Assembly: GCA_030615025.1 (NCBI GenBank)
Contig: JAUXAB010000011.1
Span: 1 to 64,000 of the forward strand
DNA from: Phycisphaerae bacterium
GTDB taxonomy: Bacteria > Planctomycetota > Phycisphaerae > Sedimentisphaerales > Anaerobacaceae
DNA: 64,000 nt
Reading direction: 5' to 3'
Shown here: positions 1 through 64,000 of the stretch, one piece after another
Numbering within the stretch: position 1 is the stretch's first letter
Layout of the letters: each line of letters opens with the position of its first letter
Notes under the pieces: model-generated
The model's input: only the letters and a program-made list of their open reading frames with translations
What the model was told of the DNA's origin: nothing
Database searches by the model: none
Made by a program: the position numbers and the translations under genes

Positions 1-1
1 G

Positions 2-310
2 GTAATAATACAGAAGTCAGTGAGGGAAGGATTTTGTCTTGCTGTCACAGAGGCGCTTTGGAAGGGAACACCAGTTGTAGCCTCAAACGTAGGAGGTATC
101 CCTATCCAAATCGAGGATGGCGAAAATGGATTTTTGCTCGAACCAACAGATACGAAAGGATTTGCAGAAAGAGTCGTTCATCTGCTTAAGAATCCAAGCG
201 AAGCCGAAAGTATGGCGGAAAAGGCGAAAGAAACTGTAAGACAAAAATTTCTCATAACCAGATTATTATCTGATTACCTGTATATGCTGAACTCTATAAT
301 GGGCAAGTAG
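2..310 (+). CDS. Glycosyltransferase family 4/1, C-terminal fragment (5' truncated by window)
   Basis: Frame open from nt 2: VIIQKSVREGFCLAVTEALWKGTPVVASNVGGIPIQIEDGENGFLLEP, typical GT4 donor-binding motif. Confidence 0.88.
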   Translation, partial: VIIQKSVREGFCLAVTEALWKGTPVVASNVGGIPIQIEDGENGFLLEPTDTKGFAERVVHLLKNPSEAESMAEKAKETVRQKFLITRLLSDYLYMLNSIMGK

Positions 311-469
311 GAGCCGGCTGAGTGCCTAATGCCGGACAATTGGTTGAGGTCCACGGTTCTTGTAAAGATATCCGAATTTGTGGGCGGCAAACGATAACCC
401 GCCCCGAAGGGCAAGGTTTCAGGTCCCGCCGGCCCAGATAAATACTTGTCCGCCGAAGGCGGATACGAG

Positions 470-595
470 CTATGAAATACGCTGTACGCTATACGCTAAA
501 CGCTATTTTCTTCCACGCTGTACGCTGTACGCTATACGCTATACGAGACGCTATACGCCATACGAAATACGCTCTACGCTACCCGCTGCTGTACT
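470..595. repeat. Imperfect tandem/dispersed repeat of TACGCTATACGC-type units
   Basis: Repeated tacgctatacgct / tacgctgtacgct words; overlapping ORFs are low-complexity and unlikely to be genes. Confidence 0.7.
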
Positions 596-969
596 TTTTA
601 TGCAAAACAAACCCAATTTTGATAAGGGCCAAAATAAACCTAACCCTTTATATACAAAAGATTTACGGAAATTTTACACCCCTTCGGACAATGAAAAACA
701 AAGCCAATACAAACCCAAAACAAACCCAATCAAACCCAATTTCAAACGGCGCACTTACTCATTGATAGGACCAAATCCAAATTCTTGAATTTTCTCCTCA
801 AAAACCCGGCAGATACGAAAAATCCACCTAAAAACCTGATGCCCTCCCCTTACGATTTGCCCACAAATAAAATCCTTGCATTTGTGGCAGCCACAAAAGA
901 TAATAACAGTTAACTTTCGATAGAAAATTGAAAAATAACCAAAAGTAAATAATCGAAGGAGGTCCAGAA

Positions 970-1683
970 ATGAACGAAAACCAGGCCAAAGAAAGCAGTC
1001 TCGTTGATACTACCGATTGTCTCGAAGCCGTTGGGGTCTTCAGGGGATGGAAAAACTTCTTATTTATAATTATAATTTTGGGCCTTTTGCTGCTGCAGGC
1101 GTCCTTTTGGCTTGTAAATACCGGCTACGTTAAAACCGGTGATGAAATCAAAAGCGACTCACCTGCTGTCGAGGCCAAAGATACAGAGGAAACTAAAGAG
1201 GCGGCGAAAAAAGTAATCGGCGAGCCAAACCAGCCAACCGAGGCAGCACAGCAACAAAAAACCCCTCTCTTTGAGATAACATTCGAGCGGCTGGCCCGGC
1301 TCATCCAATTTGTCGACTTTGTGCTTATACTGGTGGCTATACTTTACTGCCTGATAATACTTTTTAGCTTAAAGGTCTCACTGCTGGGCAGACTCGGCGG
1401 AATAAACCATATCGCCAGAGCATTTTTCCTCTCGCTTGCCTTTATTGTTCTGCTGCTGCCGTGGCAGAGGTTCTTTCCCGGTATAGTTCTCGGAGCGATG
1501 TACACGGGTGACGAGCTACGAAGCCGCTGTGCCGCCGCCGAGGGCTATGATATATTTCATACAACATTGCACTATTTGCGGTTCACCGGCTATTGGCTGC
1601 TGGTGCTGTTACTGCTTATCTTCTCGTGGTGGCGCAGTTGCCGCTGGGCAAAGGCCATCCTTCGTCGGCTGGAGGTAATATAA
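970..1683 (+). CDS. Hypothetical membrane protein
   Basis: Good RBS (aaggaggtccagaaATG); about four hydrophobic segments. Confidence 0.75.
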   Translation: MNENQAKESSLVDTTDCLEAVGVFRGWKNFLFIIIILGLLLLQASFWLVNTGYVKTGDEIKSDSPAVEAKDTEETKEAAKKVIGEPNQPTEAAQQQKTPLFEITFERLARLIQFVDFVLILVAILYCLIILFSLKVSLLGRLGGINHIARAFFLSLAFIVLLLPWQRFFPGIVLGAMYTGDELRSRCAAAEGYDIFHTTLHYLRFTGYWLLVLLLLIFSWWRSCRWAKAILRRLEVI

Positions 1684-1785
1684 AAAGAATAGCCAGGGGC
1701 AAAGAACGCAGGGTCATAAAACTAACGCTAAAACCCTTTCAGGTTTTGGTAGGTCGGGTTGGTTAAATGATAATTGGTTAAATGG

Positions 1786-2078
1786 TTTCCAATTACCAAT
1801 CACCAATTACCAATCACCAGTTACCAATCACCAGTTACCAGTTACCAATTACCAGTTACCAATTACCAGTTACCAATTACCAGTTACCAATTACCAGTTA
1901 CCAATCACCAGTTACCAATTACCAATTACCAGTTACCAATTACCAGTTACCAATTACCAGTTGCCAGTTACCAGTTACCAATTACCAGTTACCAATTACC
2001 AGTTACCAATTACCAGTTACCAATTACCAGTTACCAGTTACCAGTTACCAATTACCAGTTACCAATCACCAGTTACCA
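1786..2078. repeat. 7-bp tandem repeat array (CAGTTAC / CAATTAC / CAATCAC)
   Basis: About 290 bp of continuous heptamer variants visible directly; ORFs inside read as NYQLPITSYQLP. Confidence 0.95.
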
Positions 2079-3118
2079 TGTGAGAGAGCGTAATCTGTGA
2101 GTACACGTAAGTTTTCAGGCGGAGTGTCACGAGTAACTTCACAGCCGGCACCAACAATAAAATTGCTGCCCGCCTCTTTATGGCATTGCTCTATTGCTTG
2201 ATATATTTTCTCCGGTGTGCCATTCCGAAGGACCGATACAGGGTCGATATTGCCGCAGATAATCTGAGCCTGCCCCATTTTTTCCCGAGCATCCGAGACC
2301 TCGACAAGATAGTCCAGGTCAACGATTTCACAACCCAGACGCCCAATATTTTCGAGAATGGCCCGCGTGTTGCCGCAAATATGCAGCCGTACAGCAGCCC
2401 CCAGCTTGTGGACGCCGTCTATCAGCTTCTTTTCATAGGGCCAGACAAATTCTTCATATAGCTGGGGGCCAACAAGAGAAGCTGCGGCATCCCCCATGCC
2501 CATCACGTCCACACCCGCTTCAATCTGGAACTTAGCAAAGTTCAGTTCCATTTCATTTGCAAATTCGAACAGGTCACGAATAAAGCCGGGATCATCATAG
2601 AAGTCCATCATTAAAGTATCGATGCCGCGCAGATCGGCACCCTCAGCACAAGGCCCTTCAATCCAGCCTTCGATAATCTTATCGTCGCCTATTTTGTCCT
2701 TAAAAAGCGCAACCGCTTCGACCCTATCCTGCATTCGGCACGCGCCTTGAACATCGGGCATTTTCAGAGAGGCCAGTTTGGTCTTATCGGCCAGCAATGC
2801 ATTATGATTATCGATAGCCGGCGGAGAATTTTCTGAATAGATGATTGAGGCTCCACAGTCCGCCGCCTCACGGGTAGGGTCGGATATAACAGAGACATGG
2901 TCGAAATCGAAATCTTGCGCTATTCTCAACTGGCCCTCGACCAAAACTCTATGGTCGGTCGCGTAGTCATAGTACTTTTTGCCGATACGGTCACAGGCAA
3001 ATTGCATGGTGATAGGCATAAGAGGCAAATGGTCTACCTGCCCGCCGCGGAGCCTCGTAAAGATGCGTTCTCGACTGGTTGTATGTTTTTCGTTCATAGT
3101 TTTCTGACCTATGTGCAT
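2066..3118 (-). CDS. Uroporphyrinogen decarboxylase-family protein (URO-D/MtaA-type fold)
   Basis: Motifs DHLPLMPI, GPCAEGADLRG, HICGNTRAILENIGRLGCEIVDLDYLV, ICGNIDPVSVL. Confidence 0.85.
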   Translation of the reverse strand: MHIGQKTMNEKHTTSRERIFTRLRGGQVDHLPLMPITMQFACDRIGKKYYDYATDHRVLVEGQLRIAQDFDFDHVSVISDPTREAADCGASIIYSENSPPAIDNHNALLADKTKLASLKMPDVQGACRMQDRVEAVALFKDKIGDDKIIEGWIEGPCAEGADLRGIDTLMMDFYDDPGFIRDLFEFANEMELNFAKFQIEAGVDVMGMGDAAASLVGPQLYEEFVWPYEKKLIDGVHKLGAAVRLHICGNTRAILENIGRLGCEIVDLDYLVEVSDAREKMGQAQIICGNIDPVSVLRNGTPEKIYQAIEQCHKEAGSNFIVGAGCEVTRDTPPENLRVLTDYALSHGNW

Positions 3119-3354
3119 ATCATTATAGAACCAACGCGGCCAATATTGTTACAAAAAACAGGTGCCAATCTCTACTTAGTTTTCATATTTCTGAGTTTCT
3201 ATTCAATCACGCTATGCTTAGCCTCGGTTTACAGATATTTCTGCTCCTCACCGCTGCGGTTCAAATCGACACCGTCCGCTCTCAGCACATCCAGTAAATC
3301 AGCGCCGGCCGTCCCGCCGTTAATCGTCAAACGCAGCAGCATTTTTTTGCCTCT

Positions 3355-3475
3355 GAAATTGGCTTTAATTGGCTTTGTTTGGCTTTGTATTGGGTTTGTT
3401 TTGGCATTGTATTGGCTTTAATTGGCTTTAATTGGCTTTGATTGGGTTCGTTTGGGTTCGTTTTGGGTTCGTTTT
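3355..3475. repeat. Short repeats of TTGGCTTTA/TTGGGTTCGTT type
   Basis: Repeated ttggctttaattggctttg...ttgggttcg words; encodes the low-complexity 'NEPNQSQLKPIKAN' ORF on the minus strand. Confidence 0.75.
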
Positions 3476-4360
3476 TCCCGCGTTGACCAAGTGTCTTATT
3501 TTCATAATCCTTTGTTATCGCTTTATTTACAATCATTTGACTTCCCGGGAAATTGGGTTCGTTTTGCATAAAAAGGTGCGATTTGTAGAGGACTCTCTAC
3601 AGTTGTAAAGGAAAGAAGGCATAGCCACAAAGGCACTAAGGCACAAAGTGGATTTTGGGACGTTTAGGCGGTTTGGGAGTATTTGGGCTTCGGTAGCCAT
3701 GTGTAACACCCCTTTCTGACTGAAATGTCTATTAAACTGACGCCTGCTGGCGTCTCGTGTTTACTTACAGGTAAACATACGAGCATATTAACATATTATC
3801 AAACAAAAGTCAACAAAAAAATAAAAAAAAGTGCTTTATTTAACCGCAGATCCATTCGACTACTTCGACAAGCTCAGTGTAAACAAGCTCAGGACAAGTT
3901 TTTTGTTTTCAGTTTGACAATTGTAACAATACTATATAAGTATATGCATATATACTTATGGACTGCTTTAAGAATCGTGGTTTTTGAAAGAGGGCGTTGT
4001 GGTTTTTGAAAGAGGGATTTGGGGTGGAGATTTTTTTATTTTTTTCAGATTTGGCCGGGTACTATGTGCGCTTTTGGTCGCGCATTTTACCTATTTTAAC
4101 GCGCCACAGAGACACAAAGGCACGAAGAATATAGCCACAGAGAACAAAGAGAGAAAAAAGTTTATCAGGTAATCAGGTAAACAGGAAGTGGATATCAGGG
4201 GGACAGGATAACAGGAGTTTTAGCCACAAAAAAGCCCAAAATGCACAAAAGGCACAAAAAAATGACCAAAAAAGTGCTTTATTAAACCGCAGATTACACA
4301 GATTTTTAACCGCAGATTGAGCAGATTATTACGGATTACAGGCGGCGAAAGACCCCAATG

Positions 4361-4425
4361 AGATAACGCTTCGCTATCTCACCCCGATGAGATAACGCTT
4401 TGCTATCTCATGGGGTAAACGGGGC
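4361..4425. repeat. Two tandem copies of a hairpin-forming unit TGAGATAACGCTTYGCTATCTCA
   Basis: gatgagataacgcttcgctatctcaccccgatgagataacgctttgctatctcatgggg. Confidence 0.7.
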
Positions 4426-4568
4426 AGGGATTAGAGGATTTGAACAGGAGAACAGGGCAGGGGGCATAGCTGTTTTTTTCTCTTGAATTGTTATATCCCC
4501 CGTGCTATAGCCACTTGTGTATATTGTAATTGATTTTCCTTTCATTTTATCATTTGGAGGTTATTGCC

Positions 4569-6002
4569 ATGTGTGAACACTGTACACGACGGGAGTTCCT
4601 GGGAGCAGGAGTGGCCAGTGGGATGATTCTCGCAGGCGCAACATGGACGCACACCTGGGCTTCGCAATCACCGCCTGCCCAAATCCGGGGAAAGTCACGA
4701 ATCTGCGTCGTCTTCACCGGCACGCCCGTACCGGAGGACCGCAATTGGGGAGCCGACGCCGGGCAAATAGAGGCCATGAAAAGCCGGCTGGCCAAGGCGG
4801 AAAAGAAGCTGGGAAACATCGAACTAATAATTGGGCAGTCGAGGAATGCCCAGCAAACGGCAGCTCTGTTAGAAAAGGCGGGGCCGGGGGCACCGGTCCT
4901 TGCGATCAACGTGCAAAACTTTGCCTTAACAAGGGTAGTGAAGCCGATTCTTGACGGGTCGCATCCCATGGTGTTTTTCTCACTGCCGGCCAGCGGTCAC
5001 GATTGGATGTATGCTCCCCGTTGGCATAGTAGGGGACATCGCGTCACCCTTCTGGCCAGCAGAGACTACGACGAGCTCGAACGAGCCCTTCGTCTGCTGA
5101 GGGTAATTCCTATGATGAAGCAGACTCGGATCCTCCTGTTCCCTCCGGCCCGAGGTACGAAGCCTGCCCAGTCTCCGGATCAAGTCAAGAAGCGTTTGGG
5201 TGCCGATGTCGTAGCCATAGAAGAGAAGACCTTCGACGAGATGATTTCCGCCGCGGAAGACAACGCCGTTCGAGCCGAGATCAACCGCTGGACAAAGAAC
5301 GCGAAGGAAATCATTGAACCGAACAAAGAGGACATCAGAAAGGCCGCCCGCGTCAGTGTGGCGCTGCAACGCTTAATGGAGCAGGAAAGGGCCCAAGGAT
5401 TAGCTGTGGGCACGTGTATGGGATGGTTGTCAAAAGGATTTCCCTGCCTGGGATTTGCCCGTCTTCGCGACAACGGTATTCCCGCGGCGTGCGAGGGTGA
5501 CATGGACTCATTGTTGACCATGCTCCTGTTTCAATATATGATCGATCGTCCCGGATTCCAAGGCAACGCTACATTCGATACCTCTCGCAACGCTTTGTGG
5601 ACCGCCCATTGCACGGCACCGCTGAAGATGGATGGTCCCAATGGCAAGGAAGCGCCATACCTGCTGCGCGGGCATTCCGAGGTCGGCGGCAGCGGCTGTG
5701 TACCCGAAATCCAATACCGCCTTGGCGAGACCATCACCCGTACCAAGCTGATCAATTTAGATACGATACTGGCCTCGACGGGCAAGATCATCGAAGTTCC
5801 GGAGAAGTCGGTCCACGGTTGTCGCACCCAGATCGTCACCGAAGTTAGTGATGCAGCGAAGATGGCCGCCAACTGGAGCAGTGCCCTTGAGACCGAGGAC
5901 GCTATGACGCTGCTGCACCGTGTGGTGTTCTACGGCGACCACATGGAAAACGTGCACCACCTCGCACGGTTGATGGACATGAAAGTTGTCCAGGAAGGCT
6001 GA
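4569..6002 (+). CDS. Hypothetical Tat-exported protein
   Basis: N-terminal CTRREFLGAGVASGMILAGATWTHTWA twin-arginine signal; long uninterrupted ORF. Confidence 0.8.
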   Translation: MCEHCTRREFLGAGVASGMILAGATWTHTWASQSPPAQIRGKSRICVVFTGTPVPEDRNWGADAGQIEAMKSRLAKAEKKLGNIELIIGQSRNAQQTAALLEKAGPGAPVLAINVQNFALTRVVKPILDGSHPMVFFSLPASGHDWMYAPRWHSRGHRVTLLASRDYDELERALRLLRVIPMMKQTRILLFPPARGTKPAQSPDQVKKRLGADVVAIEEKTFDEMISAAEDNAVRAEINRWTKNAKEIIEPNKEDIRKAARVSVALQRLMEQERAQGLAVGTCMGWLSKGFPCLGFARLRDNGIPAACEGDMDSLLTMLLFQYMIDRPGFQGNATFDTSRNALWTAHCTAPLKMDGPNGKEAPYLLRGHSEVGGSGCVPEIQYRLGETITRTKLINLDTILASTGKIIEVPEKSVHGCRTQIVTEVSDAAKMAANWSSALETEDAMTLLHRVVFYGDHMENVHHLARLMDMKVVQEG

Positions 6003-6308
6003 ACGAACAACTGAATTGCGAATCTTAGGATACCGTGAAGCGTGAAGCGATAATTTCATATTTCAGATCTCATATTTCAAATTCAGTTGGCAGTCTCCGT
6101 TTCGTTTACTGAACCAGTCCACTATTGTTCTGTTCGAGCCGCTTAAGTACGTTTTGCGTGCATCCGGCGTAGAAGTGACCTTGCTTCTGTGAAAACAGAA
6201 CATCCACATAGTTGTACCTGACCATATTATCTCTTACCTCAGGCGATTCAATGAGAGATTGGGCTCAAAGATGTACCACGCCATTAGACCCCGGTTAGAT
6301 AACGCTTA

Positions 6309-7556
6309 CTATTCAACTACTTTGGCATCGCGAAGAATATTCGCCTCCGCGGTAATCCCAAGGCCGGGCCCGGTGGGTACGTTTATGGCACCATTTTTCA
6401 GCCGAAGAGGCGGATCGTACCAGGGCCCTGTCTTATCCAAGCCGCCCTTATACTCGTGGAAATCCCCGATGTTCGGCGTGCATGAGGCGAAGTGGAGCAC
6501 GTCAACGTAACCAACGCCGCCCCCGGACATGTGAGGTATAACAGTCATGCCCGCCTCAGCAGCCATACGAGCTACGCGGATGGCACGAATGAATCCGCCA
6601 TTATAATGCAGATCCGGCTGGACGATTTGCACCGCACTATTGTGGACCATCCAGCGAAAACGACGAAGGCTGGTTTCCTGCTCTCCGCCAGCGATGGGAA
6701 TCGAGAGGGCGTCGGCTACGCATTTGGTTTCTTCGAGGTGATCGAGGGGACAGGGCTCCTCGAACATATTGATGTTGTGGTCCTGCATAAGCTTGCCGAT
6801 CTCTGTGGCTTTACGGCAGTCGTAGGAACCATTTGCATCTGCGTATATAGTGACCTTGTCACCAAGGGCCTTACGCACAAGGCGAATCAGACCTTCGCTG
6901 CGGCCTGGCATCGAGTCGGCATTATTACTCATACGCCCGCCGACCTTGAACTTGATGGCTCCGGCTCCAGTTCGCTCAATGTGTTTCGCTAAGATGTCCA
7001 CCTCCTGCTGCGGTGTGGTGTGGCGATTGCCGCTGGCGACGTAGATGGGAATTCCACGGCGGATCACACCACCAAGCAGCTCACCGACGGATTTATCCAT
7101 TATCTTACCGAGAAGGTCCAGGATGCTGAATTCCACCCATGCAACGCAGCACCACAGGGCCACACCGGACAACTTGTAATTGCTGCGATAGACATATACT
7201 CCGTCAATAAGTGACTCAAGGTCACGGGCATCTTTGCCAATAAAAAAGGGTATAATCAACTGCTGCAGAATCGGGTATAGATATGCGGCGCGACTATTGG
7301 TGACGGCAATGCCGACAGCCCCATCGGTAGATGTCGTGCGAACAAGAAAGTCTCTTTGATTTCGCAGCAACTCAATTGAGGCAATTTTTACCGGCGATTT
7401 GATGGAAGCAATTTTTAGAACCGGCGCAGCAGCAGCTTTGTCCAGTTGAGCGAGGCTTTCCCTGCGAGGCCCAGCTGCGGACACATGGCTCCGCGCCATC
7501 GCACATACACCGGCACCGAGACCTGACTTGATAAAAATACGACGATTAAGCTTCAT
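6309..7556 (-). CDS. Enolase-superfamily (mandelate racemase/muconate lactonizing enzyme-like) protein with N-terminal signal
   Basis: IKFKVGGRM, YADANGSYD, FEEPCPLDH, GGEQ, VQPDLHYNGG motifs. Confidence 0.88.
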   Translation of the reverse strand: MKLNRRIFIKSGLGAGVCAMARSHVSAAGPRRESLAQLDKAAAAPVLKIASIKSPVKIASIELLRNQRDFLVRTTSTDGAVGIAVTNSRAAYLYPILQQLIIPFFIGKDARDLESLIDGVYVYRSNYKLSGVALWCCVAWVEFSILDLLGKIMDKSVGELLGGVIRRGIPIYVASGNRHTTPQQEVDILAKHIERTGAGAIKFKVGGRMSNNADSMPGRSEGLIRLVRKALGDKVTIYADANGSYDCRKATEIGKLMQDHNINMFEEPCPLDHLEETKCVADALSIPIAGGEQETSLRRFRWMVHNSAVQIVQPDLHYNGGFIRAIRVARMAAEAGMTVIPHMSGGGVGYVDVLHFASCTPNIGDFHEYKGGLDKTGPWYDPPLRLKNGAINVPTGPGLGITAEANILRDAKVVE

Positions 7557-7625
7557 TGTGAGCCTCCTGCGGTTTTAGTTAACTCTGTTGGCGACATTTA
7601 CTATCAGATACGTTTGGACGTTGGT

Positions 7626-8864
7626 TCAGTCAAAGAAACCAGAACCGCTCCCCAGGTTCTTTCGACACACATCCTCATTCAGTTCTATACCCAGTCCAGG
7701 TTTGTTGGGGATTTCCAGGTACCCATCTTTGTAGATTGGGCCATCGCGTTTTATAATGTCCTGCCAGTAAGGCAACTCCACGCTGTCGGATTCGAGGGCT
7801 ATGAAGGAGCGGATAGCCATGCAGGCGTGCCCCGAAGCGATGGTTCCGACCGGCGAGCACATGTTATGGCAGAGCATGTTAATATAGTACAGGTCGGCCC
7901 AGTCTGCGATTCTTTTTATCTCAAGAAGGCCGCCGCACTTTTGCGTGTCCGGCTGGATGATGTCGCATGCCTGCTTTTCGATGAACGGGCGAAATGCCTG
8001 GCGTGTGAACAGGTTTTCACCGGTCGCAATGGGGACTTTGCTGACGGCGGTCAGCCGGGCGAAGGCGTCGGCGTTTTCAGGTGGCATAGGGTCCTCAAGA
8101 AACCACAAATTAAGGTGTTCGATCATTTGAACGAAGCGAATCGCGTCGCGGGTGTTGTATCCCCAGTGCAGATCGACACCCAGTGGAAAGTCGGGCCCAA
8201 GTTCGGCCCTAATGGCCTCCAGTATTTTCACCCATGCCTTCATATCCTGCGATGAAAGTGTGCGGTTCCATCTCTCACCGCGGAACCGGTTCAGGTCGAA
8301 CTTCATAGCTTTGAAGCCATAGGCTTTTGACCGCTGTGCTTCCTGGACCCACGGTTTTGGATCGAGAGTATTTGGTGAACCGGTATCGTGATAAATCAGC
8401 AGTTTGTTGCGAAACTTGCCGCCCAAAAGGACATACACAGGGACGTTGAGTATCTTACCGGCCAGGTCCCACAGGGCCGTTTCAATCCCTGAGATTGCGC
8501 CAGTAAGCGAACCCGAGCGAGAACCTTGTCCAACGCCCGCATCCATCATCCTGTGCCACAAATAATCCACCTGCAGCGGGTCCTGACCGATGATTTGTCG
8601 CTTGATACTGTTGATGTGACTGATAATCCCGGCACGGTTATAGGCTTCACCAAGGCCGTAGAGACCGGAGTCGGTAGTCACCTTTACCAGGTGCGCATCG
8701 TAATAGGTCAACCTCACAGAGGCGGTCTTGACATCACGAATTTTTACTTTTCCTAATTCGGTGGCGGCCTTAGGTACCGCCTGCACTATTCGGGACCTTT
8801 CGGCCAGAAAACCCGCTGCCGCGATACCACCGGCTGCAGCAAAAAACTTTCTGCGATTTAGCAT
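7626..8864 (-). CDS. Enolase-superfamily (mandelate racemase/galactonate dehydratase-like) protein with signal peptide
   Basis: GLYGLGEAYNRAG, MKFDLNRFRGE, GVDLHWGYN, FLEDPMPPEN, IATGENLF, IQPDTQKCGG. Confidence 0.88.
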   Translation of the reverse strand: MLNRRKFFAAAGGIAAAGFLAERSRIVQAVPKAATELGKVKIRDVKTASVRLTYYDAHLVKVTTDSGLYGLGEAYNRAGIISHINSIKRQIIGQDPLQVDYLWHRMMDAGVGQGSRSGSLTGAISGIETALWDLAGKILNVPVYVLLGGKFRNKLLIYHDTGSPNTLDPKPWVQEAQRSKAYGFKAMKFDLNRFRGERWNRTLSSQDMKAWVKILEAIRAELGPDFPLGVDLHWGYNTRDAIRFVQMIEHLNLWFLEDPMPPENADAFARLTAVSKVPIATGENLFTRQAFRPFIEKQACDIIQPDTQKCGGLLEIKRIADWADLYYINMLCHNMCSPVGTIASGHACMAIRSFIALESDSVELPYWQDIIKRDGPIYKDGYLEIPNKPGLGIELNEDVCRKNLGSGSGFFD

Positions 8865-9298
8865 TGGCTTACCTCCTTATTGCGATTCTTCAGAAACGAT
8901 AGATTATCTGCAAAAGATACCTTTCTCATCTTCCGGCGTCCCCTCCGAACCACCGACCTCCTCTGTATAACTCATCGTTGCAGCTTCACCACAACATACG
9001 GCACTTCTTGTTCCAAAACGGGATTTGAAAGAACCGAATGCACGTCAGTTAGCATTAGCAATTGTTGAGATATACCAAACTTCGCTGAAAATAACAAGCC
9101 CGGATTTTATGTATTTGCTTATTCAGGAGAAGCCATTCTCACAAAATTTCGCTGGCAAATGTTACAAAATCTTGCTACACTACCGCTGTCTCGTGTTTTC
9201 ACCCCGCACCAATTAGACGCGAGCCCCGTAAGACCAACGGCTAACTTACGGGGTGAGCCTAAGCTCAATTGGTGGGGGGTGAGAGGGTAAAAGCTCAG

Positions 9299-11848
9299 AT
9301 GGTGACAAGACGACGACAGACAAGATGTGTTTTCTTTATCATCCTGTGCGGAACACTTATAGCTGTTCTCGTTCCAGGTCTGGCCAGTGAGGCGAAAAAT
9401 GTAAGACCACTAAGGCTACTCGAGCAGTTCCTCACCGGTCCGATGGCGTGCGTGGATGAAATCATCTTTGCCTGCCGTCAGTTGAACTATGACCCTCACT
9501 GGTATGCCAATTTCGGATACTACGCGGACAGCGCAGAGCGAAAGGCGTACCGGGCCATGGGAAGGTTGTGCAAGCTGAATCTCAGGACCGGCCAAGTTAC
9601 TGTGTTGCTGGATGACTCAGAAGGCACAGTCCGCGACCCGCAGGTACACTACGACGGCAGTAAAATCTTATTCTCCTACCGCAAGGGCGGTACGGAAAAC
9701 TTCCATCTTTACGAAATCAATGCCGACGGCAGCGGGCTGAAGCAGCTTACCGACGGACCGTATGATGACATCGAGCCAACATACCTGCCGGACGGTGCTA
9801 TCGTGTTTTGCTCCAACCGCTGTCATCGCTGGGTGGGCTGCTGGCTTACGCACGTGGCCATACTGTACCGATGTGACGCCAATGGAAATAACATCCGCCC
9901 GATATCCAGCAACAGCGAGCAGGAAAATACGCCATGGCCACTTCCGGACGGCCGTGTGCTGTACCAGCGCTGGGAGTATGTTGACCGCAGCCAGGTCCAC
10001 TATCACCACCTGTGGACGGTCAATCCCGACGGCACCGGGCAAATGGTTTACTACGGCAATCTCCATCCCGGCACCGTAATGATTGATGCCAAGCCGATCC
10101 CCAATACAGAGAAGGTGGCAGCGGTGTTTTCCCCCGGACATGGTCGCCGGGAGCACAACGGCCATATCACTATCGTTACGCCCAAGGCTGGGCCCGATGA
10201 AAAAGCATCGGCTCGACTCGTTACCAAAGGATCCAATTACCGCGACCCGTACCCGTTTTCAGAGGATTGCTTCCTGGTGGCCCAGGGTCCCAAGCTGCTG
10301 GTAATGAACGGGCGCGGGGAAACCAACGAAATTTACCAACTGCCGCCGGAACTTATCCAGGCCGGCGTGCAATGCCATGAACCCCGCCCACTGCGACCGA
10401 GACCACGTGAGCGAATAATCCCGCCTCGGGTGGACCTGACGAAAGCGACAGGCCGACTGGTTTTGATGGATGTTTATAATGGCCGGCGGATGGAGGGCGT
10501 CAAGCGCGGTGATATCAAAAAACTACTTGTGCTTGAAACTCTTCCTGCGCCAATTCATTACACCGGCGGCATGGAACCAGTTAGCCATGGCGGCACGTTC
10601 ATGCTCGAGCGAATTCTCGGGACGGTACCCATTGAGCCGGACGGCTCGGCTTACATGGAAGTGCCGGCGATGCGAAGCCTATTTTTCGTGGCAATGGATG
10701 AAAACAACAACTCGGTCAAACGGATGCAGAGCTTTCTGATGGTCTCCCCGGGCGAGACGACTGGTTGCGTCGGCTGCCACGAGCAGCGTACAAGGACACC
10801 GGTGAACAGGGGCCAGAACACGCTTCAGGCCGTCAGACGCCCACCCAGCAAGATCACGCCCATTCGGGGTATCCCGGAGGTGTTCGATTTTCCGCGGGAT
10901 ATCCAGCCCATCCTCGACAAGCACTGCCTCAGGTGCCACGGATACGAAGCGACCGAAGATGACGGCCCCCGGGCCGGCAACGTGCTCCTCAGCGGCGACC
11001 GTGGGCCGCTTTATTCCCACAGCTACTACACGCTGACCGTCCGACGTCAGTTCGCCGACGGGCGCAACCAGCCAAAGAGCAATCTTCCCCCAAGGTCCAT
11101 CGGCAGCAGTGCCAGTTCGCTGATGAAGAAACTTGACGGCAGTCATTACTCTGTCAAGGCCACGCCGCACGAACAGGATATGATTCGTTATTGGATTGAG
11201 GCCGGGGCGCCCTATCCCGGTACGTACGCTGCGCTGGGCTGCGGAATGATCGGTGGATACGGCGAGAATAAACAGGACCAGTCCGACCACCAGTGGCCCA
11301 GCACGATCGCGGCGGCCGAGGCCATCAAGAGCCGCTGCGCTCACTGCCACGACCGGTTCCTGCCGTTACCTTTGGCGATGTCCGACAACCGCAACGTGCC
11401 GCCGTGGCATGGTCAGCCGGGGTATGTACCGCGACACCTGATGTTTAATCTCACCCGGCCGGGAAAGTCATTGATTCTGCTGGCGCCGTTGTCGAGCGAA
11501 GCGGGCGGATATGGCCTGTGCAGGCCAAAAGGCAAGGCGGCTGAGCCCAACGAGCCTCTGCCGGTCTTCGCCGACACCAACGACCCCGACTACCAGAAAA
11601 TCCTGGCCCTCTGCAGCGCCGGCAAGAAGCATCTTGAGCATATCAAGCGGTTCGACATGCCGGACTTCCGTCCTCGGCAATCGTATGTCCGCGAGATGAT
11701 AAGGTATGGGATTCTCCCGAAGGACCTTGCCGCGGACACTACTCTGCGAAGCACGAGTGCCGACATCGATGTTTACGCGACCGACCGGGCGTACTGGCGG
11801 TCGCTGTGGTATCAGCCAGTCACCCAGACAGGTTCGCAAAGCAATTAG
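9299..11848 (+). CDS. TolB-like beta-propeller plus HzsA-like/cytochrome c domain protein (ORF open from 9269)
   Basis: LYEINADGSGLKQLTDGPYDDIEPTYLPDGAIVFCSNRC propeller repeats; CVGCHEQR, CLRCHGYE, CAHCHDRF haem-binding CxxCH motifs. Confidence 0.82.
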   Translation: MVTRRRQTRCVFFIILCGTLIAVLVPGLASEAKNVRPLRLLEQFLTGPMACVDEIIFACRQLNYDPHWYANFGYYADSAERKAYRAMGRLCKLNLRTGQVTVLLDDSEGTVRDPQVHYDGSKILFSYRKGGTENFHLYEINADGSGLKQLTDGPYDDIEPTYLPDGAIVFCSNRCHRWVGCWLTHVAILYRCDANGNNIRPISSNSEQENTPWPLPDGRVLYQRWEYVDRSQVHYHHLWTVNPDGTGQMVYYGNLHPGTVMIDAKPIPNTEKVAAVFSPGHGRREHNGHITIVTPKAGPDEKASARLVTKGSNYRDPYPFSEDCFLVAQGPKLLVMNGRGETNEIYQLPPELIQAGVQCHEPRPLRPRPRERIIPPRVDLTKATGRLVLMDVYNGRRMEGVKRGDIKKLLVLETLPAPIHYTGGMEPVSHGGTFMLERILGTVPIEPDGSAYMEVPAMRSLFFVAMDENNNSVKRMQSFLMVSPGETTGCVGCHEQRTRTPVNRGQNTLQAVRRPPSKITPIRGIPEVFDFPRDIQPILDKHCLRCHGYEATEDDGPRAGNVLLSGDRGPLYSHSYYTLTVRRQFADGRNQPKSNLPPRSIGSSASSLMKKLDGSHYSVKATPHEQDMIRYWIEAGAPYPGTYAALGCGMIGGYGENKQDQSDHQWPSTIAAAEAIKSRCAHCHDRFLPLPLAMSDNRNVPPWHGQPGYVPRHLMFNLTRPGKSLILLAPLSSEAGGYGLCRPKGKAAEPNEPLPVFADTNDPDYQKILALCSAGKKHLEHIKRFDMPDFRPRQSYVREMIRYGILPKDLAADTTLRSTSADIDVYATDRAYWRSLWYQPVTQTGSQSN

Positions 11849-11924
11849 AAAGGAGCTCTCGATAACAAAACAACGGATGAACAAGGTAAAGGTATCTGAC
11901 GTTTCGCCGCACATGTGAATTAAG

Positions 11925-13082
11925 ATGCAAGGTCCAACTATGACGAACCTGGTTCTATTTGAAAACTTGTGTCCAGATTATCAACCAAGACCGGCTCCAT
12001 ATTTCAATCCTGATACAATTATAATAACTAAGGGCAGCTTTCAAACCAAAGACCAGCGCAACATAGTAGAAGCAATTTGTGGCATATATCCAAAAGCCCA
12101 GATTATTGAAAAATTAGACCTGCCGCACAATCGTGTCGAGCTTGATTGTTCAGACCCTCTGGAACTTCATTATCAGGGTAAAAAGACGCTGGTTTTTGGG
12201 ACACATAAAAGTGCCCTCCGCTACAGCGATGAAGACAGCAATAGTTGTCCGAACTATTGGCATTTCTCGCCTTATGGGTTCTGTCCATACGATTGTCAGT
12301 ACTGCTATCTGGCTGGCACACCCGGCGTAAAATATTCACCGACAGTAAAAATCTTTTTAAATTTACTGGAAATGCTGGACCAGATTTCCGGAGCAGCTTC
12401 ACAGCTTACTGAACCTACAGCTTTCTATTTAGGCAAACTTCAGGACGGTTTGGCCCTTGAGCCTATGACCGGCTATTCCCGGATAATGACGCCTTTTTTC
12501 GCTCGGGAAAAGCACGCCCGGCTAATTTTGTTAACAAAAAGCGCCAATGTGGGAAATCTCCTTTACCTTGACCATCGAGGGCACACCATTCTTTCATGGA
12601 GTTTGAACCCTCCTGAAATTGCCTCTACTTTTGAGCTGGGTGTAGCTTCAACGGAGGAAAGGGTCAGAGCTTTGCAAAAGTGTGCTGAGGCGGGTTACCC
12701 AGCGCGTGCTGTGATTATGCCGATTATTCCTATCGAAGGGTGGCAAAATATATACACGAGATTTTTGAAGAACCTTCTGCAATCAGTTCCACTTGACCGT
12801 ATCACGCTTGGCCAGATTTGCAGTTATTCAGGTGCACTGAAACTTACCGAACGCAAATTAGGCAGGGACAACCCAATATCAAAACAGCTCGAAAAAGTAA
12901 AATCCAATGATGGCCGGATTCGATTTCCCCCCGAACTAAGAATAAAAGTTTATCGCCATCTAATTGATACAATCAATGAACTCCAACCTCAGTTACATAT
13001 TGGCTTATGCATGGAGGAGTCCCGAACATTCGAGGCCTTGAATATGGAAGGCGCTATCGGCCACTGTAATTGTGTGCTTTAA
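11925..13082 (+). CDS. Radical SAM protein of the spore photoproduct lyase-like family
   Basis: FSPYGFCPYDCQYCYLAGTPGVKYSPTVKIFLN (CxxxCxxC); RLILLTKSANVGNLLYLDHRGHTILSWSLNPPEI. Confidence 0.82.
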   Translation: MQGPTMTNLVLFENLCPDYQPRPAPYFNPDTIIITKGSFQTKDQRNIVEAICGIYPKAQIIEKLDLPHNRVELDCSDPLELHYQGKKTLVFGTHKSALRYSDEDSNSCPNYWHFSPYGFCPYDCQYCYLAGTPGVKYSPTVKIFLNLLEMLDQISGAASQLTEPTAFYLGKLQDGLALEPMTGYSRIMTPFFAREKHARLILLTKSANVGNLLYLDHRGHTILSWSLNPPEIASTFELGVASTEERVRALQKCAEAGYPARAVIMPIIPIEGWQNIYTRFLKNLLQSVPLDRITLGQICSYSGALKLTERKLGRDNPISKQLEKVKSNDGRIRFPPELRIKVYRHLIDTINELQPQLHIGLCMEESRTFEALNMEGAIGHCNCVL

Positions 13083-13114
13083 TATACCTATGAAATGCCT
13101 TATGGGCATTGAAC

Positions 13115-13281
13115 TGGAGGCGGGGGGATTCCGGCCTTCGGCATAGAACCCAAATTTGCTATGCAAATTTCCATAGGGGCTCTGCCCCTCTGGCGTCACT
13201 CGCGGTGCTCGCTCCTGTCACCTCGAAGACCTGGGAAAATCCTTTTCCCAGACCCTTTTGGGGTTCGAATCCCCCGGCCAC
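13115..13281. repeat. Hairpin-rich insertion-like unit bounded by inverted GGGGGATTC / GAATCCCCC
   Basis: Perfect 3-nt-loop hairpins AAATTTGC-tat-GCAAATTT (13152-13170), AGGGGC-tct-GCCCCT (13175-13189), CTGGGAAAA-tcc-TTTTCCCAG (13231-13251). Confidence 0.75.
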
Positions 13282-13296
13282 GGGAAGCAGCACTAA

Positions 13297-13471
13297 TGGA
13301 GGCGGGGGGATTCGAACCCCCGTCGGGTCGTTTTTCTAAGTCCTTATGTAAGCTCGATTTAAGTTTTAACTCCTTTTTATACAAGAGCTTAAATTATTCT
13401 CAGGTTTAATCACGTTTAATCACGTTTCACCACGTTTGGGCACCCCGGATACTCCCGTATTACTCCCGCGA
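13297..13471 (-). repeat. Direct repeat copy 1: tRNA-like 3' end (T-arm plus acceptor) followed by arm-site-like repeats; att-type site
   Basis: 175-bp ungapped alignment with 21851-22025; begins TGGAGGCGGGGGGATTCGAACCCCCGTC, contains TTTAATCACG x2 plus TTTCACCACG. Confidence 0.85.
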
Positions 13472-13948
13472 TGTCACCTCAGTTCCGAGTCCGAGTTTTG
13501 CCCTTCCATGGAAAGGCCTTCTTTTCAGCCACTTCTGTACAGCCCTTTCATCAAACCTCACGACACCGCCTGCGAAAGGCGCCAGCTCGGGATAATCTGG
13601 TTTGCAGTCACCACCGAGATCATTAAATGACATTGGATTTTCCATCACACTTTCATAGAATGGAGCCTCCGCCGACTTTCTCTCCACCTCAAGATCGGTC
13701 TCTCGCTCATCCATCAGAATAGCCGTAACCATCTGTGCGCTCGGATCCAGCCGCTTTTGTCTTTCAGTTACGCTGAGGTAGCTTGTTCCCTCCCTGTCAA
13801 GTAGGCTGCGGACTTCCTCATATGCCTCCTTTGAGTACCCGTTGTAGTTGGGGTCAGATCTCGACAGGCCGTGTCTTCTGTCACAGATGGCCGATATTGA
13901 ATGGCCGTGGAGTCCTTTTAGCCCAATCTTGTTAAGAGGTCTTTTCAA
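13460..13948 (-). pseudogene. Fused remnant: N-terminal half resembles the 22257-22994 protein, C-terminal half resembles the excisionase at 21974-22240
   Basis: RHGLSRSDPNYNGYSKEAYEEVRSLLDREG vs HRLSINDPPYNGFSSEAYEEVWSLLGRRG; GGVVRFDERAVQKWLKRR vs GGVLRFEEGKVRGWLKQR. Confidence 0.65.
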
Positions 13949-14495
13949 GAAAATTTAGGAATCCTCGTTTTTGGCCGAAAACCGACGAATATTTTTTCAA
14001 AACCCCGTAGATGGAGCTATACGTGCGGTTGTTTGTCCGGGTGCGGGCAGGATCAGTGGCATCCGGCTGTAAAAGGGGGGCTTTTCCTTGTCTTTGCCGA
14101 TTTTTTTCGCCCGGAGTGCCACACCGTTGTCACAGGTAGGGAAAAACCCTGGCAAATAATCCGACAAATCATACCTAATACAGTTTCCGGCACGCGTGGC
14201 ATTGAATCTCATGACATACACCAAGCGATCTGCGGATAGCATGACCGGAGGAACAAAAGAAAGAATACAAAAATCTATTCTTACGTTGACGGGAGGTAAG
14301 AGCGACGCTGAAAAGGATTTCTATCATACCTTTGGTTCCGTACGGACCGGGTGCGACCTGATTACAACGTTGCGAGACCGTTTTTTTCACCACGAAGAGA
14401 TAGCACGTTTCGCCGGTATCCGCGGCGACTCTGGCTTTTTCAAAGTGTTGCCAAAGAACAGATTTTTCAAACTCTATTAGGTGAAAGGATTTGCC

Positions 14496-17400
14496 ATGAT
14501 TACTCGAGGAACAATTCTAATTGCTGTCGTCGTTCTGTCATTTTGCACTTCATCTATTTCAAGTAATCCTTATTGGTGGCCTGACCTGAACAGCGATGAC
14601 TTGGTTAGTTTTGTTGATTTTGCCAAGTTTGCTAACAACTGGCAACAGTCCGGCAGTGGCCTTGAGGGCGATTTCGACAACAGCGAAACCGTCAATGCAA
14701 GTGATCTCACCTACATAGCCCGCTATTGGCTGGCTGACGTGAACTGCCTGGAATCTTATGAGGATTTGCTACCGTATCTGACTTCATTTGAAAGTTACCA
14801 GGAGTTTGACCTTGGTGATATTGATTACCAAAATGGCTGGCAGGTTCACCGCGGTTTGGCGGATGTGAACGACGAAGGAAGCTACCAATATGTTTACATC
14901 CATCCGAACTCAGCAGTTAGTAAGATATTTGACGACACCGGCAGTGACCATACATATATAAGATGTCAAATTTATCCTGGAGATGGAGCCAAAGTACAAG
15001 TTTTCAATGATGCGAATATAGTTGCTGCGGTAGAATTCAATGCCGACACTCATATACACGTGTTAGACGGCAGCAGTTTCCTCGATACCGGGGTTTCCTG
15101 GAGTTCTGGTTACTTTGAGTTGAAACTTGTAATGGACTACGATTCTGACGACTATGATGTGTTATGGAATGCTAGTTCCGTATTGACCAGCAACGCTGCT
15201 TTCGGAATCGCCTGTGATACCCTGACGGAGGTGGAGTTCCAAACCAGCAGCTCCGATTGGGTGAAGTTAGACAGATTATCAATAACAGATGAGAGTAGCG
15301 ATGGCAGCGAAACGAATTGGTCTATTACCGAACCAGGCGGAGGTGGAGACGACAAGTTAGAAGGCAGAGTACCATTAAAAGGTCACATCTGGTGGCATGA
15401 ATTGGGCAAATATGAGATCAAGTTTTGTCCAGATGCCCTTGATGATAGTGATCCGGCCAACTGGTTTACCACTTATGTTGGCTGGAACCCTGTGGAAAGC
15501 GGTGAAGTTGTTGGGTACTGGGATACGAGTTTGATGCCGAATGGGTACTACCATTTAGGAATAATCGTGTACGATGACACCGGCAGTAGTTCCCTGGGAT
15601 TACAGAAGCTAATGAGCGGTCCAGCACTCAAGACATTCGTCATAGCCAGTGACTTGAAATGCAATACCTTCCATTACGAAGAGAAACCTGATATTTCAGT
15701 GCCCTGGCCGGGTGAATTCCCGTTCGAGTTCAGGCGTACATATAATAATAACCGCCGATTCTATAGCAAGCCCGTACGTAATGGCTGGACATGCAATGAC
15801 CAAATTACTCTTGCCGAAGACTCAGATCATTGGTATGAACAGGAACTTGGTTTCCCAACGCGTGACGGTTCCTACCTGGCTTATGGACAGATTTGGGTTA
15901 CTTATCCTGATGGCTCAAAACAATTGTTCCTGCATGATCCACCCGGCACCACCAATGAGACCACAACCATTTATAGACCCTACCCCGAGAATAGCTCCAC
16001 CGATTATATTGAAAGGACGAGTTACTTTGATTGGGAGTGGGGCATTATAGAAGGGGTCGAATATAAACTCAAGAAGCGTGACGGCACCGTTCTGTCATTT
16101 AAGTACATTTCGTTGGGGTTGGAACCAGATGACCCTTGGTTGGTTTTTGGTACGCTGTTCGGCACAATCACGACCACATTGCAGAGCAAGACCGATAGGC
16201 TTGATAATGAACTCACCTATAATTGGTACGGCACACAAGCCGTTACAAGAATATCTGATGGCACAAGGAAAATTGAACTGGATATTTCCGGTGGTTACTA
16301 TACCCAAGCCCAACTCAAGGTCGGCAGCCAGGTGTACCGGACGGTTGAATACGATTGGAACAGCAGTAACAAAACTTTCAAAGTAACCAAAACAGGCTAT
16401 GGTGTTGATCCAAACGGAGTTTATGATGGTGGCACCCTGAAAGAATATGTTACTCAATATCGCTATGATGACGGGATGAATCTCATAAAACTTGTATATG
16501 ACGACGATATTGCCAATCCGTCAATTGAGATTGAGTATGATGATTATGGAAGAGTTGTACTCCGGAAGGATTACGTTGACCCTAACAACTATCTTGGAAC
16601 GTCCTATGAATATATTTTCTATCATCCGGACCCGAACAACGAGTACGTCTCAAATCTAACAACAGTGGCCACAACACAACACCAAGAGGTTGTGATAATT
16701 CAAGACAAAAGGGGTAATGTGCTCGAGCAGGATACAGTCACCGACGACGGCTCAGCAGTTACTGATGTTAATGTTTTTTACAACGACACCTATCAAAATC
16801 CGTTGAAACCAACCGATGTGAATGAGTTCTTTGATGGAATGATAAGAAGAACTTGGAATGATTACAGCAGCTACGGCGATTTAAATGAACAGCGGGTCTA
16901 TGTTGACGACAGCAACTATATTGCAACAGAATTCGAGTACCATCCAGATTTACCACTGGAAACAAGGCGAACAAGCTGGCAGGATGTAAACAAGACCGGT
17001 GCGATTGTTGATAAATTCTCTATTTACGGCGACGCTGACGGTACGGAAAATGAGTACGGCGTGTATCTTGTGAAAGAAAAGGTCCTGCTGTCTCAGGAGC
17101 CGAACGTATGGGCTGAGACAGGGTACGAATATCATGACAATGGTCTTGTTGAGAAGAGAACCGATCCAAACGGCTTTATTGTTTCTTATGAATATGATGG
17201 TAACGATTATAAGAAACTTCTGAAAATGGGGACTTCCGGTTCCTTGGAGCCGGTTGGCAGATTCTATTACGACGCTATAGGGCAATTGTGGATAGAAGCC
17301 AATCATCTCGGCGGTGTAGTACTGAATGACTATGACGATTTTGGCAGATTATGGAAAGTCAGAAAATATGAAGACGCCAACGCGATGAGTATACCCGATG

Positions 17401-20354
17401 CGAACTTTGTGCCGTCCACCTATGAGGCCATGGATCCGTACTCGGTTGTCGTTTATGGCTATGACGAGCGTGGCAACAGGACATACGAACAAGAGGTCGC
17501 CGGCGGTGAAATATTTACCAATTACACAGTCAGCGGTTTGCCGAATAAAGTCACCTATGACGATAACAGCTACGTACAATATTACTACGACAGTCGTGGC
17601 CTGAAGATAGAAGAAGATTATAACGACGCAAGTGCCGGTCTGGATTGGCATGTAACATTCGCCTATGATTCGATGGGCAGGCTTATTGATACGCGGTGGT
17701 ATGATTACGACAATATTTCGATTGTAAAACGCGAGGCCGGTTCATATTATGGCAGCGGCAGGAGAAAATATGACCATATTTATGGTTATGGCAATGTTTT
17801 GGAAAAACGGACAAATTACTACTACGATATTCTTGGCAGAACAACCAGCCGTGTAGTTGCACCAGATGGGCTTGACTTAACCACAACCTATGAGTACGAT
17901 GCGGTCGGCAACCGCACAAGCACAACAGATCCCAACGGCAGCATCATCTACTATGACTATGACAATGCCAACCGCGAGATTGCTGAGTATTTTGCAGCGG
18001 AAGTTGGGACAGATCCCAATATAAAAAAGCAAATGTTCTACTATGAGAACGGGCTGGTCAAGGATGTAAACTCTTATAATTATGATGGCGCACTTCTGGC
18101 CCGCAGTCAGTACGAATATGACGCTCGACGCAGAGTCACCAAAGTTACGCAGGATATCGATGACGTGAACCAAGCTGTGACTATTTATGACTACAACGAT
18201 AGCAGCTTTGTTGTTGACGGCAATGAATACCAGATACGAATTACAGATGCCAACGATAAATGCACTTATATAGCTCTGGACCCATTTGCCAGGAGAGTCA
18301 AGACCCTGTATCCATCTGATGATTATGAGGAACTTGAGTATAATGGCGATGGTACATTAGCAGCTAAAGCGGTCTGGGATGCAAACGACACCAAACACTG
18401 GATTGAATATTACTATGACGGCTACGCCAGATTGATTGACGTTAATTATCCGGACGGAGGCAATGTGCACTATACTTATGACGGTTTCGGCAGGAAAACC
18501 CTGGTCGAGGACAACCGGAACGCCACCGACAATATCGGCGGCTCAAGTGAAATCGCTTATGAATATGATGTGCTTGGCCGGGTAGATAATATTGTTGAGC
18601 ACGATGGTTACCGGATTGGGTATGGTTATCAGGCCGATGGCCAGAAGAACAGCATTATTGTTACTGAGCCGAATGATGCCAACAGCATCATATATCATGT
18701 TGACTATTCGTATGATGCTGCAAACAGACTTAAGAACGTTATTGAGCCACCGTTAGGGCTGTTAAACGACCATATTGTCGAGTTTGAATACGATGAAAAT
18801 GGCAACCGCAAGAAATTAGAGTACTTCCTAACGGGCAGCCCGATAGGTGCGACAGTGTCAATCGACTATGCGTTTGACCTTGACAATCACCTGACAGGAT
18901 TTACCACTACCGGCGGGCCGACGTTTACATTAAGCAACACCACTATTGACGGCCTCGGACGATTACTGTATGCTGACGAAGCTGTTACCAAAAACGACAG
19001 CAATACGGTCGAATACAGGTACGAGTATGAATATGATATGCGGTTCAGTCTGATTTTCGATAACCTGATTGATTTGGCCACATCAGATTTTTACCAAACG
19101 ACATATACATATGATTTAGCTGGAAACATGGTTCGCGAAGTCTACAATGATGGAGGCGATGATTTCGTCACAACCCGCGTGCACGAAGGTGACCAGGTCA
19201 TTCAAACCACTCCAGGCACCGATATAACATGGGATAAAAATGGCAGGCAGGTCACAAAGAGTCACACAAATCCTGGCCATAATTCCCTTGAATACGACTG
19301 GGACGGCAGGCTGCGTGCCGGCGATGGTTGGGGTACAGGTCTCGGCATGGAGGCGAGGTATACACCCGATGGGGTGAGGATTTACAAACACAGAATCTGG
19401 AATCTTGACAGCTACTGGCATAAGTACATCGTTGACCCGGTTGGTGAAGTCCCGAATACTTTGCTCGTTCTTGACGCCAACGACAACAACGCCATCGTTA
19501 AAACATACGTTCACGCTAACGGCCAGGTCATAATGCAGCACGATGGTGATGTAAATTCACCGCGGTATTTCTATCTTCATGACAGATTGGGCAGCGTGCG
19601 CGAAGTAATTAACTCAAGCGGAAATGTTGAGAATCATTATTTCTACGGTCCCTGGGGTTATTGTTGGAACTCCGATGAGAATATAAGCAACTGGTACCAC
19701 TTTGCGGGTTATTACGTGGATGTTGAGGTCAGCCAGTTTTACTGCAATGCTAGGCAATATGATATCTTACTTGGCCGATTCACCTCCCGCGACCCGGTCC
19801 GCGGCAGTTTCAATAAGCCGATGACCCTGCACGCTTACCTCTACTGCTTGAATGATCCGGTCAACAATACAGACCCCACGGGTGAATTCCTTCTTGATTT
19901 CTTATGGACACAAGGTTGGGTAGCGAAAATGCGGACAAAAACCACGGCTGCCGGGGCAAGTGCCTATGCCTTCGCGCAAAACATGGCTAACCAGCTACAA
20001 TGGCACCAATACCGAGTTGCGATATATGCAGAGAATTTATTTGGTAGGCCATGGTCACAAAGCTTGCGGGCGAATCTTCAAAGGATAACTGGTAGAGTCG
20101 CAAATGCCCACGCACATCACATTTTACCACAAAAGTTGGCTGAGTGGTTTAGCAGTAAGGGTTTAAATATAAATGATCCAATGTATGGAATGTGGATTGA
20201 CGCCAAATGGCACGCCAAAATGAGTTCTGCGTACAACGCAGCTTGGGAAGCTTTTGTCGTCGCTCACGAAAACGCTTCTGTTGGAGAAATTTTGGAATTT
20301 GCAAAGCAGACAATGACGCAGATAATGGAAGCTCCCGTATTTTTCATTCAATAA
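14496..20354 (+). CDS. RHS/YD-repeat protein with N-terminal dockerin-like repeats and C-terminal HHILPQ (HNH/AHH-type) toxin-like domain
   Basis: LNSDDLVSFVDFAKFANNWQQ; many YEYDAxGRxx repeats; RHS core YYLHDRLGSVREVINSSGNVENHYFYGPWG...FTSRDPVRG...YLYCLNDPVNNTDPTGE; tail AHAHHILPQKLAEWFSSKGLNINDP. Confidence 0.9.
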   Translation: MITRGTILIAVVVLSFCTSSISSNPYWWPDLNSDDLVSFVDFAKFANNWQQSGSGLEGDFDNSETVNASDLTYIARYWLADVNCLESYEDLLPYLTSFESYQEFDLGDIDYQNGWQVHRGLADVNDEGSYQYVYIHPNSAVSKIFDDTGSDHTYIRCQIYPGDGAKVQVFNDANIVAAVEFNADTHIHVLDGSSFLDTGVSWSSGYFELKLVMDYDSDDYDVLWNASSVLTSNAAFGIACDTLTEVEFQTSSSDWVKLDRLSITDESSDGSETNWSITEPGGGGDDKLEGRVPLKGHIWWHELGKYEIKFCPDALDDSDPANWFTTYVGWNPVESGEVVGYWDTSLMPNGYYHLGIIVYDDTGSSSLGLQKLMSGPALKTFVIASDLKCNTFHYEEKPDISVPWPGEFPFEFRRTYNNNRRFYSKPVRNGWTCNDQITLAEDSDHWYEQELGFPTRDGSYLAYGQIWVTYPDGSKQLFLHDPPGTTNETTTIYRPYPENSSTDYIERTSYFDWEWGIIEGVEYKLKKRDGTVLSFKYISLGLEPDDPWLVFGTLFGTITTTLQSKTDRLDNELTYNWYGTQAVTRISDGTRKIELDISGGYYTQAQLKVGSQVYRTVEYDWNSSNKTFKVTKTGYGVDPNGVYDGGTLKEYVTQYRYDDGMNLIKLVYDDDIANPSIEIEYDDYGRVVLRKDYVDPNNYLGTSYEYIFYHPDPNNEYVSNLTTVATTQHQEVVIIQDKRGNVLEQDTVTDDGSAVTDVNVFYNDTYQNPLKPTDVNEFFDGMIRRTWNDYSSYGDLNEQRVYVDDSNYIATEFEYHPDLPLETRRTSWQDVNKTGAIVDKFSIYGDADGTENEYGVYLVKEKVLLSQEPNVWAETGYEYHDNGLVEKRTDPNGFIVSYEYDGNDYKKLLKMGTSGSLEPVGRFYYDAIGQLWIEANHLGGVVLNDYDDFGRLWKVRKYEDANAMSIPDANFVPSTYEAMDPYSVVVYGYDERGNRTYEQEVAGGEIFTNYTVSGLPNKVTYDDNSYVQYYYDSRGLKIEEDYNDASAGLDWHVTFAYDSMGRLIDTRWYDYDNISIVKREAGSYYGSGRRKYDHIYGYGNVLEKRTNYYYDILGRTTSRVVAPDGLDLTTTYEYDAVGNRTSTTDPNGSIIYYDYDNANREIAEYFAAEVGTDPNIKKQMFYYENGLVKDVNSYNYDGALLARSQYEYDARRRVTKVTQDIDDVNQAVTIYDYNDSSFVVDGNEYQIRITDANDKCTYIALDPFARRVKTLYPSDDYEELEYNGDGTLAAKAVWDANDTKHWIEYYYDGYARLIDVNYPDGGNVHYTYDGFGRKTLVEDNRNATDNIGGSSEIAYEYDVLGRVDNIVEHDGYRIGYGYQADGQKNSIIVTEPNDANSIIYHVDYSYDAANRLKNVIEPPLGLLNDHIVEFEYDENGNRKKLEYFLTGSPIGATVSIDYAFDLDNHLTGFTTTGGPTFTLSNTTIDGLGRLLYADEAVTKNDSNTVEYRYEYEYDMRFSLIFDNLIDLATSDFYQTTYTYDLAGNMVREVYNDGGDDFVTTRVHEGDQVIQTTPGTDITWDKNGRQVTKSHTNPGHNSLEYDWDGRLRAGDGWGTGLGMEARYTPDGVRIYKHRIWNLDSYWHKYIVDPVGEVPNTLLVLDANDNNAIVKTYVHANGQVIMQHDGDVNSPRYFYLHDRLGSVREVINSSGNVENHYFYGPWGYCWNSDENISNWYHFAGYYVDVEVSQFYCNARQYDILLGRFTSRDPVRGSFNKPMTLHAYLYCLNDPVNNTDPTGEFLLDFLWTQGWVAKMRTKTTAAGASAYAFAQNMANQLQWHQYRVAIYAENLFGRPWSQSLRANLQRITGRVANAHAHHILPQKLAEWFSSKGLNINDPMYGMWIDAKWHAKMSSAYNAAWEAFVVAHENASVGEILEFAKQTMTQIMEAPVFFIQ

Positions 20355-20442
20355 GGGGTCAGACACAATGCTGAGAGTGCTAACTTTTGGCACAAGGATC
20401 AAGCTGGCCGGTATTGCCTCGGCGTCATTGGAGTAGGATCAA

Positions 20443-21324
20443 ATGAATATTGACAATACAAGAGTAAGAGAGGTCGCTGCCAGTTATGCGGGAAGAATCA
20501 TAGCTGCTGCTGAGTTCAAAAAGACGGTTCATATTTGGGACTTAAAACTGGAAAGGCAGATATGTTGCTTTGAATCGATATTTGAATCTGGCGGTAAACG
20601 TTTGGCAATATCTGAAGATGGGAAGCTGTGTGTTGCAGGCGCTTATGATAAACATGGTATTGCAATGTACGATGCATTAAATGGTGACACGATTTGGCAA
20701 CGTAAAGACCTTAACAAGGTACAAGGACTATATTTTAGTAGTTGTTATCAAGATTGTATTTTGGCCTGCTTTGATAATAAACCATGCCACGTATTGGAAG
20801 CAAAAACAGGCGAGACTATGACTACCATCAAAGGCTTGCGAAAATTTGCAGAAAGTCCTTTTGCTAAAATCCAACTATTAGACAAGAAAAGGGCAATCGA
20901 AGTGCTTGATTTCGAGCAGGGACAATGTATTGGGAAAATAAAGCCGCTGACCTTTGCAGTGTTGTCGAGCATTTTCACAGAAAATTCTGTAATTATTTCC
21001 GAAGCTGCTGGACCGGTAAGTTCTTATGCCATTCAAGGTGCCAAGTTAATGTGGCGTTATACTCCCAAGCTAGGAAGTCATGTATTAGCAGTATCCTACT
21101 GTGAAGAAATGGACGAGATATTTGCTGCACAATGGTCATACGAAAAAGGAGGGGATAGCACACTCTTGGCTTTCGACAAAAATGACGGCAATGTTCACAG
21201 AAAACAGCTGCTTCGTGGCATACGAGGCCAAGCTATATTTGCATTAAAAGGAAGTCGCTTAATCAGTTATTCGGGAAAAGTACTAGATACTATTACTGGG
21301 AAAATACTCGGAGATATTGGTTAA
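20443..21324 (+). CDS. WD40/PQQ-like beta-propeller-type protein; candidate partner/immunity gene of the RHS toxin
   Basis: VHIWDLKLERQICCFES, AMYDALNGDTIWQRKDL, LEAKTGETMTTIKGL: propeller-like repeats immediately downstream of the RHS gene. Confidence 0.6.
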   Translation: MNIDNTRVREVAASYAGRIIAAAEFKKTVHIWDLKLERQICCFESIFESGGKRLAISEDGKLCVAGAYDKHGIAMYDALNGDTIWQRKDLNKVQGLYFSSCYQDCILACFDNKPCHVLEAKTGETMTTIKGLRKFAESPFAKIQLLDKKRAIEVLDFEQGQCIGKIKPLTFAVLSSIFTENSVIISEAAGPVSSYAIQGAKLMWRYTPKLGSHVLAVSYCEEMDEIFAAQWSYEKGGDSTLLAFDKNDGNVHRKQLLRGIRGQAIFALKGSRLISYSGKVLDTITGKILGDIG

Positions 21325-21850
21325 AGGAAAAGAAAAATTGAAACGCTTACCTAAATAATCAACATACTCATTTTTAGCTCTTTGAAAAATGTATAATTTG
21401 TTGCTCACAATTGATGACTTTCCTTGTCTTCCAATTGTGACAGGACGAGTTGTAAAAGCCATGAAAGATGCTAAAGTAACTAATTGCAAATATACTCCTG
21501 TGGAGGAATATGGTATTTTCAAATAGGACCGACATCTGTAGGAGCCTGACAATTCAGGTCAGCTATTGGTAAAAAGGATTCTCGCTCTTCAGGAAATGAA
21601 GATTTTGTTCATTGTTCCCTGCTCATACTTTGTACCCTGTGATTCGACGAACTACGAACTTTGACGCCTTGGCTATGGATGCCACCAGAAGATTTGCTTT
21701 GATATTGGACTGATGGGTTATATCTTGATAATAAGAATTAAGTTAATTAGATGGAAATATGGACAATATTCGTCCTGAATAGTCCCGCGAGCATTATTGC
21801 AAAAATTCTTCATATAAGCTCATCAATATCAAGGGCTTATGAAGAGCAAA

Positions 21851-22025
21851 TGGAGGCGGGGGGATTCGAACCCCCGTCACCGCGTTTTCGTAAGCCTTTT
21901 CAGGAGCTTAATTTAGAGTTTAACCCCCTTTGCTGAAAAGAGTTAAATTATTCTCAGGTTTAATCACGTTTAATCACGTTTCACCGCGTTTGGGCACCCC
22001 GGATACTCCCGTATTACTCCCGCGA
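21851..22025 (-). repeat. Direct repeat copy 2: tRNA-like 3' end plus arm-site-like repeats; att-type site
   Basis: Same 175-bp layout as 13297-13471, no gap needed; TTTAATCACGTTTAATCACGTTTCACCGCG. Confidence 0.85.
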
Positions 22026-22240
22026 GTATCTTCAATCTTTGCTTTCAATCTCGAACTCCCCGCACAGCCTCTTTGTTTCAGCCAGCCTCTAACCTTTCCT
22101 TCCTCAAACCTTAGCACTCCGCCAATCTTTATATAAGGTACGAAGTCCCATCGCACCCAGCGGTATATCGTTGACTTACCGATCTGGAGCTTATCACTGA
22201 GTTCATCTATTGTCAACAGACGTTCCATTTTATATTGCAC
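21974..22240 (-). CDS. Excisionase/MerR-like helix-turn-helix DNA-binding protein
   Basis: MERLLTIDELSDKLQIGKSTIYRWVRWDFVPYIKIGGVLRFEEGKVRGWLKQ. Confidence 0.82.
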   Translation of the reverse strand: MQYKMERLLTIDELSDKLQIGKSTIYRWVRWDFVPYIKIGGVLRFEEGKVRGWLKQRGCAGSSRLKAKIEDTRGSNTGVSGVPKRGET

Positions 22241-22256
22241 AGAAATTCAGTTACCT

Positions 22257-22994
22257 TCATACCATTGCAGGCCTTCTGCTGTAATCCCTGGGATCGCCTT
22301 CGACACCCTGGCCAATGCTCTGAGGGAAAGGCTCCATCCACGGCTCCTCGGGCTTCCAGTCACTGCCGGGGACTTCAGACTGAGGTTCATCAGCAAAAGG
22401 CGGCGGATCAGAAACGAGCGGAGCATCAGGTCCAAAATCCAGAGGAAGAGACATATCAGGAAAGTCACCCTCTCCGTCTTCTATGATGATAGCGTGCACT
22501 ATCGAGCGCTTCATCGACAACCTGTCCGTATAGCTTCCGATTCCGAGATACCTCCTCCCCCTCCGTCCCAGCAGGCTCCATACCTCTTCATAAGCTTCGC
22601 TTGAGAAACCGTTGTAAGGCGGATCGTTAATCGAAAGCCTGTGCGCGCCGTCGACAGCAGTCGCGATGATCTTCCTCATGTAGAAATATGATTCGTTGCT
22701 GACTGCTCCCTCACCAGGATCATCCACAGCGTGAGGAATGTTGCCCAGCATCTCATCAAAGACTTCGTTGTAAACCCGCTCCTCCATGGCTTCGTAGCCT
22801 GGCGTTCCCTCTCTCAATCCTTTTCCTTCAAGAAGCGTCGGGACCACATATTGCGCAACCGTTCGCCTGGAAAGAAGCCGGTGCTTGTAGAGTACATCGA
22901 GGAACTGAAGCGCCTCTGTTGCCCCCATGATTGATAGTTGACATGCGCCTTTATATAGATTACTTTTCACCAACATGTCCTTGCTCCGGATCAT
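22257..22994 (-). CDS. Uncharacterised element protein with Pro/Asp-rich C-terminus
   Basis: ORF coherent with neighbours; partial homolog at 13460-13948; C-terminal PLVSDPPPFADEPQSE. Confidence 0.55.
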   Translation of the reverse strand: MIRSKDMLVKSNLYKGACQLSIMGATEALQFLDVLYKHRLLSRRTVAQYVVPTLLEGKGLREGTPGYEAMEERVYNEVFDEMLGNIPHAVDDPGEGAVSNESYFYMRKIIATAVDGAHRLSINDPPYNGFSSEAYEEVWSLLGRRGRRYLGIGSYTDRLSMKRSIVHAIIIEDGEGDFPDMSLPLDFGPDAPLVSDPPPFADEPQSEVPGSDWKPEEPWMEPFPQSIGQGVEGDPRDYSRRPAMV

Positions 22995-23415
22995 GGCATC
23001 GGCTCGTTGAAAGGATCCGGAGGAAATCCTGGAAAACCGTCATCCGGTCTCTCTATATCAGGTCCCTGTCCTATTCCGGGCGGAAACGGCTCGGACTGCG
23101 GGTCATCCGCAAAGACGGGTGGATCCGGCACCAAAGGGCCACTTGACATAGGAGCAGATGGCTCCTGGCCGGAAACCCAGTCAGGGGCATCCGGTTCTAT
23201 ATCCCAGTGTTCCTTAATTAATTCGGGCAGGACATATTCGTCTCCTTCAGGCTCATACAGCTCCTCGTCCTGGAAATGAAGTCCGGGGACTCCCGGTTCG
23301 AACTCCTCCGGAGCGTAGGGATATTCTGCGAGGTCATTCTGCAGCGGCCATTTTTCCCTTACCGGCGGAACTCTAAGGCCTCTGCCCCTACTTCCCGGTT
23401 TCCTCATTCTTCTCA
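22991..23415 (-). CDS. Uncharacterised Pro-rich element protein (ORF open further to 23683; start uncertain)
   Basis: PLVPDPPVFADDPQSEPFPPGIGQG resembles the tail of the downstream ORF; 4-nt overlap with it. Confidence 0.45.
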
Positions 23416-23613
23416 TTATTCTTTTGAAACTTTTATGTGCTTTTCTCGCCGTCCGCTTTTTGAGCTGAAGGCCAGCCTGTGGATTAACCCGTCTGAAGCC
23501 GGGGAGGAAACTGTCACAATTACCTGCCTGTTCATACCGATAATTCCTTCCAACGCGGCGGTGCGAGGGGCTCCTCCCTGAGCACCCGCCACAAACCGCC
23601 AATCCTGCATCAA
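23416..23613 (-). CDS. Small uncharacterised protein
   Basis: MMQDWRFVAGAQGGAPRTAALEGIIGMNRQVIVTVSSPASDG; ATGA overlap with the 23610-23882 ORF. Confidence 0.4.
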   Translation of the reverse strand: MMQDWRFVAGAQGGAPRTAALEGIIGMNRQVIVTVSSPASDGLIHRLAFSSKSGRREKHIKVSKE

Positions 23614-23882
23614 TCGATACCCACCGAAGTTGCCTGTCTCTCCTTTCCCACCTTGCGTTCTTCATGCTTTCGTTGCCATTCAATCATCCGCCGCTCTCTG
23701 GCCTGAATGCGACGCTCGACCTTCTCTAAGCCCGGAGAAATAACACCGGTTCTCACCATCGCCCTCGGCTGACAGACCATGTGGCCGGAGAGACCCGCAC
23801 CTACCACATCCCGTGGGGCAAGCGCCGTGTTAAAGACAGCCAGTTCGAATTTCTTTTCTTGTTTCTTTCCTTGCTTTTTCAT
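23610..23882 (-). CDS. Small basic uncharacterised protein
   Basis: MKKQGKKQEKKFELAVFNTALAPRDVVGAGLSGHMVCQPRAMVRTGV...; overlaps next ORF by 4 nt. Confidence 0.45.
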   Translation of the reverse strand: MKKQGKKQEKKFELAVFNTALAPRDVVGAGLSGHMVCQPRAMVRTGVISPGLEKVERRIQARERRMIEWQRKHEERKVGKERQATSVGID

Positions 23883-24047
23883 TTTTTTCCTTTCAAAAAA
23901 GCATCTCTTTTGTCACGCATAGCAAATAACATAACACTTATCCGATACTACACAGACCTCACCACATGACACTCACATTTCGCTTAAATTTCATTTTTCT
24001 TTGGAGGAACCGAAAGAAATAAAAAGCCTCTATCCCAATACTACTTT

Positions 24048-24656
24048 GTGGTGGTTACAGTGTGGACAGAAATCAGATACCCTTGGAGCAAATGGAAGGT
24101 CAGTTTTGTTGATGGATATGTTCAGCCAGACAGCTATGCCGGTCCCAGACCACAGGTTTTACAGTGTCCCTCACTCCATAACGCACGTGTCGAAAAGGCT
24201 CTAGTCCACGAGGCTGGCAGGGCAAAATGGGACTTTCATAAACGTAAAAGCCAGGAATTCAAATTGCGCTATCTATGTGCAGAGTTATTGCGCACTGAAT
24301 TCTCACCCCAGTGCGACCTCTATGTAGTCCGGCTGCCCAAGCGCAGTGCTCATAAACCAGTGTCGTTAGCTGGTGCAGTGTTTGCGCGCGAGAATGACAG
24401 TTCAGACCTCAGGTATCTCATACAGATGAAGATGGACTGCCCGTTTTATCGTGAATGTCTTTTGGAAGTCATGGACCGCATAAACTTCCAACCCAAGCCA
24501 GAAACCAGTTATAGGGATGCGTACACCCTTATAGATACTTTCAGGCAACTAGTCCCTGACTTGCTTGAGGATCATCCATCTCCCGAACCTATAGTGGAGA
24601 AAAGGCTCGCGGAGCATGGAATCAGAGCTATCCATGCGCCCGTGCCGCCTCTTTAG
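24048..24656 (+). CDS. Hypothetical protein
   Basis: 202-aa ORF, no recognised motif; convergent with the 24653 ORF. Confidence 0.5.
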   Translation: MVVTVWTEIRYPWSKWKVSFVDGYVQPDSYAGPRPQVLQCPSLHNARVEKALVHEAGRAKWDFHKRKSQEFKLRYLCAELLRTEFSPQCDLYVVRLPKRSAHKPVSLAGAVFARENDSSDLRYLIQMKMDCPFYRECLLEVMDRINFQPKPETSYRDAYTLIDTFRQLVPDLLEDHPSPEPIVEKRLAEHGIRAIHAPVPPL

Positions 24657-25528
24657 TGATGGCCCGCAATGAATATCGCGCAGTATCTTACATGCTCCCT
24701 CAACTCCTTTTTCACATAGCATCGTTCCCGGCCCCGTGGGAGTTGTACGTAAGGCGCCAGAAGATGTTCCGTCTTACTGTGAAGCCGGTTCAACAGATTG
24801 TGAAGACTCTGCGTAGCGTGGGTATCGTCTCTCCATAGCCGCAAACACAGGTCCGAATAGAGCCAGTAACTTCCGACTTTCTCAAGCAACAAAATTAAAA
24901 GTTTCCTTGGGTAGTCAGTTAGAGTCTTTTCTTTGCCTTTCACTAAAAACTCATCCCATAAGTCATCCAAATAGATGTCAAAAGAAAGCTTCTTTTTTCT
25001 CGCTCGTTCCATTTCCAATGCTATCTCGTTTACCAACCCCTCCACACGGTCGCTGTCCCACCTAAGCAAGACCGTCTTCTGGATGATGTCGGTTGCTTGT
25101 AAGAAGCCCATCTTTTCATAGTCTTCACCAACTAGCATACGAACTAACGGCTCCGCACCAATCACAATATCATCGGGTACACGAAACCGTCTTCCATACC
25201 GTTCCAGTACTGTCGTGAGGTCACAGCGTTCCTCCTCACCCATCTCAAAACCAACTTCGAAAACTGTCGCCGTCAGCATCGCTAAGAAGCGCGGCGTGAC
25301 CAAGTCCATCGCTTGATGATTGGCAAAGCCCAACTCCGACGAGGCTTTTTGAACAGTGTCTTCTAGCGGCCAGTCATAGGGAGCATGCGTCATCCATTTA
25401 TTCTTCTGGGATTCAAAGATCCTCCAGAAATCCTCGAAGAAGGGAGCCTCGCCCGGATAGTTCTCATCTATGAATCTCTTCGCTACCTCCCGGACTCTTT
25501 CGAACATCTCCATTTCATTGTCGCGCAT
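24653..25528 (-). CDS. Hypothetical protein with C-terminal winged-helix (OmpR/SARP-like) domain
   Basis: YPRKLLILLLEKVGSYWLYSDLCLRLWRDDTHATQSLHNLLNRLHSKTEHLLAPYVQLPRGRERCYV; RBS gaggag upstream. Confidence 0.65.
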   Translation of the reverse strand: MRDNEMEMFERVREVAKRFIDENYPGEAPFFEDFWRIFESQKNKWMTHAPYDWPLEDTVQKASSELGFANHQAMDLVTPRFLAMLTATVFEVGFEMGEEERCDLTTVLERYGRRFRVPDDIVIGAEPLVRMLVGEDYEKMGFLQATDIIQKTVLLRWDSDRVEGLVNEIALEMERARKKKLSFDIYLDDLWDEFLVKGKEKTLTDYPRKLLILLLEKVGSYWLYSDLCLRLWRDDTHATQSLHNLLNRLHSKTEHLLAPYVQLPRGRERCYVKKELREHVRYCAIFIAGHH

Positions 25529-25543
25529 TCTCTTCTTCTCTCC

Positions 25544-27637
25544 TCAATTTGCTCCCGTTTCCGGCCAAACAGCAGCTTCGCTACCTTCGAACGTAGATAT
25601 CGCCGCAAGCCGCTCCGAAAGAAGCGGGTGCGTGTAGCCCACTATTGCTTCGCCGAAGAAGAACTCATTCACCATACCCGCTCCTTCGACTCTGAGCACC
25701 TTCTCTAATCCCTTTGCTATTCTGCTGCTAATCCGCTTCCAAAGGGACGGCTCGTAATCAAAGTCAAAAACACTGGCTTTTACCATAGCCTTGCTCAACA
25801 TGTCGGGCTTAACCCCCGCATCTATGGCAAACCTGTCAGCCTCAACCTCACGTTGCAACAGGTCAAGGCAGAGCGTTAGATAGTAGTTTGAGTGCATCGT
25901 CACGACTGACAAAAGCTTTAGCCATTCGATTTTCCTCAGGCCCTGTATCAGGTGACCCAGTTCATGTGCCACCGCTGCTTCGAGTTCCTCTGGCGTCAGA
26001 TTTTCCAGCAGGTTCTGATTGGCGCGAAGGGTCGAGGTCTTTCTGATAAGACCTCCTCGAATACAAATTGGCTGCTTGCTTTTTTCCTCTATAATCAGCA
26101 TAGGGACAGTAAGACCGAATCTCTCACATGTCTTCCTTAGAAATTCCTGTATGTTTCCAACCCTTTGCTCGGCATTATCTGCCGGGAATATCGCCTTGTT
26201 GCGTGATTGCCACATAATCTTCGCCGATACGAAACTCACCGTTCGTTTGATGTTGATCACAACAAATATTATAAACGGAAGGGACAAGGTGATCAAAAGA
26301 CAATCACCTCCGATACGACTAATTGGCCTGGATAAAGCCATACTGCCGAACGCGAAAATCCACGCATATAAGACCCCCAGCGGCTTGATAATGAGCGACT
26401 GCTTGGACACCACGTAACAAATAGCGTCAAAAGAAATAACGCCGGTTATGACCGTTATGAAGCTTCCCAATAAGTAGTGCGTGACGATCGCCAACGACAA
26501 AGCCCAGTGCGTCTTTGCTGACTCCAGATGCACAGGCGGCACAAATAAACCTTTCGGTCTTTCAACATAGCCGGTCATTCTTCCCCATTCATTCGCGACG
26601 TTGAAAAGTCGGCGCAAAGAAATAAGGTAAAAAATCAACAAAAGTGCAAAACCTGCGAGCATCACAACCCCTATTGCACGAAGCTTTTTCTCTATGACAT
26701 ACGAACTCACGTCCTTGCCTCTCGCTCTCTCTGCGCCCTTCGCTACAGCGCTCCTGAGTATCCAAGCATTCTCTTCCTCGAAGACCCCGCTTGTTCTTGA
26801 AAAGGCTTTTTCAGAAAATGCCGTGCTAACAACCTTCTGGAGAACCACACCTACTTTGTTCTTGGAAACGTTCGGGTCTTCCACAGCAAGCATGAAAAGG
26901 CTGTTCAACCCGCACAAGAGAGCAAACGGCAGTACGGCCCTGAAACAGACGTGTATCCATCTGTTTGTTACATGAGCTGTGAGCATTTTCCACCGGGAGT
27001 AGCTGTCCTTAACAGACAGGTCAAGCAGCACCACCACAAAAAGACAGACAGAGAAGCTTAGAAGCCAAAACCCAAACACAATCGCCTTGTTAGTGGCGAA
27101 AAGTAAAAACATAAGTACAGACCCTACGAGCGGCATGGTAACCTCAAACCACAGCGGACCAAAGTGACCCTCTACATTCCGGAGAAGCTCTTTTGTCGGA
27201 ACCATCTCCCAGAAGGAGTTTTCAACTGTTACCTGCATCCTTAACAGCCACCTCCCGACGATAAGAAAAATAAGACCGAACAATAAAGCGACTATCCACA
27301 GGCTGAGAAAGCCGAAGTTCGAAAAGCTGGCAATAAAGAACAATGCATAGAATGCAGAGCCTCCACAAAAACATGCCGAGAGGCAAGTGAGCGCGCTAAG
27401 AGTCCTTCCGGGTCTCACTTGCACTTGAACGATAGACCTTTCCTCTTTTGCTGTGACGTGCCAGCAGACCCATGAGACTGCTCTTTCTGAGCCAGGGCGT
27501 GCCTCCATGTCTACGGAGGTTCCATCTCCCACATGGTGCTCAACCTGCCTAACAATTATGAACCGCTTCTCGTTACACCACGACGAAATCAGTTCGATGA
27601 TGGCCCGCTGGGATGAATCGACACAAAAAAGCCCCAT
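25544..27637 (-). CDS. Multi-pass membrane M48-like metallopeptidase
   Basis: EAAVAHELGHLIQG (HExxH) plus many hydrophobic segments. Confidence 0.85.
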   Translation of the reverse strand: MGLFCVDSSQRAIIELISSWCNEKRFIIVRQVEHHVGDGTSVDMEARPGSERAVSWVCWHVTAKEERSIVQVQVRPGRTLSALTCLSACFCGGSAFYALFFIASFSNFGFLSLWIVALLFGLIFLIVGRWLLRMQVTVENSFWEMVPTKELLRNVEGHFGPLWFEVTMPLVGSVLMFLLFATNKAIVFGFWLLSFSVCLFVVVLLDLSVKDSYSRWKMLTAHVTNRWIHVCFRAVLPFALLCGLNSLFMLAVEDPNVSKNKVGVVLQKVVSTAFSEKAFSRTSGVFEEENAWILRSAVAKGAERARGKDVSSYVIEKKLRAIGVVMLAGFALLLIFYLISLRRLFNVANEWGRMTGYVERPKGLFVPPVHLESAKTHWALSLAIVTHYLLGSFITVITGVISFDAICYVVSKQSLIIKPLGVLYAWIFAFGSMALSRPISRIGGDCLLITLSLPFIIFVVINIKRTVSFVSAKIMWQSRNKAIFPADNAEQRVGNIQEFLRKTCERFGLTVPMLIIEEKSKQPICIRGGLIRKTSTLRANQNLLENLTPEELEAAVAHELGHLIQGLRKIEWLKLLSVVTMHSNYYLTLCLDLLQREVEADRFAIDAGVKPDMLSKAMVKASVFDFDYEPSLWKRISSRIAKGLEKVLRVEGAGMVNEFFFGEAIVGYTHPLLSERLAAISTFEGSEAAVWPETGAN

Positions 27638-28697
27638 TTTTTTAAGCCCTATTTTACCTCACGGCCGTAGCGTCCGGCACTCCCAAGAACCTCTTCATTT
27701 TTTCTACGCCGTCACATCAAACAACACCTAACATTCTCATAAGCAGTATACCGGAAACATCTGCCAAGAGCAACTTCCCGAACCACACCGCCACGGTGAT
27801 TAGCCTATTGAACAACAGCAAAGACTTGGTTCCAGCGTAATCTCTGTTAGCCATTCTGCTCGAAGTCTGCTCGTCTCAACTGCGGCTCCCCACGTTTACG
27901 AAAGCACTGTCATTCAACATCACGAGACGTCATTTTCAATCAAACCACGGCTCCTTACCCATCAGCCTTTTGATTCCCTTTTCCCTTTCCTTCTTCGGGT
28001 ATTTGACACCATACTCTTTCTTTACGCCTTCACCACCTTCCCACTCTCACGACCCACCGTTAAAGATGCATGCTCTCATATCCCAGAACCCGCAGTATTT
28101 GCAGTTCCCGCCCACATATATGACATCCAGCTCCACCGGGCAGAACACTCTTTGTTCCTGCTATTCGCTCATATTCATATTACACCCTTCTTTCACCTAC
28201 TATCTTATGAATTTACGTTTACAATTAACCTACTACACAACTCCAGTCGTAGGCTTCACTTACGCACGTCTCGTAGTCCAGGACCTCGATCCACTCCGTT
28301 CATTTTTGAAAATGACTTTTCAAATTCCCCTGATTATTGGCTTGCCCCCTTCTCAATTGCTACATGGAACCTCCCGTTTCTAGCCGCTGATCTTATTGAT
28401 ATGCATCCCTCAAGCTTTGCGCATTTCTATCAAACACCGTTTACCCATCGACATCTCTCTCAAGGTCGACTAAATTCTTCCGGTCGAAGACCGTTTGCAA
28501 CCGCGCCAGCGATACAAAGAATTTCGCACCTCAGAAAAGAACAATTATTGTGCTGAGGCACCAAATTTCTTAGCCGAAGCACTTTATGTTCTTTTCTGGA
28601 CCGTTGGTACAGATAACCAACCATAATCACTGCTTTGCGCAGCCAAGCAAAATAGGGCCTGCTAACCGGTGCATGACTGAACCAGCGGTGAAAGCGG

Positions 28698-29447
28698 TTA
28701 AAATTCCTTACCGCATTTTGCACACCTGGACCGACTGTTTACATCGACGTAACATCCATGCCATTTTTTGCAGGCACAACAATCCACGATTACCTTACCG
28801 CATTTCGAACAAATCTTGTCACGGTTTTCATCGAAATGGTAGCCATGCCGCTTTTTACAGGTACACCAGGGAAACTTTTTTCTCATAAATCTCACCCCCT
28901 TCACAAAATACACCTCGTCAAAGCCCTGGAGCCTCAATTCGTGTTCGGTAGGCTTGCTGTTCTGGAAACCGAGCCACATTTGCTCCACCTCCTTCAGGGG
29001 CACCCTTTTCTGTTTGAGGCATCTTTCCCTGACAGTCCCGAAAGGCGCGTCGAATACAACACATATCTTCACGTGATGGGCATTGGGGCCTTGCAGTGAA
29101 TGCCACCTTGCCCGCCTGGACATATGGCAGGCGTCCAGAACAACATTGTGCTTCTTTCTCAAAGCCTCGCATTTCATGGATTCGAAGACGTTCCATACCT
29201 TGGTTTCATGCCTGGAACCCTCGAAGCCGCCACGCAAGCGCTTCCTTATTTCGTCAGAGCTTATAACCGTAAAGCCCTTGCAAAGCCTCCGCGCCAGCGT
29301 GGTTTTTCCAGCATGGGAAGGCCCACAAAGAACAATCAGCCTGGGCAACTCTCCGATACCAGCCTCCTCAAGCCCTGCCTTGCGCCGTGCTTTCGTTTCC
29401 TGGATTTTCTCCGGATAATATGCATCCCAAAACTGCATAGCAATCAC
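28698..29447 (-). CDS. P-loop kinase (AAA_33/polynucleotide kinase-like) with two tandem C-terminal zinc-knuckle repeats
   Basis: IVLCGPSHAGKTTLARRL; C-terminal CTCKKRHGYHFDENRDKICSKCGK / CACKKWHGCYVDVNSRSRCAKCGK; SD GAGGTGATTGCTATG. Confidence 0.78.
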   Translation of the reverse strand: MIAMQFWDAYYPEKIQETKARRKAGLEEAGIGELPRLIVLCGPSHAGKTTLARRLCKGFTVISSDEIRKRLRGGFEGSRHETKVWNVFESMKCEALRKKHNVVLDACHMSRRARWHSLQGPNAHHVKICVVFDAPFGTVRERCLKQKRVPLKEVEQMWLGFQNSKPTEHELRLQGFDEVYFVKGVRFMRKKFPWCTCKKRHGYHFDENRDKICSKCGKVIVDCCACKKWHGCYVDVNSRSRCAKCGKEF

Positions 29448-29888
29448 CTCGGGTAAAGCGCGTGCGGAATTCTTTACCTGATTTCTTTTTGAGCTGAGCC
29501 GGTGGAAATCAGAGTTATGGATTCCGCTGAAAAATTGGAGGTGATTGCTGCTCTGGGGACGCTACAAGTGGAGAAATCACAGGATGAAAGCTCACAGGCC
29601 AGAGCGCGGTGCCGCGGCTAACTGTAAACCTCAGCAGGGATTGGCAGCCCCGTCCTTACTGACAGGAATCTTGCTGCTGCCCAGGTTATGCCGTATGTCC
29701 GGTGGTCGAGGTTCTCCTTTGGCGGAACACGGACAGGCTCTGGCTTTGTCTCGCCGCTGAACAGGTGTGCCTGCCTCATTCAGCCCCGCTTTCTGGCTCT
29801 TCGGATTTGTGTCCCGTGCAGGCGTCTGAACATTCCCCGCAAACGTGAAGGCTTTTTCCATACTCCCCAGCCACAATGTACAGGTCTT

Positions 29889-30098
29889 CTACGAGCTTGC
29901 CGCACAGGTCGCATTCGCCCATGTTTTCACCTCCTCAGACAGTTTATTCAGGCAATAGCTGCAAAGGTTCAACAGCGCCTTGATACTTCCAGATTGTCCT
30001 CTGAAAGTCAGGCACTTCTCACCTTTCTCTACCACGTTACCGCACTGATAACAGCACCTTATTCTTAAAGGGGTTTCTACGGAAACCCTACAGTTCAT
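29889..30098 (-). CDS. Small zinc-finger-like protein
   Basis: CYQCGNVVEKGEKCLTFRGQSGSIKALLNLCSYCLNKL. Confidence 0.6.
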   Translation of the reverse strand: MNCRVSVETPLRIRCCYQCGNVVEKGEKCLTFRGQSGSIKALLNLCSYCLNKLSEEVKTWANATCAASS

Positions 30099-30406
30099 GC
30101 TTTTACCTCCTCATCTTTTTGAAAGACCTTGTGTTTCTCCTCAATGATGTCACAGAACCTTCTGAGTTCTTCAATCCATTCTGGGTTTATCGTATATTCC
30201 CCGCGAGCAAGCTTTGCGACTTGGCCATCCTCTATGAGGCTCCGTAGTAACTTCCAGGTACCCTGATGGCTGATTTGTCCCCTTGACCTCCTGATTAGCG
30301 CACGCAACTGTCTGAATGTCATAAACCCCATTTGTGCAAGTCCCCAGATTACTAGTTCCCGTGAGTTGCGGGGCTGCCCGAAGGGGCTGAGGGTCGGCAG
30401 CTTCAT
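30095..30406 (-). CDS. Winged-helix DNA-binding protein
   Basis: MTFRQLRALIRRSRGQISHQGTWKLLRSLIEDGQVAKLARGEYTINPEW; overlaps neighbours by 4 nt. Confidence 0.65.
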   Translation of the reverse strand: MKLPTLSPFGQPRNSRELVIWGLAQMGFMTFRQLRALIRRSRGQISHQGTWKLLRSLIEDGQVAKLARGEYTINPEWIEELRRFCDIIEEKHKVFQKDEEVKA

Positions 30407-30591
30407 TCCCCCAGCCTCCTTATGCTCTCAAGGACAGATTCTTTATCCATCTCGACCTTTCGCACAAATACAAGCTTCTCGAATGTGTAGACTAGTACCG
30501 CTGAATTTTCCGAAATTCCGACACTGTCCCTCAACTTCTTGGGAATTACCAATCGCCCCTTGTCGTCCAATCGAGCCATTGCCATTTCCAT
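30403..30591 (-). CDS. AbrB/SpoVT-like transcriptional regulator
   Basis: MARLDDKGRLVIPKKLRDSVGISENSAVLVY. Confidence 0.8.
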   Translation of the reverse strand: MEMAMARLDDKGRLVIPKKLRDSVGISENSAVLVYTFEKLVFVRKVEMDKESVLESIRRLGE

Positions 30592-30954
30592 GCTATCACC
30601 TTTTACCTTAGAAGCGTTCGTTTCCGAATCGCCCTGTTTATTGTTTTACCATCCGTAGGAACTGGAGGCGTCCCGCTAGGGGAAAGCGACATTGTGTGCT
30701 TCTCTACTTAGCTCGAACCTGAGAAGCCAGCAAGTCGGTTTCAGACGGAAGCACGTATATCGCGGGTTCGGGCCGCACAATGTGGAAGTAGTAAGAGCTA
30801 CTGGAGCTGTCGAGGCCCGCGTTACAGCCCGGCGATAGAATACGTTTTAGCCCAGTCTGCCGTGATGTCTGGAGTTGACAGAGATGCATATGTTGGTTAT
30901 TCTAAGCACACAACTAATGGACGTTGCCGTCTCCATGATTTGTAACAACAGAAA

Positions 30955-30967
30955 AGTATATAAAATC
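30955..30967 (+). promoter_or_regulatory. Archaeal-type TATA box upstream of the mre11-like gene
   Basis: AGTATATAAAATC about 50 nt before the TTG start at 31009. Confidence 0.5.
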
Positions 30968-31008
30968 AAAAAATATGAAGTATAGTAGTGCCAATAGGAG
31001 ATGATCAG

Positions 31009-32139
31009 TTGGTTCGTTTAATTCAAACATCTGACTGGCAAATTGGAATGAAAGGCGGAGGACTTGGAGAAGCTGGCCCCCTTGTGCGCGAGACCCGAAT
31101 TGAATCAATCCACAACGTATTGAAATCCGCTCAGAAAAAAGAAGTCGACTTTGTTCTATTGTGTGGCGATATCTTTGAGCACAACATGGTAAGTCAAGAG
31201 ACTGTCAAGAAAGTTGTTGCCATATTTAATCAATATCCCCGCATCCCTATTTATCTTCTCCCAGGGAATCACGATGTCCTTGGCGCAGATTGTGTTTACA
31301 ATAGGGCAATATTTCAACGCTTAAAGCACCTTACTATCCTCTCTACAAGCAACCCTGTTGAGGTCAGTGGCGCAACCCTTCATCCTTGCCCGGTTCTCTC
31401 AAAACTCACCACACAGGATCTTACGGCAACAATTCCAAGCGTTCGCGATATAGACGGCATCCATATAGGAGTTGCACACGGTAGTCTGGTAGGGAAGTTT
31501 CCTTCCTCAAACTGGGAAGACACGACTTTGCCAGTTGAGCTATCTTGTATCGAAAGAACGGGCATAGATTACCTTGCTCTGGGCCATTGGCATAGTCATA
31601 GAGCTTTTGACGATGGGACCGGAGTAGCGCGAATTGCATATTCCGGGACTCACGAGCAAACCAAGTTTGGTGAAGACAATGCAGGACAATGCCTGCTGGT
31701 TGAAATCGATAAGAAAGGGGACCCACCTAAGATTGACACTATAAGGACCGGTCAATTGACATGGACATCCGACGAGCTTGAGATTAAAGATTCTTCCTCT
31801 CTCAATGAACTCAAGAGTCATTTCGAAGCAGTCAAAGGTATTGATATGGTTAGACTGGTGCTCCACGGGGAATTGCCGTTAGAACTCAAAGAAGAACTTG
31901 AGAATATGCTGGAATTTCAAGCAACAATACACAAGAACCTCAGAGTGAAATCAGAGTCACTCAATATCACCGTGCCACCGCAGTTGGAAACGCCATTCGA
32001 CTTCGGAGATCCAATCTTAAATCAGACCGAGACATACTTGAAACAATCATTAGCAGACGAGACTGACCCGAAACAGAGAAGGATAATAGTCGAGGCTCTT
32101 GCCCACTTACAAAGATACGGAAAGGGGGTTGGGGCATGA
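31009..32139 (+). CDS. Mre11/SbcD-like DNA repair exonuclease
   Basis: QTSDWQIG, LCGDIFEHN, LPGNHDVLG, VAHGSL, LALGHWHSH metallophosphoesterase motifs. Confidence 0.85.
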   Translation: MVRLIQTSDWQIGMKGGGLGEAGPLVRETRIESIHNVLKSAQKKEVDFVLLCGDIFEHNMVSQETVKKVVAIFNQYPRIPIYLLPGNHDVLGADCVYNRAIFQRLKHLTILSTSNPVEVSGATLHPCPVLSKLTTQDLTATIPSVRDIDGIHIGVAHGSLVGKFPSSNWEDTTLPVELSCIERTGIDYLALGHWHSHRAFDDGTGVARIAYSGTHEQTKFGEDNAGQCLLVEIDKKGDPPKIDTIRTGQLTWTSDELEIKDSSSLNELKSHFEAVKGIDMVRLVLHGELPLELKEELENMLEFQATIHKNLRVKSESLNITVPPQLETPFDFGDPILNQTETYLKQSLADETDPKQRRIIVEALAHLQRYGKGVGA

Positions 32140-34841
32140 AGCTTCACTGGGTAGAACTCGAAAACTGGAGAAAGCACACCAAGACAAGAATTGATTTTGA
32201 CGAGAATGCAACAGTAATATATGGCCCGAATGAGACGGGGAAATCAACCATTCTGGAAGCCTTGAGCAAAGGGCTTTTTGACAGGTCAAGCTCTCGCGCC
32301 GAAGCCATCAGGTGCGTTAAACCCCTTACCGCTCCAGGAAACGTAACATCGACGGTCACTATTGAGTTCACTCTGAACAAAACCAGGTATCGCGTGGAGA
32401 AGAACTTCAATTTGAGAAGAGGAACTTCCCTGTTTAAGGTTGTTGGCAAAAAACCCGTTCTTCAGGCTCAAGATGACTCAGCAGATGAGCAGTTGATACA
32501 ACTACTGGAAGCAGATTTGCCTTCCTTAAGAGGAAGCAAGCCTTCCCAGTGGGGCGCTTTTCGCTGGCTGTGGGCTCCCCAGGAAAACCGAGAACTTCCA
32601 ACTGACAAAGATGGGGACCCAACCGCCGCCCTCCACTTGGAAACGGGAGCGACCGGCGGTGTGCTTGTCACCCCGAAATTCCAGGCCGTTCAAAATCTTG
32701 TTCAGACCTCGTGTGCTCGTTATTTTACAAAGACTGGAAGAGCTGTCACCAGTTCCCCTATATCAAACATCGAAGAACAGATTCAGGAACATCAAAATAG
32801 AAGTGCAGAACTTGCTGACAAGATAGAAAAGGTTGAGGATGAAAAACAGCAATTGGAAGGGCTTGAACGACAGCTTCCCGACATTGAGAAGAAGCTGGCA
32901 GAGACCAGAGAGGAGCTGGAAAAGGCTCAGACCGAGGTAGTCGACCTTTCTGCCATCGAGTCCAAACTGAAAGCCTCTGAGGCCGATGTCAGGGAGGCCG
33001 AAAGGGATGTGCAAGATGCAAACAAATCGATACAGGAACTCAAGAAATCCGCACAGGAAGTAGAGAAGCTCCAGAAGAAAGAGAAGAAGGCAAGAGACAG
33101 CCTTTCCCGACTCGAGGCCGTGTGCGAGCACTCGGAGAAACGCCAGCAGGAGATTAAGGCAGAGGTCGATGAGAAAGCGATGAAAATAAGGGAGTGCGAG
33201 GAACTGACGAAGGACGCCCGAATCCTGTGGACTATGGCCGACACCGCAAAGAAAATCGAGGATCTGAATGGAAAGATAAAGAAGATAAATGACATCACCA
33301 AAAAAATCGAGGATCTGTCAAAGGATGAAGCACCCCTTGTCCCCACCGACGACGAGATAGAGAAACTTGGCCAGAGTCAGGCGCGAATCCAAGCATTGAA
33401 GGAGAGCCTGGTGGCGAGAGGACTAACGGTAACCATCACACCCGGAAAGAAAGGGTCACTTCAGGTGGAGGTAGATGGAGAGAAACTCGAAGACGGAAGA
33501 CTAAAAGCGACAGGTGCCGAGAGCGTAAGCGTGACAGCACCGGATTTGGGGAAGGTTGCTGTCAAAGCCGAAATTAAGCAGGCACACGACGCAAAGGTCG
33601 ACATCGAGCGTCTTCAGACCGGTATTCAGAGTACACTGAACAAATACAGTGTAAAGTCTATAGATCAACTGAAAGAGCTAAGCCGGACACAGAACGAGAT
33701 TTCGAAAAAGATAGACCTGTTGCAGGCCGAGAGGAAGGGAATTGACGAGCGCCCCGTCAACGGGATAACTCGTGACCTGAAAAAGCTCGACAAAACATTG
33801 GAAGAATGTAAAAAGATTAAAAGGACACCCAACGCCATAAAATTGAACCCGGTGGACGGTGACCTTGGAGAACTCGTGAACAAAAAGGAACAAGAGCAGG
33901 AGACTGCAAAAACCGTCCTCGACAAAGCGAGAACTCAAAGAGATGAAGTCGACAAGGGGCTTCTGGAAAGAAAGCAAGAATTGGCAGGAATCCGGGCGGA
34001 ACAGAAGAATTTTTCTGAGGATCTTGAAAAGGCAAGAGCCCAGGAGCGTGAGGTCATTCGACAACACGGGTCGGTTGAGAGCCAAGAAAAAATACTGAGA
34101 AGCGCGGAGGCAAATGTCAAGAAGAGAACCGAAACGTATGAGAAAATAAAGCAGCGGCATGAGGAGCTGGAGAAAGGTCCGGTAAACAGAATAAAACGCC
34201 TGAAGAAGCAGATAGTAAACCAGGAGCAAGTAATTCAACAACAACGAACTTCCATAGATCAACTCAAAGGTGGGATAGCCAAGGAAAGTCTGGGGGGAGC
34301 ATATTCAGAATTAGCGGAAACCGAATCCCATATTGAGATTCAAAGTGAAAGGCTTGAGAAAGAACGGATACGCGCAGAGTCGTACAAACTCTTGAAGCAA
34401 GCATTAGAGCACCAGTATCGCTCAGCCTTATCAGCCGTGGTGGGCCCAATACGGGATGAAGTAAAGAGTTCATTGGGTTACGTTACAGGATTCTTGCACG
34501 AGGATGTGGACCTCAATGAATATCTGTTTCCAACCAGGCTCGGTGAGCGTGGTCTTGAGGATATATCATTGGAATTTAATGACGCCTCCTCTGGATTGAA
34601 AGAGGTATTGGCTCTCTGCGTCAGGTTAGCCGTTGCAAAACATTTAAGCGCAAGAGATTCCCAGTGCCTTGTTCTCGATGATCCCTTCGTGCATGTCAGT
34701 TCTGACCGATCGAACAGAATAATCGAGAAGATAAATGAAGCAATAAACGATCACTCACTCCAGGTGATAGTGTTTACTCACCGGCCAATGGAGTTTGCCG
34801 GATTCACCGGCAGGATGGTGGACATTCAAGGTGTTAAATAA
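32136..34841 (+). CDS. Rad50/SbcC-like SMC-family ATPase
   Basis: YGPNETGKSTILEAL Walker A, long coiled coils, CLVLDDPFVHVSSDRSNRI Walker B; ATGA overlap with the mre11-like gene. Confidence 0.88.
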   Translation: MKLHWVELENWRKHTKTRIDFDENATVIYGPNETGKSTILEALSKGLFDRSSSRAEAIRCVKPLTAPGNVTSTVTIEFTLNKTRYRVEKNFNLRRGTSLFKVVGKKPVLQAQDDSADEQLIQLLEADLPSLRGSKPSQWGAFRWLWAPQENRELPTDKDGDPTAALHLETGATGGVLVTPKFQAVQNLVQTSCARYFTKTGRAVTSSPISNIEEQIQEHQNRSAELADKIEKVEDEKQQLEGLERQLPDIEKKLAETREELEKAQTEVVDLSAIESKLKASEADVREAERDVQDANKSIQELKKSAQEVEKLQKKEKKARDSLSRLEAVCEHSEKRQQEIKAEVDEKAMKIRECEELTKDARILWTMADTAKKIEDLNGKIKKINDITKKIEDLSKDEAPLVPTDDEIEKLGQSQARIQALKESLVARGLTVTITPGKKGSLQVEVDGEKLEDGRLKATGAESVSVTAPDLGKVAVKAEIKQAHDAKVDIERLQTGIQSTLNKYSVKSIDQLKELSRTQNEISKKIDLLQAERKGIDERPVNGITRDLKKLDKTLEECKKIKRTPNAIKLNPVDGDLGELVNKKEQEQETAKTVLDKARTQRDEVDKGLLERKQELAGIRAEQKNFSEDLEKARAQEREVIRQHGSVESQEKILRSAEANVKKRTETYEKIKQRHEELEKGPVNRIKRLKKQIVNQEQVIQQQRTSIDQLKGGIAKESLGGAYSELAETESHIEIQSERLEKERIRAESYKLLKQALEHQYRSALSAVVGPIRDEVKSSLGYVTGFLHEDVDLNEYLFPTRLGERGLEDISLEFNDASSGLKEVLALCVRLAVAKHLSARDSQCLVLDDPFVHVSSDRSNRIIEKINEAINDHSLQVIVFTHRPMEFAGFTGRMVDIQGVK

Positions 34842-34911
34842 TAATCACAAGACTTCCTCTTGGACCACATGATAATTTAGCAAGCGGAAGCCTATCGAAG
34901 CTCACATGCAG

Positions 34912-35493
34912 CTATTGTTCAAGCCACTCCTCTTCTTCCACCCGTCTTCGGAGCCGTGTGTTCACTTTTTTTGGCGCTTCCCTTATGTATTTCTGTGCTT
35001 CTTCCTTCCTCTCACCTTTAAGTGTATGCAAATACTCCATAGCATTTTCCACAGAAAAGCCCTTTCCATCGTGTTTGAATTTCGGGGGCAGGTCGGTCCA
35101 AATAACAGCATCAAAGCCATGCTGCTTAGCCCACTCTCTGACAATTTCTCGCACCTTTTCGGAAGTGTTACAACGACATTTTCCATCTACAAGTCTCACG
35201 AAACCTATAGGGCGCTCGGTAATACACCCCTCCCTCTCACGAAGGTCATCAATGGCTTCATCAACTTCTGTTCGCGAACTAACAGCAAATTGTGTTTGTT
35301 TGTTCTCTCCATTCTTCGGGTCAATCACCAGGGTCAAAGCCCCCTTGCGTTTTCTTGATATGCGCGAGAACTCTATCGGAAGAACCGGCCCTTCTTCTTG
35401 CCAGCCTTCCTTCGTAATGGGAAGGTCACGCGTATCCCAAATTAAAGAGCCCCAACCAATTATTGCGATTCTCATACGTCTCTCCTTGTGCAC
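34912..35493 (-). CDS. Gamma-glutamylcyclotransferase-like fold protein
   Basis: MRIAIIGWGSLIWDTRDLP...LPIEFSRISRKRKGALTLVI. Confidence 0.65.
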   Translation of the reverse strand: MHKERRMRIAIIGWGSLIWDTRDLPITKEGWQEEGPVLPIEFSRISRKRKGALTLVIDPKNGENKQTQFAVSSRTEVDEAIDDLREREGCITERPIGFVRLVDGKCRCNTSEKVREIVREWAKQHGFDAVIWTDLPPKFKHDGKGFSVENAMEYLHTLKGERKEEAQKYIREAPKKVNTRLRRRVEEEEWLEQ

Positions 35494-35601
35494 TTAAATT
35501 GGCTTCTGCCATCTTAGATTACGAAGTTTCTATTTAAAAACAAGGCATATGTAGTTACAAAAGAACTATATTCACCCCGGCAGCAGCCGGAGACATCATG
35601 A

Positions 35602-37689
35602 TTACCCTCTATCACCGAATAGCAACAGTTGCTCACTTCCGGATGCAGCGTTTTTGCTCCTGCGTCTGGTTCTTTTCTTTTTCAGGAAGCTTTCCGGATC
35701 AAGGTAAAAGAGCATACCCTCTGGCGTGGCTTCTTCAATGTAACCGGCAGCATTTTTCTCGTTCAACTTCGCCCATATGCTCTCGACCCCTTCTGTCTCC
35801 AGACCATCGACCAGGGTCCTGGCCATCGCGGTTGTCATATCCTCGCCCTGAGTCATCGCAAGCAGTCCTTCCTCGGAAAATTTCCCCTCGATCGCGAGGC
35901 TCGCCTCCAACTTTGAGCCCATCAGGTGCATTGCCCTTTCCTGCATCGTTGGGCGATAATACAAATAATTCACCGTGACCGGCCGCTTTTGCCCTATTCG
36001 CCACGAGCGGCGCGATGCCTGCCTGAGAGTAAAGATGGAATACCCCGTCTGATAGAATGTAAGCTCCGGGAAATCGTAAAGGTCAAGCCCCGTTTGAACC
36101 AGCTTCGGATTTGCTATCACCACATCGGTTCCGGAGTCCACCTTTTTTTTGATCCAATCCTCTCTCTTTTCAGGGGCGACCGAAGCCCTGAGAATCTCCG
36201 CGTCAATTCCCTCGTCCAGAAGCAGCTCTTGCAGCCTGGTGGTTACGTCCTTCGTGCCGGTATACTGAGCATACGTAAACACTTTTCGGCCCTCAGAAAG
36301 ATTGTCTTTGATTAGCTCTATGAGCTTTTGCTCTTTATTGTAAACCCTGTCTTTCGACAGTTCCATCGGCTCCACCACTATTTGCCCGGTGTGGGGATGG
36401 ATGATCGGTCCATTATCGAACGGCCTGTCCGGATAAGAGAGAAGAGTGTTCACATAAGTTCCGAGCAGGGCCTTGCTGCCTTTGCTCAGGGCTTCTTTGA
36501 CCGCTGACAAAAGCCTGTCCTCAAGAATCCCGTATGCCTCTGCGAGTTCCTCGTCCATTTCAACTCCGTACACGGATTCGGAAATCGGCGGAAGGTCGGA
36601 CACCATATCCTGAAGGGACAGGAAGACCGTCTTGTCGAGCAGGTGCCTGCTGAAGACGAGCGGTGAAACACCGGGCCTCCTTTTCAGAACCGTTTTCCCC
36701 CTTCTGCCCTTTGAGCAAACATTGTCCTGCGGATACGTTCTGGTTACCCGCTCCAAGACGCCATATTTGCTCATCCAGCCCGTGACCTGGCCGTAGTCCA
36801 GGCCCTCTTCCTTCATCGAGGCCGGAGACAGCCTGTACAGCACGTAGAATATGTCGTCCGCGTAACCCCCAAGGAGAGTTCCGGTGAGCCCGATTGTTTT
36901 TCCGCATGCACTCGACAGGGCACCGAACGAATTGCCCTGGGCGGTGCTGCCTCCTTTGAGTTCGTGAACCTCGTCGGCAATGAAGAAATCGAAATACCCG
37001 TTCAGATACCTTTTCACATACTCGGACAGCGGGAATCGCCTCATCCTTTCGTTGTCCGCCTGCCACAGGGCGCCTGCGCAGTCCGGGCAAAACCTTTTGT
37101 TTCTGGTTACGTATTTATAATCTACCGGCACACCGTCACTGTTAACAAGCAGCTCGTTGCAATCAGGGCAGTGGTAGCCGTCCTTGCCTTCGATGACAGC
37201 CGGTCTCCAGGCGTAGCCGAGCTTTGCCTTGTCCTTGCTGACTATGGTATATTCGGGCCTGGCCGGTTTGCCGTTATTCTCAAGGTAAAGCAGGTCGTCA
37301 AGCTTTCTGATGATTCTCGCATCAGCGTCCGGAACGGTTTCTTGAACCTCCCTCTGCCACTTCTTTACCAGGTGTCCGGGACACATCACCAGTGTTCTGG
37401 CCGGTTTCCCGCCGTTCTCGTAAACGTAAGGGACCGCACTTCCGATGATGGTTTTGCCACAGCCCATCTCGCCTACGACAATAGCCGAGTCGTAATCCCG
37501 CAACAGGTTGCACAGACCCATGACCGCGTCCCCCTGGGCCTGGTAGGGTTTCCTCAGAAGCGAGTACAGCTTCCCGTCCCACGCATCTCCGGGATTGAAC
37601 AGAGGTTCGGCACTGCCTTTGATTCCGTCCGCCAGGGCACTGCCATAAGCCTTCAGATATTCGTTCATGCCGCTTATATCTTCGAGCAT
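35602..37689 (-). CDS. SNF2/superfamily 2 helicase with internal zinc-binding insertion
   Basis: VVGEMGCGKTIIG, IADEVHELKGG, TGTLLGG, QASRRSWRIGQKRPV; CPDC...CPDC between motifs I and II. Confidence 0.85.
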   Translation of the reverse strand: MLEDISGMNEYLKAYGSALADGIKGSAEPLFNPGDAWDGKLYSLLRKPYQAQGDAVMGLCNLLRDYDSAIVVGEMGCGKTIIGSAVPYVYENGGKPARTLVMCPGHLVKKWQREVQETVPDADARIIRKLDDLLYLENNGKPARPEYTIVSKDKAKLGYAWRPAVIEGKDGYHCPDCNELLVNSDGVPVDYKYVTRNKRFCPDCAGALWQADNERMRRFPLSEYVKRYLNGYFDFFIADEVHELKGGSTAQGNSFGALSSACGKTIGLTGTLLGGYADDIFYVLYRLSPASMKEEGLDYGQVTGWMSKYGVLERVTRTYPQDNVCSKGRRGKTVLKRRPGVSPLVFSRHLLDKTVFLSLQDMVSDLPPISESVYGVEMDEELAEAYGILEDRLLSAVKEALSKGSKALLGTYVNTLLSYPDRPFDNGPIIHPHTGQIVVEPMELSKDRVYNKEQKLIELIKDNLSEGRKVFTYAQYTGTKDVTTRLQELLLDEGIDAEILRASVAPEKREDWIKKKVDSGTDVVIANPKLVQTGLDLYDFPELTFYQTGYSIFTLRQASRRSWRIGQKRPVTVNYLYYRPTMQERAMHLMGSKLEASLAIEGKFSEEGLLAMTQGEDMTTAMARTLVDGLETEGVESIWAKLNEKNAAGYIEEATPEGMLFYLDPESFLKKKRTRRRSKNAASGSEQLLLFGDRG

Positions 37690-37697
37690 TCACATCA

Positions 37698-38246
37698 CTA
37701 AAATGATATTTCACCATTGCTGACCGCCTCCGAAATCAGCGAGTCCAGAACATCCTCATCGAGCGTGAGCGCGAGCACCTTTTTCGTGCCTCGCAGCTCG
37801 TGCACGTGGCCTTCCTTCCTTAGTCTTTTGTAAAGCCAGTCCGACCATTCCGGAATAATGGGAACCGGATAGCTTGACCTTACGGCCTCATACACAAGCC
37901 GGGCGGGATCCTCCTTTTCAACATACAACAGGTTCGCCAGGCCATCGGAGGACTTGAAAAAACCTTCACTGGCGACCACCTGATGGAGCAGCGTGCCTGG
38001 TAACCTGTTGCTCATGATTCTGTATTTCCGGCCATACGATGCCACCGCCTCGATAACCGGCTCCGACATGATCTCTATGCTTCTGCCGCTTACCAGCGCA
38101 CTGGTTATGGCTTTGACGTTGCTGTCATGGCCCGCGACCGAGAGCAGGTAAAGATACGAATACTCATCGTGGGCGTAGCCGTCGGTGAAGGCCTCGACGT
38201 CTATGCCATTGCCGTAGTCCCGGAACCTGACCTTTTCCAGCATCAA
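37698..38246 (-). CDS. Hypothetical protein in the helicase/methyltransferase operon
   Basis: 182-aa ORF tightly spaced between helicase and methyltransferase genes. Confidence 0.6.
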   Translation of the reverse strand: MMLEKVRFRDYGNGIDVEAFTDGYAHDEYSYLYLLSVAGHDSNVKAITSALVSGRSIEIMSEPVIEAVASYGRKYRIMSNRLPGTLLHQVVASEGFFKSSDGLANLLYVEKEDPARLVYEAVRSSYPVPIIPEWSDWLYKRLRKEGHVHELRGTKKVLALTLDEDVLDSLISEAVSNGEISF

Positions 38247-38249
38247 AAA

Positions 38250-39272
38250 TCACATCAGGTTCTTTATCTCCCCGTCTTGAGTCAGCACTTTTATGGAAAC
38301 CCTGTACCTTTCAACCTCCCGTTCGATCAGGACATCGCCCTGGTATTCCTGCTCCGTGTGGGTGACTTTCTCGACCTTGCCCCTGACAACGTGCCTGTCC
38401 TCACCCTCGCCGACCCTCCCGTCCAGACACCCGCTTGCCAGCAATAATCCCAGGTGCCCGGTATGCAGGGGCAGCGGTGGGCGGCTAACGCCGTCTTTGC
38501 TGTTGTGCCCGTCCCGGTTAATCTTTCGCCACAGGGCCGAGGACATCAGCTCCTTTTCCAGCTCCGCCTCGTCTATCAGGATTGACCTGAACAGCTTTAC
38601 TTCGGGCGACCCTGGCAGCTCGTACACCGGCTCGTCCAGATAAGGGATTTCGGGAAGTCCGGTGCGTGAGATAGCGAACAGTTTTCCGAAGGAATTATCG
38701 TCCAGGCCGTTCCTGGGTTTTTTTCTGCCAAACAAAACTATCTGCCTGAATTTTTCATATTCCCCGTCCTGGAACCTGTACGTGTTGAAATCCTCGAACC
38801 GGTATGACAGGATTTTCGCAACGTCTTCGGTAACTCTCGACTGCGGGACTATGTAAACCAGAACGCCCTCTGGCAGCAGATACCTGATCGTTCCTCTCAG
38901 AAAGGCCTTCTCCGTTCTCTCGTGCCTTGACTCGTCTAACGCGCTGCTATCCTGCCAGTCGTAAGGCGGGTTCAAAAAAAGGCAGGAGTATGCGTTATTG
39001 CTTATCCTTACATCCTCGTAACCGCAGTGCAGCATGTGGTCGAGCGTGTCTTTTGCCTGTTTCGCCCTGTACTCGTCAAGTTCTATTCCGTATGTGGTCG
39101 CGTTAGCGCCGTCCACAACATTCCTCAAAGCCGTGCCCTCACCACAGCACGGGTCCAGGATGTTGACGTTTTCAGAGGGAAAGCTGAGAAAGGTCCTTAT
39201 CCGCTCCGCCACGGACAATGGTGTGGGGTAATACCCCATCTTGATTCTTCCTTCCGGCCTCATGTCAATCAC
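38250..39272 (-). CDS. SAM-dependent N6-adenine DNA methyltransferase-like protein (DUF6094-like)
   Basis: ILDPCCGEGTALRNV and FLNPPYDW (NPPY) motifs; SD AAGGTGATTGACATG. Confidence 0.82.
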   Translation of the reverse strand: MIDMRPEGRIKMGYYPTPLSVAERIRTFLSFPSENVNILDPCCGEGTALRNVVDGANATTYGIELDEYRAKQAKDTLDHMLHCGYEDVRISNNAYSCLFLNPPYDWQDSSALDESRHERTEKAFLRGTIRYLLPEGVLVYIVPQSRVTEDVAKILSYRFEDFNTYRFQDGEYEKFRQIVLFGRKKPRNGLDDNSFGKLFAISRTGLPEIPYLDEPVYELPGSPEVKLFRSILIDEAELEKELMSSALWRKINRDGHNSKDGVSRPPLPLHTGHLGLLLASGCLDGRVGEGEDRHVVRGKVEKVTHTEQEYQGDVLIEREVERYRVSIKVLTQDGEIKNLM

Positions 39273-39429
39273 CTTATGTTACACTGTCAAGGAATGCGCC
39301 AGCCAGGATTTTTTATGTATCGTACGGAGCTTGCCGATCGTGCGAATAGGCGAAATCAACTATAAATCCGATTCAAAGCCTACTTTGTTCTTCTTTCACC
39401 GTAAAGTGCCCTTCTCGGCTCATTTCTCT

Positions 39430-39663
39430 TCAGATTTTGAATAGCTCCGGTGCGATCTCTTTCAAGGTCTTCGGCTGCCAGTAAAGGTCACGCTCGATGG
39501 GAAGGCCCATCGGACCTTTGACACCTTCAAGCTCGGATAGGCTGAAATATCCAAGCTCTTTTTCAAATCCTTCCACCAGGCCAAAGAACGTATCTTCACC
39601 ATCGTACTCGGTTGCGTAAAAAGTCCAGTTTGAATCGGGGGTGAAGTACTTGGCATAGGCCAC
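39430..39663 (-). CDS. DUF2958-like small protein
   Basis: FYATEYDGEDTFFGLVEGFEKELGYFSLSELEGVKGPMGLPIERDLYW. Confidence 0.75.
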   Translation of the reverse strand: MAYAKYFTPDSNWTFYATEYDGEDTFFGLVEGFEKELGYFSLSELEGVKGPMGLPIERDLYWQPKTLKEIAPELFKI

Positions 39664-40055
39664 AGCATTGCTTCCCAGCTTCTCCTATTCATACAAACGC
39701 GGAAGCTTTCCCATCAGCTCTTCCGTCATTAACTTCAAAAGAACACTCTCCTTTCTTCTGAACAGGTTTATTCTCCAATAACGCTTGAACCTTTTCCTGA
39801 AGCCTTGCTTTTCATGCTGTTAAGCTTAAGAAGCGATTTTGTTCCACTGAACAGGTCAAAACACCCTGGGGCCCCAGCCGGAGAAATTGCCCCCCTGCAT
39901 CCCCAATTTCACCGGCTGCCCAAACTGTTTTGATATTTAACAACCAACTGCGTCAAAAGGATACGTACCTCAAGTGAACGAACGGCAACGTGCTTCTCAC
40001 TTTAGCGTTTATTAAGGGACTTCCAAATCTCAATGCTTGTTTTTCATGGTGGGAT

Positions 40056-40661
40056 ATGCATGGTAAAAAGAGAACGGGGCAAAAGATATACGACACGTAC
40101 AGGCCATACCCTGTGAGCTTCGATTCGAAGGAAAACGGCTATTCCCTCGAAACACCTGAAAAAGACCGGCATTGCTCAACTGACGGCATCATTTCTGACT
40201 TTCAACAGGATTTTGATAATCTCGTGGCTGGCCCCGACCAGCCGAATCCATTTCAACAAAAACCGACACCCTCCAATGATGAAAGTGGCATGCGACCACT
40301 TCGTCTGCTAAATTCTTTGTTTGCCGACCGGCTTAGCTTTCTTCAGAATGCTCTTGATGAACTCGAAGCCGCTAAAAAGGAAAGGGAACAACTAATCCGG
40401 TATGCCCTGGACGAGCTTGACCCGGAAATACGGGAGTGCGAAGTATCCCTATCGGCACTGAAGGCCGCCCTGAACTATACCGAACGCAGACGCAACCTCG
40501 AACGCAGGCTGTTTGAACTGAAACGCGAACGCAGGCGTGAAGCCCTGCTTAGCTGGCGTGACATTACCTTGCTGAAAAGTGAGATTCGTAAGCTCAGCAA
40601 GGAGATTGATGCACTCACCTCTACCGTAAGAACGGCTGAAAACCGTAAAGCTCCAACGTGA
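40056..40661 (+). CDS. Coiled-coil protein upstream of the HerA-like ATPase (ORF open from 39990)
   Basis: ORF rich in Glu/Lys/Arg heptads; overlaps the next gene. Confidence 0.55.
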   Translation: MHGKKRTGQKIYDTYRPYPVSFDSKENGYSLETPEKDRHCSTDGIISDFQQDFDNLVAGPDQPNPFQQKPTPSNDESGMRPLRLLNSLFADRLSFLQNALDELEAAKKEREQLIRYALDELDPEIRECEVSLSALKAALNYTERRRNLERRLFELKRERRREALLSWRDITLLKSEIRKLSKEIDALTSTVRTAENRKAPT

Positions 40662-42613
40662 TTCGTATGTACTCTGAAGAATTCAAATCCCTGCTCGCGA
40701 AGCTCAGGCCCGTAATAGGCGAGATGGCAGACGCGTTCTGGCTGACTGCCCTGCTTGACCCGCATCAGGAGCAGAATATTCACGCCGTTGCCCAGGCTAT
40801 GGCAGCAGAGCTGCTGGATGAAAGTTATGTTCGAAAGCATATCCTGCTTGAGCCCCCTCCGCGAGACAAGGCCGAAGGCAGGTATCCGCTCGGAGCTGTA
40901 GTTTACGCCGATAAATCGCTACATCCTTTTGGCCTGCGGGAAGGGGACATGCCCCAGCACATAGCAATCCTGGGTCGTTCCGGTGCAGGTAAAACTAACG
41001 TCGCTTACCTGCTCGTATGGAGCCTGTTGAAAGCAGGAAAACCGTTCATCATCCTTGACTGGCGTGGAACCTACAAACACTTTCTGAACAGACCGGAGTA
41101 TGAGAACATCCACCTTTTCTCTCTGGGCCAGGACGAATCGCTATGCTTCAATCCACTCGACCCCCCTTCGAACCTTCCGGACAGTCAGCGGGAGGCATAC
41201 TTGCGGGACATAGTCTCTGTCATTACCACGACTTACCTGCCAGGTCATCACCTGCTCAGCACGCGTGGAGTGGAATATTTCTTCCTTAAAGCCCTCTACC
41301 TTCTCGGCGCCGAGAGAGACAAACCGGTAACCTTCAATGACATTTTCAATTACATCAAAGGCTACAACGCAGATTCCAGGGAAAAGGACTGGAAGGTTTC
41401 AGCACTCAATATCCTCTTCAAATTGACGACCGGCCCTATCGGTCGGCTTACAAATTCCGATGGTCCAACAAACCTTGCGGATATCCTCGACAGGCCAGCG
41501 ATTCTTGAACTGCTAAGTCTGGGGAGCGAAACCGACAGGGCACTGTTTACTCAAACTTTCCTTCTCTGGCTTTACTATTACCGTCTCGCAGAAGGGAAAT
41601 CGCCAACTTTCAAACACGCGGTCATAATCGAGGAAGCACATAACCTGTTCCTTCGTCGGCCCGGTGCCGAGCAGTCCGTCCACGACCTCATGCTCAGGCA
41701 GATGCGGGAACTTGGGGAGAGCTTAATACTTCTCGACCAGAATCCGAGTCTCTTAACCATTCCGGCACTCGGGAACACGGGCGTAAGCATCTGCCTGAAC
41801 CTCAAACACGGAGATGACGTGGAGGCTGCCGGAAAAGCATTGACCCTTCCTCGCGAGAACTGGGACTATATCGGAAGACTGCCTGTTGGACATGCAATAG
41901 TCAAGTTGCAAGACAGGTGGGTGACTCCTTTTCTCGCGCGTTTCCCTCTGTTTCCCATTATTAACGATAAGAAACCAGCTCCAGCGGAGAAATGTCATTC
42001 GGCAAGTGATTCCCTGCAAAGAAAGGTTGCCGAGCTTCAGTTGACCCTGGACGAGGCTGTTCGGGCCCTTTCCGTGACAGACAGAAGGGAAAAGGAAACA
42101 GAGGAAATCGCCCCGCGAGAGAGTGATTTGCTGGTCGATATTGCCGGGCATCCTCTGGCCGTTGTCACGGAGAGGTATCGACGCCTTGGCTGGAGCGCCC
42201 ACACTGGAACAAAAATCAAACGGAGCTTACTGGAAAAGGATTTGATAAAGCAGGAGAAGGTCAGCGTGCCTAACGGGAGTGTCACGCTGTTGAAGGTTAG
42301 CAAGAAAGGAAAGAGCTTGCTGGAATTGCAGGGCGTTCAGATTAGACTTCTTCCCAAGAATGCAAGCCTTGAGCATGAGTACTGGAAGAAGATAGTAGCA
42401 GAAAAATACCGAAGCAAGGGCTACAAGGTAGAAGAGGAAGTACCCATCGGCGATGGCAGGGCAATCGACCTGGTTGCCTCAAAGGACTGTAAGAGGATAG
42501 CGATTGAAATTGAGACCGGGAAGTCAGATGTTGAGAGGAATATCAAGAAGTGTGAGGACGCCGGGTTTGATGATGTAGTAGTAGCCAGAACGGCCCAGAG
42601 ACAAAACGCCTGA
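40658..42613 (+). CDS. HerA/DUF87-like ATPase with C-terminal PD-(D/E)XK nuclease-like domain
   Basis: ILGRSGAGKTNVAYLLVWSLLKAGKPFIILDWRGTYKHF, HAVIIEEAHNLFLRR; C-terminus GDGRAIDLVASKDCKRIAIEIETGKSD. Confidence 0.82.
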   Translation: MIRMYSEEFKSLLAKLRPVIGEMADAFWLTALLDPHQEQNIHAVAQAMAAELLDESYVRKHILLEPPPRDKAEGRYPLGAVVYADKSLHPFGLREGDMPQHIAILGRSGAGKTNVAYLLVWSLLKAGKPFIILDWRGTYKHFLNRPEYENIHLFSLGQDESLCFNPLDPPSNLPDSQREAYLRDIVSVITTTYLPGHHLLSTRGVEYFFLKALYLLGAERDKPVTFNDIFNYIKGYNADSREKDWKVSALNILFKLTTGPIGRLTNSDGPTNLADILDRPAILELLSLGSETDRALFTQTFLLWLYYYRLAEGKSPTFKHAVIIEEAHNLFLRRPGAEQSVHDLMLRQMRELGESLILLDQNPSLLTIPALGNTGVSICLNLKHGDDVEAAGKALTLPRENWDYIGRLPVGHAIVKLQDRWVTPFLARFPLFPIINDKKPAPAEKCHSASDSLQRKVAELQLTLDEAVRALSVTDRREKETEEIAPRESDLLVDIAGHPLAVVTERYRRLGWSAHTGTKIKRSLLEKDLIKQEKVSVPNGSVTLLKVSKKGKSLLELQGVQIRLLPKNASLEHEYWKKIVAEKYRSKGYKVEEEVPIGDGRAIDLVASKDCKRIAIEIETGKSDVERNIKKCEDAGFDDVVVARTAQRQNA

Positions 42614-42710
42614 TAATGCTACGGCATACTGCGTCACATGTTCTTCTTGACGCAAAAAGTGAAGATACCCGTTAACGTAGGCAAAGCTTCGCTTGTGCAT
42701 ATGAGAAACG

Positions 42711-44447
42711 CTATTTTATGATGAATTCTTTAAAGATTTTCTTTGTTCTTAGGTTTAACTCAGCAATTTCAGTCTTACATTCTGTAAGAATATTGCTCAT
42801 CGTTTTTTGATTCTGTAAGTATGTGTTATAGTATTCCACTTTGTCTTTGTCCCAGGCCTTGTAGATACATTCAAAATATTTATTTATAATGCTTCTGGTT
42901 TTTCTGAGAAATTTCTGATATTCAACATCAGATGAATTCTCGCAAAAAGATACGAAGTCCCTTTCCCAATACCTGCTTTGACCCATCGATTGATAAACAA
43001 AGGCTAAAACATAATGTAACGCCCTGTTTTTGAAGACCCAATCTTTATCGAAGGAATGAAACTTTTTTCGGTACCCTACATATGTATTCCTAATAAGATG
43101 GTAAAGGTGAAACGGAGCCAAACAGTTAAACGTTGACAGGTTCGGAACAAAAAGTTCATCGTAATAGTCCCCAAAGAACATATCACTTCCCTTAGATAAG
43201 GCAATTGCAGGACCCTTTTTTAGTATCGCTAGTAGTTTTGCTATGAGTTCGTTGTTTAGTACATTCCCGTTAAACTCGCTCTTTAACGCAGGGAATTTCT
43301 TTGCCATTTTGCTGTATTCTTCTCCGCGCTTAATTTCGTAAAAATAACCCTGTCGCCGAAATTCATGTTTCAATCTTATTTGCACAGGATCATTTGACTT
43401 CAAATCTCGATTTCGTACAGGATTGGAAGAATTTTGATATAGAGTTAAAAAATTCACAAATTCATGGTCTACACTCTCAATTACCCGTACCATTACTTCG
43501 CCTTTTAATTCACCCTCATATTTTTCGATGCTCTTAACTGTCTGGCATCCATTAACAATTTGCGGATTTTCTAATCTGATATACCCCCTTTCCATCACAA
43601 TATTGGCTTTATCACAAAGGACTGTAATACCATTATTATAATACCAAAAATTGGTTGCATCTTTATCTAAAGTCTCAAGAATTTTTTTGTTCGTTCTCGA
43701 TTTTCCTAAAAAGTTTCGAACATTTTTTCTAAATAAACGATCCCCATATTTATTTACCAAGCTACAAATTTCCTCTGCCAAAACAGTCAAAACCCATGAT
43801 TTATTGCCAGATGTTTTAATGATTGATTTATCGGAGTCAACAAAGGGAAGATGATAAACACCCAAACTTGGTGTAAAATCCCTCATTTTATCTTGGTATA
43901 ATTGTATAATCCTGTCGTAGTGATAAATACTAAAATCATTTTCCGCAAATCCTAAAGTATTATAAACTAAATCATCTAAGTGAGGTGCATTTCTATGCGT
44001 TGAAATGAATATTAATTCCAACAAGTATTTCTTCCTCCTAATTACCTCAAAGGCTTTTTCCAATAGTCTCTTAGCAACTTGATTGCCCTTCTTGATTGCT
44101 GGTTTCAGTGACGCCTTCGAATCAAAATAATTTTTAACCGATGCAAGGAGTTTAATCTCATTATCACTAATTTGAACTTTACCGCCAGCACGCTCGTATT
44201 TAGATTGAATTATTATTACCTTTAATTCTATGGGGTCAATAATTACAGCATCAACTCCCTTGTCATGCGTGCCATCGCATATCGAGTTTAAGATCTCATC
44301 TTTAGAATATCCGAAAGCAGTTTCGATGAACCAAAAAATGAATGCATGATAATCTGCCAGGTTGTTATCCAATCCAATATCCTCGATTTGTTTTTGCAGG
44401 GTTCTGAAATTGTTGCTGACCATATTTATCACTCCTATCACATGCAA
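42711..44447 (-). CDS. AIPR-family (abortive phage infection) protein
   Basis: NFWYYNNGITVLCDKANI...RLENPQIVNGCQTVKSIEKYEGEL...VMVRVIESVD...NSSNPVRNRDLKSNDPVQ. Confidence 0.82.
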   Translation of the reverse strand: MHVIGVINMVSNNFRTLQKQIEDIGLDNNLADYHAFIFWFIETAFGYSKDEILNSICDGTHDKGVDAVIIDPIELKVIIIQSKYERAGGKVQISDNEIKLLASVKNYFDSKASLKPAIKKGNQVAKRLLEKAFEVIRRKKYLLELIFISTHRNAPHLDDLVYNTLGFAENDFSIYHYDRIIQLYQDKMRDFTPSLGVYHLPFVDSDKSIIKTSGNKSWVLTVLAEEICSLVNKYGDRLFRKNVRNFLGKSRTNKKILETLDKDATNFWYYNNGITVLCDKANIVMERGYIRLENPQIVNGCQTVKSIEKYEGELKGEVMVRVIESVDHEFVNFLTLYQNSSNPVRNRDLKSNDPVQIRLKHEFRRQGYFYEIKRGEEYSKMAKKFPALKSEFNGNVLNNELIAKLLAILKKGPAIALSKGSDMFFGDYYDELFVPNLSTFNCLAPFHLYHLIRNTYVGYRKKFHSFDKDWVFKNRALHYVLAFVYQSMGQSRYWERDFVSFCENSSDVEYQKFLRKTRSIINKYFECIYKAWDKDKVEYYNTYLQNQKTMSNILTECKTEIAELNLRTKKIFKEFIIK

Positions 44448-44522
44448 ATCTTTTTGACTTCTATGCTACAGCATTTAATTCAACCATTTTCTATCATTCT
44501 GAATAGATCTACGTGAGCGAAC

Positions 44523-44531
44523 TTATATAAG
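44523..44531 (-). promoter_or_regulatory. Archaeal-type TATA box upstream of the AIPR gene
   Basis: CTTATATAA(G) about 75-80 nt 5' of the ORF start on the minus strand. Confidence 0.35.
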
Positions 44532-44724
44532 ATTTGTTATTTATCTCTTTTGCTTATGAAAATACTTTAATTCCGTCTTCCGGTCAATAATTATCCGCAC
44601 AAACCGCACCCTATGTAAAAAAGCTTTTAAACCTTATCGGCATAACCTTCTGCGTATGCGATGGGATGATGGAAAAATCAGACTGGCTAATCCTGACATA
44701 CTTAACACCCTGGCTCGGCCTGGA

Positions 44725-45312
44725 TTACTCCAGGAGATGTCTCCGCAAAGATTGGTCGTGGTTGCTGCCGGTCGACTTGTGCCTGATCCTGACTTCCGCG
44801 ACACGTACTCGTAGCGGGTAGGCGAGGATGCCGTTCAGGGACTTGTAGTGCCTGCCTTTTCCTATCTTTTCGAACAGAAGCCTTTTGTAGAAGCCAAGAT
44901 GATTTTGCGTCACCGCAACGCAAAGGTCGTCAATGTGTCGCGACTCCGCCTCCTCCCATAGAGTCCTGCATAATTTCACCCATAGCCTGCGACTGGAACC
45001 GGACTGAACGTCGGCCACCACCAGAGTGGAAGCCTCGGCAACCTTTCTATCCTGCTTCCTCAAGAGTCTTATTGCTTCCGGGAAGACCCGCTCCATGGGC
45101 AGGCCTTTTGTCGAGTCCATGACGAGCCTCACCGCTCCAATGAGTTCGCCGTTTTCTATGGAAACGAAGTGGATTGTCGTCGACAATTCATCCCATTCGT
45201 CGAGCATGATCCCATCCGGATTGGAAGGTATGTATCCCTTCCGCAGGTAGCTATCGTACCTGAGCCGAAAGATAGCCTCCAATTCATCCTGACCGTTAGC
45301 TTTTCTGACCAT
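44725..45312 (-). CDS. GNAT-fold N-acyltransferase, FeeM/autoinducer-synthase-like
   Basis: IFRLRYDSYLRKGYIP, DEWDELSTTIHFVSIENGELIGAVRLVMDSTKGLPMERVF, VAEASTLVV, FYKRLLFEKIGKGRHY. Confidence 0.72.
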   Translation of the reverse strand: MVRKANGQDELEAIFRLRYDSYLRKGYIPSNPDGIMLDEWDELSTTIHFVSIENGELIGAVRLVMDSTKGLPMERVFPEAIRLLRKQDRKVAEASTLVVADVQSGSSRRLWVKLCRTLWEEAESRHIDDLCVAVTQNHLGFYKRLLFEKIGKGRHYKSLNGILAYPLRVRVAEVRIRHKSTGSNHDQSLRRHLLE

Positions 45313-46961
45313 TACTTCTTTTGAGTCTCGTATGACGATCTTTCATTGAATGTCGTAACTATCTCAGCCATCTTCTCCCAGTCTCCTGTCCACATCGCCC
45401 TGGCGGTAAATCTCTTAAACTCCACCAAGTCAATTCCAAGCACGGATCCAACCAGGGCAATGTCATCGGTAAGCTGGGTGACCAGGCCGTTACTTTCCAG
45501 CTTCAATGCAAATTGTTCCGTGACTCTGGCAAACTGTCTGAAGCTCATGCCATTGAGCCTGTAAGGCAGGGGCGACCAGAACGATGGCGGGAAAAGCGTC
45601 TTGATTTTGTAATCCATGACCTGACGGCAGTAATTCTCCACGTCAAGGTCAAACCCGTATTTTTCCGGATTCTGTGCCCAGGGTGTTCTGGGATAGATCC
45701 CTGGAAACTGGATGAAAACAGAGTCAGGTCTAATATCCGCCAGCAGCTCAAAGGTCTCTTTCATGGTCCGGTCGTTATCGCCGGGAGCGGGCAGTATCAC
45801 GCTTCCGACAACGAATATACCCGCATCCTTTGCTGCCTTGACGGCTGTTCTAATCTGCTCCACCGTGGTGGGCTTGTTCATCAAATCCAGAACCTTCTGG
45901 CTTCCGGATTCGATTCCGAAAAGAAGCCCGAACAGTCCGGACTGCTTCAGTACTGAGGCATCCTCAGCGCAGAATTCCCGGACATGGCCATACGAGCAGT
46001 AGCTCACTTTAAGGCCATCCTCCATGATCTTGCCTGCAACCTGTCGCATCAGCTCCACCGGTGTACTTGACCCCGCATACCTGAACGATCTGATTCCGTA
46101 GCGGTCGCGAATGTGCTTCATTTCCTTAACGATACGAGTAACTGTTTTTACTCTCCTTTGATGCCCGCTCTTAACCGACTGAACGCAGAAGGCACAGCCG
46201 TAGGGACATCCCCTGCTCTCATCGAGGACAACGATCTTTATCTTCTCGTTGCCTTTCATGGCCGGATAGATGCGTTCGTCGTAAACCGGCATTGGTAGAG
46301 TGTCCAGGTCCTCGATTCGCCTGATTTCCCTTTCGATGCCATCCGGCGTAATAAGATTCGGGAAATCGAGTTTGCCCTTACCGGAAACGTGATCGGCAAC
46401 CTGAACAATTGTTTCCTCTCCCTCACCATAGACCAAACCGTCAAATGCCTTTGTTCTTTCAAATATAAGCTCCTGGAAAAAGTCAACATGGGGACCGCCA
46501 GCGAATATCTTCAGCTCCGGAAACTGTCTTTTCAAAAACCCGGCCATCATTACGGGGCCGTCGAATCCATCGCCGTTCCACAACTTGAATCCCACGAAGT
46601 CAGGTTTCTGCTTTCGGATTATCTCTGCCATTTCCTCTGCAATCCGCATGACTTCTTTTACACGGTACCTGGCAAGCTGTCTGTCCACAAAGCGGAGCCG
46701 CAACAACCCACACAATCCCCTTAGCCTGGATATCCGATTGTTCCTCGCCCTGCTAACCTGGTCGTAAATCTCGGACAACTTTCGCCGCAAACCCTGTGGA
46801 ACCAGTCGTCTCATGGTGTCAACGGTTCCGTAGTCCAGAACCAGCGCTTCGTGACCGGCTTCGATCAGGGCTCCGGCAAGATTAGCCAGACCGTTGTCCG
46901 GCAGCAGGCTGCTGGGAGTGTAGGGATACCCTGGATAGCTGATTAATAGACCGCGAGCCAT
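45312..46961 (-). CDS. B12-binding-domain radical SAM protein (ORF open to 47039)
   Basis: LLISYPGYPYTPSSLLPDNGLANLAGALIEAGHEALVLDYG; DESRGCPYGCAFCVQSV (CxxxCxxC); FGIESGSQKVLDLMNKPTT. Confidence 0.88.
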   Translation of the reverse strand: MARGLLISYPGYPYTPSSLLPDNGLANLAGALIEAGHEALVLDYGTVDTMRRLVPQGLRRKLSEIYDQVSRARNNRISRLRGLCGLLRLRFVDRQLARYRVKEVMRIAEEMAEIIRKQKPDFVGFKLWNGDGFDGPVMMAGFLKRQFPELKIFAGGPHVDFFQELIFERTKAFDGLVYGEGEETIVQVADHVSGKGKLDFPNLITPDGIEREIRRIEDLDTLPMPVYDERIYPAMKGNEKIKIVVLDESRGCPYGCAFCVQSVKSGHQRRVKTVTRIVKEMKHIRDRYGIRSFRYAGSSTPVELMRQVAGKIMEDGLKVSYCSYGHVREFCAEDASVLKQSGLFGLLFGIESGSQKVLDLMNKPTTVEQIRTAVKAAKDAGIFVVGSVILPAPGDNDRTMKETFELLADIRPDSVFIQFPGIYPRTPWAQNPEKYGFDLDVENYCRQVMDYKIKTLFPPSFWSPLPYRLNGMSFRQFARVTEQFALKLESNGLVTQLTDDIALVGSVLGIDLVEFKRFTARAMWTGDWEKMAEIVTTFNERSSYETQKK

Positions 46962-47001
46962 CAGAAATTCTCTCCAGAACAAGCAGACAAATTTGTCTCG
47001 A

Positions 47002-47544
47002 TTACCATTTCGTTTCCCATTCGCAGTAACGGGCACCACGGCAGATGCATTTGTTTTCCCTCAGCCGGGCATTGCGAAGGCCAAGCTCCATTTCTCCATG
47101 AGCGGCATAGATTCCCATGAACCACGAGCATACTTTCGACTTCGCGCCGTACATCCGGGCAGCGTGCTCCACCACCGGATTGTCCCTGACATGGAACACA
47201 ACCCGGTGGTGTCCGTCCTTTTCAACCTTCGCCACAAGAAATTTCGGCCTTCCGTATCCGAGAAACTCCAGCAAACTGAGAACCGCTTTCTGGGTAACCC
47301 AGCCACCCTTGGGCTTCAGCCCCATGTACTTGATCAGCTCTCTGGCGCCTTCCTTCGCACCCTCGTAGCCGAGCTTGTACAGAAAGTCTTCTCCGGTCTT
47401 TTCTCCCATCATCTGGATGTCCTTTGCCAGGGCTCTTGAGGGAAGCATTATCCAGTCCATCCTGCCGAAGAGTCTTATTCTGCCCCTCTCCGTGGAGAAT
47501 GCCTTTCCAAATAGAAGTTTCTTCAGAATCCCGGCCAGGACCAT
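47002..47544 (-). CDS. V4R (4-vinyl reductase)-domain-like protein
   Basis: C-terminal GMYAAHGEMELGLRNARLRENKCICRGARYCEWETKW type motif (GIYAAHGEMELG...CICRGARYCEWE). Confidence 0.65.
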   Translation of the reverse strand: MVLAGILKKLLFGKAFSTERGRIRLFGRMDWIMLPSRALAKDIQMMGEKTGEDFLYKLGYEGAKEGARELIKYMGLKPKGGWVTQKAVLSLLEFLGYGRPKFLVAKVEKDGHHRVVFHVRDNPVVEHAARMYGAKSKVCSWFMGIYAAHGEMELGLRNARLRENKCICRGARYCEWETKW

Positions 47545-47604
47545 GCAACCACCAAATATTTTCTGCGTGTGTTACTTCCTGATTTATGTATTTGTCATCA
47601 TGCC

Positions 47605-48261
47605 TTAAATGCTTCGCACTTGTCTAACTGCCTGGTTGTATAACCTTTCCAGGGCCCGCTGCATATCCGGCTCGACTACATCTGCATAAACCTGCGTTGT
47701 GCCTATGTGAGAATGCCCAAGCTGTTTCTGAACCAGTCGCAGGTTGTAGCCGCTGGCCCTGTAAAGTTCGCAGGCATAGGTATGTCTCAGACAATGGATG
47801 GAGTAATGAAAAGGTAAATCCGCTCTGGCCGCCGATCGCTTGAAAGCTTTTTCTATCGCTCTTGTTGTCATGTGATCCTTTGTGTTGCTGGACAAAAACA
47901 GCGGATCGCCCGAACCGGTGGGTTCTCCAACACTTTGTTTCCAAAGAAGATATTCCTCGTAATGGCGTTTGAATGATCCGTTGAACCGTACCAGTCTTTT
48001 TTTGCCGCCCTTGCCGTTCCTGACGAGGAGCGCACAGAAGCGTTCTCTGAGGAAGATGTCCTTGCACTTCAGGTCGGCAATCTCCCCTACTCGCAGCCCT
48101 GTGGACAGGGCCAGATCTACGATGAAATAGTCCCTGACAGCCACTTTGTTGCCTCGTGCAAGGGCTACTTCTGCCCTTTTTCTGGCTGTCTCCAGCAGCC
48201 TGTTTACTTCTTCCCGGGAGAGGAACTTCCCAGGATCCAGGACCCAATTTGACCTGATCAT
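47605..48261 (-). CDS. Tyrosine recombinase, short form lacking most of the core-binding domain
   Basis: STGLRVGEIADLKCKD, HCLRHTYACELYRASG, LGHSHIGTTQVYADV. Confidence 0.88.
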   Translation of the reverse strand: MIRSNWVLDPGKFLSREEVNRLLETARKRAEVALARGNKVAVRDYFIVDLALSTGLRVGEIADLKCKDIFLRERFCALLVRNGKGGKKRLVRFNGSFKRHYEEYLLWKQSVGEPTGSGDPLFLSSNTKDHMTTRAIEKAFKRSAARADLPFHYSIHCLRHTYACELYRASGYNLRLVQKQLGHSHIGTTQVYADVVEPDMQRALERLYNQAVRQVRSI

Positions 48262-48920
48262 ACTTTTTTAAACATTTTTGTACTCCTTTCGAAAATGTTC
48301 CATTTGTGTGCGGCATCCGAAGGTTTTGGAGATGCGTGAAGTTGCCGTAAGCTCTTTGTTTGTAAGGGATTAAGCTCTCTAAATCAATATTGAGTGGCAG
48401 GATTTATAAAGCTTAGAGTTGGGCTTGGGTGCTGGAAGAATGAGACCGTGAAGTAGCTGTAACGTCAGCCTTAGCAATCGGTTATGGAAATAGAATGTGG
48501 TGAAATATGGTTCTTAGCGCAAGCAAAAAGGTTCAGAACACGCACAAAACCTGAACCTTTCAACAGGATTATCCCATTTCTTGCCAACCGAGTCAAGGAT
48601 AAGTCTCCAAAAAAGTCTTTAAAAATTGGGAAAGTCCACCTCAAGTACTTTTCCTCATTGTCTTCATATTATGCCCAAATGTGAAATTACTAAACTTTAT
48701 AAAGCTTTTGAAATGTGTGTGAAAAGCGAGACTTGGTGGAATAAATTGTTTGAAGCCCGCCTGCAATTTTTGCAGGAGGTCAGAAGCAAGAAAACAAAAG
48801 GCAGATTCGTAGCTTGTAGGCGAAAAAGCTAAAGACAAGGCCGCAGGACCAATCGTATAAGAATGTTGACATTTTATTTCCGCTAAATTAGAATACTAAC
48901 AAAAAGTGGGGTATATTAAT

Positions 48921-49634
48921 ATGTTAGGTGAAAAGCAGAAACCACAGAGAAACGACATGCTTAAGCGTCTTGATAAATCAGTGCGTGCTGTAATTCAGAA
49001 CGCCACTCGCTTGCTGGAGGACGCTCAATTCCTTGAGTTCAGCGAACCGCCAACCAGCGCTTGGTTTCTCGCCCTGATCGCACAAGAGGAGTTAGCAAAG
49101 GCATTTATATTGTGTCTAACGAACCGCGGGACGATTCCATGGAACCCACACATCCTGCGGGCCTTGAGGGATCACAAGTGTAAGCAGTTGGTCTGCTTGG
49201 TCATGGACTATCTTGCCCCCGATATTGATGAGTTTATCACCAGGTGTAACGCAGTTGTGAACAAGAAGGAATTGCCTATCATGCCACGAAGGATTGCTGA
49301 TGCGCTAAACATCCTCCGTTATGAGAAGATCGGCAGATGGGTTTCGCAGACTTGGGTGTGGGCGGAGGAACCAGACTACGACCATGATGCTCTCGCAATT
49401 GTGAAAGGCAAGAAAGACAAGCTCAAGCAGGATGCCCTCTATGTCAGACTTGGGAAGGATGGAAGCGTCGCTTCCATCCCTATGAACCACAGCGCTGCAG
49501 CACTCGCAGATGAGATGGATCGGGCTGAGCGATTTAGGAGGCTCGTCGAAAATCTTCTTGAAGGAGCCAAACATCCAAGGCTGGATTGGGACCTTGTTGA
49601 TGAAGCGTTTAGACTACTATTCACCGATGACTAA
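48921..49634 (+). CDS. AbiV-like abortive infection protein
   Basis: VIQNATRLLEDAQFLEFSEPPTSAWFLALIAQEELAKAFIL. Confidence 0.65.
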   Translation: MLGEKQKPQRNDMLKRLDKSVRAVIQNATRLLEDAQFLEFSEPPTSAWFLALIAQEELAKAFILCLTNRGTIPWNPHILRALRDHKCKQLVCLVMDYLAPDIDEFITRCNAVVNKKELPIMPRRIADALNILRYEKIGRWVSQTWVWAEEPDYDHDALAIVKGKKDKLKQDALYVRLGKDGSVASIPMNHSAAALADEMDRAERFRRLVENLLEGAKHPRLDWDLVDEAFRLLFTDD

Positions 49635-49670
49635 TTTGCCACGGCGGAGTTGGGTTAGGATCAGTGATCA

Positions 49671-50387
49671 TTATTTTAATAATTGTAAAATATCATTTAA
49701 TTTTGGACAATCTTCGCAGCCACTGGTCCCATCAGGAGGCGTTTTCATATCAGCTAGTTTTCTAACTTCTGCCAGCAGAGGTAAAACTGTAGTCTCCGGC
49801 TCTAATTCAAGTGGCAGTAAATGGGCGTTAAAAGGCATATTGAAACCATCATCAAATGTAGCTTCATCTATATTGTCGATAGAACTGCCTGTAGGCGGCT
49901 CATAATATACTAACCCTATTCCACTTACTGGGTCTAAACCGCACTTTTGCGCAATTAGAGCATATACATTCAATTGAACCCTATAAATTGGCAGCAATTT
50001 ATCTTGTGTTTTCGTGAATCGTGCTGTTTTGTAATCTACGATGAAATATGAACCATCCTTTTTTTGAACTATTTCATCGACAACACCTGTTAATTTCACA
50101 TTCGATGATTCATCAATGAAGAAAAACTTGCTACGTCCGGGAGCCTTTATTGGTTTCTCAAAATCACCGAAGGATTCGAGCCAGTCGGGGAGTTTTCCAA
50201 ACTTCTCATAATATCCCCACGTGATTTTTTTGCTATAAGAATCAATAGATGAAAATATCCCTGGAAATATCTGATATGGCAGTTTGCACTTTAGCTTTAT
50301 CCAGAAGCAGCGTGGGCAAAAGTCAGGCATAGCCAGTTCGCCTAAGTTCTTTGCGGATATTCGAATTTGTTCTTTATCAGTCATCAT
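49671..50387 (-). CDS. Cas4/RecB-like PD-(D/E)XK nuclease
   Basis: CPRCFWIKLKCKLPYQ, KLTGVVDEIVQKKDGSYFIVDYKTARFT, IYRVQLNVYALI, terminal CEDCPKL. Confidence 0.8.
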   Translation of the reverse strand: MMTDKEQIRISAKNLGELAMPDFCPRCFWIKLKCKLPYQIFPGIFSSIDSYSKKITWGYYEKFGKLPDWLESFGDFEKPIKAPGRSKFFFIDESSNVKLTGVVDEIVQKKDGSYFIVDYKTARFTKTQDKLLPIYRVQLNVYALIAQKCGLDPVSGIGLVYYEPPTGSSIDNIDEATFDDGFNMPFNAHLLPLELEPETTVLPLLAEVRKLADMKTPPDGTSGCEDCPKLNDILQLLK

Positions 50388-50396
50388 TTTCTTACT

Positions 50397-50612
50397 CTAC
50401 CCAACTTTGGTACAAGAATAGCCAGCCTTTTTTATGTCTTGGTTTAGGTAGCGACCTTTTGATGTTGCATTCATTAAACCCTTATAAATATGAATAGGCA
50501 CATCGAAATATTGATATACATTTCCGTTTGTGAATTCAACTTCTAATGTGGAAGTTGTTTCATCGTATCCCACTGAGGCCAAGTTACTTGATTGGACAGA
50601 GATTCTTTCCAT
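50397..50612 (-). CDS. KTSC-domain-like protein
   Basis: VQSSNLASVGYDETTSTLEVEFTNGNVYQYFDVPIHIYKGLMNATSKGRYLNQDIK. Confidence 0.8.
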   Translation of the reverse strand: MERISVQSSNLASVGYDETTSTLEVEFTNGNVYQYFDVPIHIYKGLMNATSKGRYLNQDIKKAGYSCTKVG

Positions 50613-50714
50613 TTTTACTATTTCCTTTCAATAATGTGTACTTGCATGTATCTCATTAATTCTACAGCGCAAAACAGTAACTTCCTTGTGGAAAGATGAG
50701 TAACCAGACGCTTT

Positions 50715-52709
50715 TCATTCCACACCACAACGCAATTGAGTGGCCATTTCGACAATTTTTTCAAGAGTTGGTATCCTATGGTCCCCTTCGTAGGCCAGTT
50801 CTATAAGGCGTGTAATTCCGTCAATGTTTTTATTTACACGAGCCGCATCATCATATCCGAGTTCAGATGCAACGGTTGCTTGAAGAGGTTGAAAAATCTT
50901 ACTACTCAGTTCCTCTTCTAACAATTTTTCAAGGTTCTTGTTAATCACTGCCCAGGTTTTGTTAATCTGAGTGTCCGGGAAATCCTCGGTAGGCGCACCG
51001 GCCAGCCTAAGGTATCTATGGTTACGCTCTTTAGCATCTTTTTCCCCTTTCTTGCCTATATGATGCGAATCCGCATCGAAGATGAAATACGTAGGGATGG
51101 AAAGTCCACGAAAGATCACTATCGGTCGGTCTATATTGTTTTTCCCGCCTGCAGGGACTACGGCTATTCCCAACCCTGACCAATTCTTATTCATTATTTC
51201 TTGGAGCTTCCATAAAGCCCCAACATCTGATGTTCCTTCCACTACTACTACCACATCTGCGAAGTAACCCTCGTTGACAACAGTATTCATAACAGGCATT
51301 GCTCGTGCCCTGAAGCTATCCCTCGTGAAGTCGGAAGGATTGCTATTATATACTTTTGCCATTTCTTGTGAAGCTTCATCAAGGGAAAAATACTTAACAA
51401 CGCTCTGTGGCACAGACGAATCTGATGAAGGTACTTTCCTGACCATTCGAATGTGGTCAAAACGATGAAGATCTACGAAATATGGAGAATGACTCGTATA
51501 GATAATCTGGTTGCTGGCACCAAGACCAAGTTCTGGCTTACTGGCAAGCTGAAGTAAGAGATTTGACAGGTAACGACAACGTGAGGGGTGGAGATAAAGC
51601 TCAGGTTCTTCAATCGCCAAGATTAGATCAGGTCCTCGTAACGATGCGGTACTTTTAGCTTCTGCTATCGGAACTTCTCCATCAGCAGGCTCTTCTTCGG
51701 TTGGTTCTGATGGCACTGTCATAGCTAAATGTTGAAATAGAGTAACAATTAACGCTCTTTGCAAGCCATGGCCTTTGCGGGTTATTTCACCATCAAAACT
51801 ATCTTCAATTAGAGTTGCCCTTGCTGCAGGAGGCGGAACATTGGGCAAGCTAACCTCGTCCCATCGTAGCTTTAGTTGAGAACCGGGCGCAAATTTTTCA
51901 AGGGTCTTAGTAATTGAGACTCCAAGCTCTGGCAACTCAGTGAGATTTTCCGAGCTGTATACTTCTTTAATTCTTTCTTCAAAATCAATTTTGAATTGCT
52001 GTATATCTTCTCTGGCATTGATTTTTCTTAAAACAATCATATCCAAGATCTGGTAGATAGCTCCTTTTTTGCCAGTTGCCTCATCTGAAGCTTCACGGAC
52101 AGCAGGAACTAAGACGAACTTCGTGAAGTTGTCAAGCTTACCACCTCCGATGTTTTTTGGCCCGATGAATTGTTCTTCCCGCTCGATCGGTTTCATAAGT
52201 TCAGGATGTTTCGCTTCACATTCAGCCATCAGTAGGTCAACTTCGTCTGCCTTTTTAGCTCGTCTGCCTAAATCCGGTAGCTTATTGGTCGCAACCAATT
52301 CATTCCAAGCATTAGTACGATTGCGTTTTCCAGGCATCGCCCTTATCTCAGCGAATGCAGGTATCTGATAAGCTGCTGCATAATAACGTTGCACTATTGC
52401 ACCGTTTACTTCTGTAATGCGCTTTGTGACAATTAATGTGTCATCCCTTATATACGCTCCAAATTCTTCTTTTTCATCATCACGGAGATTGCCGTAGGTT
52501 ACCCGGATTTCTATAGAAGAACCCATATCACGGTTGAAAAAGTCATCTTCTGTTACAGATGCCTTTAGGTCATAAAAAGTATCTATAGCATGAAGAAAAG
52601 ATGATTTACCAGCGCCATTTCGTCCCAAGATTGCTGTAAGATTATCAAAATCTATATGCTCGTCGCGAATTGAACGGAAATTTTTCACCTCAATAGTTTT
52701 TATAATCAT
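50715..52709 (-). CDS. OLD-family ATPase with TOPRIM domain
   Basis: LGRNGAGKSSFLHAIDTFYD; ILAIEEPELYLHPSRCRYL; VVVVEGTSDVGALW...FIFDADSHH. Confidence 0.88.
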   Translation of the reverse strand: MIIKTIEVKNFRSIRDEHIDFDNLTAILGRNGAGKSSFLHAIDTFYDLKASVTEDDFFNRDMGSSIEIRVTYGNLRDDEKEEFGAYIRDDTLIVTKRITEVNGAIVQRYYAAAYQIPAFAEIRAMPGKRNRTNAWNELVATNKLPDLGRRAKKADEVDLLMAECEAKHPELMKPIEREEQFIGPKNIGGGKLDNFTKFVLVPAVREASDEATGKKGAIYQILDMIVLRKINAREDIQQFKIDFEERIKEVYSSENLTELPELGVSITKTLEKFAPGSQLKLRWDEVSLPNVPPPAARATLIEDSFDGEITRKGHGLQRALIVTLFQHLAMTVPSEPTEEEPADGEVPIAEAKSTASLRGPDLILAIEEPELYLHPSRCRYLSNLLLQLASKPELGLGASNQIIYTSHSPYFVDLHRFDHIRMVRKVPSSDSSVPQSVVKYFSLDEASQEMAKVYNSNPSDFTRDSFRARAMPVMNTVVNEGYFADVVVVVEGTSDVGALWKLQEIMNKNWSGLGIAVVPAGGKNNIDRPIVIFRGLSIPTYFIFDADSHHIGKKGEKDAKERNHRYLRLAGAPTEDFPDTQINKTWAVINKNLEKLLEEELSSKIFQPLQATVASELGYDDAARVNKNIDGITRLIELAYEGDHRIPTLEKIVEMATQLRCGVE

Positions 52710-53585
52710 AAGATTAGCCCTCGAATTTCATTCGTACCAAATTCCTATCTCGTCAAAGGATACCTGCCTGCGGCGGAATACCAATACTTGTCCTGAGTTC
52801 AATCGAAGGAATCAATAGTAAATAATCATTAATCAATTACTTAGCCGCCCCAGTTGCAAGCCCCCGTTGTTAGCTGGTTTGTAATTATACAAATTTGCGA
52901 TTAAATTACAAGGAATTCTTTTGTCTCTATGGATTGAGATAGAACAAGCATAAGAGGTGGTTAGCTACATTTTTAAATACACTTTTGCAGCTGTGCTTAA
53001 GGGCATTTAACGGGTACCCTTGTGTTCGAAACACTCGTGAACCTTCATAGAAACGGCCGAAACGCAGGATTTGCTTGTATTAATCGCCTGTGGTCTGTGC
53101 AGGAGATCTATGATTTTGATTGAGCGAAAGCTTCATTTTTCACACCAAATCTGAAAGTTTTGGACTTGATTGCCGTTACATTAAGGCAGCAAGCTAAACC
53201 TCTTGACTGTATGGCTGCTCTTGTCTATTCAACGCCAGCACTTTAATGCTTCATAATTGAACCGCTAAGTAGCAACATGACCAACGGACATTGAAAATGT
53301 TCACAAATTTCATGTTTTTCATAATCCCTTAGCGATATAGAGCTTGTGAAGTGAAAATTTTTGACGAATTGGCAGGTAACGGGCCTTTCTGACAGGAATG
53401 TTGGCCGAGTTGACGGTCAGAGGTGTTGAAATCGAACGGCGTATTGTACTATAATAGAGGCCGTAGCGTGCAGTAGTACTGTTTATGAACTCATATGGGA
53501 AATGTCGATTAATACTGCTTTTCCCTACTGGACGATTATTGGGAGGCAGATTCATACTGACTAAAGACGCCTTGGACAATGGTGT

Positions 53586-54479
53586 TTGGCAATGGACCGA
53601 AGAGAAACAAATACACTTGATTTAGTGAACAAAACAAAGTCGCTTGAAAACGCCACCAAATATTTGTGGCGTCTTCGAGACGGTAAAGCTATTGAGAGTG
53701 TTATTTTGGAACATGAGAATATGACGTGTGCATGTATTTCAAGCCAGGTTGGCTGCCCTTTGGATTGTGTTTACTGTGCGACGGGTAAACTAGATTTTGC
53801 GAGGAGTCTAACCGTAAAAGAAATAACCGAGCAAGTCTCAAGATTAGAAGCAGAATTGCAGAGTACCGAAGGAGAGAATTCCAAGTTATGGCGTGTTCTA
53901 TTTATGGGCATGGGAGAACCATTGCTGAATTACCGTTCAGTCATAGAGTCTGCAATTTTGATACACAATGAAGCGGTTAGTGATCCTACGGAAGTATTTC
54001 TTGCAACATCAGGGAGTCAGCCTGAGAAGATCAATGAGTTGGCAGTTGATGCACCTTTTATTAAGTTATGGATTACACTATGTGCTGTAGATGATAATAT
54101 TCGGGCGAAATTGATGCCAGCAGCTTCTGGCAGCTCGATTAAAGATATCCTTAGGGCGGGAGAAGCATACGCTAAGAAAATTGGACGTCCAACTCGCATA
54201 AACTACCTGATGATTGACGGTCTTACTGACACTAGACACTGTATGGAAGAGCTTGTTATGCTTTTAGCTGGAAGACCCTTCAAACTTCAGTTATCGAGGC
54301 TCAATCCAACACCAGATTCTTCTCTTTTAACTTCTTCAACAAGTATTATTCGTGAATTCGCTGACTTTACTACTCGGAGCAGCATACCGACAAGTTTATT
54401 CATGAGCAAGGGAATTGATGTTATGGCTGGCTGTGGCCAACTTGCTCCTATGCTTAAGTCGAGATGTAAGACGTCATGA
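53586..54479 (+). CDS. RlmN/Cfr-like radical SAM methyltransferase
   Basis: MTCACISSQVGCPLDCVYCATGKLDFARSL (CxxxCxxC); FMGMGEPLLNY; C-terminal MSKGIDVMAGCGQLA carrying the RlmN-type second Cys. Confidence 0.82.
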   Translation: MAMDRRETNTLDLVNKTKSLENATKYLWRLRDGKAIESVILEHENMTCACISSQVGCPLDCVYCATGKLDFARSLTVKEITEQVSRLEAELQSTEGENSKLWRVLFMGMGEPLLNYRSVIESAILIHNEAVSDPTEVFLATSGSQPEKINELAVDAPFIKLWITLCAVDDNIRAKLMPAASGSSIKDILRAGEAYAKKIGRPTRINYLMIDGLTDTRHCMEELVMLLAGRPFKLQLSRLNPTPDSSLLTSSTSIIREFADFTTRSSIPTSLFMSKGIDVMAGCGQLAPMLKSRCKTS

Positions 54480-55471
54480 ATGATGGATTGCTAACATATC
54501 CAAAGGCCATTTTGCACACTCACCTGGAGGGCAGCGTGCCGTCTGAAGCATTGAGACTACTTAGTCAGAGGAATAATATCCCTTTGTCGTTTGTACCTTC
54601 TTCTGGCAAAATATTAAATATGATAGAAACACACAACTGGAACTCATTTAGGAAAGTCTATTTCGAAATATGTTCTTGCTTCAAACTGTCCATAGATTTC
54701 TTCGAGTCTCTATTGAGCTACGGAAAAAAACTGAGAAGTAAAAACGTGATATATGCGGAAATACAATTCTCCCCATGGAAGCATATGTCTCGAGGTGTTT
54801 CCCTTGCCACTATTTCAGAAGGCTTAATTGATGCTATCGAAGATTTAGAAGCTAATCATAAAATTACCATTCGAATAATAACTGACCTTATAAGGCACAG
54901 AAACGAGGATTGTGATTCGATATTAGATTGGCTAAAAGACACACCAAGAAAATACTTTGTCGCCCTTGGGATTAGCGGTGGGATCGATGCCGTTGAAAGA
55001 AGCAAGTACAAGACATATTGTGAAAGAGCGAGGGAGATAGGGCTCAAAATAACATCACATGCTGGCGAGATCGAAGATTACAAATCAATCCGAGAAGTAA
55101 TTGATTACTGGGATACAGACAGAATTGGGCACGGTATTAGATGTATTGATAATAGAGAATTGCTCGATGAAGTCATTGAGAAACAAATACATTTTGAAAT
55201 ATGTCCTACAGCCAATAGGATTATTGGATTATGCGGGTCAAATTATAATCCCATTAGGGATATTATTGCGGCAGGGGTCAATTTTTCAGTAAATACGGAT
55301 GATGAATTAGTCTTCAACACAGACATTTTAACAGAATTCAACATCCTCATAAAGGAAGGAATTGTGTCTGCACACGATGTTGAAATGATACAAGAGAATG
55401 CTCTCGAGAACTCGTTTCTTGAAGAGAAACACAGAAATGATCTGCTCCAGGAGTATTTCGGTGGCAGTTAG
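54476..55471 (+). CDS. Adenosine deaminase-family protein
   Basis: ILHTHLEGSVPSEAL, SHAGEIEDY, DRIGHGIRC, EICPTANRIIG, SVNTDDELVFNT; ATGA overlap with upstream gene. Confidence 0.9.
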   Translation: MNDGLLTYPKAILHTHLEGSVPSEALRLLSQRNNIPLSFVPSSGKILNMIETHNWNSFRKVYFEICSCFKLSIDFFESLLSYGKKLRSKNVIYAEIQFSPWKHMSRGVSLATISEGLIDAIEDLEANHKITIRIITDLIRHRNEDCDSILDWLKDTPRKYFVALGISGGIDAVERSKYKTYCERAREIGLKITSHAGEIEDYKSIREVIDYWDTDRIGHGIRCIDNRELLDEVIEKQIHFEICPTANRIIGLCGSNYNPIRDIIAAGVNFSVNTDDELVFNTDILTEFNILIKEGIVSAHDVEMIQENALENSFLEEKHRNDLLQEYFGGS

Positions 55472-56624
55472 TAAGAATCTAGAACAATGCAATGCTCTTT
55501 TTTCTGCTGTTGGATGTGTCTGCATCCATCAGAATGAAATACTGCTACTTCGTCGCAATAAAGACAAATCGCACCCCTTTTTTTGGGGTGTCCCGACAGG
55601 AAAAATAGACTCTAATGAATCTGAAATCAGTACAATAATCAGGGAATTGTATGAGGAGACTGGTATTGTCCTATCAGGAGAAAGATTCATACACGTAAAC
55701 ACATATTGCGTTACAACTGAGGAGGTGTCTTTTACATATGCCTTGTATTATGCCAAGTTTAGAGACCTGCCCCAGATAGTTATTAATCCGGACGAGCATA
55801 ATGACTACCGATGGGTACATTATGAAAAACTTGATAATTACAAACTAGTACCCGACGCCAAAGAAACAATCCTGCTTGCACTTGAGAAGAAAAACAGCAC
55901 AAGACATAGACAATTAAATTTGTTTACAGGAGAGCCCGAAGAAGATGACCCCGCCACCTTAAATTTCAACTTGTCCCATTCGAATTTCCTGAATACTCGT
56001 CCAACCGTAACTCGTAAATGGGTAATTGCATTCGGCTCCCCTGGTTCAGGCAAGACTACCACACTTAGAGAGCTACATCGGCGACATCCTTACTCATCTT
56101 TGGTCTCCGATAACAAAAACATCTTGACAAAAGGCAGACACCTGAACAGGTATTTGCTTGAAGCTGCCGAGTACAATAGATTACTATACTACTTCTATTT
56201 TCAAATGGAAATATTGCCGGAGAAATTCAAGCAAACCATTGAAGCCAAAGAGTATTCTTTCATCGACGAGACTATATATAGCACATTGGCGTATTCAACA
56301 TCGTTATATTTATTGAGCTGGTTAACAGACGATGAGTATCATACATTCTTAGCCAACTACAGACTATATGCTACTTTATTGCCTGTGCCTTCTAAAATAC
56401 TCCACTTCAAATGTTCGCCGGAAATACTACTAAAGAGAATTTGCAGGAGAGGAAGAAGGGTAGAACAGTTCTATACTGCACGATATTTAAACTTACTCAA
56501 TATTGGATTTGAAAAAGTATCGCAGGAACTGCAAGACGCAGGCTTTAACATTATTACTATTAATACAGAACATAAGAGCACAATGGAGATCGTGGATCAT
56601 ATATATGAGGGTATATTTGAATGA
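55461..56624 (+). CDS. NUDIX hydrolase fused to P-loop nucleoside-kinase-like domain (ORF open from 55398)
   Basis: GKIDSNESEISTIIRELYEETGI matches GX5EX7REUXEEXGU; WVIAFGSPGSGKTTTLRELH Walker A. Confidence 0.85.
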   Translation: MAVSKNLEQCNALFSAVGCVCIHQNEILLLRRNKDKSHPFFWGVPTGKIDSNESEISTIIRELYEETGIVLSGERFIHVNTYCVTTEEVSFTYALYYAKFRDLPQIVINPDEHNDYRWVHYEKLDNYKLVPDAKETILLALEKKNSTRHRQLNLFTGEPEEDDPATLNFNLSHSNFLNTRPTVTRKWVIAFGSPGSGKTTTLRELHRRHPYSSLVSDNKNILTKGRHLNRYLLEAAEYNRLLYYFYFQMEILPEKFKQTIEAKEYSFIDETIYSTLAYSTSLYLLSWLTDDEYHTFLANYRLYATLLPVPSKILHFKCSPEILLKRICRRGRRVEQFYTARYLNLLNIGFEKVSQELQDAGFNIITINTEHKSTMEIVDHIYEGIFE

Positions 56625-58657
56625 AAGACACAGATAATCTTAGTGAAAACACTGTCTTTTGGACCAGAGGAAACTATCCTGCACAGGTAATACACCAATT
56701 ACAACTGAGTGAGATTGAGTACCATCTCAGGTTATTGTACTTGTTATCAGACAATATATTGGCCGCAGGATCGTTTTATTTTGAATCAGATTTAACGCGA
56801 AACATAACCGAGAAACTTAAAGAACTGTTTGGCCATACCGGAGATGTAAGTTTTTTCATAGACAACGATATAGAGAACTTCGAGGAGCATGGTTGTAAGA
56901 AATCTGAAAAGAGCCCTGCTAGCTTAATTGCTTATCGTGATTTAAGCAAAGTCAGAGAAAGGGGGAAAAGTCTGGATTCCTTCTGTAACTTAACTAGAAG
57001 ACCTCCTATATCTATCAGTGATAAGATCGTTGAACTATGGATCGAAGAGCTTAATTCAAATTTACCAGAAACATTAGGCGGTGAAATTGCCGTTAGGATA
57101 ACTGATAGGGCTTCACAAGAAAACATCAAGACGTCTCTATCGGAATTTGCAAAAAACAGAACAAAAGACTTTGTATGGGAATATTTGCAGCCCAAACTAT
57201 CTGAATTAGGATTGTGTAAATCCTTTCAATTCTGGATGCGTAAAAAGTTGTCTGATCTCTATTCTATTGCGACATCAGTAGTACTGGGCATTCCTATGGA
57301 TGCTAATATTTCTTGGCATCGTAGTTTTATTTCTGAAAAATCAAAATACGACACTTATTTATTCAGCGAATGCATAAAGGCCCTAAATCTCAATAATGCA
57401 ATTGTAGAATTGCCCACAGTGGATATTATTGCACTGAAATATAGTCAGGAGTTTCTTTATTTCAAAGAATTCTATTTTAAGCTTATCGAGGCTGCATCGC
57501 TCAATATTAACTTCATGCGAAAAATACTAATACATGCAAGCAGTGTCGAGAAAATTACGTGTTCAGGAAAATACTCAAGAGCCAGATTCATAAAATCATT
57601 TTCAACGCTGTGCAAATACTCTGATATCCCCAAAGCATCATATAAGGATCCGCTTGATTATATTCTGCACGTTTACGACAGCATCAATCGGGTTGTGATC
57701 AACACATTTGTTGAATTTGTCCAGGACTTGAATAAGGAAAAAGGTCGTGAACTGAAGGCAATGGGACGGGCTGATAGAATTAATGCCCCCCTCAAACACT
57801 ATTCGTCTGCACAAGACTTTGTGTCAAATAACATGCAAGAAATTAAGGACATCATCATAAACAAATGGAGAATTCCAAGAACTAAAACGCCCGGCAATTA
57901 TGAACAAAAAGTGATGCATATAGAAGCATGGCTTGAGAATTTTAGCGTTACTGAGTATGAACTTGTATATGAACTGATCAGACACATAAAATACTATAAT
58001 AACACAGATATAGACAAGATGCTAAAAAAAATGTCAGATGAGATAAAAGGCATCTTCAACAATCTTGCAGATATAGCCTTCTGTCCTCTCGGAACGTGCA
58101 GTAGTTCAAGCGGTTCTCAGTTTATCTATCGATTGTCAAAACATTTGGAACTTCAATCCAGGAATTTCCTAAATTCTACCCAATTGGACGACAAGCTGGA
58201 CAGAAGCTACAGAGCTATAGTTTTTATAGACGATGTAATTGGAAGCGGCAAACAGGCAACAAGGTACTGCGAAAGACACCTAAAGGGTCTTGGTATAGAT
58301 AAGTATTACTACTCCTTAGTTGCGTTTGAAAACGGCTTGAAGAATCTAGAAAAGAACTCAACTTTTGACATGGTCTTTTCGGTAACAGTACTTACTGAAG
58401 CAGAAAAGGTATTCTCAGATTCTTCTGTGATACTGCCCGATCCAACTGTACGAAATAGAATAAGGGAAATAGCACAGGAATATGGGGAAAAATTGTACCC
58501 GATGGGACCTTTGGGGTATGAAGATAGCCAGGCACTAATTGCTTTCAGTTATAACACTCCCAATAATACACTGCCAATAATATGGGCTAGTGCTAAAAAT
58601 GAAAAAGTTAAGGGATTAACCTGGAATCCTCTCTTTGAACGAAGAAAAAAAACTTAG
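56621..58657 (+). CDS. Large protein with C-terminal phosphoribosyltransferase-like domain
   Basis: YRAIVFIDDVIGSGKQATRYCERHLKGLG (PRPP-loop-like); GPLGYEDSQALIAFSYNTPNNTLPIIW; ATGA overlap with upstream gene. Confidence 0.78.
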   Translation: MKDTDNLSENTVFWTRGNYPAQVIHQLQLSEIEYHLRLLYLLSDNILAAGSFYFESDLTRNITEKLKELFGHTGDVSFFIDNDIENFEEHGCKKSEKSPASLIAYRDLSKVRERGKSLDSFCNLTRRPPISISDKIVELWIEELNSNLPETLGGEIAVRITDRASQENIKTSLSEFAKNRTKDFVWEYLQPKLSELGLCKSFQFWMRKKLSDLYSIATSVVLGIPMDANISWHRSFISEKSKYDTYLFSECIKALNLNNAIVELPTVDIIALKYSQEFLYFKEFYFKLIEAASLNINFMRKILIHASSVEKITCSGKYSRARFIKSFSTLCKYSDIPKASYKDPLDYILHVYDSINRVVINTFVEFVQDLNKEKGRELKAMGRADRINAPLKHYSSAQDFVSNNMQEIKDIIINKWRIPRTKTPGNYEQKVMHIEAWLENFSVTEYELVYELIRHIKYYNNTDIDKMLKKMSDEIKGIFNNLADIAFCPLGTCSSSSGSQFIYRLSKHLELQSRNFLNSTQLDDKLDRSYRAIVFIDDVIGSGKQATRYCERHLKGLGIDKYYYSLVAFENGLKNLEKNSTFDMVFSVTVLTEAEKVFSDSSVILPDPTVRNRIREIAQEYGEKLYPMGPLGYEDSQALIAFSYNTPNNTLPIIWASAKNEKVKGLTWNPLFERRKKT

Positions 58658-59192
58658 AGGCAAAATAGCACTGAACATAGAAATACTACAAAGGTTCGCG
58701 ACAGAACATGTAGACGAAGGCTGTCCTCGTGGCTTTGAGTGTGTCTTCAAGAGCCAAGGCAAAAAAATGGATTTTGCCTGATAAAATATTTTCCATCGCG
58801 GTTTCTCCTGTCCTAAAGATTAAAGAATGAATAAGGCACTTAAAATGGCTAGGCGATGCATATCTTAGAGCCGTAAAAAGCGTCTAAAGCCGCCACAGCC
58901 CCGTTTAGTTTGTTCATCTTCATTCGATACCGCATGAGATGTGCGACAACCCAGCAAAATTGCTCAGATTTGCAACCCTCAGAGCCATTTTTCATACAGT
59001 AGTGTTTCATCCTATGATTCCGATGTACCACAGAGGAGAACCAAGCTTCTTAACGGACGATCTTTCAATATTCGTAAGATTTCTGAAACATTTATGCCTG
59101 CTCAGAACAAAATTACATCTGGACAGTTGTTAGCCACTAATCCAAGACCTTTCGCTCCACATAGTTCGTGATCATCGCGACACCGAAAGATA

Positions 59193-59214
59193 TTTATATA
59201 TGAATATTCATATA
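59193..59214 (+). promoter_or_regulatory. TATA box overlapped by perfect 18-bp palindrome (TATATGAATATTCATATA)
   Basis: tTTATATATGAATATTCATATATGAATACATG: palindrome 59197-59214 directly before the start at 59222. Confidence 0.7.
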
Positions 59215-59221
59215 TGAATAC

Positions 59222-59521
59222 ATGGGCAATCCCGCAACCTGTGGTTCCATCGTGTTGAAGAGAGAAAGAAACGCACACTCACCTACGCTTGATACTGTGC
59301 TCATGGTAGAGGAGACCCTAAAGCAGCTTGGGGCATGTACCTTGACCGGGCTCTACAAAGCTTTGCCCAGAACCGTGATATATCCCACGCTTAAACTGAT
59401 AATCGAATACTTCTACGCAAAGGGCTTCGTCATGTCTGACAAAGAAGGCAAGATAGTCTGGGTGTACAATCCTCGCCTCGTGAGAAAGTACAAGGCCAGG
59501 CCCGACCTTAAGGTGGCATGA
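59222..59521 (+). CDS. Winged-helix antitoxin-like protein
   Basis: Small HTH-like ORF with ATGA overlap to the RelE-like gene; VEETLKQLGACTLTGLYKALPRTVIYPTLKLIIEYFYAKGFV. Confidence 0.68.
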   Translation: MGNPATCGSIVLKRERNAHSPTLDTVLMVEETLKQLGACTLTGLYKALPRTVIYPTLKLIIEYFYAKGFVMSDKEGKIVWVYNPRLVRKYKARPDLKVA

Positions 59522-59853
59522 TGGTCGGGATATACTTCGTCGATAAGAAAACCGAGAGGAATTTCCACAGATTGAGGACCAATGAGGAGCTGAAAGACCT
59601 TTACAGATTCATCCTGCGAGCCATAGATGACATCAAGCATAAACCCGATTGCGGGACCTCGATAACCAAGAGGTTGATACCGAAGAGATACATACAGAAA
59701 TATGGCATAAACAACCTGTACAAATATGATCTTCCAAATGCCTGGAGGCTGCTTTACTCGCTGGGCAGAGAGGGCATTGAGATCGTAGCCATAATCCTTG
59801 AATGGTGTTCTCACAAAGAATATGAAAGGATATTCAAATACCGGGCAAGATAA
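59518..59853 (+). CDS. RelE-superfamily-like toxin
   Basis: YKYDLPNAWRLLYSLGREGIEIVAIILEWCSHKEYERIFKY. Confidence 0.72.
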   Translation: MMVGIYFVDKKTERNFHRLRTNEELKDLYRFILRAIDDIKHKPDCGTSITKRLIPKRYIQKYGINNLYKYDLPNAWRLLYSLGREGIEIVAIILEWCSHKEYERIFKYRAR

Positions 59854-59980
59854 ATGATTGTTTGGAAGATGTGCTTGGAATCTTCAGGTCAAGCAAAACC
59901 GAAGCCTAGCGTTCTATAGTTTATGCCTTTTCACCATTTGTTTAAACATTTATCCGCACAAACGGCATTTCCTCCACAAG

Positions 59981-59990
59981 GTTTATAAAA
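59981..59990 (+). promoter_or_regulatory. Archaeal TATA box of cdc6-like gene
   Basis: GTTTATAAAA 27 nt before ATG at 60008. Confidence 0.65.
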
Positions 59991-60007
59991 TTTATGGTCG
60001 TTACGTT

Positions 60008-61057
60008 ATGACTATGCGATGGCACAACGAGCGGATTATCCTGCTTGACCCGGACATTCTCCTTGAAACCCATCTACCGCAGGAGATTAACGCGAGAGTG
60101 GATCAGATAAAGGAGATCGAGGATTGTCTCAGGCCAATCACTGAGGGCAGGAAGCCTGTGAACTGCTGGCTGCACGGCAGACCCGGCGCGGGCAAGACTG
60201 CGACCGCAAGGTCTATCATGCGTAAACTTGAGAAAGAAGCCGGCATCAGGGGCGTCTATGTCAACTGCTGGGAAAACCCCACTATTTTCTCCGTATTAGA
60301 ATGTGTTGCCAAAGAGTTGCGTATGCTCGGAGCAGAAAAGCTCAGCACATCCTTCAAGCTCGAAAGGCTTAAGAGGCACATCTCAAAGGAACGAATCGTC
60401 ATTGTGCTCGACGAGATTGATCAGTCGCCCCCGAAGGAGCGGAACGCTATCCTGTACAATCTTTGCGATTTGCCAACTGTGGGGCTGGTTTGTGTCTGCA
60501 ATTCCCAGTACGCGTACTTTGGTCTGGAGGAGCGGGTCAAGTCCAGGCTCAATCCCGCCCGAATATTTTTCGAAGAGTACACGTTCAAAGAGTTATTCAC
60601 CATTCTCGCTCAAAGGGCTCAACATGGTCTGATTCCTGACGCGTACACCAAGCAACTGTTGCAGACAGTGGCCGGTCTTGCCAATGGCGATGCCAGGATA
60701 GCTATACAGACTCTCAAGAATGCGGCATACCTGGCTGAAAGGGACAACCATGAGAAAATCAGGTCATGCCATGTGAAAAGGGCCTGGAACTCGGCGAACG
60801 ACGTGAAAAAGAGTTATCTCCTCCGCAAGCTCACTGACCATCACCGGCTCCTGTACGAGTTGATTGCGAAGAAGGCTGGAATACTATCCGGTGACCTGTG
60901 GCGGCTGTACCAGAAGATGTGCCGCACAACAGGCACTAAACCTATCGCTGTGCGGACCTATTCGGATTACTGCAACAAGCTCGTGGAAGTCGGCCTTGTG
61001 CAGGCGAAGAGAGCGGCGATACAGGGAAAGGTCAGGGAGTTTAGTGTGGTTCAATAA
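60008..61057 (+). CDS. cdc6: Orc1/Cdc6-like replication initiator ATPase
   Basis: NCWLHGRPGAGKTATARSIMRKLEKEAGIRGVYVNCWE, IVIVLDEIDQSPPKERNAILYNLCDLP, RLNPARIFFEEYTFKELFTILAQRA, NGDARIAIQTLKNAAYLAE. Confidence 0.88.
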   Translation: MTMRWHNERIILLDPDILLETHLPQEINARVDQIKEIEDCLRPITEGRKPVNCWLHGRPGAGKTATARSIMRKLEKEAGIRGVYVNCWENPTIFSVLECVAKELRMLGAEKLSTSFKLERLKRHISKERIVIVLDEIDQSPPKERNAILYNLCDLPTVGLVCVCNSQYAYFGLEERVKSRLNPARIFFEEYTFKELFTILAQRAQHGLIPDAYTKQLLQTVAGLANGDARIAIQTLKNAAYLAERDNHEKIRSCHVKRAWNSANDVKKSYLLRKLTDHHRLLYELIAKKAGILSGDLWRLYQKMCRTTGTKPIAVRTYSDYCNKLVEVGLVQAKRAAIQGKVREFSVVQ

Positions 61058-61300
61058 AGCATAGCGGCTTGAAATATACTAAAAGGCTTTATCCGCGTTA
61101 CATGCAAAGTGCCGACAAAAGGGCATTAAAGTTCTATGTAAAAACTTCTCCATGAACCAGGAAACCGAGAAAGAGCTCGTGACGCCTGAATGGGTAAGAT
61201 TCGTTCTCTCCTGCATTCCGGATCAGGAATGCCACCGGCGCAACTAATATATAGTTCTGAATTCAACTGTTTTTCAGGTATTTAAATCACGGAATTGCGT

Positions 61301-61387
61301 GGGCGCTGCACTTTTCGCTAAACGCTCATCCTCGGCGTGCGGCGAAAAGCATGGTGCCCACATCAGGTCTAATAAGCCTGACGTGGG
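61301..61387. other. Two consecutive hairpins immediately upstream of the integrase start
   Basis: GGGCGCTGCACTTTTCGC/GCGAAAAGCATGGTGCCC and CCCACATCAGG/CCTGACGTGGG. Confidence 0.6.
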
Positions 61388-61396
61388 TGAATCTTC

Positions 61397-62596
61397 ATGA
61401 CCGAGAGTTTCCATAACTATGAACGTAAGCTGGAGAGAAGAATAGAGCTAATCAAGAAGTCTAACTTCTCTCCGAAAAACAAACGTGCCATTCTGGATTT
61501 TTCCGATTACTGTTTCTCCGAGGGACTTAGCATTCCACGCGTGGAGAAATACGTCGGCCATCTTAAGTGCCTTGCTTCTCTCTTTAAAAAGGACTTCGTT
61601 GATGCCACTAAAGCTGACATTGAGACGCTCGTAAGAATCATTCAGCAGTCCAGTTATTCCGAATGGACAAAACAGGACCTCAAGCTTACGATCAAGAAGT
61701 TCTATCGCTGGCTGCGGGGAGTCAATGAAGATCCGCAGGAGACGGCGTGGATTAAGCTCAGCCGCCGTAACTGCAACAACAGGCTTCCAGACGAACTTCT
61801 TACAGAAGAGGACATTTCCAGACTAATAGAGGCATGCCATGATCCCAGGGACAGGGCCCTCGTATCGATTCTTTACGAGACCGGTTGCAGAATAGGGGAA
61901 ATTGCATCGATGAGAATAAAGCATGTTCTTCCACACATTCATGGTTTTCGAATTATCGTATCAGGAAAGACAGGAACAAGAAGATTACTAATAATCACAT
62001 CAGCTCCATATATGACCGACTGGCTTAACATTCACCCTAAGAAGTCACAACCACAGGAATACCTGTGGGTTTCAAAAGACTTCAGAGCGTCCCTTCTGAG
62101 CTATCAGAGGATACGCGACATACTACATGCAGCAGCAAAACGAGCTGGAATTAAGAAGAGAATCAACCCGCATTCATTTCGCCACAGCAGGGCGACCCAC
62201 CTGGCTAACCATCTAACCGAGGCACAGATGAATGAAGTCTTCGGATGGAAACAGGGTTCAAATATGCCATCCATCTATGTTCACCTTTCAGGACGTGATG
62301 TCGACAACGCTCTTTTGAAGACCTATGGTATTGCCACCGACACGGGCCGGAGCCCGGAGGGCAAGCTAAAGCCAAAGGCTTGCCCGCGGTGCAAGGCACA
62401 AAACGCAACAACAAACAAATTTTGCAGCCGTTGCGGCACTGTCCTGGATCAGAAAACTGCCAGTGAAATCGTAAAGAAGAACCTTGAGCGGAACACAGCC
62501 GACCAGATTATGGACAGGCTCATCCAGGACCAGGAGTTCCGGGACATGCTCGCAAATAAGATTGCGGAACTCACAACCCCGGAAACAGGCAATTGA
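61397..62596 (+). CDS. Tyrosine recombinase/integrase with C-terminal zinc ribbon (archaeal type)
   Basis: YETGCRIGEIASMRIKHV, NPHSFRHSRATHLANHL, SNMPSIYVHLSG; C-terminus CPRCKAQNATTNKFCSRCGTVLD. Confidence 0.9.
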   Translation: MTESFHNYERKLERRIELIKKSNFSPKNKRAILDFSDYCFSEGLSIPRVEKYVGHLKCLASLFKKDFVDATKADIETLVRIIQQSSYSEWTKQDLKLTIKKFYRWLRGVNEDPQETAWIKLSRRNCNNRLPDELLTEEDISRLIEACHDPRDRALVSILYETGCRIGEIASMRIKHVLPHIHGFRIIVSGKTGTRRLLIITSAPYMTDWLNIHPKKSQPQEYLWVSKDFRASLLSYQRIRDILHAAAKRAGIKKRINPHSFRHSRATHLANHLTEAQMNEVFGWKQGSNMPSIYVHLSGRDVDNALLKTYGIATDTGRSPEGKLKPKACPRCKAQNATTNKFCSRCGTVLDQKTASEIVKKNLERNTADQIMDRLIQDQEFRDMLANKIAELTTPETGN

Positions 62597-62681
62597 TTAG
62601 CATTCTCCTGGCATTGCAACAGCACAAATCGCACGCTCTTTCTCCGACACCCTAAAATGCCGAACAGAGATACCTCCTGTA

Positions 62682-62867
62682 ATGTCAGGCAGCTACAGAC
62701 CGGAAGGCTCTTCTCAGGCTAAGTGCACGGAGTGCATCTGTGGAATCGAAAACGGCAGGGGCATCTGGTGTGTCGTGCTGAAGAAGATCCCTTCTTCAAA
62801 AGAGGTGAAACGGTGCCGTCGCTTCTGCCCTAAAGTGATACTGGAAGACCCGGCGGGCATTGTGTAG
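62682..62867 (+). CDS. Small Cys-rich protein
   Basis: CTECICGIENGRGIWCVVLKKIPSSKEVKRCRRFCP. Confidence 0.5.
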   Translation: MSGSYRPEGSSQAKCTECICGIENGRGIWCVVLKKIPSSKEVKRCRRFCPKVILEDPAGIV

Positions 62868-62895
62868 CTGCCTTGAATACAATTGGAGGTACAGC

Positions 62896-63330
62896 ATGAG
62901 AGGGACAATCGAACAGGTCTGGGAGAACGAGAGCAAAAAGGGAAAGAAATACCTGACCGTCCAGGTCGGGGGAGAGCGATACAGCGTCTGGGACGACAAG
63001 TACTTCGACACGCTGCAGGAAGGCGTGACCGTCGACTACGACTTCAGGCAGAGCGGGAATTTCAAGAACATGACGGACATAGAGCCCGTTGATGGCAAAG
63101 GCAACGAACTGCCACGATACCGGCCAAACGGTAAGGACAGGCAGATCGCAAGGATGTCATGCCTGAAATCCGCCAGCGAGATTCTTGCACCCGTGCAGCT
63201 TGACCCTGATGCCAAGAAGGATCTGACCATAGAGACGGCGAGATTCTTTGAACGCTACGTATTCGAAGGCGAACCTGAGACTCCGGTACAAAATAGCGGC
63301 GGGGGGAACCATGGCAGAGGCCGACAGTGA
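62896..63330 (+). CDS. OB-fold-like putative ssDNA-binding protein
   Basis: MRGTIEQVWENESKKGKKYLTVQVGGERYSVWDDKYFDTLQEGVTVDYDFRQSGNFKNMTDIEPV; RBS ggaggtacagcATG. Confidence 0.55.
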   Translation: MRGTIEQVWENESKKGKKYLTVQVGGERYSVWDDKYFDTLQEGVTVDYDFRQSGNFKNMTDIEPVDGKGNELPRYRPNGKDRQIARMSCLKSASEILAPVQLDPDAKKDLTIETARFFERYVFEGEPETPVQNSGGGNHGRGRQ

Positions 63331-64000
63331 ATCCTCTTCAGACAGGCAGGTGGGAGCCATCTCGACGATAAGGCCCCACCTGTCAGTCTCCCAGCTCAAG
63401 ATGTACCTTCGCTGTCCCCTTCAATACTTCTTCAGATACGTATGCGATCTGAAGTCTCCTCCAACCGCCGATCTGACTCTGGGACGGACGATTCACCAGA
63501 CCCTCGGCGTTAACTACAGGCAGAAAATGAAGACGGGCCATGATATCATTGTTCCGCATATTACGGAGCTTTTCAGCGAACACTGGGAAAAGGAAGCCGG
63601 AGAGACGGAATTCAAAAAAGGGGAGAAGCCGGGAAAGTTCAAAGACGACGGCGTAAAACTCCTGAAAGCCTATTTCGAAGAAATCGCTCCGGGCGTGCAG
63701 CCGGTTGAAGTGGAACAGGAGTTCCTTATAGACACAGCAGGAACCAGGCTCCCGTTGAAAGGATACATTGACCTTCTGGACGATCAGGATTGCATCATCG
63801 ACCACAAAACAACCAAAAGAAGTTATCCCGAAAATACAGCCGAAAAGGATATCCAGCTGACGGCCTATTCACTGGCCTTCCGCACACTTTTTGGCAGGAA
63901 AGAAAACGGCGTCCGTCTCGACGTGATGGTGCGGAACAAGCAGCCGAAGATACAGCAGCTATACGGGACAAGGACACAGGCGGACATCGACCGTTTTACC
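63311..64000 (+). CDS. RecB/Cas4-like PD-(D/E)XK nuclease (3' truncated by window)
   Basis: Frame open to window end: SVSQLKMYLRCPLQYFFRY, LGRTIHQTLG, KGYIDLLDDQDCIIDHKTTKRSYPENTAEKDIQLTAYSLAF. Confidence 0.82.
   Translation, partial: MAEADSESSSDRQVGAISTIRPHLSVSQLKMYLRCPLQYFFRYVCDLKSPPTADLTLGRTIHQTLGVNYRQKMKTGHDIIVPHITELFSEHWEKEAGETEFKKGEKPGKFKDDGVKLLKAYFEEIAPGVQPVEVEQEFLIDTAGTRLPLKGYIDLLDDQDCIIDHKTTKRSYPENTAEKDIQLTAYSLAFRTLFGRKENGVRLDVMVRNKQPKIQQLYGTRTQADIDRFT

Follow-up and report, generated by a model that had tools for sequence, protein, structure and literature searches.

PRTases are probable effectors of retrons; paired with DprA, a PRTase gives protection from T7 and lambda (PMC9122126). 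The locus described here is a run of four intact co-directional genes with overlapping ends on the + strand of a Planctomycetota genome, at positions 53586-58657 of the window, which is the whole stretch of 64,000 nucleotides that was analysed. The fourth product ends in a PRTase-CE domain whose PRPP loop is intact, and the locus is surrounded by other defence genes. The reading favoured here, with middling confidence, is that of a horizontally acquired PRTase-CE conflict operon in a mobile defence island, with accessory purine-handling enzymes. The features are as follows.

53426..53455, + strand: candidate promoter 5′ of the operon, TTGAAA-18-TATAAT, 11/12 (sequence motif, no sign of function in itself)
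53586..54479, + strand: gene 1, RlmN-like radical-SAM methylase, 297 aa (TIGR00048, catalytic Cys)
54476..55471, + strand: gene 2, adenosine-deaminase-family amidohydrolase, 331 aa (TIGR01430, PDB matches)
55461..56624, + strand: gene 3, NUDIX hydrolase-dNK-like P-loop fusion (PF00293, PF01712)
56621-58657, + strand: gene 4, 678 aa (ORF and C-terminal PF24390)
56621..57910, + strand: gene 4 N-terminal ~430 aa, predicted helical (family searches without match)
57920..58642, + strand: gene 4 C-terminal PRTase-CE domain, presumed effector (PF24390, PADLOC PRTase_III-A)

Gene layout and products

The original prediction of four co-directional genes with translational overlaps in an AT-rich block was borne out: all ORFs lie at the coordinates it gave, the ATGA overlaps at 54476 (gene 1/gene 2) and 56621 (gene 3/gene 4) are real, and the operon is the lowest-GC block of the window (0.387 vs 0.472), with GC as low in only 0.5% of equal-length stretches. 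When the region was shuffled 200 times, stop-free runs reached 155 aa at most; the real genes encode 297-678 aa. The ORF of gene 3 is open from ATG 55398, with GTG 55461 as an alternative start, from which the product would have about 387 aa and the gene would overlap that of the deaminase by 11 nt; GTG 55461 is probably the start used because AGGAG lies 7 nt upstream. The catalytic motifs were likewise found as predicted, with the radical-SAM Cys sets, the deaminase motifs, the NUDIX box, the Walker A motif and the PRPP loop all present.

Gene 1 matches TIGR00048 (RlmN) with 196 bits, under the cut-off of 290, over model positions 66-349 of 355. As the match begins at position 66, the N-terminal RNA-binding domain of RlmN (positions 1-65) is missing, and the reading frame extends only 7 codons further 5′. 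The product carries CxxxCxxC and both RlmN/Cfr methylation cysteines, with C50, C57, C61, C64 and C283 invariant with canonical RlmN, and is nearer RlmN (6fz6, 141 bits) than Cfr (102 bits). Measured as a member of RlmN/Cfr it thus has the radical-SAM and methyl-transfer cysteines and lacks the N-terminal domain and an equivalog score. Of six genomes from the same genus or family, five encode a full-length RlmN (342-376 bits), so gene 1 appears to be an extra, divergent enzyme, and its candidacy as the housekeeping RlmN of the host was rejected on this ground. In the host bin, which is 79% complete, the short RlmN alone was found. We infer that gene 1 acts without RNA substrates; the operon also documents a short RlmN-like enzyme outside the housekeeping role. 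Another short RlmN-like radical-SAM gene lies directly 3′ of PRPP synthetase and nicotinate phosphoribosyltransferase genes in Vibrio phage 496E54-1 (L157, 2228-5921).

Gene 2 scores 231.5 bits with TIGR01430, over the equivalog cut-off of 216.55, and has the motifs HTH, HAGE, IGHG and NTDDE. Its top PDB chains, 3ou8 and 3rys, are both annotated as adenosine deaminases, of which we take 3ou8 to be an adenine deaminase. Its features are mixed, with HLEG instead of HLDG as in 3ou8 and 3rys, and with the IGHG and NTDD of adenosine deaminases; judged by these motifs, adenosine, adenine or another purine is the candidate substrate. Gene 3 joins a NUDIX domain (PF00293, E=2.8e-16), with a complete box GX5EX7REUXEEXGU, to a divergent deoxynucleoside-kinase-like (dNK) P-loop domain (PF01712, E=4.2e-15). 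Relative to two standalone dNKs, Walker A and the lid arginines are retained in this domain, while EP is replaced by SD and DRS by DET, and with these substrate motifs altered it may not be a nucleoside kinase. No full-length relative or ortholog of gene 3 was found among 392 genomes of the phylum and 397 of the class, and the plasmid and phage matches span the NUDIX part only.

On gene 4, PF24390 (PRTase-CE) matches residues 434-674 with E=3.5e-48 and 165.1 bits against a gathering score of 27, and the PADLOC model PRTase_III-A, made for retron III-A, matches residues 431-677 with E=3.2e-49. In the PRPP loop IDDVIGSG, D537, D538 and G543 are invariant in the first set of relatives; in the widest set, of 20 relatives, both aspartates remain invariant and G543 is at least 90% conserved. 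The score above gathering and the PRPP-loop aspartates place the domain in PRTase-CE. The suggestion that PRTase-like proteins belong to conflict systems thus gains from the two profile matches, and the remark that the first ~500 aa of the protein match nothing recognised stands for the first ~430 aa; the C-terminal ~245 aa are a catalogued family, PRTase-CE. AlphaFold, proposed as a check on the whole protein, gave a confident C-terminal domain (pLDDT mostly >85), for which Foldseek returned type I PRTases, purine PRTases included, with E down to 6e-5; the N-terminal model was unusable because its pLDDT is mostly <60. This N-terminal region had no Pfam, PADLOC or PDB family match and no phmmer match among PRTase-CE loci, and gene 4 had no match in the phage collection.

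Genomic setting and occurrence of the gene set

The predicted defence-rich island holds, with genes for AbiV, OLD-like, Cas4-like PD-(D/E)XK and AIPR proteins and three integrases in all, at 47605, at 61397 and just past the window, bounding the defence-rich stretch. A type II restriction-modification pair lies past the window (L169:4789-7330; REase 368 bits, methylase 440 bits) and is adjoined by a tyrosine integrase. Between operon and integrase, at 59222-59853, two short genes overlap (products of 99 and 111 aa); they are toxin-antitoxin-like, RelE/ParE-like by eye, and had no Pfam match. The gene at 59858-61057 encodes, in this bacterial genome, a Cdc6/Orc1-like AAA+ protein with Cdc6_lid and Cdc6_C (winged-helix) matches; the integrase at 61397-62596, with a C-terminal zinc ribbon, adjoins it, and together they look like an archaeal-type mobile element. 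The Cdc6 gene raised the suspicion of an archaeal host, which was rejected since the 16S of the host bin is bacterial.

An alignment of PRTase-CE scanned against 84,980 species gave 80 loci, and with prophage, plasmid and Planctomycetota loci added about 94 PRTase-bearing ORFs were compared. None of the ORFs in these loci proved related to genes 1-3 or to the gene 4 N-terminus. Genes 3 and 4 are absent as orthologs from three same-genus genomes, gave no match as single queries in scans of viral contigs, and none of the six prophage-type loci found there with the PRTase alignment has genes 1-3. The proposal of a recurrent four-gene system therefore failed its test of conservation, although such an undescribed system may yet exist: the neighbours are not conserved together in the roughly 94 PRTase-CE loci, the samples of ~400 genomes or the same-genus genomes. 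The proposed adenine modification, salvage or depletion pathway consequently has this one locus as its basis, and functional linkage of the four genes is argued by gene overlap alone. A housekeeping salvage or antibiotic operon, the other explanation that the original prediction had wanted checked, was not matched, and the same-genus and same-family genomes carry their separate full-length RlmN. The literature searched, assessed from titles and abstracts and by searching inside a few texts, yielded no description of this gene combination, and the term PRTase-CE was not found in it. With the exact set found nowhere else, the operon may represent a novel form of an anti-phage system whose general kind is known.

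The partners of PRTase-CE elsewhere are varied. In about 75 of the about 94 loci, genes for an ORC-CDC6-like ATPase (PF24389) and a CARF-type protein lie 3′ of it, with a methylase usually 5′ and ThyX in some, the ThyX cluster counting 16 flanking proteins. This operon (e.g. L058, L072) is seen in bacteria, archaea and prophage contigs, and PADLOC scans gave no system name for the whole set. The closest PRTase-CE sequences, with 36-43% identity over the domain, are fused to or beside NACHT/STAND-type or repeat proteins, and a reverse transcriptase lies nearby in two loci. A ParB-like gene adjoins PRTase-CE in a same-genus genome (L170:4610-6327) and in another Planctomycetota genome (L023:6182-7989). 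Three further loci (L079:7462-10050, L120:8291-10768 and L125:8114-10786) have a conserved helical/TPR-like N-terminus of ~550 aa with PRTase-CE C-terminal, as a split pair in L125, and in L120 an AbiV-like gene adjoins the long protein. Kinship of the gene 4 N-terminus with these long N-termini was rejected, as profile comparison aligned the PRTase part only. Such varied partners (ORC-CDC6/CARF, NACHT/STAND, RT, ParB-like, TPR-like) make PRTase-CE a modular effector.

Possible roles of the operon

The favoured conflict operon draws, at the even level of confidence given to it, on the matches to the retron III-A effector, the part that PRTases play in retrons and in the DprA pair, the modular use of PRTase-CE, the defence surroundings, the absence from same-genus genomes, the gene overlaps, the low GC, the intact motifs and the finding that gene 1 is not the housekeeping RlmN; counting against it, in the same balance, are the single occurrence, an N-terminus without relatives or sensor match, and the altered dNK motifs. 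In such an operon the helical N-terminal part of gene 4 would hold the effector off or sense infection, and might stand in for the RT-msDNA, NACHT/STAND or ORC-CDC6/CARF partners of other loci. Once activated, the PRTase could use up PRPP, or transfer phosphoribosyl to or from a base or nucleotide, and the infected cell would be halted. Genes 1-3 may provide the purine base, nucleoside or nucleotide on which the effector acts, or alter or recycle it, by adenine methylation (radical SAM), purine deamination (the ADA-family enzyme), and removal of pyrophosphate from nucleotides and addition of phosphate to nucleosides (NUDIX-kinase). Equally, genes 1-3 might shield the host's own pool; most PRTase-CE genes are likewise accompanied by a base methylase, and sometimes by the thymidylate synthase ThyX.

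The strongest rival, though a rather unlikely one, is that a PRTase-CE gene landed by chance 3′ of unrelated nucleotide-metabolism genes and that gene 4 alone is defensive. That the set does not co-occur in the about 94 PRTase-CE loci, and that other PRTase contexts need no radical-SAM, ADA or NUDIX enzyme, are what this leads one to expect, but three overlaps in a row (ATGA in two) and the uniform low GC argue for one co-evolved transcript. It is improbable that the operon merely salvages or detoxifies modified purines, with the PRTase returning bases to nucleotides and no defence role: although all four enzyme types (deaminase, NUDIX, kinase, PRTase) are typical of salvage, and purine PRTases are among the type I fold matches, PRTase-CE keeps conflict partners elsewhere, the island is defence-rich and related genomes lack the operon.

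Quite improbable, too, is a role like that of viperin, which makes ddhCTP: the operon would produce a modified purine nucleotide that by itself stops phage replication. The radical-SAM enzyme would modify adenine, kinase and NUDIX would set phosphorylation, and ADA and PRTase would recycle by-products, a division of labour held to be just as doubtful. Viperin with its kinase partner (PMC12889620) is a precedent for an antiviral nucleotide, and gene 1 does keep the methyl-transfer cysteines without the RNA-binding domain and lies in one operon with a kinase-NUDIX fusion, to which the notion of such a product owes its appeal. Against this, RlmN-type chemistry is known on RNA only, an adenosine product would be destroyed by ADA, the set is not conserved elsewhere, and the effector role of PRTase-CE is better documented. 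A pathway dedicated to modified nucleotides is conceivable, but nothing found here supports it, and it is very doubtful that a new class of nucleotide-based immunity exists here. In it an RlmN-type radical-SAM enzyme, rid of the RNA-binding domain, would make a C-methylated purine nucleotide; together with ADA, NUDIX-kinase and PRTase-CE, this product would serve as antiviral metabolite or effector-gating self-mark.

For the favoured PRTase-CE conflict operon, what matters is that PRTase-CE is a widespread immune effector domain, and that its partners here are defined purine enzymes, which makes purines the substrates to look at; the operon could thereby reveal what a PRTase-CE effector does.

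Comparison with known defence systems

As in RADAR and CARF-ADA (Cad1), an ADA-fold deaminase is found here in a defence setting. The operon differs from both in having no RdrA ATPase, no CARF domain and a deaminase of canonical size (331 aa), and membership in either was rejected for want of RdrA and CARF. Profile scans gave no RdrA-like match among the neighbours tested, and the original statement that the locus is not RADAR, made on deaminase size and the missing ATPase, was upheld.

The type III-A retron shares the PRTase-CE domain. It has, however, a reverse transcriptase and an msr/msd RNA, whereas the operon has no adjoining RT, an unmatched N-terminus of ~430 aa and three metabolic partners. 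RVT_1 was absent from the neighbouring proteins scanned and Rfam had no match at 47-64 kb; retron membership was rejected on the lack of an RT and of an Rfam match. The DprA-PRTase pair (PMC9122126) is alike in the presumed effector role of its PRTase, whose partner there is DprA. The Anammoxibacter loci L020 and L064-L069 (NACHT/STAND-type/repeat PRTase-CE) hold the closest sequences; they have NTPase and repeat sensors where the operon has a helical region, and no radical-SAM, ADA or NUDIX gene.

The dominant context, methylase-PRTase-CE-ORC-CDC6-like-CARF (PF24390, PF24389, PADLOC CARF6), differs in that the operon has no adjoining ORC-CDC6-like, CARF or DNA methylase gene and a different kind of methylase. 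Membership was rejected, the neighbours being radical-SAM, ADA and NUDIX-kinase genes, and the AAA+ gene at 59858-61057 was rejected as the ORC-CDC6-like partner ATPase, as it matches Cdc6_lid and Cdc6_C and not PF24389. The two operons nevertheless have the same PRTase-CE, both open with a base-methylating enzyme, and the dominant one, like the operon described here, may include a nucleotide enzyme.
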